Of a stretch of 34,134 bases of DNA, positions 1-34,134 are shown in pieces (the stretch's first letter is position 1; every line of letters begins with the position of its first letter). The notes beneath the pieces are model-generated. The model ran no database searches. It saw only the letters and a list, made by a program, of their open reading frames with translations, and was not told the DNA's origin. A program made the position numbers and the translations under genes. The stretch comes from Aneurinibacillus thermoaerophilus (GTDB lineage: Bacteria > Bacillota > Bacilli > Aneurinibacillales > Aneurinibacillaceae), in NCBI RefSeq assembly GCF_900099925.1, contig NZ_FNDE01000040.1, positions 1-34,134 on the forward strand, given 5' to 3'.

Positions 1-3
1 ACT

Positions 4-95
4 GGGTTTTTTAAGTGCTGCCTTTTTTCGATAAATGAGGCATCTTAATTTCCAATTTCGTAGTTTGAGGAACTTGACATATTACCGCAGGACTT
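4..95. repeat. Left copy of a 92-bp terminal inverted repeat
   Basis: Bases 4-95 are the exact reverse complement of bases 34043-34134, compared by eye base by base. Identity stops at 96, and three further bases (1-3) precede it at the window edge. The repeat contains an imperfect palindrome and no usable ORF. It begins 13 bp past the kdpB stop codon, where kdpC normally follows. I do not recognise it as the end of a named insertion-sequence family. An assembly break at a multi-copy repeat is the simplest reading. Confidence 0.9.
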
Positions 96-108
96 GTCTT
101 TGTTTAAA

Positions 109-2145
109 TTACATAAGTCCGGCGATCATCATATCAATGACTTTAATACCGATAAAGGGCGCGACCATACCGCCAAGACCATAGACCAATAAGTTTCGAC
201 GCAGCAATCGGTTAGCATCCATCGCTTTATACTTCGCACCTTTCATCGCCACCGGAATCAGCAGGGGAATAATAATAGCGTTGAAGATGAGCGCCGACAG
301 GATTGCGGATTGCGGCGAGGTGAGTCGCATAATGTTGAGTGCCTGCAACTGCGGCAGAGCCACGATGAACAATGCTGGAATAATCGCGAAATATTTAGCG
401 ATATCGTTGGCAATGGAAAATGTTGTGAGCGAGCCGCGTGTAATCAGCAGTTGTTTTCCGATTGCGATCACGGAAAGAAGCTTTGTCGGATCGGAATCCA
501 GGTCAATCATATTCGCCGCTTCTTTCGCAGCCATCGTACCTGAATTCATGGCAAGACCAACATCAGCCTGGGCGAGAGCAGGAGCATCGTTTGTGCCATC
601 TCCGGTCATGGCAACCAGCTTGCCCTGTGCCTGTTCACGCTTGATCGCCTCGATTTTATCTTCCGGCTTGGCTTCAGCGATGAATTCATCTACCCCGGCT
701 TCCTGGGCAATCGTCGCAGCTGTGAGCGGGTTATCACCCGTACACATAACGGTTTTAATCCCCATCGCCCGCAGTTCAGCAAACCGTTCCTTTAAGCCTG
801 GTTTTACCGTATCTTTTAAATAGATAAGACCATAGATGCGATTGTTAATGGACACGGCAAGCGGTGTTCCGCCCGCCTTGGCGATTTGGTTTGCTTTTTC
901 TTCTAAATCATTCGGAATCGAGCCGTTGGCTGTTATAACAAACGCTTTAATCGCATCCACCGCCCCTTTGCGAATCTTTGTGCCGTTGCTTACGTTTAAG
1001 CCAGACATCCGGCTTTCTGCGGTAAATTCAATAATCTCTGCATCTGCATATTCATTTTCTGGCCACGTAACACCAAGCTTATTTGCTAACTCTACAACAG
1101 AACGTCCTTCCGGGGTTTCGTCTTTAACGGAGGATTGTAGAGCTGCCAGCGTTATATCTTTTTGCGATACACCGTCTACAGGGATAAACTCGGCTGCCAT
1201 ACGGTTACCAAAGGTAATCGTTCCTGTTTTATCAAGAATCATCGTATCAATATCGCCGGCTGCCTCGACCGCTTTGCCTGACATCGCCAGCACGTTAAAC
1301 TGGGTAACACGGTTCATTCCGGTGATTCCAATTGCGGAAAGCAGTCCGCCAATTGTTGTTGGAATCAGGCAAACTAGAAGTGCAATTAATGTTGCGGTAT
1401 CCAGCTTAATGTGCAGGTAGTTAGCCAGCGGTACAATCGTTATGATAACGAATAAGAAAATGAGCGTTAGTACGGTCAGGAGGGTAGTCAAAGCGATTTC
1501 GTTCGGTGTTTTTTGACGTGTTGCCCCTTCAACAAGAGAAATCATGCGGTCAAGGAATGACTCCCCCGGGTCAGTCGTTACTTTTACAATGATATAATCG
1601 GAGACTACGCGCGTCCCTCCGGTAACCGAAGAAAAGTCACCGCCTGCTTCTTTAATTACTGGGGCAGATTCTCCTGTAATGGCTGATTCATCAACGGAAG
1701 CGAGGCCTTCGATAATTTCACCGTCAGATGGAATAAGCTTCCCTGCGTCAACGCGGACAATATCACCCTTACGCAGCTGGGTGGATGATACCTCTTTAAT
1801 CGAACCGTCTTTTTGCAAGAGTTTAGCTATTGTATCAGATTTTGTTTTTCGCAACGTATTAGCCTGAGCCTTGCCGCGTCCTTCTGCAAGTGCCTCAGCA
1901 AAGTTGGCGAACAGGACGGTAAACAAAAGAGTCAGAAAGACCGTAACATTGTATCCACGGCTTACGGTGCTCGGACCGAATGCATCTGGCACCACACATA
2001 AAACAAAAGTAATGAATGTCCCGATTTCAACAATAAACATGACGGGATTTTTGATCATCATGACAGGATTTAATTTTTTAAAAGAGTCGATAACGGCTTG
2101 AGTGATCATTTCTTTGCTGAGCGTCTTTTTCTGCTTGATAGCCAT
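109..2145 (-). CDS. kdpB: Potassium-transporting P-type ATPase, ATP-binding subunit KdpB
   Basis: KdpB hydrolyses ATP to drive K+ uptake through KdpA in the KdpFABC membrane complex. The 678-residue protein is full length for the family. It carries the actuator motif TGES (157-160), the phosphorylation motif DKTGT (305-309, Asp305 phosphorylated) and the hinge motif GDGTND (515-520), with hydrophobic segments near 35-80, 218-275 and the C-terminus. The ATG has a strong AGGAGGATG ribosome binding site and lies 43 bp after kdpA. In Ser160 of TGES it retains the residue whose phosphorylation inhibits the E. coli pump. KdpC, needed for a working complex, is not in the window, because the terminal repeat starts 13 bp after the stop. 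No KdpDE sensor pair is visible. Confidence 0.97.
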
Positions 2146-2188
2146 ACAACATCCTCCTCATTTATAGTCAAACGGACAAAAGGTTCCT

Positions 2189-3862
2189 TTACATCCCCAG
2201 ATGTTCGGCGATAGGGCCGAGCGCCAGAGCAGGGAAGAAAGTTAGCGCGCCAATGATCAGAATCATCATTAGCAGAATGACGGTAAACAGCGGCGTATCA
2301 GTACGGAAAGTTCCGACAGAGGCAGCGACTCTCGACTTGGTTGCCAGCGAGCCAGCGATAGCAAGCATAGCGATAATGGAGATGTAGCGGCCGAACAGCA
2401 TGACAAGTCCGATTGATATATTATAAAAATTTTTGTTTGCTGTAAGACCGGCAAAAGCAGACCCATTGTTCGCTGCGCCGGATGTAAAAGCGTATAGCAC
2501 TTCAGAAATACCGTGCGAACCCGGATTTAGGATAGATGCCATGGATTCTGGACGCAGGAAGGCAAGTGCAGTTGGCACCAGGATAAGAATCGGATGGATC
2601 AGAAGGGCAATGGAGGCCAGCTTCATCTCCTTTGCTTCAATTTTTCTTCCAAGAAATTCCGGCGTCCTACCAACCATTAAGCCGCAGATAAATACACTTA
2701 AAATGACATAGAGCAGGCCATTTAATAAACCGACACCTTTACCGCCGAATACGTTGTTGAGCATCATTTCTGCGAGCGGAACAAAACCACCTAACGGAGT
2801 CAATGAATCATGCATATTGTTAACCGAGCCGGTGGTAGCAGCTGTCGTTACCGCTGTAAATAATGCAGATTCAAAAAAGCCAAAGCGAACTTCTTTTCCT
2901 TCCATGTTGCCGTGAATGCCCATTGCATGTAACGCTGGCGTTCCTTTATATTCCTGAAAGAGTACAGTGCCGAGCATAATGAGGAAAATAACGCTCATCG
3001 CTGCAAAGACACTCCAGCCCTGACGTTTGTTTTTAATCATCACGCCAAATGCATAAATAAGCGAAGTGGGCAGAAGCAGCATAAATAAAATGTGCAGAAG
3101 GTTTGTCAGCGGTGTCGGGTTCTCAAACGGGTGCGCTGCGTTTGTTCCGAAATAACCACCGCCGTTTGTACCTAAGTGTTTGATTGATTCCAGAGAAGCT
3201 ACCGGCCCTCTGGTAATCACCTGATTTGCCCCTTCCAGCGTTGTCGCGGTCACTGCACCATGTAACGTCTGCGGTACGCCTTGAAAGACAAGAAAGAGCG
3301 CGGCGATGAAAGAAAGCGGTAGGAGTACACGGGTTATTAGACGGACAAGGTCAACATAGAAGTTACCCAGTTCATTTTTATTGCCAGATATACCGCGAAT
3401 AAAAGCGATAGCTACTGCAAATCCTGTTGCGCTAGATGTGAACATCGGAAATGTGATGGCCAGCATTTGGGAGAGATAGGACAGTCCGCTTTCTCCGCTG
3501 TAGGCCTGCCAGTTGGTATTCGTAATAAAAGATGCTGCTGTATTAAAAGCCAGTGCGCTTGGCATATTATCAATACCATCCGGATTGAACGGCAGATGTT
3601 TTTGGAGACGTAGTACAGCGTATATGAGTATCATCATAACGAAGTTAGAGAATAGCACAGCGGTCACATACTGTTTCGAGTCCATGGATTGTTCTTCATG
3701 CACACCCATTATCCGATAAAATAAACGTTCAACCGGCCCAAATACACGATCCAGTCTGGTTTTTTCATAGCTAAATACGTTAACCAGATAGCTTCCTACC
3801 GGTTTGATTAATAGTAATGCAATCAATAGAGTGACAGCTACTTGTATAATTCCTATACTCAT
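2189..3862 (-). CDS. kdpA: Potassium-transporting ATPase, K+-binding subunit KdpA
   Basis: KdpA is the channel-like subunit that selects and passes K+ in the KdpFABC pump. At 557 residues it is full length and strongly hydrophobic. It contains the four filter-loop signatures of the superfamily of K+ transporters: NTNWQAY (115-121), GTNGGGYFGTN (231-241), TTGSVNN (343-349) and ANNGSAFAGL (464-473). The start ATG has the site GAGGAGGAACGAAA just upstream. It sits 33 bp after kdpF and 43 bp before kdpB in a compact operon transcribed on the minus strand. Expression should be controlled by the c-di-AMP riboswitch at about 4465-4622. Confidence 0.97.
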   Translation of the reverse strand: MSIGIIQVAVTLLIALLLIKPVGSYLVNVFSYEKTRLDRVFGPVERLFYRIMGVHEEQSMDSKQYVTAVLFSNFVMMILIYAVLRLQKHLPFNPDGIDNMPSALAFNTAASFITNTNWQAYSGESGLSYLSQMLAITFPMFTSSATGFAVAIAFIRGISGNKNELGNFYVDLVRLITRVLLPLSFIAALFLVFQGVPQTLHGAVTATTLEGANQVITRGPVASLESIKHLGTNGGGYFGTNAAHPFENPTPLTNLLHILFMLLLPTSLIYAFGVMIKNKRQGWSVFAAMSVIFLIMLGTVLFQEYKGTPALHAMGIHGNMEGKEVRFGFFESALFTAVTTAATTGSVNNMHDSLTPLGGFVPLAEMMLNNVFGGKGVGLLNGLLYVILSVFICGLMVGRTPEFLGRKIEAKEMKLASIALLIHPILILVPTALAFLRPESMASILNPGSHGISEVLYAFTSGAANNGSAFAGLTANKNFYNISIGLVMLFGRYISIIAMLAIAGSLATKSRVAASVGTFRTDTPLFTVILLMMILIIGALTFFPALALGPIAEHLGM

Positions 3863-3895
3863 TTTCGTTCCTCCTCGTCATCGACATTGGTAGCA

Positions 3896-3973
3896 TTAGA
3901 ATTTTTCGGGTCTCATAAGGACGAAAATTAAATAAACAATAGCAAGGAATGCAATCATGCTAAGTGCAACCAT
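3896..3973 (-). CDS. kdpF: KdpF, small stabilising subunit of the Kdp pump
   Basis: A 25-codon gene encodes MVALSMIAFLAIVYLIFVLM followed by RPEKF. This is one transmembrane helix ending in the arginine-proline-glutamate tail typical of KdpF (compare E. coli KdpF, about 29 residues). It stands directly ahead of kdpA, as in other kdp operons. The ribosome binding site TAAGGAGGTGA is very strong, and its first three bases are also the stop codon of the preceding microprotein gene, so the two are probably translationally coupled. KdpF stabilises the KdpABC complex in the membrane in E. coli; the same role here is inferred. Confidence 0.93.
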   Translation of the reverse strand: MVALSMIAFLAIVYLIFVLMRPEKF

Positions 3974-3988
3974 CGATCAATCACCTCC

Positions 3989-4075
3989 TTATGCTCGATC
4001 GCAAAACCAGGCAAATCCCCAAAAAATCAGGAATGATACTACAAATAGAGCGATAGTGATGACATCATGAAACAT
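3989..4075 (-). CDS. 28-residue membrane microprotein at the head of the kdp operon
   Basis: This ORF begins with MFHDVITIALFVV, continues as one hydrophobic helix (about residues 5-22) and ends in the polar tail CDRA. It has a good ribosome binding site (AAAGGAGGATGGAGGA) immediately before the ATG. Its TAA stop is the start of the kdpF Shine-Dalgarno sequence, which argues for real translation. I do not recognise a named family. Its size and single-helix design resemble KdpF, so it may be a second accessory peptide of the pump. A longer in-frame reading exists upstream, but it lacks a ribosome binding site and its extra sequence looks non-coding. Confidence 0.7.
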   Translation of the reverse strand: MFHDVITIALFVVSFLIFWGFAWFCDRA

Positions 4076-4443
4076 TCCTCCATCCTCCTTTTTTGGATAT
4101 CGCGTAGTTTTTTCTAAAAAAAAATAGACCGATGCATACCTCTTCTCCGTTTGAAACGCATGATGAAAGAAAACCGGGTGTAATAGACGCCAGTACACCA
4201 GAACTTTTTCATTCCATATAGAGGCAACGGATAAAAAAGTTCCCATGTAAGTCCGGTTTATCATGCGATTCACTGCTGGAGAAAAAGCACGATCGGTCTA
4301 CCTAATGCCTGCCCATCCCTTCTGGTTGGACTTGCATTCTGTCTCCCTGTTCTTTTTCTTGAAACAGTGTTATTTGATTTTTTCAAAAATAAAAAGACCT
4401 GCAAAATATAAGAGCGGCTCATTTTACTGGCGGTAAAGCACAA
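4076..4443 (-). other. Long kdp leader between riboswitch terminator and first gene
   Basis: About 370 nt of transcribed leader separate the riboswitch terminator from the 28-codon gene. I found no convincing coding sequence; the ORFs that cross it lack ribosome binding sites. It holds one perfect 9-bp stem (4201-4209 with 4234-4242, GAACTTTTT/AAAAAGTTC) with a 24-nt loop. A T-rich stretch follows a GGTCT near 4395. The function is unknown: a further attenuator, an RNA-stability element or a second promoter are all possible. Confidence 0.4.
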
Positions 4444-4472
4444 TAAAAAAAGACTGCTCAAATAGGCGGTCT
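4444..4472 (-). terminator. Intrinsic terminator of the kdp riboswitch
   Basis: On the minus strand AGACCGC, an 8-nt loop and GCAGTCT form a stem with one mismatch, followed by seven T residues. It lies directly after the 3' end of the riboswitch aptamer, the expected place for the expression platform. Its 5' arm overlaps the palindrome GGTCTTGAGACC, which could take part in an alternative antiterminator fold. Confidence 0.7.
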
Positions 4473-4622
4473 CAAGACCTCCTTCGCTTTAGCCGACGAA
4501 GTTAGCTGACGGGTAGGATGGCGAAAGAGCGATTCTCATCCCTCCTTACAAAAGTAAGGATTAACCCCAAATACGTGGGTCCTCCGCTTCCGGATGCTCC
4601 GGAATTAGGCCGAATTTGCAAT
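4465..4622 (-). ncRNA. ydaO/yuaA-type c-di-AMP riboswitch upstream of kdp
   Basis: Read on the minus strand, the segment has the ordered blocks of the ydaO class: GCCTAATTCCGG, GCGGAGGACCCA, TTTGGGGTTAATCC, a variable hairpin, then CCCGTCAGCTAACTTCGTCGG and a closing purine-rich arm. This class binds cyclic di-AMP and usually turns off potassium and osmolyte transport genes; kdp operons are known targets in Bacillus. The terminator at 4444-4472 follows at once, so binding is expected to stop transcription. Boundaries are approximate to about 10 nt. Confidence 0.88.
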
Positions 4623-4637
4623 TGTTTTATGTGAATC

Positions 4638-4666
4638 ATTATAAGAGGACTGAAACAAAAAACAAA
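4638..4666 (-). promoter_or_regulatory. Probable sigma-A promoter for the kdp transcript
   Basis: On the minus strand a perfect -10 box TATAAT (4643-4638) is preceded by TTGTTT at a 16-nt spacing. The predicted start, near 4631, lies just before the riboswitch aptamer, which is where the promoter should be. Confidence 0.65.
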
Positions 4667-4943
4667 ACCCAAAATTTAAACAAAAAATAGCTAAATTACG
4701 TTTTGTTAAAATAATAAAATGATAAAATCATTTATATTCTTACTATATCTCCTTATTTTTTACGATTTCTTCGTATTATCTGTTTTTTTTATGTTGAAGC
4801 AGGGCCATGCAAGAAAAATATTTTTATTTTATGCAGTGGAGCAAACAAAAGAAAAAGAGTAAAAAAAAGAGAATATAGAAGAAAAGTAAAAGTTTTTTTG
4901 AAAAAAATTTAGATTTTCTTCGCTTTATAAATGCTAATCCTTC
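4667..4943. other. AT-rich divergent intergenic region
   Basis: These roughly 280 bp separate two divergent, riboswitch-controlled transcription units. They are extremely A/T-rich, with several A and T tracts, including TTTTTTT-G-AAAAAAA at about 4892-4906. I see no ORF with a ribosome binding site and no clear operator. The tracts could curve the DNA or act as UP elements. Confidence 0.5.
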
Positions 4944-4995
4944 TTTACAAAAAGTGAACAGCACACATAATATAAATCCATCCCATTGATGTATT

Positions 4996-5025
4996 TTGAA
5001 ATGATGGCAATCGAAGTGCTGATAA
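4996..5025 (+). promoter_or_regulatory. Candidate promoter for the second riboswitch transcript
   Basis: TTGAAA (4996-5001) and TGATAA (5020-5025) are separated by 18 nt and would start transcription close to the aptamer 5' end. An alternative pair, TTTACA (4944-4949) and TAATAT (4968-4973), also 18 nt apart, would give a leader about 50 nt longer. I cannot choose between them from sequence alone. Confidence 0.4.
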
Positions 5026-5041
5026 AAAGTAAATATTCACA

Positions 5042-5207
5042 TCCAACCTGATCGCTGAGTCCCAAATAGGGAACGGGGGAACCAACCGCGGTATTCAAAA
5101 TTATAAGCCGCACGGGGTGAATCTTGAATAGCAAATTCAAGTAGGGCGACTCTCACGCCCGAATCCGTCAGCTAACCTCGTAAGCGTGTCGAGAGGAGGA
5201 ACGTTGT
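5042..5207 (+). ncRNA. ydaO/yuaA-type c-di-AMP riboswitch upstream of the DUF2294 gene
   Basis: The plus strand shows the class hallmarks in order: ATCGCTGAGTCCC, GAACGGGGGAACCAA, a hairpin, GCACGGGGTGAATCTTG, a second hairpin, CGCCCGAATCCGTCAGC, then TAACCTCGTAAGCG and a closing GAGAGGAGG arm. It is closer to the B. subtilis ydaO consensus than the kdp copy. A strong terminator follows at 5241-5278, so it is expected to be an OFF switch for the gene at 5319. Ends are approximate. Confidence 0.92.
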
Positions 5208-5240
5208 CTTGCTATCGTGACAGCTTTGTTTGTAGTGCGC

Positions 5241-5278
5241 AAAACCGGAAGAAGACATCCTCTTCTTTCGGTTTTTTT
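5241..5278 (+). terminator. Intrinsic terminator of the second riboswitch
   Basis: AAAACCGGAAGAAGA and TCTTCTTTCGGTTTT pair around a 5-nt loop and run into seven T residues. The hairpin lies between the aptamer and the ribosome binding site of the DUF2294 gene, so it is the likely expression platform of the switch. Confidence 0.9.
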
Positions 5279-5318
5279 ATGAAGAAAAACAGGTAGAAAA
5301 AAAAGGGGGGACGTTGTT

Positions 5319-5699
5319 ATGGGACAATCATCAAAAAACAGGATGGAAGCAACGATCAGTGAAGCGTATATCAAATTTTTACGGGAGATTCTCGGCAGAG
5401 GACCAAGAGAAACGAAGACATATATTATTAAAGATATGGTGATTGTACGTTTAAAAGAGGTGCTGACCCAGGAAGAAAAGACGCTGGTGAAAATTGAGCG
5501 AGGGAAGCCGCTGGTTAAGGAGATGCGGCGTATTTTGCGTGAGTCACACAGCGTGGAAACGGAGGAGATGATTTCACGTATTACCGGTTGTCAGGTGATT
5601 TCAAGCCACAGTGATATAAGTACTAAACTTGGGGAGCAGGTGGAATTGTTTATTTTAGATTGTGATTTAGAGAAAATTCTAAAAGTAGATGTAAAATAA
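5319..5699 (+). CDS. DUF2294 / MpsC-family protein
   Basis: The 126-residue soluble protein matches the DUF2294 pattern as I know it: an N-terminal helix ending in FLREILGRGPRET, a central strand with VIVRLKEVLTQEEKTL, a basic helix and the segment ISRITGCQVISSHSDIS near residue 90. Staphylococcal MpsC belongs to this family and is encoded with the MpsAB sodium/bicarbonate system, but many members stand alone and their biochemical role is not settled. No mpsA or mpsB is in the window. The ATG follows AAAAAAGGGGGGACG. The c-di-AMP riboswitch and terminator directly upstream tie the gene to ion homeostasis. The sigma-54 regulator starts 48 bp downstream. Confidence 0.8.
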   Translation: MGQSSKNRMEATISEAYIKFLREILGRGPRETKTYIIKDMVIVRLKEVLTQEEKTLVKIERGKPLVKEMRRILRESHSVETEEMISRITGCQVISSHSDISTKLGEQVELFILDCDLEKILKVDVK

Positions 5700-5747
5700 A
5701 AATTTTGAGACATTTTGCACCGAGAATAAAACAGGAAGGTGATCGCT

Positions 5748-7094
5748 TTGAACGTAAAAAATTTTATTGATGAGGGCGGCGCCATTATGAACCTCTTCCA
5801 TGAAGGGGTCGTTATCGTTGATCAGCGGGGAACAGTTTTATATGTAAATGAAGCATGCTCGCGAATCACAGGAATCCCAAAACAGGAGCTCATTGGGAAA
5901 TATGTAAAAGATGTCGTTTCTGATACAAATATTTTAAAAGTCTTACAGTCTGGTTACCCGGCGCTGGATATTCCAGCGCGTGCAGGAGACAGCGTCGTTA
6001 TTTCAAATATTGTGCCTATCTATGACGAAACGCAACAGCTTCTGGGAGCTGTATCGATCTTCCGCGATCTAACCGAAATATTGCGGCTGAATCACAGATT
6101 GTCAGAAGCGGAAAATACGATAAAAGATCTCCAGCAAAAGTTATCGCTTGCCGATTTAGCTGACGGGAATGATATGCTGATCGGAAATAGTCCTGCCATG
6201 AAAAAAATTGTGGAAATTTCTTTAAAAGCAGCGCGGGTTGACTCCACGATCATGATTGAAGGGGAAAGCGGAACCGGAAAAGAAATGCTGGCCCGTTTTA
6301 TTCATAACCATAGCGAGAGAGCGAAACAGCCATTCGTTGCTGTAAATTGTGCTTCCATTCCGGAAACTTTGTTGGAAAGTGAATTATTTGGCTATGAAGA
6401 GGGCGCTTTTTCCGGTGCAAGGCGGGGAGGAAAACAGGGAATGTTTGAACTCGCGGATGGGGGGACATTGTTTCTGGATGAATTGGAGGATTTAACTCCA
6501 TCTGTTCAGGCCAAGCTTCTTCGGGTGCTTCAATTTAAGGAATTAATTAGAGTAGGCGGAACGAAAACTAAAAAAGTAGATGTACGTATTATAGGAGCCA
6601 GCAATCAAAGCCTGGAAAAACTGGTCAAGGAAAAGAAATTTCGTGAGGATCTTTATTATCGTCTGAATGTCGTACGGGTAGAAATTCCTGCTTTGCGCGA
6701 AAGGAAAGAGGATATTCCGTTGTTTGTTCATCATATTTTAAAGAAGATGAGACATAAGTTGAACAAAACGGTTAAAAAGGTACATCCAGATGTTATCCGG
6801 CATTTGCTTGCTTACCCGTTTCCCGGGAATGTCCGCGAGCTGGAAAATATTCTGGAACTCGCCATTATTATGGATGACAATCAAGTCCTCGATTTGGCTG
6901 ATTTGCCAGAGCATATTGCTTCCGCGTCATCCGATTCTTCCCCAACCATTCAACTCCCTACTTTGAGAGAAATGGAAATGTCTTTAATAAAAGAGGCAGT
7001 AAGCAAATGCAAAAACAAAGCGGAAGCTGCCCAAATGTTAGGAATATCACGGGCTACTTTATACAGAAAAATGGAAGCATATGGTATCTCATGA
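5748..7094 (+). CDS. Sigma-54-dependent transcriptional activator (PAS-AAA+-Fis)
   Basis: This bacterial enhancer-binding protein opens sigma-54 RNA polymerase at -24/-12 promoters. From the TTG start the protein has 448 residues: a PAS sensor domain (about 11-105), a short coiled linker (110-135), the AAA+ domain with Walker A GESGTGKE (172-179), the sigma-54-contact loop GAFSGA (219-224) and Walker B TLFLDELED (240-248), and a C-terminal Fis-type helix-turn-helix ending NKAEAAQMLGISRATLYRKM. The loop has Ser where most members have Thr, a tolerated change. I chose TTG 5748 because AAGGTGA sits 6 nt upstream; GTG 5739 overlaps that site. It most likely controls the adjacent dehydrogenase operon, like BkdR or AcoR in B. 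subtilis. There is no receiver or GAF domain, so the PAS domain probably senses the inducer. Confidence 0.9.
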   Translation: MNVKNFIDEGGAIMNLFHEGVVIVDQRGTVLYVNEACSRITGIPKQELIGKYVKDVVSDTNILKVLQSGYPALDIPARAGDSVVISNIVPIYDETQQLLGAVSIFRDLTEILRLNHRLSEAENTIKDLQQKLSLADLADGNDMLIGNSPAMKKIVEISLKAARVDSTIMIEGESGTGKEMLARFIHNHSERAKQPFVAVNCASIPETLLESELFGYEEGAFSGARRGGKQGMFELADGGTLFLDELEDLTPSVQAKLLRVLQFKELIRVGGTKTKKVDVRIIGASNQSLEKLVKEKKFREDLYYRLNVVRVEIPALRERKEDIPLFVHHILKKMRHKLNKTVKKVHPDVIRHLLAYPFPGNVRELENILELAIIMDDNQVLDLADLPEHIASASSDSSPTIQLPTLREMEMSLIKEAVSKCKNKAEAAQMLGISRATLYRKMEAYGIS

Positions 7095-7101
7095 TAAATT
7101 T

Positions 7102-7181
7102 ATGTATCATTTTTAAACAAAAATAAGAGATGCTCACTTTGTTTTCTCATTTTGATACATAAAGAAAAACAAAATGTATCA
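7102..7181 (+). promoter_or_regulatory. Upstream activator sites for the sigma-54 regulator
   Basis: Three copies of the octamer ATGTATCA occur: 7102-7109 direct, 7153-7160 as its reverse complement TGATACAT, and 7174-7181 direct. The last two form a perfect inverted repeat with a 13-nt spacer. They lie about 60-140 bp upstream of the -24 element, the usual distance for enhancer sites. Binding by the protein encoded at 5748-7094 is inferred from position. Confidence 0.65.
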
Positions 7182-7240
7182 TTATTTTACATTTAATCTG
7201 ATATGAAATCTGAAAATATTGAAAACATAACCTCTTCTTC

Positions 7241-7257
7241 TTGGTATACTTCTTGCT
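7241..7257 (+). promoter_or_regulatory. Sigma-54 (-24/-12) promoter of the dehydrogenase operon
   Basis: TTGGTATACTTCTTGCT contains the invariant GG (7243-7244) and GC (7255-7256) exactly 10 nt apart and matches the TGGCAC-N5-TTGCW consensus at the key bases. It lies between a sigma-54 activator gene and the E1 alpha gene and would start transcription near 7268, about 100 nt before the ATG. Confidence 0.88.
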
Positions 7258-7369
7258 AATTAAAGAAAGTATCATGACTTCTTCTCTACTCTTGAACGAT
7301 AATAGGATGTCAATGTATCCAATGGAATGTATACAGTTGTCATCACATTTTATGAAGGGAGAGGTAAAA

Positions 7370-8512
7370 ATGTCGGTAAGCATAAATGGATTACCGGAGC
7401 AGGCTGGCAAATTGAAAGCGAATACACCGGTACCGGGCGAGGAAAATACGGCGGAGATGTACCAGGTTTTAACTCCTGAAGGGGAGCTTCGCGAAAGTAT
7501 CGAAGGAAAAATTGATGAAGCGCTTATGCTTAGGATGTATAAGAATATGCTGCGTGTTAGAATGTTTGACCGGAAGTCCATCATCTTACAAAGACAAGGT
7601 AGGATGGGAACCTATGCGCCTTTTGAAGGTCAGGAAGCATCTCAGGTAGGAAGTGCGATGGCTTTATCGCCTCACGATTGGTTGTTTCCGACATATCGCG
7701 ATCACGCGGCAGCGATTACCCATGGCCAGATGATGTTTCGCGTCTTCTTATATTGGATGGGGCATATGGAAGGTTCCATAAGTCCGGAAGGGAAAAAGAT
7801 TATGCCTCCATGTGTTCCGATCGCTACACAAACGGTACACGCTGTTGGCACGGCTTGGGCCAGCAAGCTGAAAGGCGAACAGAGTGTAAGCATCGCTTAT
7901 TTGGGGGATGGTGCGACTTCAGAGGGGGACTTCCACGAATCGCTTAACTTTGCCGGCGTATACAAGGTTCCCGTTATTTTCTTCTGTCAAAACAACGGGT
8001 ATGCGATCAGTGTTCCCTTTGAAAAACAGTCGGCTTCGAAAACGATTGCCCAACGCGCGGATGCCTATGATATGAAAGGCGTGCGCATAGACGGCAACGA
8101 TATTTTCGCGGTTTGGCTTACTGTAAAGAAAGCGGTTGAAAGGGGAATAAAAGGCGAAGGCCCGACATTAATTGAAGCGATTACCTTCCGCTACGGAGCG
8201 CATACTACGGCGGATGATCCAAAGAAATATCGCGCCCAGGAACTTCTTTCCCGGGAATGGCGGGAGAAGCGCGATCCGCTCAAACGTCTTCAATTATTTT
8301 TGCAGAAAAAAGGTTTATGGAACGAGATCATGGAAGAGCAATGGCTGAAGGAAATCAATATTCAGATAGATGAGGAGTTAGCAAAGGCGGAGAGCTATCC
8401 GAAATCAAAGCCAGGCGATATGTTTACCCATGTTTACGCTGAGATGCCTTGGCATATTCGGGAGCAGCAAAAAGAATTGCAAAACATCCTGGATAAGGAA
8501 GGGAAGAAATGA
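7370..8512 (+). CDS. 2-oxoacid (pyruvate-type) dehydrogenase E1 component, alpha subunit
   Basis: E1 decarboxylates a 2-oxoacid with thiamine diphosphate and passes the acyl group to the lipoyl arm of E2. The 380-residue protein follows B. subtilis PdhA along its length, including the N-terminal extension (LTPEGEL), RQGRMGTYAPFEGQEASQ and the terminal segment. The thiamine diphosphate motif is GDGATSEGDFHESLNFA running to QNNGYAIS, and the phosphorylation-loop region TFRYGAHTTADDP is intact. The length fits PdhA (about 371) better than branched-chain E1 alpha (about 330). ATG 7370 has GGGAGAGGT upstream; an earlier in-frame start would precede the sigma-54 start region. The next gene overlaps its stop. 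The true substrate (pyruvate, acetoin or branched 2-oxoacid) cannot be fixed from sequence. Confidence 0.9.
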   Translation: MSVSINGLPEQAGKLKANTPVPGEENTAEMYQVLTPEGELRESIEGKIDEALMLRMYKNMLRVRMFDRKSIILQRQGRMGTYAPFEGQEASQVGSAMALSPHDWLFPTYRDHAAAITHGQMMFRVFLYWMGHMEGSISPEGKKIMPPCVPIATQTVHAVGTAWASKLKGEQSVSIAYLGDGATSEGDFHESLNFAGVYKVPVIFFCQNNGYAISVPFEKQSASKTIAQRADAYDMKGVRIDGNDIFAVWLTVKKAVERGIKGEGPTLIEAITFRYGAHTTADDPKKYRAQELLSREWREKRDPLKRLQLFLQKKGLWNEIMEEQWLKEINIQIDEELAKAESYPKSKPGDMFTHVYAEMPWHIREQQKELQNILDKEGKK

Positions 8513-9495
8513 TGAGCCGAAAACTTACAATTATTCAAGCCATAACGGAAGCGTTGGATCAGAAGCTTGCAGAAGATGAGCGCGTGATGCTTCTTGGCGA
8601 GGACATCGGGATCAATGGAGGGGTCTTTCGGGCGACGGAAGGATTAATCGAAAAATACGGCTCCGAGCGCGTTGTTGATACGCCGTTGGCTGAAGCGGGC
8701 ATTATCGGCTCAGCCATCGGGCTTGCCCTTAACGGTATGATTCCGGTGGCGGAAATACAATTTTTGGCCTTTATTTATCCTGGATTCGAGCAGATTGTTT
8801 CCCATGCTGCCCGGATGAGATACCGGACCCGCGGTCAATTCGCTGTGCCTATGGTCATTCGTACGCCTTACGGGGCAGGTATTCGCGGGCCTGAACTGCA
8901 TTCCGAAAGCGTAGAAACATTTTTTGTGCATACTCCGGGACTTAAAGTTGTTGTTCCTAGCAATCCGTACGATGCGAAAGGGTTGTTGATTTCGGCTATT
9001 GAAGACCCGGATCCGGTGATTTTCCTCGAACCTACTAAACTGTATCGTGCCTTTAAAGAAGAGGTGCCGGAAGAAATGTATCGCGTGCCGCTCGGCAAGG
9101 CAAGGGTGGTACAGGAGGGCAACGATTTGTCGATTTTTGCTTGGGGAACCATGTTGCGTGAAGCCTTACAGGCTGCGAAACGAATGGAACAGGAAAAAGG
9201 TTGGAAGTGTGAAGTCATTGATTTGCGTACCCTTTATCCTTTGGATCGCGATACGATTGTGCAATCGGTACAGAAGACTGGTCGCGCGCTCGTCGTCCAT
9301 GAAGCGCATAAAACGGCAGGGTTGGGCGCGGAGATTATCTCCATTATTAATGATGAAGCCCTCATTTATTTGAAGGCGCCCGTAAAGCGGGTAACCGGCT
9401 TCGATGTACCTGTTCCTCAATTCTGCATTGAAGATGACTACCTTCCAAATGTCGAAAGGGTTAGACAAGGAATTGTGGAAACGGTTTTGTTTTAG
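8509..9495 (+). CDS. 2-oxoacid (pyruvate-type) dehydrogenase E1 component, beta subunit
   Basis: The beta subunit completes the E1 heterotetramer and supplies part of the active site. The 328 residues are close to B. subtilis PdhB (325) and contain LLGEDIGINGGVFRATEGL, DTPLAEAGIIGSAIGLALNG, EIQFLAFIY and the C-terminal transketolase domain with EAHKTAGLGAEI. The gene overlaps the E1 alpha stop (ATGATG across TGA). The start may be 8509 or 8512; both are served by AAGGAAGG at 8495-8502. It is the second gene of the sigma-54-controlled operon. Confidence 0.92.
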   Translation: MMSRKLTIIQAITEALDQKLAEDERVMLLGEDIGINGGVFRATEGLIEKYGSERVVDTPLAEAGIIGSAIGLALNGMIPVAEIQFLAFIYPGFEQIVSHAARMRYRTRGQFAVPMVIRTPYGAGIRGPELHSESVETFFVHTPGLKVVVPSNPYDAKGLLISAIEDPDPVIFLEPTKLYRAFKEEVPEEMYRVPLGKARVVQEGNDLSIFAWGTMLREALQAAKRMEQEKGWKCEVIDLRTLYPLDRDTIVQSVQKTGRALVVHEAHKTAGLGAEIISIINDEALIYLKAPVKRVTGFDVPVPQFCIEDDYLPNVERVRQGIVETVLF

Positions 9496-9521
9496 CTGAA
9501 AGATAAATAGGGGGGAAAAGC

Positions 9522-10793
9522 ATGGTTGAATTTAAGCTTCCTGACGTAGGGGAGGGTATGCATGAAGGAGAAATTTCTAAGTGGTTGGTCAGAGAAGGGG
9601 AGCTTGTCACGCGCGATCAACCGGTTGTGGAAGTGCAAACTGATAAAGTAAATGCAGAATTAAGTTCGCCAGTAACAGGCGTTATCAAAAAAATCATGTT
9701 TTCTGAAGGAGACATCGTTGAAGTAGGAGCAACTCTTCTCATTATTGAGGAGGAAACAGAAGCTGCAGCACCGCCCGCAGCTGAATCAAAAATGCCAGCT
9801 TCTCTTGTCAAAATGAGCGAAAACCATGCCAGTCCGGCAACCGCGACGGTACATCGCGCGTTGGCTACTCCGTATGTGCGTCAGTTGGCAAGGGAAATGA
9901 AAATAGATATTGAACAGATCAGGGGAACCGGGCCTGCGGGTCGGGTTACAGAAGAAGATGTACGGCGTTTCGCTCAAGATAAGCAGAACGAAACAGTTGC
10001 AACGGTTCCAGAAAATTGGGTTGCCGTTGACGATGTGACTAAAGCGAAGCCTGCTGATAGCGTTAGAAAAGCAGTACCCAAAGAACAAGAAGCGGAGGAG
10101 CGGATTCCACTAAAGGGCATCCGTAAGAAAATTGCCGAGCATATGGTGAAATCCGTTACCATTATTCCGCATGTGACCCATATAGATGAACTGGAAATGG
10201 ATGCGTTAAAGGCATTAAGGGAGCGATTGAAGGATTATGCTGAGGAAAGAGGGATCAAACTGACGTTCCTGCCGTTCTTTATTAAGGCGGTTGTCATTGC
10301 TTTAAAGGAGTTTAGAACATTAAATGCTTCGATTGACGACGCCACGAATGAAATTGTTTTAAAGAATTACTATCATATTGGTATTGCTACAGATACGCAG
10401 GATGGCCTTCTTGTTCCTGTAATTAAGGATGCGGATCGGAAGACCATTTTCCAGCTGGCCGAGGAAATCCGTGATCTTGCTTCCCGCGCCCGGGAAGGAA
10501 AGTTGACTTTGGACGAAATTACCGGTGGTACGTTTACCATCAGCAATGTAGGCCCGATCGGCGGATTGTATGCAACTCCGATTATCAATCATCCGGAAGT
10601 CGCCATTTTAGCTTTGCATAAGATGGAACCGCGCATGGTTGTCCGGGATGCAGAAGGTGTTATTCGCATGATGATGAATATATCCTTATCGTTTGATCAT
10701 CGTCTGATCGATGGTGTTACGGCGGTGAAATTTACGAATCGGATCAGAGAATTGTTAGAAAAACCAGAACGATTATTTGCGGAGATGGTATAA
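9522..10793 (+). CDS. Dihydrolipoamide acyltransferase, E2 component
   Basis: E2 is the core of the complex and transfers the acyl group from lipoamide to CoA. The 423-residue protein has one lipoyl domain (about 2-77; lipoyl Lys42 in TDKVNAE), a hinge, the E1/E3-binding domain (115-150, ending GTGPAGRVTEEDVRRF), a second linker and the catalytic domain (about 195-423) with DHRLIDG (392-398; His393 and Asp397 catalytic). The catalytic domain resembles pyruvate dehydrogenase E2, while the lipoyl motif DKVNAE is the one usual in branched-chain E2 of Bacillus. The ATG follows GGGGGGAAAAGC. Its TAA abuts the ATG of the E3 gene with no gap. Confidence 0.93.
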   Translation: MVEFKLPDVGEGMHEGEISKWLVREGELVTRDQPVVEVQTDKVNAELSSPVTGVIKKIMFSEGDIVEVGATLLIIEEETEAAAPPAAESKMPASLVKMSENHASPATATVHRALATPYVRQLAREMKIDIEQIRGTGPAGRVTEEDVRRFAQDKQNETVATVPENWVAVDDVTKAKPADSVRKAVPKEQEAEERIPLKGIRKKIAEHMVKSVTIIPHVTHIDELEMDALKALRERLKDYAEERGIKLTFLPFFIKAVVIALKEFRTLNASIDDATNEIVLKNYYHIGIATDTQDGLLVPVIKDADRKTIFQLAEEIRDLASRAREGKLTLDEITGGTFTISNVGPIGGLYATPIINHPEVAILALHKMEPRMVVRDAEGVIRMMMNISLSFDHRLIDGVTAVKFTNRIRELLEKPERLFAEMV

Positions 10794-12224
10794 ATGGTTG
10801 TAGGAGAAGTAGCGGTAGAAACCGATGTTGTCGTCATTGGAGGGGGGCCGGGTGGATATACGGCGGCAATCCGTCTCGGACAATTAGGAAAGTCCGTTGT
10901 TCTTATTGAAAAGGATACGTTAGGCGGAGTATGTCTGAACCGCGGCTGTATTCCATCCAAGGCTCTCATTCATACGGCCGGGTACTATCATAAATTGGAC
11001 GATTTTGCCAAAATGGGGATTCGGCTTCCAGCAGACAATGTTTCCTTTGATTTACGTACTTGGCAGAATTGGAAGGAAGAGATTGTCATGCAGCTGAACA
11101 AGGGGATCGGTCATTTGTGCAAAGAGAATGGTGTCACCGTCGTCAAAGGTCATGCCATTTTTTTGTCGGATGATCGCGTAGGAGTAGAAACCGATGGAGC
11201 TTTTGAAACGTATAAGTTTGAGCAGGCGATTATTGCAACCGGTTCCAGGCCGTCTATCCCTTCGTTTCTGAAGGTGGACGGAGCGAACATTCTGGATTCC
11301 ACAGCGGCTCTGGAGCTGCGCGAAGTTCCGTCCAGCCTATCCATTATCGGCGGCGGTTATATTGGTATCGAATTGGGAATGGCGTTTGCCAAGCTGGGGT
11401 GTCAGGTTACGATTATTGAAATGGCGGAGCGGATTCTTCCCCAGGTTGCCGGCAATGTAGCAAAAGAAGTAGCCCGAAAGGCCAAGAAGCTTGGCATAGC
11501 CATTAAGACGGCGACACAGGTTGAGCAGGTGACTGTTGATGATGATCGGGTGCATCTCCGTGTTTACTCCGAAAAACACGGTTCTGAAATGATTGTGAGC
11601 GAAAAGACGCTGGTCACTATCGGCCGGGTTCCCAATACACAGGGAATCGGTTTGGAACAGGCAGGGGTTATGATAGATGAACGCGGCTATATATCGGTAG
11701 ATGTAGAGTGCCGGACAAATGTCCGCCACATATTTGCGATCGGCGACGTCACGTTAGGGCCGGCGCTGGCCCACCGGGCTTCCAAGCAAGGCGTGGTAGC
11801 TGCAGAGGTAATTGGCGGACTGCCGAGCGCCATGGATTCTCCATTTGTTCCGTACGTCATCTTCTCGGATCCGCAAGTTGCAGGAGTTGGATTGACGCGC
11901 GAGGAAGCCGAGCGGCAAGGGCGTAATGTGAAAGTGGGACAGTTCCCTTTCCGGGCCAATGGACGGGCGCTTGCTACCGATGAGCCGGACGGATTCGTGG
12001 AAGTGATTGTAGATGCGGAAAGCCATGTATTGTTAGGGATGCATGTGGTTGGTGCCGATGCTTCCAATCTTATCGGGGAGGGCGTACTGGCTCTCGAACT
12101 GGCGGCGCGAGTAGAAGATCTGGCCCTGACGATTCATCCACATCCGACCTTGACGGAAGGATGGCTGGAAGCGGCGGAGGCAGCTTTAGGACACGCTATC
12201 CATGTTGTGAATAAACTTGTATAA
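10794..12224 (+). CDS. lpdA: Dihydrolipoyl dehydrogenase, E3 component
   Basis: E3 reoxidises dihydrolipoamide with FAD and NAD+. The 476-residue flavoprotein shows the FAD-binding GGGPGGYTAAIRLGQLG (16-32), the redox disulfide GGVCLNRGC (Cys47, Cys52), the NAD-binding IIGGGYIGIELG, the FAD motif IFAIGDVT and the catalytic C-terminal HPHPTLTE (448-455). It is the last gene of the operon and starts directly after the E2 stop, with GGAG inside the E2 coding end. No obvious terminator follows in the 116 bp before yajQ. It may also serve other complexes of the cell. Confidence 0.95.
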   Translation: MVVGEVAVETDVVVIGGGPGGYTAAIRLGQLGKSVVLIEKDTLGGVCLNRGCIPSKALIHTAGYYHKLDDFAKMGIRLPADNVSFDLRTWQNWKEEIVMQLNKGIGHLCKENGVTVVKGHAIFLSDDRVGVETDGAFETYKFEQAIIATGSRPSIPSFLKVDGANILDSTAALELREVPSSLSIIGGGYIGIELGMAFAKLGCQVTIIEMAERILPQVAGNVAKEVARKAKKLGIAIKTATQVEQVTVDDDRVHLRVYSEKHGSEMIVSEKTLVTIGRVPNTQGIGLEQAGVMIDERGYISVDVECRTNVRHIFAIGDVTLGPALAHRASKQGVVAAEVIGGLPSAMDSPFVPYVIFSDPQVAGVGLTREEAERQGRNVKVGQFPFRANGRALATDEPDGFVEVIVDAESHVLLGMHVVGADASNLIGEGVLALELAARVEDLALTIHPHPTLTEGWLEAAEAALGHAIHVVNKLV

Positions 12225-12340
12225 AAAATCCCTTGCGATCGTCTCTTGAAGGGCAGAGAAGAACATTCTCATTCCCATCCGGTTGCAAAATCTGGTACGA
12301 TAAGACATAGAACCGGAAGTATATAGCAAGGAGGAAGAGA

Positions 12341-12832
12341 ATGAGCAAGGAGAACTCTTTTGATATTGTTTCCAAAGTTGATATGGCAGAGGTAACAAAC
12401 GCGATAAATCAAGCGATGCGGGAAATCGAGAACCGATATGATTTCAAAGGAAGCAAAAGTCAGATTACTTTGGAAAAGGACGAACTGGTCATTGTCTCGG
12501 ACGACGAGTTTAAGCTCGGCCAGGTAAAAGATGTGCTGAGCGGCAAGCTGGTCAAGCGTGGCATCTCGCTTAAGAACATTTCCTACGGCAAAATCGAGCC
12601 GGCTGCCGGTGGGACGGTGCGTCAGCGCGCCAAGATCGCTCAGGGCATCGACGCAGAAAATGCGAAGAAAATCAATAAGCTGATTAAAGACACCAAACTC
12701 AAAGTGAAAAGCCAGATTCAAGACGATCAGTTGCGTGTCTCAGGGAAAAGCAGGGACGATTTGCAGCAGATTATCACCATGCTAAAGGCGGCTGATTTGC
12801 CGATCGATTTGCAGTTTGTCAATTTTAGATAA
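12341..12832 (+). CDS. YajQ-family nucleotide-binding protein
   Basis: The 163-residue protein is full length for the YajQ/UPF0234 family: [18 protein letters not shown] at the start, [14 protein letters not shown] near residue 32, a central [14 protein letters not shown] and the end [11 protein letters not shown]. Members have two ferredoxin-like folds and bind nucleotides; the Xanthomonas homologue binds cyclic di-GMP and acts as a transcription co-factor. Whether this one binds c-di-GMP is not visible in the sequence. AAGGAGGAAGAG precedes the ATG, and a terminator follows the stop. Confidence 0.93.
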
Positions 12833-12841
12833 CGAGGAGAG

Positions 12842-12866
12842 CCCTGGCGTTATGGTCAGGGTTTTT
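12842..12866 (+). terminator. Intrinsic terminator after yajQ
   Basis: CCCTGGC and GTCAGGG pair (one G-U) around a short loop and are followed by TTTTTCTT, 9 bp after the yajQ stop. Confidence 0.85.
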
Positions 12867-12942
12867 CTTATCGCTTCCATTTGTTGCATGCCGGGGGTGA
12901 AACCTTTTCTTTTCACATGATTATGTCTCATAATCAGTATGA

Positions 12943-13246
12943 GGCATTCCTGGTGAGAAGGAATTAGAACAATATCGGAACGCTAAGCGGACGCTTGTTG
13001 TCGGTGTGCGCAAAGCGTTGAAATTGGATACGTCCAAGCTGGCTGCCGAGTATGCGATCCCACTTTCCACGGGCTGCAAGGGTCATTGCCATTACTGCTA
13101 TTTGCAGACAACAATGGGAAACAAGCCAAGCCGTATATCCGCTTGGATTGATTATTGCACCGCTGTACCGATTTGCCGGCTGGAAAGAAGGATATCGCGA
13201 TTTGCTGGAACAACTTGAGGCAACGCTCGCCTATTGTTTTCCATAG
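12943..13246 (+). pseudogene. splB: Decayed spore photoproduct lyase gene (splB remnant)
   Basis: SplB is a radical-SAM enzyme that repairs the UV thymine dimer of spores. Frame 1 from 12943 reads GIPGEKELEQYRNAKRTLVV, then the SplB hallmark LSTGCKGHCHYCYLQTT with the radical-SAM cysteines CxxxCxxC. At 13123-13132 the five bases AAGCC occur twice in tandem, shifting the frame. From 13136 frame 2 reads YPLGLIIAPLYRFAGWKEGY, which belongs to the C-terminal part of SplB. About 150 middle residues and both termini are missing, with an in-frame TGA just upstream of the remnant. The deletion joint is the heptamer TATCCGC (13136-13142), which fits both flanking reading frames, suggesting deletion between short direct repeats. 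No start codon or ribosome binding site remains. Confidence 0.85.
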
Positions 13247-13275
13247 GAAAAAATTGAGTATTTTACCTGAATTTC

Positions 13276-13305
13276 TTGCATTTCTTTTTTAAAGTAAGGT
13301 ATTAT
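13276..13305 (+). promoter_or_regulatory. Probable promoter of mntR
   Basis: TTGCAT (13276-13281) and TATTAT (13300-13305) are 18 nt apart, about 55 bp before the mntR start. The sequence downstream of the splB remnant therefore supplies an independent promoter. Confidence 0.55.
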
Positions 13306-13361
13306 AAAAGAATAGCGAGCTGAATGTTCGGATGAGAAGTGTGTAAGGATGGGGGAACGGA

Positions 13362-13796
13362 ATGGCAACGCCAAGCATGGAAGATTATTTAGAACGAATT
13401 TACACTCTAATTGAAGAAAAGGGATATGCGCGCGTTTCCGATATTGCGGAAGCGCTTAACGTTCATCCATCTTCAGTTACGAAAATGGTGCAAAAATTGG
13501 ATAAGAGCCAGTATTTGATATACGAGAAATACCGGGGCCTTGTGTTGACGAGCAAAGGTAAAAAAATGGGCAAACGCCTTGTGGATCGGCACACGTTACT
13601 TGAAGATTTTTTGCGCCTTATTGGTGTTTCGGAAGACGTTATTTTCGAAGATGTGGAAGGCATCGAACATCATTTAAGCTGGGATTCGATTACTTGCATT
13701 GAATGTCTTGTACAGTACTTCCAGAAAAATCCTGAGCGCATCGAAGACCTTCGTAAATTCCGCGAAGCCCAGAACGATGAAGAAGGAATAGAATAG
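13362..13796 (+). CDS. mntR: Manganese transport regulator MntR
   Basis: MntR is the DtxR-family repressor that blocks Mn2+ uptake genes when manganese is plentiful. The 144-residue protein aligns end to end with B. subtilis MntR. The winged-helix domain (about 1-60) contains [15 protein letters not shown]. All six metal ligands are in place: Asp8, Glu11, His77, Glu99, Glu102 and His103. The start ATG follows GATGGGGGAACGG, a moderate site. It lies in the same order as in Bacillus (mntR then yqhO) with its own promoter and a following terminator. Confidence 0.96.
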
Positions 13797-13813
13797 TATA
13801 TATACCTTATGGA

Positions 13814-13848
13814 AAGGAGCGGTTGGAATGGCTGCTCCTTATTTCTTT
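13814..13848 (+). terminator. Probable terminator after mntR
   Basis: AAGGAGC (13814-13820) and GCTCCTT (13834-13840) pair across a 13-nt loop and are followed by ATTTCTTTATTGTTT. The T tract is interrupted, so termination may be partial. Confidence 0.55.
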
Positions 13849-13932
13849 ATTGTTTAGAAACTTATTTTTCCGATTCTGAAACCTGGCCCGCTGGAGTACA
13901 TTTAACATGAAAAGAGTTGAGGAGGAGAGACC

Positions 13933-14838
13933 GTGAAAAAAGTTGACGCGGTGTTTGAGGGGGGCGGGGTTAAAGGGATCGCTTTTGTAGGTGCGATCGC
14001 GGAATTTGAGCGGCAGGGATTCAGCTGGCATAGAGTGGCGGGAACTTCGGCGGGTGCTATGATTGCCACCTTGCTTGCAGCGGGATACCGGGCCGCTGAA
14101 CTGGGCGAATTAATGCGTGGATTCGATTATATGGCGCTGCAAAAAAAGCAAGGTGTGGGGAGGTTGCCACTGATCGGGCCATGGCTGAATCTTTGGATAA
14201 AGAAAGGCATTTATACGGGGGATTATTTATATAACTGGATGAAAGATTGCCTTGCTAACAAAAATATCTACACATTTGCTGATTTGCCGACGGGAATGCT
14301 CAAAGTCATTGCTTCTGACATTACGAACGGAAGTTTGCTTGTGTTACCGGATGATGCAGGAAAAATCGGGCTTGATCCTTGTTCGCTTCCGGTGGCGCTC
14401 GCTGTACGCATGAGCGCAAGCATTCCTTTTTATTTTGAGCCGGTTATTGTCAGAAATAAGAGTGTGTCGATCTATGTGGTGGACGGGGGGATTTTAAGCC
14501 GATTCCCGCTCTGGCTGTTTGAAGAAAACAGCCAGTCCGCTTATCCGACGATCGGATTTCGTCTCTCGGCCAGTTACGAGGTGAAGTCGTATAAAATTAA
14601 TGGGTTGCCTGAATACATGCACGCCATGCTCCGGACGATGATGCAGGCGCACGACCAGCGCTATGTGGAGAAGCAACACGCCGCGCGTACCGTTTTTATT
14701 CCGACCGAAGGTATATCGGCGGTCAAATTTGATTTAACCGAACAAGAGCGGGAATGGCTCTACCAATCGGGGAAACAAGCGGCGAAGCAATTCATGGTTC
14801 GCCTGCCGTCTTTGCGCATCAAAAGAAAAACCTCTTGA
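13933..14838 (+). CDS. yqhO: Patatin-like phospholipase (YqhO family)
   Basis: The 301-residue protein has the patatin Ser-Asp dyad: the oxyanion motif EGGGVKGIAF (9-18), the nucleophile elbow GTSAG (37-41, Ser39) and DGG (Asp184). It is expected to hydrolyse acyl esters of lipids; the substrate is unknown. There is no signal peptide, so it should be cytosolic or membrane-peripheral. GTG is the start, with GAGGAGGAGAGACC just upstream. Position after mntR and before convergent yqhP-yqhQ matches B. subtilis yqhO. Confidence 0.92.
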   Translation: MKKVDAVFEGGGVKGIAFVGAIAEFERQGFSWHRVAGTSAGAMIATLLAAGYRAAELGELMRGFDYMALQKKQGVGRLPLIGPWLNLWIKKGIYTGDYLYNWMKDCLANKNIYTFADLPTGMLKVIASDITNGSLLVLPDDAGKIGLDPCSLPVALAVRMSASIPFYFEPVIVRNKSVSIYVVDGGILSRFPLWLFEENSQSAYPTIGFRLSASYEVKSYKINGLPEYMHAMLRTMMQAHDQRYVEKQHAARTVFIPTEGISAVKFDLTEQEREWLYQSGKQAAKQFMVRLPSLRIKRKTS

Positions 14839-14866
14839 GCTTGCTCAAGAGGTTTTGGTTTTTTTA
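14827..14866. terminator. Bidirectional terminator between yqhO and yqhP
   Basis: AAAACCTCTTGAG and CTCAAGAGGTTTT form a 13-bp stem with a CTTG loop, followed by GGTTTTTTT on the plus strand and A-rich on the other side. The yqhO stop codon lies inside the left arm and the yqhP stop inside the right arm, so it can serve both converging genes. Confidence 0.88.
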
Positions 14867-15249
14867 TTCGTTTTCTGTTTGTTTTTTTTTCCTTCGATGA
14901 CCCGGAAAGGATTATCTCGACGCAGAGAAGGCTTAAGGCGGCTCATTTTCCGAAGTTTTAAAGGGGAGGGCATAGAAACTGAAGCATGCTGTCCTGGTTG
15001 TTTTAACTTATTGCGTCGTTTTTGTTGGCGCAGCGCTTTCTGGTATCCCTTATCCGTTGGAGCCCCCGTGAACCCTGTCCCGCGCGAGAGGAGCAGACGG
15101 TTTACCAGAAAATACATCACTCCGGCGATTACCGCGAAAACGAGAATGGACTTGAACAGACCCCAAGGATTGTTGTAAAGCTGAGTGGCCAATCCGACTC
15201 CGACAAGGGCAAGCAACACAACTGTGAAGATCTGAGACTTCCGCGACAC
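14845..15249 (-). CDS. yqhP: SA1362-family membrane protein (YqhP-like)
   Basis: The 134-residue protein has two N-terminal membrane helices (about 7-25 and 33-51) and a long, very basic, lysine/arginine-rich tail. This layout, and the position between yqhO and yqhQ, match the SA1362/YqhP family of unknown function. The GTG start has GAGGTGTTAGG upstream. The tail is expected to lie in the cytoplasm and could touch nucleic acid or acidic lipid, but that is only inference. Confidence 0.85.
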   Translation of the reverse strand: MSRKSQIFTVVLLALVGVGLATQLYNNPWGLFKSILVFAVIAGVMYFLVNRLLLSRGTGFTGAPTDKGYQKALRQQKRRNKLKQPGQHASVSMPSPLKLRKMSRLKPSLRRDNPFRVIEGKKNKQKTNKKTKTS

Positions 15250-15291
15250 CCTAACACCTCATTTCGTATTGGATTACGATATGTTAGAAAG

Positions 15292-16233
15292 CTAGCTAAT
15301 CGAGACTGTCGTCGTGGAGGGATTGCTTGCTTCGTCCAGTTCGCGCATGCGCATAAATGAGGCAATGGCTACTTCTACCTGTTTATCATCCGGTTCGCGT
15401 GTTGTTAGCTTCTGGAGCCATAACCCTGGATAGCCGAGCATGTGTAAAACGGGAATGTCGCGCAACTTGTTGGTGACTTGGAGTGTTTCGTAGGAAACGC
15501 CAATGACAACAGGCAGGAGAAGAATGCGCTGGTAGATTCTTTCCCAGAGAGAATCATAGTGAAAAAACGAATAAATGACCACGCCGACAAGAATCGTAAA
15601 CATAATAAAACTGCTGCCACACCGATAGTGTAGCGTGGAAAATTGTTGAACGTTCTTTACTGTTAAGTCTACCCCAGCTTCGTATGCATTAATCACTTTA
15701 TGTTCTGCACCATGATACTGAAAAAGTCTTTTAATCATGGGGGTTCTTGCGATCACAAGAATATATGTGAGAAGAAGGACGATCTTAATGGTGCCTTCGA
15801 TTATGTTCTGCAAAACATTGTTCGTTATTTTTTGGAACAGTACGTCGGCGAGAATAGCCGGAACAATGGTGAAGATAAGTTTTCCGAATAAGAAGGAAAG
15901 TACACCGATGACGGCCACGCCAAGGATCATCGCCAATTTTGAGGAAGCCGATTCGCTTTTCTCCTCTTCGCCCGGCACCATGTCATAGCGTTCAGTAGAG
16001 AAGTTCAGGTGTTTAGAACCGTTGGCACTGGCCAAAATAAGGGCGACAATCCCTCGGATAAATGGAACTTTCTGCAGCTTCTTGACCCAAGGCTTCTCAT
16101 GCTTCAATTCCTCATAATATTCAATTGTGTTGTCTTTACGGCGAATCGCGGTTACAGTATAGCGTCTTCCGCTGAACATCACACCTTCTACGACGGCTTG
16201 CCCGCCGTATGCTGGTACTGTTTGTTTTGACAA
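15292..16233 (-). CDS. yqhQ: DUF1385 membrane protein (YqhQ-like)
   Basis: The 313-residue protein opens with the family signature PAYGGQAVVEGVMFSGRRYT and contains the conserved YHGAEHKVINAYE (with HGAEHK) and RCGSSFIM segments of DUF1385. Four or five membrane helices follow from about residue 90. The family is conserved in Firmicutes and its activity is unknown; the His/Glu motif suggests a metal site. I set the start at TTG 16233 because AAGGAAGGTG lies just upstream and the signature then begins near residue 6; the longer ATG-initiated reading would add about 40 residues with no ribosome binding site. It lies 43 bp upstream of yqhP in the same direction. Confidence 0.9.
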   Translation of the reverse strand: MSKQTVPAYGGQAVVEGVMFSGRRYTVTAIRRKDNTIEYYEELKHEKPWVKKLQKVPFIRGIVALILASANGSKHLNFSTERYDMVPGEEEKSESASSKLAMILGVAVIGVLSFLFGKLIFTIVPAILADVLFQKITNNVLQNIIEGTIKIVLLLTYILVIARTPMIKRLFQYHGAEHKVINAYEAGVDLTVKNVQQFSTLHYRCGSSFIMFTILVGVVIYSFFHYDSLWERIYQRILLLPVVIGVSYETLQVTNKLRDIPVLHMLGYPGLWLQKLTTREPDDKQVEVAIASFMRMRELDEASNPSTTTVSIS

Positions 16234-16327
16234 ATTAAACACCTTCCTTATCCTATATTTTACCGGATTTATTTGGTGGTTTCTAGCGGAAAAAACGGGG
16301 GAATGCTTCCGGAACGCATGGAAAGTA

Positions 16328-16357
16328 TTGAAATATGTGATAAGGCATAGGTACAAT
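16328..16357 (+). promoter_or_regulatory. Probable promoter of the cytochrome c gene
   Basis: TTGAAA (16328-16333) and TACAAT (16352-16357) are 18 nt apart. The ribosome binding site GGGGAGGTGA follows within 10 bp, so the untranslated leader would be short. Confidence 0.6.
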
Positions 16358-16380
16358 GAATGAGGGGAGGTGAATTAAAT

Positions 16381-16737
16381 ATGAAAAAATTTACAACTTT
16401 CAGTTTGCTGATGGCATTGGCGGTAAGTTTGTCCGCTTGTGGAGGCGGGGATAAAGCGACAGAAGCCCCAGCTGATCAGAAACAAAGTCAATCCACCGCA
16501 ACAAGCGGCGGAGGAGCGGACGTGCAAAAAATTATTCAGCAGAAAAACTGTACTTCATGTCATGGCCAAAACTTACAAGGAGCTTCAGGTCCTGCCCTTA
16601 ACAATGTAGGAAGCAGACTGTCCAAGGATGAAATTAAGCAAATCATCAAAGAGGGACGTGGTGGAATGCCACCCGGTTTGATTAAGGACGAACAGGAGCT
16701 GGAAGCGGTAGCTACCTATTTATCCGAACAGAAATAG
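16381..16737 (+). CDS. Lipoprotein c-type cytochrome (c-551/cccB type)
   Basis: The 118-residue precursor has a lipoprotein signal peptide with lipobox LSAC (Cys20), a Gly/Ser/Thr/Gln-rich tether (21-46) and one compact haem domain. The haem attachment site is CTSCH (57-61) and the distal ligand is Met96 in GRGGMPPG. It should be lipid-anchored on the outer face of the cytoplasmic membrane and carry single electrons to an oxidase, like the small membrane cytochromes of Bacillus. ATG 16381 follows AGGGGAGGTGAATTAAAT. In B. subtilis this position is held by yqhR instead. A terminator follows. Confidence 0.93.
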   Translation: MKKFTTFSLLMALAVSLSACGGGDKATEAPADQKQSQSTATSGGGADVQKIIQQKNCTSCHGQNLQGASGPALNNVGSRLSKDEIKQIIKEGRGGMPPGLIKDEQELEAVATYLSEQK

Positions 16738-16764
16738 AAGAAAGCAATGTATTAACTCATTGTG

Positions 16765-16799
16765 GCATCTCCCGCTGCATGAAAAGGGAGGTGCTTTTG
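16765..16799 (+). terminator. Intrinsic terminator after the cytochrome c gene
   Basis: GCATCTCCC (16765-16773) and GGGAGGTGC (16786-16794) pair with one G-U and run into TTTTGTT, 28 bp after the stop. Confidence 0.85.
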
Positions 16800-16821
16800 T
16801 TATTCAGAAAATAATGATGTG

Positions 16822-16830
16822 TGTTACAAT
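16822..16830 (+). promoter_or_regulatory. Extended -10 promoter of aroQ
   Basis: TGTTACAAT is an extended -10 box (TGn plus TACAAT) 48 bp before aroQ. No good -35 hexamer is seen at the matching distance. Confidence 0.5.
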
Positions 16831-16878
16831 AAGCAAAACAATGAATGTCAAGGATAGTAGAGGAAAGCAGGTGAAGAT

Positions 16879-17328
16879 ATGGCGGCGATTCTTGTCATCA
16901 ACGGGCCTAATCTAAATATGCTTGGGCGGCGCGAACCGGGCATTTACGGATACGAAACATTGGAAGACGTGGAAGCACGCATCAAGCGGCGCGCCCACGA
17001 GCTTGGTGTCACGATTGAATGCTTTCAATCGAACCATGAGGGAGCGATTATCGACCGGATTCACCAGGCGCACGAATTGTGTGACGGTATCATTATAAAT
17101 CCAGGGGCTTTTACTCATTATAGTTATGCGATTCGGGATGCGCTTGCAAGTGTGAATATCCCTTTTGTTGAGATTCATATTTCGAATATTCACGCGCGCG
17201 AAGCGTTTCGTAAAGAATCGGTAATCGCGCCTATTGCCGTCGGGCAAATTAGCGGTCTTGGCACGTATGGATATGAGCTGGCACTTGAAGGCTTGGTACA
17301 CCATCTAAACCATCTAAACCGGAGATGA
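16879..17328 (+). CDS. aroQ: 3-dehydroquinate dehydratase, type II
   Basis: AroQ dehydrates 3-dehydroquinate to 3-dehydroshikimate in aromatic amino acid synthesis. The 149-residue protein has the type II signature [18 protein letters not shown] near the start (with the catalytic Tyr at the end of it), [16 protein letters not shown] and [14 protein letters not shown] with the catalytic His. Type II enzymes form dodecamers. AGCAGGTGAAGAT precedes the ATG. Its stop is 5 bp before the likely start of the peptidase gene, the same pair as yqhS-yqhT in B. subtilis. Confidence 0.96.
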
Positions 17329-17333
17329 TAAAA

Positions 17334-18404
17334 ATGGAAACAAGGTTACAAATGATTCGTTCCGGCATGCAGGAGCAGGAGCTGGATGGAATGTTGATCA
17401 CAAACGGATACAACCGTCGGTATGTGTCCGGCTTTACCGGCTCTTCCGGCTGCTGTCTTCTGACAATGGAAGCTGCCGATTTAATTACTGACTTTCGTTA
17501 TGTGGAACAGGCGACGAAACAGGCCCCTTTCTTTGAAATTGTGCGCCATCAAGCGGATATGTTGGATATGGCAGTCAATCGGGCGAAGCATCACGGCGTA
17601 AGAAGGCTTGGCTTCGAGAAACATCATCTCACATATGCTCTTTTTCAGCGCTTGGAAGAGTGGGCCGGGGATATTGAACTGGTGCCTGTCGCCGGGATTG
17701 TAGAAGAAGCGAGACTCATGAAAACGCCGGAAGAAGTGCAGATTATTAAAGAAGCAGCAGAAATTGCCGATAAAGCGTTTTCGCATATTCTCACATATAT
17801 AAGGCCCGGTATGAAGGAACTTGAGGTAGCAAATGAGCTGGAATTTTATATGCGTTCCCTCGGCGCTTCCGGTTCATCATTTGACATTATTGTTGCCTCC
17901 GGCATCCGCTCTGCGTTGCCGCACGGAGTCGCTTCTGATAAAGTGATCGAGGACGGTGACATGGTAACGCTTGACTTCGGGGCGTACTACAAAGGATACT
18001 GTTCCGATATTACCCGCACCATTGCCGTGGGGGAGCCGGGAAAGAAAATGCGGGAAATTTATGACATTGTTTTGCGCGCCCAACTGAACGGCGTACAGAA
18101 TATTAGGCCTGGCATGACCGGCAAGGAAGCGGATGCGCTGACGCGTGATATTATCGCCGCGGCGGGATATGGCTCGATGTTTGGTCACAGTACCGGTCAC
18201 GGTCTTGGTTTGGAAGTGCACGAAGGACCGACTCTTTCGGCGCGCGGAGATCGGCCGCTTGCACCCGGGATGGTTGTAACGATCGAACCAGGCATTTATT
18301 TAGAGGGCATGGGTGGTGTCCGTATCGAAGATGATGTGCTCATTACCGGGGACGGCTGCGAGATTCTTACAAAATCTCCGAAGGAACTGCTTGTTATCCA
18401 GTAG
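17334..18404 (+). CDS. M24-family Xaa-Pro aminopeptidase (YqhT-like)
   Basis: The 356-residue protein has an N-terminal creatinase-like domain (about 1-125) and a pita-bread catalytic domain. The metal ligands are visible in VTLDFGAYYKGYCSDITRT (two Asp), HSTGHGLGLEVHE (His), VTIEPGIYL (Glu) and GGVRIEDD (Glu). It should release N-terminal residues from peptides with proline in second position, possibly including polyproline-containing peptides, using Mn2+ or Co2+. I chose ATG 17334 because GGAG lies 9 nt upstream; ATG 17325 overlaps the aroQ stop and has no spacing to that site. efp follows 64 bp downstream. Confidence 0.93.
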   Translation: METRLQMIRSGMQEQELDGMLITNGYNRRYVSGFTGSSGCCLLTMEAADLITDFRYVEQATKQAPFFEIVRHQADMLDMAVNRAKHHGVRRLGFEKHHLTYALFQRLEEWAGDIELVPVAGIVEEARLMKTPEEVQIIKEAAEIADKAFSHILTYIRPGMKELEVANELEFYMRSLGASGSSFDIIVASGIRSALPHGVASDKVIEDGDMVTLDFGAYYKGYCSDITRTIAVGEPGKKMREIYDIVLRAQLNGVQNIRPGMTGKEADALTRDIIAAAGYGSMFGHSTGHGLGLEVHEGPTLSARGDRPLAPGMVVTIEPGIYLEGMGGVRIEDDVLITGDGCEILTKSPKELLVIQ

Positions 18405-18412
18405 GGGGATTG

Positions 18413-18421
18413 TGTTATAAT
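18413..18421 (+). promoter_or_regulatory. Extended -10 promoter of efp
   Basis: TGTTATAAT is a perfect extended -10 (TGn-TATAAT), 48 bp upstream of the efp start. The -35 candidate TTGTTA (18391-18396) is at a long 19-nt spacing. Confidence 0.6.
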
Positions 18422-18468
18422 TTGAAAGTTAGGAAACAAGAAATAACTGGCTTGTAGGAGGTTTATGC

Positions 18469-19026
18469 ATGATTTCAGTAAACGACTTGCGCCCGGGCAT
18501 CACCATCGAGCATGACGGAGCGATTTATTCTGTTATTGAATTCCAACACGTAAAACCTGGTAAAGGGGCTGCGTTCGTCCGCACGAAGCTGCGCAACCTG
18601 CGCAATGGTTCCATTAAGGAAATGACGTTTCGCGCTGGCGAAAAAGTAGCGAAGGCGAGAATCGAAACGAAAGAAATGCAATATCTGTACGCTTCCGGCG
18701 ATGAGCACGTATTTATGGATATGCAAACATATGATCAAATCAGTCTGCCAACGAGCCAAATCGAGCATGAGCTGAAGTTTTTGCTGGAAAACATGATCGT
18801 GAATATCGTCATGTTCGAAGGTGAAATCCTCGGTGTGCAAGTGCCGAATACGGTGGAACTGGAAGTTGTGGACACGGAACCGGGCATTAAAGGCGATACA
18901 GCGTCAGGGGGTACGAAACCGGCTACCATGCAAACCGGTCTTGTGGTACAAGTTCCGTTCTTCGTAAACGTAGGAGACAAACTGGTTATCGATACCCGCA
19001 CAGGAGAATACGTATCCCGCGCGTAA
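18469..19026 (+). CDS. efp: Translation elongation factor P
   Basis: EF-P relieves ribosomes stalled at polyproline stretches. The 185-residue protein is full length with the KOW-like domain I and two OB domains; the end motif [17 protein letters not shown] is typical. The tip loop is [12 protein letters not shown], with Lys32 as the modified residue; Bacillus EF-P carries a 5-aminopentanol group there. AGGAGGTTTATGC provides a strong ribosome binding site. Upstream yqhT and downstream spoIIIA give the usual context, except that a minus-strand pair of genes is inserted before spoIIIA. Confidence 0.97.
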
Positions 19027-19040
19027 GCGGAAACATAGAG

Positions 19041-19070
19041 AAAGCCCACTGTTTATAACGGTGGGCTTTT
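19041..19070. terminator. Terminator after efp, possibly bidirectional
   Basis: AAAGCCCAC and GTGGGCTTTT form a stem of about 9 bp around an 11-nt loop with a T tract on the plus strand and an A tract on the other. It lies 14 bp past efp and 40 bp past the converging MFS gene. Confidence 0.85.
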
Positions 19071-19109
19071 GCTTTTGGGCAGCATTCTATTGTACTGGTG
19101 CTCTTTCTT

Positions 19110-20408
19110 TTATGCTGGATCTTCTGAAGCCTGTGGCAAAGTATGCAAAATCAGACGGGAGTGGCCTCGCTTGCTTTGGATTTTTCTCGGGCGGCGGAGC
19201 AGTCTTGCTGCGAACAGCGCAAGCAAAAAACAGGCCCCTCCCGTTCCCCAGAACAGTAAAAGCGGGTGGCTAGGTAAAGCGCCGAATGCCGCGGGACCTG
19301 CCGCGATTCCAAGAAAGCGTACGCTGCTGTAGAGCGAAGTAACAATACCCCGCTCCGCCTTGCCGACGGCGGAGGTAATAAGGATATTGAGCGAAGGTAA
19401 AACCAATCCGCTGCCGATGCCGGAAACAAACAGCAAAGCGATTACGACAAATGGCTGCCCGATAAACGGGAGCAGGAGGCAGACGCTTCCTAAAAGACAG
19501 GTACCTAAAATAAGGAACATTTTAATGGTGGATGGATGGCGTTCGATCGCGTTTCCGGCCCAGGCGGAAACGAGAGTCAGCGAAAGAAGCGGAAGCGCAA
19601 GATACAGGCCGCGCACGATGCCGGAGAAAGTTGTGCGTGTATCAAGCATTTCTGCGAGAAAGAATAGAGCTCCGAACAGAAAAAACATGTGGCCAGCCCC
19701 AAGCAAAAAACTCAGAGTAAGCCAGCGGCCCTGTTTTTGAAAAATGCGCAGTATGTCTTGTTTATATTGTGCAGGCGAAGGCTGGGCCTCCGGTTTTTTT
19801 TCATCGACCCAGCGCGCGATCGCCCAGAGCACAGGTGCAATCATGAATGGAAATGCGAAGAAAATCATATACCAGGCGATAAGTGCCAGAAGCGAACCGA
19901 GAATTGGACTTAGTACTTTTCCGAGCCCATTCGCTGATTCGATAATGCCGAACGCTCGGCCGCGATGTTCGGGCGGATACAAATCGCCGATAAGCGCCAT
20001 GGCAATGGGGGCCGTTCCCGCTGCGCCAATTCCTTGGATGATACGCCCGGCTATAATCCAGGGATATGGCTCGGCAAAAAATAGCGCCGAACCTCCGGCA
20101 ATAAGGCCGCCCGTGCCATAAAGCGCCAGTGCCGTAAGAATAATTTTTTTTCTTCCTATCCGATCGGATAAAAGGCCTGCCAGTGGAATGATCATGCCGG
20201 CTGGCACAGAAAACAGCGTGATTAACAAGCCGCTTTCCAGAGCGCTTAAGTCATACTCGTTTGCTATGGCGGGCAATACGGGAATGAGCATAGAATTACC
20301 GAGTACCATAATAAGCGGTACAAGGCTTAAAGCGAACAGCACCCTACCGGGCGGTGCGGTATTCCGCGTATTTTGAGCTGGCAATTCTACTCCACGGTTT
20401 TTCCGCAT
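19110..20408 (-). CDS. MFS transporter, drug/proton-antiporter type
   Basis: The 432-residue protein has about 12 membrane helices and the MFS loop 2-3 motif GLLSDRIGRKK. The motif C region of helix 5 (GLGKVLSPILGSLLA) marks the drug:H+ antiporter type. A multidrug or metabolite export role is likely; the substrate is unknown. I set the start at ATG 20408 (MRKNRG) because GGAGAGGGAATGC precedes it; the longer reading lacks such a site and reads through the hydrolase gene. The start overlaps the hydrolase 3' end by 22 bp, so the two form an operon. The pair is absent at this place in B. subtilis. Confidence 0.88.
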   Translation of the reverse strand: MRKNRGVELPAQNTRNTAPPGRVLFALSLVPLIMVLGNSMLIPVLPAIANEYDLSALESGLLITLFSVPAGMIIPLAGLLSDRIGRKKIILTALALYGTGGLIAGGSALFFAEPYPWIIAGRIIQGIGAAGTAPIAMALIGDLYPPEHRGRAFGIIESANGLGKVLSPILGSLLALIAWYMIFFAFPFMIAPVLWAIARWVDEKKPEAQPSPAQYKQDILRIFQKQGRWLTLSFLLGAGHMFFLFGALFFLAEMLDTRTTFSGIVRGLYLALPLLSLTLVSAWAGNAIERHPSTIKMFLILGTCLLGSVCLLLPFIGQPFVVIALLFVSGIGSGLVLPSLNILITSAVGKAERGIVTSLYSSVRFLGIAAGPAAFGALPSHPLLLFWGTGGACFLLALFAARLLRRPRKIQSKRGHSRLILHTLPQASEDPA

Positions 20409-21190
20409 TGCATTCCCTCTCCAGTCAGAAAATCTTCCACAAGCATGTTGAATACTTGACACGCTTTTGTCGGGCAAGCGTGCGATGTCTTGGGGATAAG
20501 GCAGACCTCGGCTTGGGGTAATGAAGTAAGCATCATATGCCGATATTTCCTCATGTACCATTCATTCCCCCCGTAAATCAATAATGTCGGAATGTTTACC
20601 TTTGGCAGAAACGAAGTCAGATTACATGTAACGAGCGCGCGTAAAAGCACAAGCATTTCCGAACGACGCGCTTTTAATGCTTCATTCATGAATAGATCAA
20701 CTTGTCGGCTGGTTGCTCCGTTAGCCTGAGCCACTTTGCGCGCTTCGTATCGAGAAGCGTGAAGCAGTGTAAGTAAGTAGGAGGCTCCAACTTTCGTATA
20801 CATATAGGCATCGCTTAAGCATGGAAAGGCTCCGGTTAGGACAGCACGTTCGCACATATGGCTAAAATCGCGCAAAAAGTGAAGCAGCACCAGGGTTCCA
20901 GTTGAATATGCGACGAAATGGGCTTTTTGGATGCCTAAATGTTCGAGCATCAGCTGCAAATCACGGCTTAACACCTCAAGATACGTTTCTGGCGCTTGCC
21001 TGTGCGAAATCCCGCTGCGTCCATGACCGCGCATATCGTATGTGATAACGCGGAACTTTTTGGAGAAATGCTGAATTTGCCCGCGCCAATTCGCGTGGGA
21101 AAGACCCATTCCGTGGAGGAAGACCACGGGAAATCCCCTTCCTTCTTCTTCGTAATAGAGCGGTACGTTTTGGATATTGAGATGAGGCAT
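20387..21190 (-). CDS. Alpha/beta-fold hydrolase
   Basis: The 267-residue protein has the alpha/beta-hydrolase order: oxyanion HGMGLSHANW near residue 26, the strand-turn GHGRSG, a nucleophile elbow AYSTGT (Ser in A-x-S-x-G, not the usual G-x-S-x-G), an acid in GGNEWY and the catalytic His in TSHACPT. The substrate cannot be predicted. The start ATG 21190 has AAGGGAGGTGTTTACAC upstream; a longer reading would start before that site. The gene overlaps the MFS gene downstream, which suggests that hydrolase and transporter act on related compounds. Confidence 0.88.
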   Translation of the reverse strand: MPHLNIQNVPLYYEEEGRGFPVVFLHGMGLSHANWRGQIQHFSKKFRVITYDMRGHGRSGISHRQAPETYLEVLSRDLQLMLEHLGIQKAHFVAYSTGTLVLLHFLRDFSHMCERAVLTGAFPCLSDAYMYTKVGASYLLTLLHASRYEARKVAQANGATSRQVDLFMNEALKARRSEMLVLLRALVTCNLTSFLPKVNIPTLLIYGGNEWYMRKYRHMMLTSLPQAEVCLIPKTSHACPTKACQVFNMLVEDFLTGEGMQCGKTVE

Positions 21191-21292
21191 GTGTAAACAC
21201 CTCCCTTTTCTGCAAGCATGCATAGTGTGCCCGAAACAGGGCGCAGGTACTCTTATTTGTCCTTCATTTCATTTCCAACTCTAATCTTCTTA

Positions 21293-21323
21293 GGCATAAA
21301 GTGTCCAGGCTTCCCATATGAAT
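21293..21323 (+). promoter_or_regulatory. Probable sigma-E promoter of the spoIIIA operon
   Basis: GGCATAAA (21293-21300), a 14-nt spacer and CATATGAAT (21315-21323) fit the sigma-E pattern (ATA in the -35 box, CATA at the start of the -10 box, 13-15 nt apart). It lies 37 bp before spoIIIAA, and spoIIIA is known to be transcribed by sigma-E in B. subtilis. Confidence 0.6.
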
Positions 21324-21359
21324 GTGATAAGTAGATAGGACAAAGGGGAGAGTCAGGTG

Positions 21360-22301
21360 ATGGAAGAGGTTCTTCGCATGTTGCCCGACAGCTTGCGTGT
21401 AAAGCTTAAGAATCTTTCGTGGAAGGATATAGAACAAATGGAAGAGATTCGGCTGCGCGTAGGCCGCCCCATTGAATATGTGGGGGGAGGTGCCTCCTGG
21501 TTTATAAGCGGGCAGGGAGGAGGCACAAGACGGGCCGAGGAAGCGCTAACGTTTACGAAAGAAGAGGGTATGCAACTGTTAAGCAGATTGAGTCATCATT
21601 CAGTTTACATGATGGAGGAAGAAATGCGGCGCGGCTATATCACCGTCCAGGGTGGACACAGGGTAGGGCTATCTGGAAAAGTGGTGCTGGAAAACGGGAG
21701 AGTGAAACTTATTCGGGACGTTACCAGCTTTAACATCCGGTTTGCCCGTGAAAAAAGAGGGGTGGCGGATGGTGTGCTGCCGCTTCTGGTAGAAGGGGGA
21801 CAGTTAAAAAACACGCTCGTTATTTCCCCGCCCCAGTGCGGCAAGACAACCTTACTTCGCGATTTGGCCCGACAGATAAGCTATGGCTCAAAAGAAATGG
21901 CTGGAAAAAAGGTGTCCATTGTGGACGAACGTTCCGAAATTGCCGGGTGTGTGGCTGGTGTACCACAAAAAGACGTCGGCCCGCGCACGGATGTACTGGA
22001 TGCTTGTCCGAAGGCGGAAGGCATGATGATGATGATTCGTTCGATGTCGCCTGAAGTGTTGATTACAGACGAAATCGGGCGTCCAGAAGATGGATACGCG
22101 CTTGAGGAGGCGATACATGCCGGGATTACGGTCATCGCCAGCGTGCATGGTCGCGATTTAAAAGATATTATGCGGCGTCCTACGCTTTCTCGGATTTTGC
22201 AAGCGGGCGTCTTTCAGCGTTATCTTGTGCTTTCCCGACGTCCGAAAGTGGGAACGGTAGCAGGTGTGTATAATGAGCATTTCACCGAGTGCCGGAGGTG
22301 A
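21360..22301 (+). CDS. spoIIIAA: Stage III sporulation protein AA (ATPase)
   Basis: SpoIIIAA is the cytoplasmic ATPase of the mother-cell-to-forespore feeding channel and resembles type II/IV secretion ATPases. The 313-residue protein has Walker A PPQCGKTT (157-164), a Walker B ending VLITDEIG and the arginine-rich ISPPQ-to-SIVDERSEIAG region. Start is ATG 21360, 9 nt after GGGGAG; GTG 21357 directly before it is equally usable. Its stop lies 5 bp before spoIIIAB. It is the first of eight genes in the standard order, transcribed in the mother cell. Confidence 0.96.
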   Translation: MEEVLRMLPDSLRVKLKNLSWKDIEQMEEIRLRVGRPIEYVGGGASWFISGQGGGTRRAEEALTFTKEEGMQLLSRLSHHSVYMMEEEMRRGYITVQGGHRVGLSGKVVLENGRVKLIRDVTSFNIRFAREKRGVADGVLPLLVEGGQLKNTLVISPPQCGKTTLLRDLARQISYGSKEMAGKKVSIVDERSEIAGCVAGVPQKDVGPRTDVLDACPKAEGMMMMIRSMSPEVLITDEIGRPEDGYALEEAIHAGITVIASVHGRDLKDIMRRPTLSRILQAGVFQRYLVLSRRPKVGTVAGVYNEHFTECRR

Positions 22302-22306
22302 GAAAA

Positions 22307-22825
22307 ATGCTTAAACTGATTGGCGCTTCGCTTGTTATTTTCGCCGGGACGTTTATTGGTATGCAACTGGGGAGCTATTTGGCCCACCGCCCGTTGCAAA
22401 TTCGCCAGCTGCGTGCCGGACTAACATTGTTGGAGACCGAGATCGTGTACGGCTCTCGTCCGTTGCTGGAGGCGCTTGCTTCCATTTCGCGCCGCTTGAC
22501 GGGAGATGTCGCCCGCTTGTTCGCGCGCGCGGCGGAATTGAGTGCGGAAGAGCCGGATTTAGCGGCGAGTGAGTGCTGGCACCAAGCCGTGCAGTATGTA
22601 TGGAGAGATACAGCCATGAAGGAACCGGAGAAAGAGATTTTGTTGCAGCTTGGCTCCGTTCTTGGTCAGAGCGATCGTGAGGATCAGCAGAAACATCTTA
22701 AACTTGCGCTCGCCAATCTGGAACATGAAGAAATGAACGCCCGGGATAATCAGAGGCGCTACGAAAAAATGTGCCGGAGCTTGGGGGTGTTGAGTGGGAT
22801 TTTGATCGTCATTTTACTCTATTGA
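22307..22825 (+). CDS. spoIIIAB: Stage III sporulation protein AB
   Basis: The 172-residue membrane protein has a hydrophobic N-terminal helix (about 4-22), a mostly helical middle starting RPLQIRQLRAGLTLLETEI, and a C-terminal helix (about 155-172). It resembles the GspF-type platform protein of type II secretion and is thought to anchor SpoIIIAA to the membrane. ATG 22307 is preceded by GGAGGTGA, which overlaps the spoIIIAA stop, so translation is coupled. Confidence 0.95.
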   Translation: MLKLIGASLVIFAGTFIGMQLGSYLAHRPLQIRQLRAGLTLLETEIVYGSRPLLEALASISRRLTGDVARLFARAAELSAEEPDLAASECWHQAVQYVWRDTAMKEPEKEILLQLGSVLGQSDREDQQKHLKLALANLEHEEMNARDNQRRYEKMCRSLGVLSGILIVILLY

Positions 22826-22837
22826 GAGGTGGAGGAC

Positions 22838-23041
22838 ATGGCATATGACGTAAACGCCATTTTTCAGATTGCCGGCATCGGAATTATCATCGCTATGATT
22901 CATACCGTGCTGAAACAGTCAGGCAAGGATGATTGGGCGCAATGGGTCACGCTGATCGGGTTCATTGTCGTATTATTTATGGTAGCTTCATTTATTAACG
23001 ATCTGTTTCAGGAAATTAAACGAGTTTTCTTATTCCAGTAA
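22838..23041 (+). CDS. spoIIIAC: Stage III sporulation protein AC
   Basis: The 67-residue protein has two membrane helices and the conserved VNAIFQIAGIGIIIAMI start and LFMVASFINDLFQEIKRVF end of SpoIIIAC. It is a small membrane component of the spoIIIA channel. ATG 22838 follows GAGAGGTGGAGGAC; an upstream GTG would overlap that site. Confidence 0.95.
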   Translation: MAYDVNAIFQIAGIGIIIAMIHTVLKQSGKDDWAQWVTLIGFIVVLFMVASFINDLFQEIKRVFLFQ

Positions 23042-23053
23042 GGGGACGATCGC

Positions 23054-23443
23054 ATGGATATTATCCAGATTGTCGGGCTGGGAATTGTCGCCACCATTTT
23101 GAGCCTTGTGGTTAAGGAACAGAAGCCGATGTTTTCGTTTATTCTTGCAACATTTACCGGGGTTGTTATTTTTCTGTTTCTTATCGGCAAAATTTCTGAT
23201 GTTATCCGGGTGCTGGAAGGGATCGCGATGCAGGCTCATGTAAACATTGTTTATCTGGATACGATTCTAAAAATTATCGGCATTGCTTATATCGCTGAAT
23301 TCGGAGCGCAGGTTACGAGGGATGCTGGCCAGGGCGCGATCGCATCGAAAATTGAATTGGCCGGCAAAATTCTGATTATGGTGCTGGCGATTCCGATTCT
23401 TTCCGTCATTGTCGAAACGATTGTCCAGCTACTTCCGTCATAA
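23054..23443 (+). CDS. spoIIIAD: Stage III sporulation protein AD
   Basis: The 129-residue protein has four hydrophobic segments and the SpoIIIAD pattern: MDIIQIVGLGIVATIL, VVKEQKP, then IAYIAEFGAQVTRDAG and a final helix. It is related to SpoIIIAC and is a channel membrane component. The site AGGGGACGATCGC precedes the ATG, 12 bp after spoIIIAC. Confidence 0.95.
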   Translation: MDIIQIVGLGIVATILSLVVKEQKPMFSFILATFTGVVIFLFLIGKISDVIRVLEGIAMQAHVNIVYLDTILKIIGIAYIAEFGAQVTRDAGQGAIASKIELAGKILIMVLAIPILSVIVETIVQLLPS

Positions 23444-23460
23444 AAAGGTTGTGAGAAAGA

Positions 23461-24660
23461 ATGAAACAGAAACGGTCGCGGTTTGGTTTTTACATGGCAT
23501 TGCTGCTGTTTTCGTTGCTTTTGTGGCGACCCGTACACGCGGCGGAAGCCACGTCCCCGGTATCGTCGCCGCAGGACACGATTGTCCAAAGTCAGCTGGA
23601 GCGGCTCGACACGAAAGAAATTGAGGCATTCTGGCAAAAGGTGCTCGAAAAATACGGCGGATATCTGCCAGAAAGCGACGGCCGGAGCCTGTTTGAAATG
23701 GTGACAGGAGAGAAAGGATTTAGTTTTACCGAAGTGATGAAAGGATTTGGGGCATTTTTGTTTCATGAATTGCTGATCAACGGCAAGCTGCTTGGGGCTA
23801 TTCTCATTATTACCGTGTTCGCGATGGTGTTGGAAACGTTGCAAACCGCATTTGAAAAAAATACAGTCAGCATGGTCGCGTACGCGATTTCCTATATGGT
23901 ACTAATCATTCTTGCAGTCAATAGCTTCCGGGTGGCGGTTGATTTTGCTCAGGGCGCCATCCAAGATATGGTAGGATTCATGCTGGCGCTTATGCCGCTT
24001 GTACTTGTGCTTCTGGCATCGACAGGAGGGATCACTTCGGCGGCTTTATTCCATCCGATGGTTGTATTTTTGGTGAATACAAGCGGCACGCTTATTTCCA
24101 CTATTGTGTTTCCACTTCTGTTTCTTTCGGCGATTTTAAGCATTGTAAGCTCGTTTTCCGTCAAGTATCAATTGACGAAGCTTGCGCAGTTGTTGCGGAC
24201 GGTGAGCCTGGGGGTGATGGGAAGTTTTCTGACGATTTTTCTCGCCGTGCTTTCATTGCAGGGTGCGACGGCGGCGGTTGCTGATGGGATCGCCATTCGC
24301 ACCGCCAAATATGTTGCTGGAAATTTTATTCCGGTAGTTGGCCGGGTGTTTGCGGATGCGGCGGATACCGTAGTGGGCGCATCGCTGCTCGTCAAAAATA
24401 CGGTGGGGATAGCCGGCGTGCTTATTCTGCTTTTCCTTGTCGCGTTTCCAAGCTTAAAAATTTTAATGCTTGCTCTCATTTATCACTTATCTTCGGCGGT
24501 GATGCAGCCGCTTGGCAACAGTCCGGTGTTATCTTGCCTTGGCATCATCGGAAAGAACTTGCTTTACATCTTCGGAGCGTTGGCGACGGTCAGCCTAATG
24601 TTTTTTCTGGCGATCATGATCATAATTTCGGCGGCTAACGTTTCGGTTATGATGCGGTAA
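23461..24660 (+). CDS. spoIIIAE: Stage III sporulation protein AE
   Basis: The 399-residue precursor has a signal peptide (hydrophobic 10-22, then RPVHAAEA), a short exposed region to about residue 95, and then six to eight membrane helices. This is the usual SpoIIIAE layout; the protein is the large polytopic part of the feeding channel and resembles a permease. The site before ATG 23461 is weak (GTGAGAAAG), so translation may depend on coupling to spoIIIAD, 17 bp upstream. Confidence 0.95.
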   Translation: MKQKRSRFGFYMALLLFSLLLWRPVHAAEATSPVSSPQDTIVQSQLERLDTKEIEAFWQKVLEKYGGYLPESDGRSLFEMVTGEKGFSFTEVMKGFGAFLFHELLINGKLLGAILIITVFAMVLETLQTAFEKNTVSMVAYAISYMVLIILAVNSFRVAVDFAQGAIQDMVGFMLALMPLVLVLLASTGGITSAALFHPMVVFLVNTSGTLISTIVFPLLFLSAILSIVSSFSVKYQLTKLAQLLRTVSLGVMGSFLTIFLAVLSLQGATAAVADGIAIRTAKYVAGNFIPVVGRVFADAADTVVGASLLVKNTVGIAGVLILLFLVAFPSLKILMLALIYHLSSAVMQPLGNSPVLSCLGIIGKNLLYIFGALATVSLMFFLAIMIIISAANVSVMMR

Positions 24661-24673
24661 GGGGGAAACACAG

Positions 24674-25354
24674 ATGATGGCGATGCTTGTTCTTTGGCTG
24701 AAAAAACTCATTCTTCTTGTGCTTTTGGCTACGTTTCTTGATTTGCTTCTTCCAAGCAGCGCGTACAGCAAGTACGTAAAATTAGCAATGGGTCTAATTA
24801 TCTTGCTAGCTTTGCTGTCGCCTATTCTTGACTTATTTCATAAGGATATTTCGCTGACACAACTGTCGTTTACCGCAGGGGAAGCCGGGAAAGGAGCGCC
24901 CGACTTTGCCAGAATCGAAGCGTTGGCCAAAAGATTAGCAGCAGACAATGATGAACAGGCGAATCGTTATGTAGAGCAACAGATCGGCGCACTCATCAAA
25001 AAGCAGATTGAGGCCCAGCACGGAGTGAAGGTAGAAACGGTGGATGTGCATGTGCATCCAGACGGACAAAAAGCAAAGCAGCCAATCGAACGCATCTCTA
25101 TCATCGTAGCGTTGGATAAGCCCAGGGAAACGGGTACACAGGAACAAGGGCTTGGTATCGAGCCGATGAAGCCTGTAAAAATCGATATCTCGCTAGGGGC
25201 TAAGCCGAACTCTTCCACAAATGATAAACCGGTTGCTGCAACCACTGAACAATCGCATATGGAAAAAAGCATTACGACCACGATTTCAAATGCGTGGAAT
25301 GTTCCTGAAAGCACGGTGCTCGTAACCTGGCGAAACACCGGAGAGGAGGGATAA
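24674..25354 (+). CDS. spoIIIAF: Stage III sporulation protein AF
   Basis: The 226-residue protein has two N-terminal helices (about 5-22 and 33-52) and a soluble domain with the ring-building-like pattern QIEAQHGVKVETVDVHV. SpoIIIAF, AG and AH domains are thought to build rings in the space between the two membranes. It is slightly longer than the B. subtilis protein, mainly from a polar Thr/Ser/Lys-rich insertion around residues 155-190. The start may be 24674 or the next ATG, 24677; AAGGGGGAAACACAG precedes both. Confidence 0.94.
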   Translation: MMAMLVLWLKKLILLVLLATFLDLLLPSSAYSKYVKLAMGLIILLALLSPILDLFHKDISLTQLSFTAGEAGKGAPDFARIEALAKRLAADNDEQANRYVEQQIGALIKKQIEAQHGVKVETVDVHVHPDGQKAKQPIERISIIVALDKPRETGTQEQGLGIEPMKPVKIDISLGAKPNSSTNDKPVAATTEQSHMEKSITTTISNAWNVPESTVLVTWRNTGEEG

Positions 25355-25355
25355 A

Positions 25356-25940
25356 GTGAGCAAAGACGGAAAAGGAAAGCTGGGTACGTTGCAGTGGCTT
25401 GTAGTTGCAGGCGCATTAGGCGTTGCATTCCTGCTGTCCAGTTCATTTCTGGAGCTTGATAAACAGAAGACGAATCATGATTCTCCGCCGGCACAGCAAG
25501 AGGCACCAGCGTTCATACAGCAAAAGCGTGAATCATACACGATGGGTGAATACGAAGAGATGTATGAGAAGAAGCTCAAAGAAGTATTGCAGAACATTAC
25601 CGGCGTTGGAGAAGTATCTGTGATGGTCAATTTGGAATCAACAGAGGAAATCGTCGTAGAGAAAAATCGGAATAGCCAGACACAAACGACAAGAGAAGCT
25701 GACAAAGGTGCTACTCGCGATATCAACAATGAATCGACCCAGGAGCAAGTCGTAACAATGAAGGATGATGCCGGCGAACAGCCGATCGTTACGAAAACGG
25801 TAAAACCGAAAGTGCGCGGCGTCGTTATCGTTGCCGCCGGAGCGGAAAATCTACAGGTAAAGGCATGGATTATGGAGGCGGTACAAAAAGTTCTTGCTGT
25901 TCCTTCCTATAAAATCTCTATTTTACCAAAAAAAGCTTAA
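25356..25940 (+). CDS. spoIIIAG: Stage III sporulation protein AG
   Basis: The 194-residue protein has one membrane helix (about 11-29), a polar stalk and the EscJ/FliF-like ring-building domain with YEEMYEKKLKEVLQNITGVG and KPKVRGVVIVAAGAENL. In B. subtilis it forms a large ring in the intermembrane space. The GTG start lies 1 bp after the spoIIIAF stop and has GGAGAGGAGGG upstream, within spoIIIAF. Confidence 0.95.
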   Translation: MSKDGKGKLGTLQWLVVAGALGVAFLLSSSFLELDKQKTNHDSPPAQQEAPAFIQQKRESYTMGEYEEMYEKKLKEVLQNITGVGEVSVMVNLESTEEIVVEKNRNSQTQTTREADKGATRDINNESTQEQVVTMKDDAGEQPIVTKTVKPKVRGVVIVAAGAENLQVKAWIMEAVQKVLAVPSYKISILPKKA

Positions 25941-25952
25941 GGAGGCTGAAGC

Positions 25953-26549
25953 ATGGTGTTGAAAAAACAAACGGTATGGTTACTGTCAATGCTTGCCGTT
26001 CTTGTCGTGTTATCTGCTTATTATCTGGTGCAGGGTTCTTCCGGGCAGGTTCAGGTGGCGACCGGCAACATGAGCGATACATCCAAGGTGCCTCAATCTT
26101 CGCTGGCGACCGATGTTAAGACAGATATGAAAGGGGTAAGTGTAGAGACGAAACAAGTGGCGCCCAAGCCGGAAGGTATGCCGGTCACTACACCTTCGGA
26201 TGACTATTTCATCGGATATAAAATGCAGCGCGATGCTCAGCAGGAACAGGAGATGGGTCGGTTTATGGAAGTGATGACGAACGGCGACGCGAACCCGAAA
26301 GCCATTGCTGAGGCGAAGAAAAAATTAGAAGAGTTAGCCGCGCTCAAGGATAATCAGACTCAGGTAGAAGAGCTTGTGAAGTCTCTCGGCAGCTTTAAAG
26401 ACGTCGTTGTTATCGCTAAAGACGACATGGTTCGTGTTGTTGTGCAAGCTGAAACATTGAAAAAGGACAAAGTAGTCGAAATTATTAATGTTGTAAAGCA
26501 ACATATGAAGGTGCCAGGAAACAATATTGTGGTTAGTTACAAGCCATAG
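25953..26549 (+). CDS. spoIIIAH: Stage III sporulation protein AH
   Basis: SpoIIIAH is the mother-cell membrane protein that binds forespore SpoIIQ across the septal space. The 198-residue protein has one N-terminal helix (about 7-25), a polar linker and the conserved domain DDYFIGYKMQRDAQQEQEM through VKQHMKVPGNNIVVSYKP. It is shorter than the B. subtilis protein (about 218), mainly in the linker. AAGGAGGCTGAAGC precedes the ATG. It is the last gene of the operon, and a large hairpin follows. Confidence 0.95.
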   Translation: MVLKKQTVWLLSMLAVLVVLSAYYLVQGSSGQVQVATGNMSDTSKVPQSSLATDVKTDMKGVSVETKQVAPKPEGMPVTTPSDDYFIGYKMQRDAQQEQEMGRFMEVMTNGDANPKAIAEAKKKLEELAALKDNQTQVEELVKSLGSFKDVVVIAKDDMVRVVVQAETLKKDKVVEIINVVKQHMKVPGNNIVVSYKP

Positions 26550-26561
26550 GGTAAAATACGA

Positions 26562-26638
26562 GCGCGCAGAAAGCCAGGCCTGCGCTCCTTAGGAAATGTC
26601 CAACGTAATGGGAAGGAGCCGCCTGGCGTTTTGCGCGC
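26562..26638. other. Large imperfect hairpin after the spoIIIA operon
   Basis: The arms pair in three blocks: GCGCGC (26562-26567) with 26633-26638, GCCAGGC (26573-26579) with GCCTGGC (26621-26627), and GCTCCTT (26584-26590) with AAGGAGC (26613-26619). The first two blocks are almost continuous (AGAA opposite TTTT, one G-U), and a 4/1-nt bulge separates the third. No T tract follows directly, so it is not a classic intrinsic terminator, though it may protect the 3' end or end transcription inefficiently. Confidence 0.7.
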
Positions 26639-26726
26639 AGGTAGTTTTGCCAAGAGAATGATCCGGAGAAAAACACACAAAAATTGATAAATAATTCAGT
26701 AAAATGGTAACAAGAGGATTGCTTTG

Positions 26727-26735
26727 TGATATAAT
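26727..26735 (+). promoter_or_regulatory. Extended -10 promoter of accBC
   Basis: TGATATAAT is a perfect extended -10 box 57 bp before accB. The -35 region is weak (GTAACA at a 17-nt spacing). It separates vegetative accBC expression from the sporulation operon upstream. Confidence 0.65.
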
Positions 26736-26791
26736 ACATGATAGCGTTTTTACATACATAGAGCATATATTAAGTTAGGAGTGGACAAATT

Positions 26792-27322
26792 ATGTTCAAA
26801 ATTCATGAAATTAGAGAAATCATCAAACTGGTGGATCAGTCCTCTATCACCGAATTTAAAGTGGAAGAGGACGGAATGAAAGTTGTTATTAAGAAAGGTG
26901 GTTCTGCAAGCGTTTCCTATGTAGCGGTCGAATCGGCGCCACAAGCCGTTCCTGCACCTCAGGAAGTACCAGCTCCAGCGCCGCAAGCTGTTCCTCCTGT
27001 TCCGGCCCCGAAAACCGAGGAGGCTCCAGCGCCAGCTTCTCAGACAGCTCCGGTCGCGGCAGAACCAGTTGATGATACTGGTTTGCACAAAATCACATCG
27101 CCGATGGTAGGTACGTTCTATAAAGCGCCGGAGCCGGGTGCGTCTCCGTATGTGCAGGTAGGCGACAAAGTAAAAAATGATACGATCGTATGTATCGTGG
27201 AAGCAATGAAATTGTTCAACGAGATTGAAGCTGAAGTGACGGGCGAAATCGTGAAAGTGTTGGTAGAGGACGGTCAGCTTGTAGAATATGGACAACCTCT
27301 CTTCCTCGTGAAGCCGGAATAA
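26792..27322 (+). CDS. accB: Biotin carboxyl carrier protein of acetyl-CoA carboxylase
   Basis: AccB carries CO2 on biotin in the first step of fatty acid synthesis. The 176-residue protein has an N-terminal helical part (1-35), a long Pro/Ala/Gln-rich flexible linker (about 45-92) and the biotinyl domain with VEAMKLFNE (137-145; biotinylated Lys140). Phe follows the EAMKL core, as in other Bacilli. The start has TTAGGAGTGGAC upstream; accC begins 12 bp downstream. Confidence 0.97.
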
Positions 27323-27334
27323 AGGAGGGCTTCC

Positions 27335-28687
27335 ATGTTTAAGAAAGTTTTGATCGCAAACCGTGGAGAGATTGCTGTCCGTGTCATTCGAGCCTGTCAT
27401 GAATTGGGAATTCAGACGGTTGCCGTATATTCAACGGCGGATAAAGATGCGCTGCATGTGCGTTTGGCTGATGAAGCGTATTGCATAGGACCGACCGCGT
27501 CTAAAGACAGTTATTTAAATATGACGAATTTAATGAGCGTTGCGACGAAAGCTGGCGTAGACGCAATTCATCCTGGCTATGGGTTTCTTGCGGAAAACGC
27601 GGATTTTGCTGAAATTTGTGCCGCATGCAATATTACGTTTATCGGCCCTGATCCGCAGGCGATTGTAAAGATGGGAGACAAAAACGTTGCGCGTGAGACG
27701 ATGAAAAACGCCGGCGTTCCGATTGTTCCAGGTTCTGACGGGTTAATTGAAGATATCGAGGAGGCGGTTCGCGTCGCTGAGGAGGCCGGCTATCCGGTGA
27801 TTATTAAGGCGACGGCAGGTGGCGGAGGAAAAGGCATGCGCGTGGCACGTTCCAAAGAAGAATTGATCGCGTCCGTTCGCCAGGCACAACAGGAAGCAAA
27901 AAGTGCGTTCGGAAATCCGGGCGTATATCTTGAAAAATATTTAGAAGATACACGCCATATCGAGATTCAGATTATGGCGGATAAACATGGAAATGTATGC
28001 CATTTAGGGGAGCGTGATTGCTCTATTCAGCGCCGTCACCAAAAACTTGTTGAAGAGGCGCCATCCCCGGCATTGGACGAAGAAACGCGCCAACAGATGG
28101 GAAGCGCAGCGGTAGCGGCAGCGAAAGCTGTCAATTACCATGGTGCCGGCACAGTCGAGTTTCTGCTGGACAAAGATGGTCGATTCTACTTCATGGAAAT
28201 GAATACGCGCATTCAGGTAGAACATCCGGTAACAGAGCTTATTACCGGTATTGATCTGATTAAAGAGCAGATTATGGTGGCCGCGGGATACCCTCTGTCT
28301 TTCAAACAGGAAGATGTTAAAATTAACGGTTGGGCAATAGAATGCCGTATTAACGCAGAAAATCCTGCCAAGAAATTTATGCCTTCTCCGGGAACTATCA
28401 AGTTTTATTTGCCGCCGGGCGGTTTTGGCGTACGCGTGGACAGCGCAGTGTATCAAGGATATCAGATTACGCCATTTTATGATTCGATGGTGGCAAAAAT
28501 TATCACCTGGGGCAAAGATAGAAACGATGCGATTCAGCGCATGAAGCGGGCATTGTCCGAGATGGTGATCGAAGGTGTGCATACAACCGTACCGTTCCAT
28601 CTTAAGCTGCTTGAGCATGAAATGTTCGTGGAAGGGAACTTTAATACAAAATTTCTGGAGACATACGACCTAAAAATCAAAGAATAA
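27335..28687 (+). CDS. accC: Acetyl-CoA carboxylase biotin carboxylase subunit
   Basis: AccC uses ATP and bicarbonate to carboxylate the biotin on AccB. The 450-residue ATP-grasp protein has the N-terminal [34 protein letters not shown], the ATP-binding loop [11 protein letters not shown] (about 162-172), [12 protein letters not shown] and the catalytic [12 protein letters not shown]. It is full length for the family. AAGGAGGGCTTCC precedes the ATG. Confidence 0.98.
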
Positions 28688-28722
28688 TGACTAGATCCGA
28701 TACCTTCTTCAAAAGGCGCAAA

Positions 28723-28752
28723 TTGTATTCTTTGGTATACGTTTGCTATAAT
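28723..28752 (+). promoter_or_regulatory. Probable promoter of the Asp23-amaP-DUF2273 operon
   Basis: TTGTAT (28723-28728) and TATAAT (28747-28752) are 18 nt apart, 35 bp before the TTG start of the Asp23 gene. Confidence 0.6.
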
Positions 28753-28787
28753 AAGCAAAGAAGCGCACTTTGGAGGAGGTGTTATTT

Positions 28788-29195
28788 TTGGATACTGGTA
28801 TCGAATTTTCACAATTGGAGTTAGGGAAAATCGAAATCGCGCCTGAAGTTATTGAGGTCATTGCCCACATGGCAAGCGCTGAAGTGCCTGGAGTCGCGGG
28901 ATTGAGCAGCGGTATCGTTAGCGACTTTGTTGAACGTCTGGGGCGCAAGAGCAGCCGTGGAGTACGGGTTGACATTAAAGAAAAAGAGGCAACCATTGAT
29001 CTTTATATCATTGTAGAATACGGACAGCAGATTCCGGATGTGGCATACAAAGTACAAGAAAATGTGCGCGAGTCCATTCAGAATATGACGGGTCTTGTGG
29101 TCACGCAGGTAAATGTGCATATTGTCGATGTTCAGCTAAAGCAGGAGAAAGAGAAAAAAGCACCTGGCACCGAAGAAGTTCACCGAGTTCGATAG
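28788..29195 (+). CDS. Asp23/Gls24 family envelope stress protein (YqhY-like)
   Basis: The 135-residue protein is a typical Asp23/Gls24 domain: GKIEIAPEVIEVIAHMASAEVPGVAGLSSG, RGVRVDIKEKEATIDLYIIVEYGQQIPDVA and the final VTQVNVHIVDVQL, then a charged tail. Members are abundant cytoplasmic proteins tethered at the membrane, linked to envelope stress; in B. subtilis YqhY lies beside accBC and affects lipid synthesis. I set the start at TTG 28788, 6 nt after GGAGGAGGTG; the earlier TTG lies within that site. Next gene is amaP, 39 bp downstream. Confidence 0.92.
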   Translation: MDTGIEFSQLELGKIEIAPEVIEVIAHMASAEVPGVAGLSSGIVSDFVERLGRKSSRGVRVDIKEKEATIDLYIIVEYGQQIPDVAYKVQENVRESIQNMTGLVVTQVNVHIVDVQLKQEKEKKAPGTEEVHRVR

Positions 29196-29234
29196 GCGGA
29201 TTTTGTGTAAGATTTCGTTGCTAGGAGGGCGCCT

Positions 29235-29801
29235 GTGAATTTATTTGACCGTTTTATTTTGACGTTATACAGTCTTGCGCTTGTTGTCATTTCGTTGTTT
29301 GTCATGGCGGCGGGCCTGAATCTCATTTCGTCTGATTATATCACAGACACAATTAATGAAATTTATTCTTCGTCCGAAGTGGGGCTTGCCTATTTCGCCG
29401 CGGCAGCTATCTTCCTTTTAATCAGCTTGAAATTTCTGTTCACGAGCGTGCGCGGTGAGGGTCGAGCGCGAACACCTGCTTCCGTGCACAACCCAACAGA
29501 ATACGGGGACGTGCAGATTACGCTAGATACGATTGAAAGCATTGCTATGAATGCGGCGCGTCATATACGGGGCATCCGCGATTTGAAGGCGCATGTTCGC
29601 GCCGAAGAAAATCGGACTTCCATTCATGTCAAAGTAGCGGTGGATGGGGAAACACCAATTCCCGGCCTTGTAGAACAAGTGCAGCAAACCATTAAAGAGC
29701 GCGTGGAAACAATCGCCGGCCTCGGAATTTCCAAGGTGACGGTGCTTGTGTCTGAAGTGGCGCAGCCCGGGAGCGGAGCGCGCGTTCGACGCGTAGAATA
29801 G
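29235..29801 (+). CDS. amaP: AmaP-like Asp23 membrane anchor protein
   Basis: The 188-residue protein has two N-terminal membrane helices (about 7-31 and 50-68) and a C-terminal Asp23-like domain (from about 95, with NAARHIRGIRDLKAHVRAEE and ISKVTVLVSEV). This is the layout of staphylococcal AmaP, which anchors Asp23 at the membrane. The GTG start has TAGGAGGGCGCCT upstream. It lies between the Asp23 and DUF2273 genes, as in other Firmicutes. Confidence 0.88.
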   Translation: MNLFDRFILTLYSLALVVISLFVMAAGLNLISSDYITDTINEIYSSSEVGLAYFAAAAIFLLISLKFLFTSVRGEGRARTPASVHNPTEYGDVQITLDTIESIAMNAARHIRGIRDLKAHVRAEENRTSIHVKVAVDGETPIPGLVEQVQQTIKERVETIAGLGISKVTVLVSEVAQPGSGARVRRVE

Positions 29802-29811
29802 AGGGGAGCCT

Positions 29812-30030
29812 ATGTTCTGGCAGTTTATTCTCGAAAACCGGGGAAAAGTGTTTGGCTTGGCAGCAGGGTTTATTTTCGGACTGCTGTTTTTATGGGTAGG
29901 TTTTTTCAAGACGCTTATATTCGCTGTATTTGTGGCAACGGGCTTTTATTTTGGCCGCAAATTTGACAATGAAGAAGATATAGGCGAAGTGCTTGATCGC
30001 ATTCTTCCGGGAAGGTTTACGAAGCGTTAG
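29812..30030 (+). CDS. DUF2273 small membrane protein
   Basis: The 72-residue protein has two closely spaced membrane helices (about 12-30 and 33-47) and a polar end with FGRKFDNEEDIGEVLDRILP. This is the DUF2273 pattern, usually encoded next to Asp23 and AmaP. It probably joins them in a membrane complex. GAGGGGAGCCT precedes the ATG, 10 bp after amaP. Confidence 0.88.
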   Translation: MFWQFILENRGKVFGLAAGFIFGLLFLWVGFFKTLIFAVFVATGFYFGRKFDNEEDIGEVLDRILPGRFTKR

Positions 30031-30075
30031 CCATGCCCTCCGGACGAAGTTAAGTTTCAAGCTTATAGATTACAG

Positions 30076-30119
30076 AAAAAAGCGTCAAATTTCGTATGTG
30101 CGGGATTTGGCGCTTTTTG
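30076..30119 (+). terminator. Intrinsic terminator of the Asp23 operon
   Basis: AAAAAGCGTCAAAT and ATTTGGCGCTTTTT pair (one G-U) around a 14-nt loop, and the right arm itself ends in a T tract. It lies 46 bp past the DUF2273 gene. The rest of the 250-bp gap to nusB shows no gene; TATAAT at 30233 may belong to a nusB promoter with a poor -35. Confidence 0.82.
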
Positions 30120-30282
30120 ATGCCATGAAAAAAGAACACCAAGGTATTTCCAACATAGTAAGGATTTGATACACTCAGAGAATGGTTATTTGTCATGCAG
30201 GCAAACATATGCTATATAACTTTGACTGGGTGTATAATCGCTCTTACAGCTTTTTTAATACTTATTTAAAAGGTGGTAACAG

Positions 30283-30717
30283 ATGAATCGACGCACATCC
30301 CGCGAAAAAGCGGTACAAGTATTGTTCTCAGTTGATATGACACAGGCAGAACCAAAACAGGTACTAGAAAATTTGCTTGAGGAAGACGAGGGACAAGCCG
30401 AACAGAAGGAGCGAAACATTGACTTTCTAACTGATCTGGTAGAAGGCACCATAGCCCATCAGGCTGAAATCGATCGGAAAATTAGCCAGTATTTGCGCGG
30501 ATGGACCATTGGACGCTTGGCAAACGTGGATCGCGCGATTTTGCGCCTTGCCGGTTACGAAATGATGTACCGCGATGACATCCCAATAAAGGTAACATTG
30601 AATGAGGCGATTGAATTAGCCAAACGATACGGAACGGATGACTCTCCGAAGTTTATCAACGGCGTGCTGTCCAGCCTAGTGAAAGACTTGGAAAGAAGCG
30701 AGCAAAAAGGGTTGTAG
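30283..30717 (+). CDS. nusB: Transcription antitermination factor NusB
   Basis: NusB binds boxA RNA with S10 and helps rRNA transcription. The 144-residue all-helical protein begins [19 protein letters not shown] and contains [19 protein letters not shown] and [18 protein letters not shown], the standard NusB motifs. AAAAGGTGGTAACAG precedes the ATG. The Kae1-like gene starts 3 bp downstream. Confidence 0.96.
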
Positions 30718-30720
30718 CTG

Positions 30721-31701
30721 ATGGATGTTGTGCTTGGAGTGGATACGAGCAACTATCGTACGTCGCTTTGTCTTGTAGATATGCAAGGCCGGATTGTCGC
30801 CGAGCAAAAAGAACTGCTGTCCGTGGAAGCAGGAGAGAGGGGACTTAAACAGTCAGAGGCGCTGTTCCAGCATGTGAAGCGTTTGCCGGAATTGGCTCGC
30901 AGGATGAATACGGAAGGGTGCCGGGTGGTGGCGATTGCTGTCAGCCGTTCCCCCCGTCCGGTGGAAGGCAGCTATATGCCGGTATTTCTGGCTGGCCAGA
31001 TGGCGGCGGAGATGATGGCACACTTTTATCATGTTCCATTGTATTATACTTCGCACCAGGAAGGACATATCGCAGCAGGAGAATATACGCTGGCAGAGCC
31101 GATTTCCGCTGAAAAGTTTCTTGCTGTGCATCTGTCGGGGGGGACGAGCGAAGTGCTAAGTTGTACCCGTCTTCCAGGAGGATATGACATTGAATGCATC
31201 GGCGGCACACAAGATTTGCATGCGGGACAGTTGATCGACCGGATTGGCGTGGCGCTTGGCCTTCCATTTCCAGCAGGGCCATACTTGGAAGAAATGGCGC
31301 AAGAAGCAGAAGGGGAGGGCTTTTTTGTTCCGTCTTCGGTAACCGGCTATACGTTTAGCTTTTCGGGGCCTGAGGCGGCGCTTATGCGCGCGGTTCGGCA
31401 GGGGGTGCCTGCATCCCATATCGCTCGCGCGGCGGAGAAGTGCGTGGCGATTACGCTTGAAAAAGTGTTACGCAAGGCGGTGGAAGACGGATACCCGAAA
31501 GATATTTTGATTGTCGGGGGAGTTTCAGCAAATGCATACATCCGTAATCGCCTTACCAAGCGGCTTGAACACCCAGCGATAAAGGCGCGTCTTTATTTTG
31601 CCGATCCGGCGTACGCGGGGGACAACGCGTTCGGCGTAGCCCGGATCGGCCTGGCGAAATGGAAGTTACATAATAAAAACGAACATTTTTTTAAATTTTA
31701 G
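30721..31701 (+). CDS. Kae1/TsaD-like domain protein (peptidase M22 family)
   Basis: The 326-residue protein is a Kae1-like ASKHA-fold protein: phosphate-1 region LGVDTSNYRTSLCLVD, the metal motif HQEGH (His112, His116), the loop LSGGTSEVLS, and the C-terminal GGVSANAYIRNRL and DPAYAGDNAFGVA. TsaD, the tRNA t6A enzyme, has the same elements but is usually encoded with tsaB/tsaE elsewhere, and this protein differs in the loops around them. It is a paralogue seen beside nusB in Paenibacillaceae-type genomes, of unknown activity. Start ATG 30721 is 3 bp past the nusB stop, with AAAAAGGGTTG upstream. The nearby N-terminal residues replace the usual TsaD start. Confidence 0.85.
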   Translation: MDVVLGVDTSNYRTSLCLVDMQGRIVAEQKELLSVEAGERGLKQSEALFQHVKRLPELARRMNTEGCRVVAIAVSRSPRPVEGSYMPVFLAGQMAAEMMAHFYHVPLYYTSHQEGHIAAGEYTLAEPISAEKFLAVHLSGGTSEVLSCTRLPGGYDIECIGGTQDLHAGQLIDRIGVALGLPFPAGPYLEEMAQEAEGEGFFVPSSVTGYTFSFSGPEAALMRAVRQGVPASHIARAAEKCVAITLEKVLRKAVEDGYPKDILIVGGVSANAYIRNRLTKRLEHPAIKARLYFADPAYAGDNAFGVARIGLAKWKLHNKNEHFFKF

Positions 31702-31722
31702 ATGAATATTTCGTAATTTCCT

Positions 31723-31751
31723 TTGCTTTCTTTCTCCCAATTCGTTACACT
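31723..31751 (+). promoter_or_regulatory. Probable promoter of folD
   Basis: TTGCTT (31723-31728) and TACACT (31746-31751) have the ideal 17-nt spacing and lie 64 bp upstream of folD. Confidence 0.55.
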
Positions 31752-31814
31752 TTAGGAAGAGAGCAAAAAGCTGAGCTTTTGTCTCATTTCTAATTGGACG
31801 GGAGGATTTGCAAA

Positions 31815-32681
31815 ATGTCAGCACAGATTATCAGCGGCAAAGAAGTGGCTGCGGAAATCCGCGCCGCGCTGAGAGAAGAAGTTACGCAACTGAAAGAGCA
31901 GGGAATTCATCCGGGACTTGCGGTTATCTTAATCGGGGACGATCCTGCATCCCATTCGTACGTAAAAGGGAAAGAAAAGGCGTGCCAGGAAATTGGTATT
32001 TATTCGGAAGTTATCCGCCGCGAAGCTTCCATAACGCAAGAAGAATTGCTTAAAATGATCGAAGGATATAACAAAAACCCGAACATTCACGGGATTTTGG
32101 TTCAACTGCCGTTGCCGAAACATATTTCCGAAAAGGCGGTCATTGACGCCATCAGTCCGGAGAAAGACGTGGACGGCTTCACACCTGTCAACGTAGGAAA
32201 TATGCTGATTGGGGATGAGTGTTATCTTCCATGTACGCCACACGGTATCATTGAATTGATTAAGCGTTCCGGGCGCGAGATGGAAGGCAAGCATGCGGTT
32301 GTTATCGGCCGCAGCAATATTGTCGGCAAACCGGTAGCTATGTTATTATTGCAGGAAAACGCAACGGTTACGATCGCCCATTCACGGACGCAGGATCTCG
32401 CGTCCATTACGCGACAGGCGGATATTCTCGTCGTCGCGGTCGGCCGGGCGGAACTCATTCGTGCTGAGCATGTGAAACCCGGCGCAGTCGTTATTGATGT
32501 GGGTGTGAATCGCAATGAGGTTGGCAAACTGGTCGGTGACGTTCACTTCGAGTCGGTGAAGGACGTGGCAAGCTTCTTGACACCTGTTCCAGGTGGCGTA
32601 GGGCCGATGACGATTACGATGCTGATGAAAAACACGGTAGATGCGGCCAAGAAGCTTGCACGTACCATGCAAAAGCAATAG
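31815..32681 (+). CDS. folD: Bifunctional methylenetetrahydrofolate dehydrogenase / cyclohydrolase
   Basis: FolD interconverts 5,10-methylene- and 10-formyl-tetrahydrofolate with NADP. The 288-residue protein has the catalytic SYVKGKEKACQEIGI (Lys in YxxxK), HGILVQLPLP, EKDVDGF, the Rossmann motif GRSNIVGKPVA and PVPGGVGPMT. I chose ATG 31815 because GGGAGGATTTGC precedes it; the earlier reading adds seven residues with no ribosome binding site. xseA follows 20 bp downstream. Confidence 0.96.
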   Translation: MSAQIISGKEVAAEIRAALREEVTQLKEQGIHPGLAVILIGDDPASHSYVKGKEKACQEIGIYSEVIRREASITQEELLKMIEGYNKNPNIHGILVQLPLPKHISEKAVIDAISPEKDVDGFTPVNVGNMLIGDECYLPCTPHGIIELIKRSGREMEGKHAVVIGRSNIVGKPVAMLLLQENATVTIAHSRTQDLASITRQADILVVAVGRAELIRAEHVKPGAVVIDVGVNRNEVGKLVGDVHFESVKDVASFLTPVPGGVGPMTITMLMKNTVDAAKKLARTMQKQ

Positions 32682-32701
32682 GATACGGAAGGAAGATAAC
32701 A

Positions 32702-34093
32702 GTGGGGGATACCCGGCAAATTTTTTCGGTAAAAGATTTGACACGCTACATTAAAGATACGTTTGATTTTGATGAAGTGCTGCAAAACGTATGGGTGCGG
32801 GGAGAGTTGTCCAATTTTGTCCACCATTCCCGTGGCCATATGTATTTTACAGTGAAAGATGAAGAATGCAGAATCAAAGGAGTTATGTTTGCCGGGTACA
32901 ACCGGTATCTTAAGTTTGTTCCTAAAAACGGAACCCGGGTGCTTATCCGAGGTTCTGTTTCTGTGTATGAGAGGGATGGACAATACCAATTGTACGCCAA
33001 AGAAATGCAACCGGACGGCATTGGCAGCCTGTATATGGCGTATGAGCAATTGAAACAAAAGTTGGAAACAGAAGGGATGTTTGATGCGAAGCACAAAAAG
33101 CCTCTTCCGCTTTATCCGACGAAAGTTGGCATCATTACTTCCCCCACGGGTGCTGCGGTGCGTGACATTATTACGACGATCCGGCGCCGTTATCCGGTGG
33201 CGCACGTGCTGCTTTATCCGGTAGAAGTGCAGGGAGAGCATGCGGTACCGTCCATATGCCGCGCCATAGATGAAATGAATAAAAGGCACGATATTGATGT
33301 GCTGATTGTTGGGCGCGGTGGCGGTTCCATCGAAGAGTTATGGGCATTTAACGAGGAAGCGGTAGCCCGAAGCATTTTCCGTTCACAGATTCCGATTATT
33401 TCTGCAGTGGGGCATGAGACGGATTTTACGATTGCCGATTTTGCGGCGGATGTGCGGGCGGCTACACCGACCGCTGCCGCAGAGCTTGCGGTGCCGCATC
33501 TTCAGGAATTGCATCGTCAGCTTGAAACGCTTAAGGAAAGGATGGCTGTATCGCTTCGCTATAAAGTCGACCGCTTTCGTGAGCGCTTGGAACGGGTTCG
33601 GAATTCGTATGTACTACGTCAGCCTGACCGGCGCGTAATGCAGTGTGAACAGGAATTAGACCGATTGCAGGAACGGCTGGTGCGAGCCGTCAGACAATAC
33701 GGAATGCAAAAGCGCGCTGAGTGGAAGGAGATGCATAGCCGCCTGCTTTCCCGGAGTCCGGTTGCAGCGGCCAAGCGCGCCCGAGAACGCGCGGAAAGCC
33801 AGTGGCAGCGGTTACAAAGGGTGATGCAGGTTTTGTTGCGCGAGCAGACACAGCGTCTTGACCGTCAGCTGGCCAGGCTGGACGCGTTAAGCCCGCTCAA
33901 GGTGATGCGGCGCGGGTATTCCCTTGTATTTAAAGAAGACGGGAGAAGATTGATAAAGAGTGTGAATGAAGCAACAACAGGCGAACAGGTGGCCGTTCGT
34001 TTGTCTGACGGGGTGCTGCAGTGCAAGGTAGAGGATAAGCATAAGTCCTGCGGTAATATGTCAAGTTCCTCAAACTACGAAATTGGAAATTAA
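32702..34093 (+). CDS. xseA: Exodeoxyribonuclease VII large subunit, C-terminus fused to repeat
   Basis: XseA with XseB degrades single-stranded DNA. The protein has the N-terminal OB-fold (about 15-100, with VRGELSNFVHHSRGHMYFTV), the catalytic domain with GIITSPTGAAVRDI, GRGGGSIEELWAFNEE and SAVGHETDFTIADFAADVRA, and a long coiled coil (about 260-400). Residues 1-447 are native-looking and near full family length. Codons 448-463 (KSCGNMSSSSNYEIGN) lie entirely inside the 92-bp terminal repeat, so the end is foreign or artefactual. The GTG start follows GGAAGGAAGATAACA. xseB, normally next, is not in the window. Confidence 0.93.
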   Translation: MGDTRQIFSVKDLTRYIKDTFDFDEVLQNVWVRGELSNFVHHSRGHMYFTVKDEECRIKGVMFAGYNRYLKFVPKNGTRVLIRGSVSVYERDGQYQLYAKEMQPDGIGSLYMAYEQLKQKLETEGMFDAKHKKPLPLYPTKVGIITSPTGAAVRDIITTIRRRYPVAHVLLYPVEVQGEHAVPSICRAIDEMNKRHDIDVLIVGRGGGSIEELWAFNEEAVARSIFRSQIPIISAVGHETDFTIADFAADVRAATPTAAAELAVPHLQELHRQLETLKERMAVSLRYKVDRFRERLERVRNSYVLRQPDRRVMQCEQELDRLQERLVRAVRQYGMQKRAEWKEMHSRLLSRSPVAAAKRARERAESQWQRLQRVMQVLLREQTQRLDRQLARLDALSPLKVMRRGYSLVFKEDGRRLIKSVNEATTGEQVAVRLSDGVLQCKVEDKHKSCGNMSSSSNYEIGN

Positions 34094-34134
34094 GATGCCT
34101 CATTTATCGAAAAAAGGCAGCACTTAAAAAACCC
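34043..34134. repeat. Right copy of the 92-bp terminal inverted repeat
   Basis: Exact reverse complement of 4-95. The junction with xseA is at 34042/34043, and the repeat supplies the last 16 codons and the stop of that reading frame. The last base of the window is also the last base of the match. Confidence 0.9.

Follow-up and report, generated by a model that had tools for sequence, protein, structure and literature searches.

Divergent predicted c-di-AMP riboswitches of two subtypes between the kdp operon and an mpsC gene in Aneurinibacillus

The gap between the kdp operon and an mpsC (DUF2294) gene of Aneurinibacillus thermoaerophilus contains two c-di-AMP aptamers placed back to back, each in the 5′ leader of the gene on its own strand, and the same pair recurs throughout the genus. 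We read the pair as divergent OFF switches and MpsC as a partner of potassium import by Kdp or KimA, and give this reading as a whole a probability of about 0.8. The two aptamers belong to different subtypes, and the MpsC proteins most similar to the one found here form a clade whose genes are linked to kdp, kimA and c-di-AMP riboswitches in several layouts across Bacilli.

The window, that is, the whole stretch of 34,134 nucleotides analysed, was searched with cmscan at the Rfam gathering thresholds, which returned only two matches, both to RF00379 and on opposite strands; each covers model positions 1-134 of 134, and the gathering score of this family is 38 bits (Table 1). The initial annotation had proposed two such elements, one facing left into kdp and the other facing right into a DUF2294 gene across a shared AT-rich gap. 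The high covariance scores of both elements (98.3 and 76.6 bits) bear this out, and the cmscan and Pfam matches agree with the proposed directions and targets: the left aptamer reads into a kdpF-like ORF, kdpA and kdpB, and the right one into a PF10057 gene, whose domain Pfam lists today as MpsC in place of DUF2294. The two are spaced 421 nt apart, and the intervening gap (4622-5042) has a GC content of 24%. In addition, the folds of the two leaders are more stable than those of shuffled sequences (z of -3.4 and -2.1, with 0 and 3 of 200 shuffles equalling them). Elsewhere in the genome, five further RF00379 sites are found, four of which face ORFs that by eye resemble secreted cell-wall proteins, and one a 117-aa ORF, with the aptamer 3 nt ahead of a possible start codon (L001 1631-1984).

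Table 1. Features of the divergent locus, with positions counted from the first base of the window.
Feature	Position	Strand	Remarks
kdpB (P-type ATPase)	109..2145	-	contig begins at window base 1, remainder of the operon outside
kdpA	2189..3862	-	PF03814, 810.9 bits
kdpF-like ORF, 25 aa	3896..3973	-	TIGR02115, E 0.00016, under its cut-off
28-aa hydrophobic ORF	3989..4075	-	no family match above cut-off; conserved ahead of kdpF within the genus
Predicted terminator region of the kdp leader	4391..4473	-	GAGACC arm (4473-4468) and GGUCUU arm (4399-4394), two U runs; inferred from fold and alignment
Predicted antiterminator hairpin	4465..4482	-	GGAGGUC (4482-4476) and GACCGCC (4471-4465); fold, alignment
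Aptamer 3′ tail GCGAAGGAG	4479..4487	-	common to loop-tail helix and predicted antiterminator
Aptamer loop CUCUUUCGC	4521..4529	-	pairs with tail 4479-4487, the loop-tail helix of the folded aptamer
RF00379 (ydaO-class) c-di-AMP aptamer facing kdp	4476..4621	-	76.6 bits, E 2.6e-16; variant type, UUAAU core
Presumed -10 element of the kdp leader promoter, TATAAT	4638..4643	-	same hexamer at the same place in 7/7 genus loci; absent from promoter scan list
Sigma-A-type promoter-like site, TTTACA-16-CATAAT	4944..4971	+	ahead of right aptamer
RF00379 c-di-AMP aptamer facing MpsC	5043..5200	+	98.3 bits, E 2.4e-22; canonical type, UGAAU core
Aptamer tail GAGAGGAGG	5191..5199	+	possible partners are loop CUCUC (5150-5154) or terminator UCCUCUU (5258-5264); read from sequence, pairs uncounted
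Intrinsic terminator-like hairpin	5243..5278	+	13-bp stem, 5-nt loop, U run; from folds and alignments
MpsC/DUF2294 (PF10057) gene, 126 aa	5319..5699	+	Pfam 117.4 bits (cut-off 23)

One may argue that two common riboswitches merely flank one gap by coincidence and that MpsC is unrelated to potassium, since RF00379 is frequent in this genome (seven sites in 3.66 Mb) and none of the ORFs faced by the other five sites looks like a potassium importer by eye. However, the chance that sites form so close a divergent pair at random is about 0.002 per genome with seven sites by our own arithmetic, and two back-to-back RF00379 aptamers are present in all seven Aneurinibacillus genomes. The left aptamer reads into kdpA in all seven (the window and L049-L054). 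In six of them the right one reads into an mpsC gene with both on one contig; G001 is split here, with one contig stopping 116 nt past the right aptamer and mpsC located on another contig, 82 nt from its end. Beyond the genus, the layout is found in two other families. Of eight further genomes searched within the order, G013 has it, and the remaining seven have neither a divergent pair nor an MpsC of this clade; a scan with MpsC identified the other case in Ureibacillus galli, where the left target is kimA and not kdp. In one Aneurinibacillus genome, G005, a gene that looks hydrolase-like by eye lies in the gap, with both aptamers and the promoter-like sites kept (L053 6161-7255). Repeated sites also occur in family f15, where in three loci (L117, L125 and L128) two RF00379 sites follow one another on the strand of kdp, separated by small ORFs; in two of these loci an extra RF00379 site lies just downstream of mpsC.

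The gene served by the right switch could also be sought further downstream. About 40 nt behind mpsC, on the same strand, lies a gene for a PAS/sigma-54 activator (5739-7094, +), followed by genes for E1, E2 and E3, and the switch might mainly serve this activator and thence the 2-oxoacid dehydrogenase genes, so that c-di-AMP would control carbon catabolism. We consider this quite unlikely, since other genes stand behind mpsC in all six other genomes of the genus, whereas the aptamer and mpsC are constant. The activator was accordingly rejected as a general target of this switch, although it may come under c-di-AMP by read-through as a species-specific addition. The target of the right switch in our reading is mpsC itself.

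On the kdp side, RF00379 lies upstream of kdpF/kdpA and in the same direction, as in the kdp operon of the Bacillus thuringiensis type. In addition, KdpD is short in the genus: PF02702 is present in all seven genomes in open frames of 385-465 aa, and the four frames that were read end shortly past the N-terminal part, so that truncation is judged from length and end. KdpD of the genus (for example G000:C35:86086-86712, L136) ends in a stretch that looks USP-like by eye and leaves no space for a kinase part. A hydrophobic 28-aa ORF precedes kdpF or kdpA in all seven genus loci and is possibly an unannotated small protein of Kdp; several loci from families f23, f15 and f36 likewise have hydrophobic ORFs of 34-38 aa at this place.

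The kdp leader contains pairings that are mutually exclusive by sequence. The 3′ tail of the aptamer takes part both in the loop-tail helix of the folded aptamer and in the predicted antiterminator, and the antiterminator GGAGGUC/GACCGCC occupies the arm that otherwise pairs with GGUCUU in the terminator. A bound, folded aptamer should thus release the terminator, which is the behavior of an OFF switch. Pairs of the loop-tail helix were counted in 29 of the 42 sequences of the variant subtype described below, with 13 near-duplicates excluded; 99.6% of the cells are paired, and three of nine pairs are changed on both sides, in 28 cells. None of 500 shuffles matches the percentage paired, the number of cells changed on both sides or the covariation score, and the other two of the five measures fall within the shuffles (number of two-sided pairs, 480/500; further pair types, 499/500). 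Sliding the partner lowers pairing to at most 66%. The covariation appears because the type found in MpsC operons was added to the importer-side set, and the 24 importer-side sequences alone have this helix without two-sided change. The covarying loop-tail helix supports the importer-side switching element. For the antiterminator of kdp, six of seven pairs are invariant in the 24 sequences and the seventh is an A.G or A.A mismatch, and such nearly invariant arms give no covariation signal. The loop-tail pairing potential is also visible by eye in the crystallised sequence as quoted in PMC5393176.

A sigma-70 pattern scan listed 2 sites against a mean of 3.7 in shuffled sequence, which is no excess, and a simple terminator scan listed none, though folds and alignments show terminator-like hairpins in the leaders. 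Hence weight is placed on conservation; for example, TTTACA is also found, at a similar place, ahead of the right aptamer in the six other genus loci and in L055 and L035.

The right leader seems to have diversified within the genus. In G004 and G006 (L052 7842-8010 and L054 7763-7932), a spacing of 4 and 6 nt separates the right aptamer from the start codon, and the would-be ribosome-binding site is the aptamer tail itself (GAGAGGAG and GGGGAGGA, respectively). This suggests translational control, so that the right switch of these two genomes probably acts on translation, and control seems, as judged from the leaders, to have moved from termination to translation within one genus.

Ligand, direction of response, promoters, terminators and mechanism are inferred by homology to the kdp switch of B. 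thuringiensis (PMC6488665). By this analogy, the segment 4465-5280 would contain two OFF switches for c-di-AMP that act independently of each other, on divergent transcripts and from separate promoters. When potassium and c-di-AMP are high, each aptamer would bind c-di-AMP and its 3′ tail would be locked in the loop-tail helix; with the tail locked, the antiterminator would be blocked, and transcription would stop ahead of kdpFAB on the left and of mpsC on the right. When potassium is low, c-di-AMP would drop, the tail would move into the antiterminator, and both units would be read. On the right side, the tail GAGAGGAGG, going by its sequence, would choose the loop or the terminator arm likewise. 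Going by the gene neighbourhood of its clade, MpsC would be a small soluble partner or regulator of potassium import, produced alongside the importer.

As the initial annotation had stated, the two aptamers differ clearly in sequence, and they do so as members of two types. In a tree of 62 aptamers, whose bootstraps were unsettled and whose long branches were flagged, 42 sequences, including the left-hand aptamers of the three lineages with the pair, lie beyond a 100/100 branch, and the right-hand aptamers of all three lineages lie on its opposite side. The 42 are hereafter called variant and the other 20 canonical. The motif GGGGUUAAU occurs in 42/42 variant versus 0/20 canonical sequences, and GGGGUG in 20/20 canonical ones; the core change from UGAAU to UUAAU is likewise found in 42/42 variant versus 0/20 canonical sequences. 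Moreover, the variant type has CGGAGGA in 40/42 and UCCUACCCG in 42/42, where the canonical type typically has CGGGGGA and GCCCGAAUCCG, and the canonical type typically has ACUUCGUCGGCU for ACCUCGUAAGCG. An inverted duplication of one switch would place two members of the same family on opposite strands of the same gap, as observed. Nevertheless, a recent event of this kind has next to no probability and is refuted by the tree and the core counts, since the two aptamers stand about two changes per column apart across the 100/100 branch, have different diagnostic cores, and each has its own counterpart in relatives. The pair is thus read as two separate switches.

The variant type is not confined to this genus. 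Searched as an exact pattern, its 3′ block is found in 55 of 398 Bacilli genomes and 18 of 145 genera, and the reversed pattern in none; the UUAAU core lies upstream of the block in all 30 places fetched. Among the seven RF00379 sites of the A. thermoaerophilus genome, the kdp-facing site alone matches this block. BLAST verified kimA and kdpA as variant targets, and by eye the block also precedes ORFs resembling aspartokinase, KtrB and a glycine-betaine ABC transporter (L219, L225, L226 and L232). Type and target are not strictly coupled: the site adjoining kdpA is canonical in three f15 genomes, some kimA genes are preceded by canonical sites, and the variant drives mpsC operons in families f36 and f14.

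Such divergence raises the question of whether the kdp-side variant has changed its ligand or no longer binds one. It differs at near-invariant places, namely UGAAU to UUAAU, the junction GAA to UA, and a 5-bp GGAUG/CAUCC helix, and in our own mapping the site 1 contacts listed in PMC7288161 fall at this helix. Nevertheless, the contacts that could be placed against that list (G41, G42, U43, A45, C82, C83, C88, C89 and A93) are all kept in the variant, in a mapping made by sequence motifs only and with a table that gives PDB 3MUV for ydaO, so that its labels may contain slips. In addition, kdp and kimA lie behind the variant, and the B. thuringiensis kdp riboswitch (+28 to +171), of similar aptamer length, whether or not of the variant type, responds to c-di-AMP according to PMC6488665. 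We therefore regard a change or loss of ligand as very unlikely and keep c-di-AMP as the presumed ligand of both switches. In the same mapping to PMC7288161, the G-to-U change of the variant is placed at position 44, flanked by contacts 43 and 45, and the helix adjoining site 1 is remodelled; together these make a different strength of c-di-AMP binding plausible for the variant. As the two aptamers are of different subtype, importer and partner may respond at different c-di-AMP levels, and perhaps one after the other, as the initial annotation had suggested.

The MpsC protein itself gives little indication of function. Its nearest named relatives in a protein scan are from Aneurinibacillus danicus (86% identity) and A. 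aneurinilyticus (85%), and a plasmid search yielded three distant matches of 39-43% identity. The structure model (pLDDT 91.7, pTM 0.83) has a small alpha/beta fold, for which Foldseek gave nothing at E<=0.001 (best 0.06), VIA-align gave Z of at most 7.1 (FtsK, TRAPP-like, lambda gpU), and a sequence search for a solved relative found none. As all structural matches are weak, no function is drawn from the fold, and the fold is not claimed to be new. A Pfam scan of 10 window ORFs showed no mpsA- or mpsB-like family.

The genomic context of MpsC is more telling. Defining the clade by similarity to the window protein at E<=1e-25, 44 MpsC genes were found in 43 of the 398 Bacilli genomes searched, and 43 of the 44 are near kdp, kimA and/or RF00379, in a set whose members are not independent, since a single genus of family f23 supplies many of them. 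Among control PF10057 loci of Bacilli outside the clade, 0 of 40 have RF00379, kdp or kimA nearby, where the controls are a selection of the listed places, mostly higher-scoring single-domain ones, and were viewed with about 4 kb on each side, against flanks of about 6.5 kb (upstream) and 2 kb (downstream) for the clade loci. cmscan, run on 35 of these 40 loci, found no RF00379 in any of them, and L198 and L205-L208 were scanned for it by nhmmer alone. Thirteen loci from the MpsC scan that belong to neither Aneurinibacillus nor Ureibacillus likewise show no link to RF00379, kdp or kimA. In a tree of 98 PF10057 rows, with few columns, unsettled bootstraps and flagged long branches, all 39 linked rows fall into one group of 45 with support 94/95; its six unlinked rows are the split contig, four convergent cases later resolved as linked, and G219. 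Against this linkage, and against a pair kept in 7/7 genomes of the genus and in two other families, coincidence is largely refuted and appears highly improbable, so the reading of a functional pair is retained.

The link takes several forms within the clade. Eight of the 44 genes belong to divergent pairs, counting G001. In 19, every RF00379 site in the 2.5 kb upstream of mpsC points away from it (three of them have two such sites, and L109 has kdpB fragments only), which argues that a switch on MpsC is not essential. There are four RF00379-mpsC-kimA operons and three RF00379-mpsC-kdpA operons, and two loci with RF00379 and mpsC (L099 and L134) have no importer in the stretch seen. In three others, a kdpB-like gene adjoins mpsC and RF00379 is further away, and four genes are convergent with an RF00379-led kdp operon, which became visible only with flanks of about 10 kb. 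The last, in G219 (L133), has no importer nearby, and its genome has no RF00379 among the matches listed. Distances vary as well among the 19: in L112 the RF00379 site is 2.5 kb off, behind a kdpB-like gene, and in L131 the nearest RF00379 faces another ORF, with kdpA 5.3 kb away.

Since MpsC is linked to two unrelated potassium importers in several layouts, our best guess from this context is that it has a role in potassium import or balance. We know of nothing about MpsC that would have predicted such a role. The initial annotation had suggested a local c-di-AMP regulon of ion transport; comparison strengthens this, in that MpsC genes of the clade keep company with kdp or kimA and with RF00379 across Bacilli and, in the three pair lineages, the importer side is variant and the MpsC side canonical, while ‘ion transport’ on the right side comes from the neighbourhood, MpsC being no known transporter. 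A bolder version, tentative and in our judgment somewhat doubtful, would be a two-threshold device kept by selection, in which the UUAAU variant faces the potassium importer, the canonical type faces a dedicated MpsC clade, and the two switch at different c-di-AMP levels, with the clade as a new class of partner or regulator serving both Kdp and KimA.

As far as these searches go, the locus shows a known RNA class in a new arrangement and with a new gene association. In the literature searched, from which most subscription papers were out of reach, there is no report of a divergent c-di-AMP riboswitch pair and no match for a c-di-AMP riboswitch with MpsC or for ydaO with DUF2294; for DUF2294 itself, the text accessible there gave nothing beyond a fungal secretome study. 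The hardly studied DUF2294 thereby becomes a testable candidate partner of Kdp and KimA. Moreover, the natural pairs put two aptamer subtypes side by side within a single gap, sharing both cell and copy number, so that the question of their set points is directly testable.

Several known systems are related to this locus. MpsC is linked to MpsAB in the MpsABC membrane-potential system; that system has the same Pfam domain, PF10057, but the neighbours of the domain here are potassium importer genes. Same-strand tandem c-di-AMP riboswitch doublets, of which 77 are given in PMC9481103, likewise place two c-di-AMP aptamers close together, but on one transcript, whereas the two described here are on separate, divergent transcripts; the word ‘divergent’ is absent from the main text of that paper. 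In Bacillus subtilis, kimA and ktrAB have single c-di-AMP switches, so that the same RNA family acts on potassium importers, with no MpsC neighbour named in the main text of PMC6488665. The closest system is the kdpFABC riboswitch of B. thuringiensis BMB171, a tested OFF switch, reported in the same paper along with riboswitch-controlled kdp operons in 12 species. The two leaders share an RF00379 aptamer just behind the promoter (about 144 nt there), a kdpF-first operon, a leader terminator (predicted here) and a truncated KdpD. The main text of that study does not mention MpsC, DUF2294, YbcI, ‘diverg’ or Aneurinibacillus. Riboswitch control of kdp is thus widened to Aneurinibacillus and further families of Bacilli and, unlike in B. 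thuringiensis BMB171, comes here with a second switch on a divergent transcript and with an MpsC gene.
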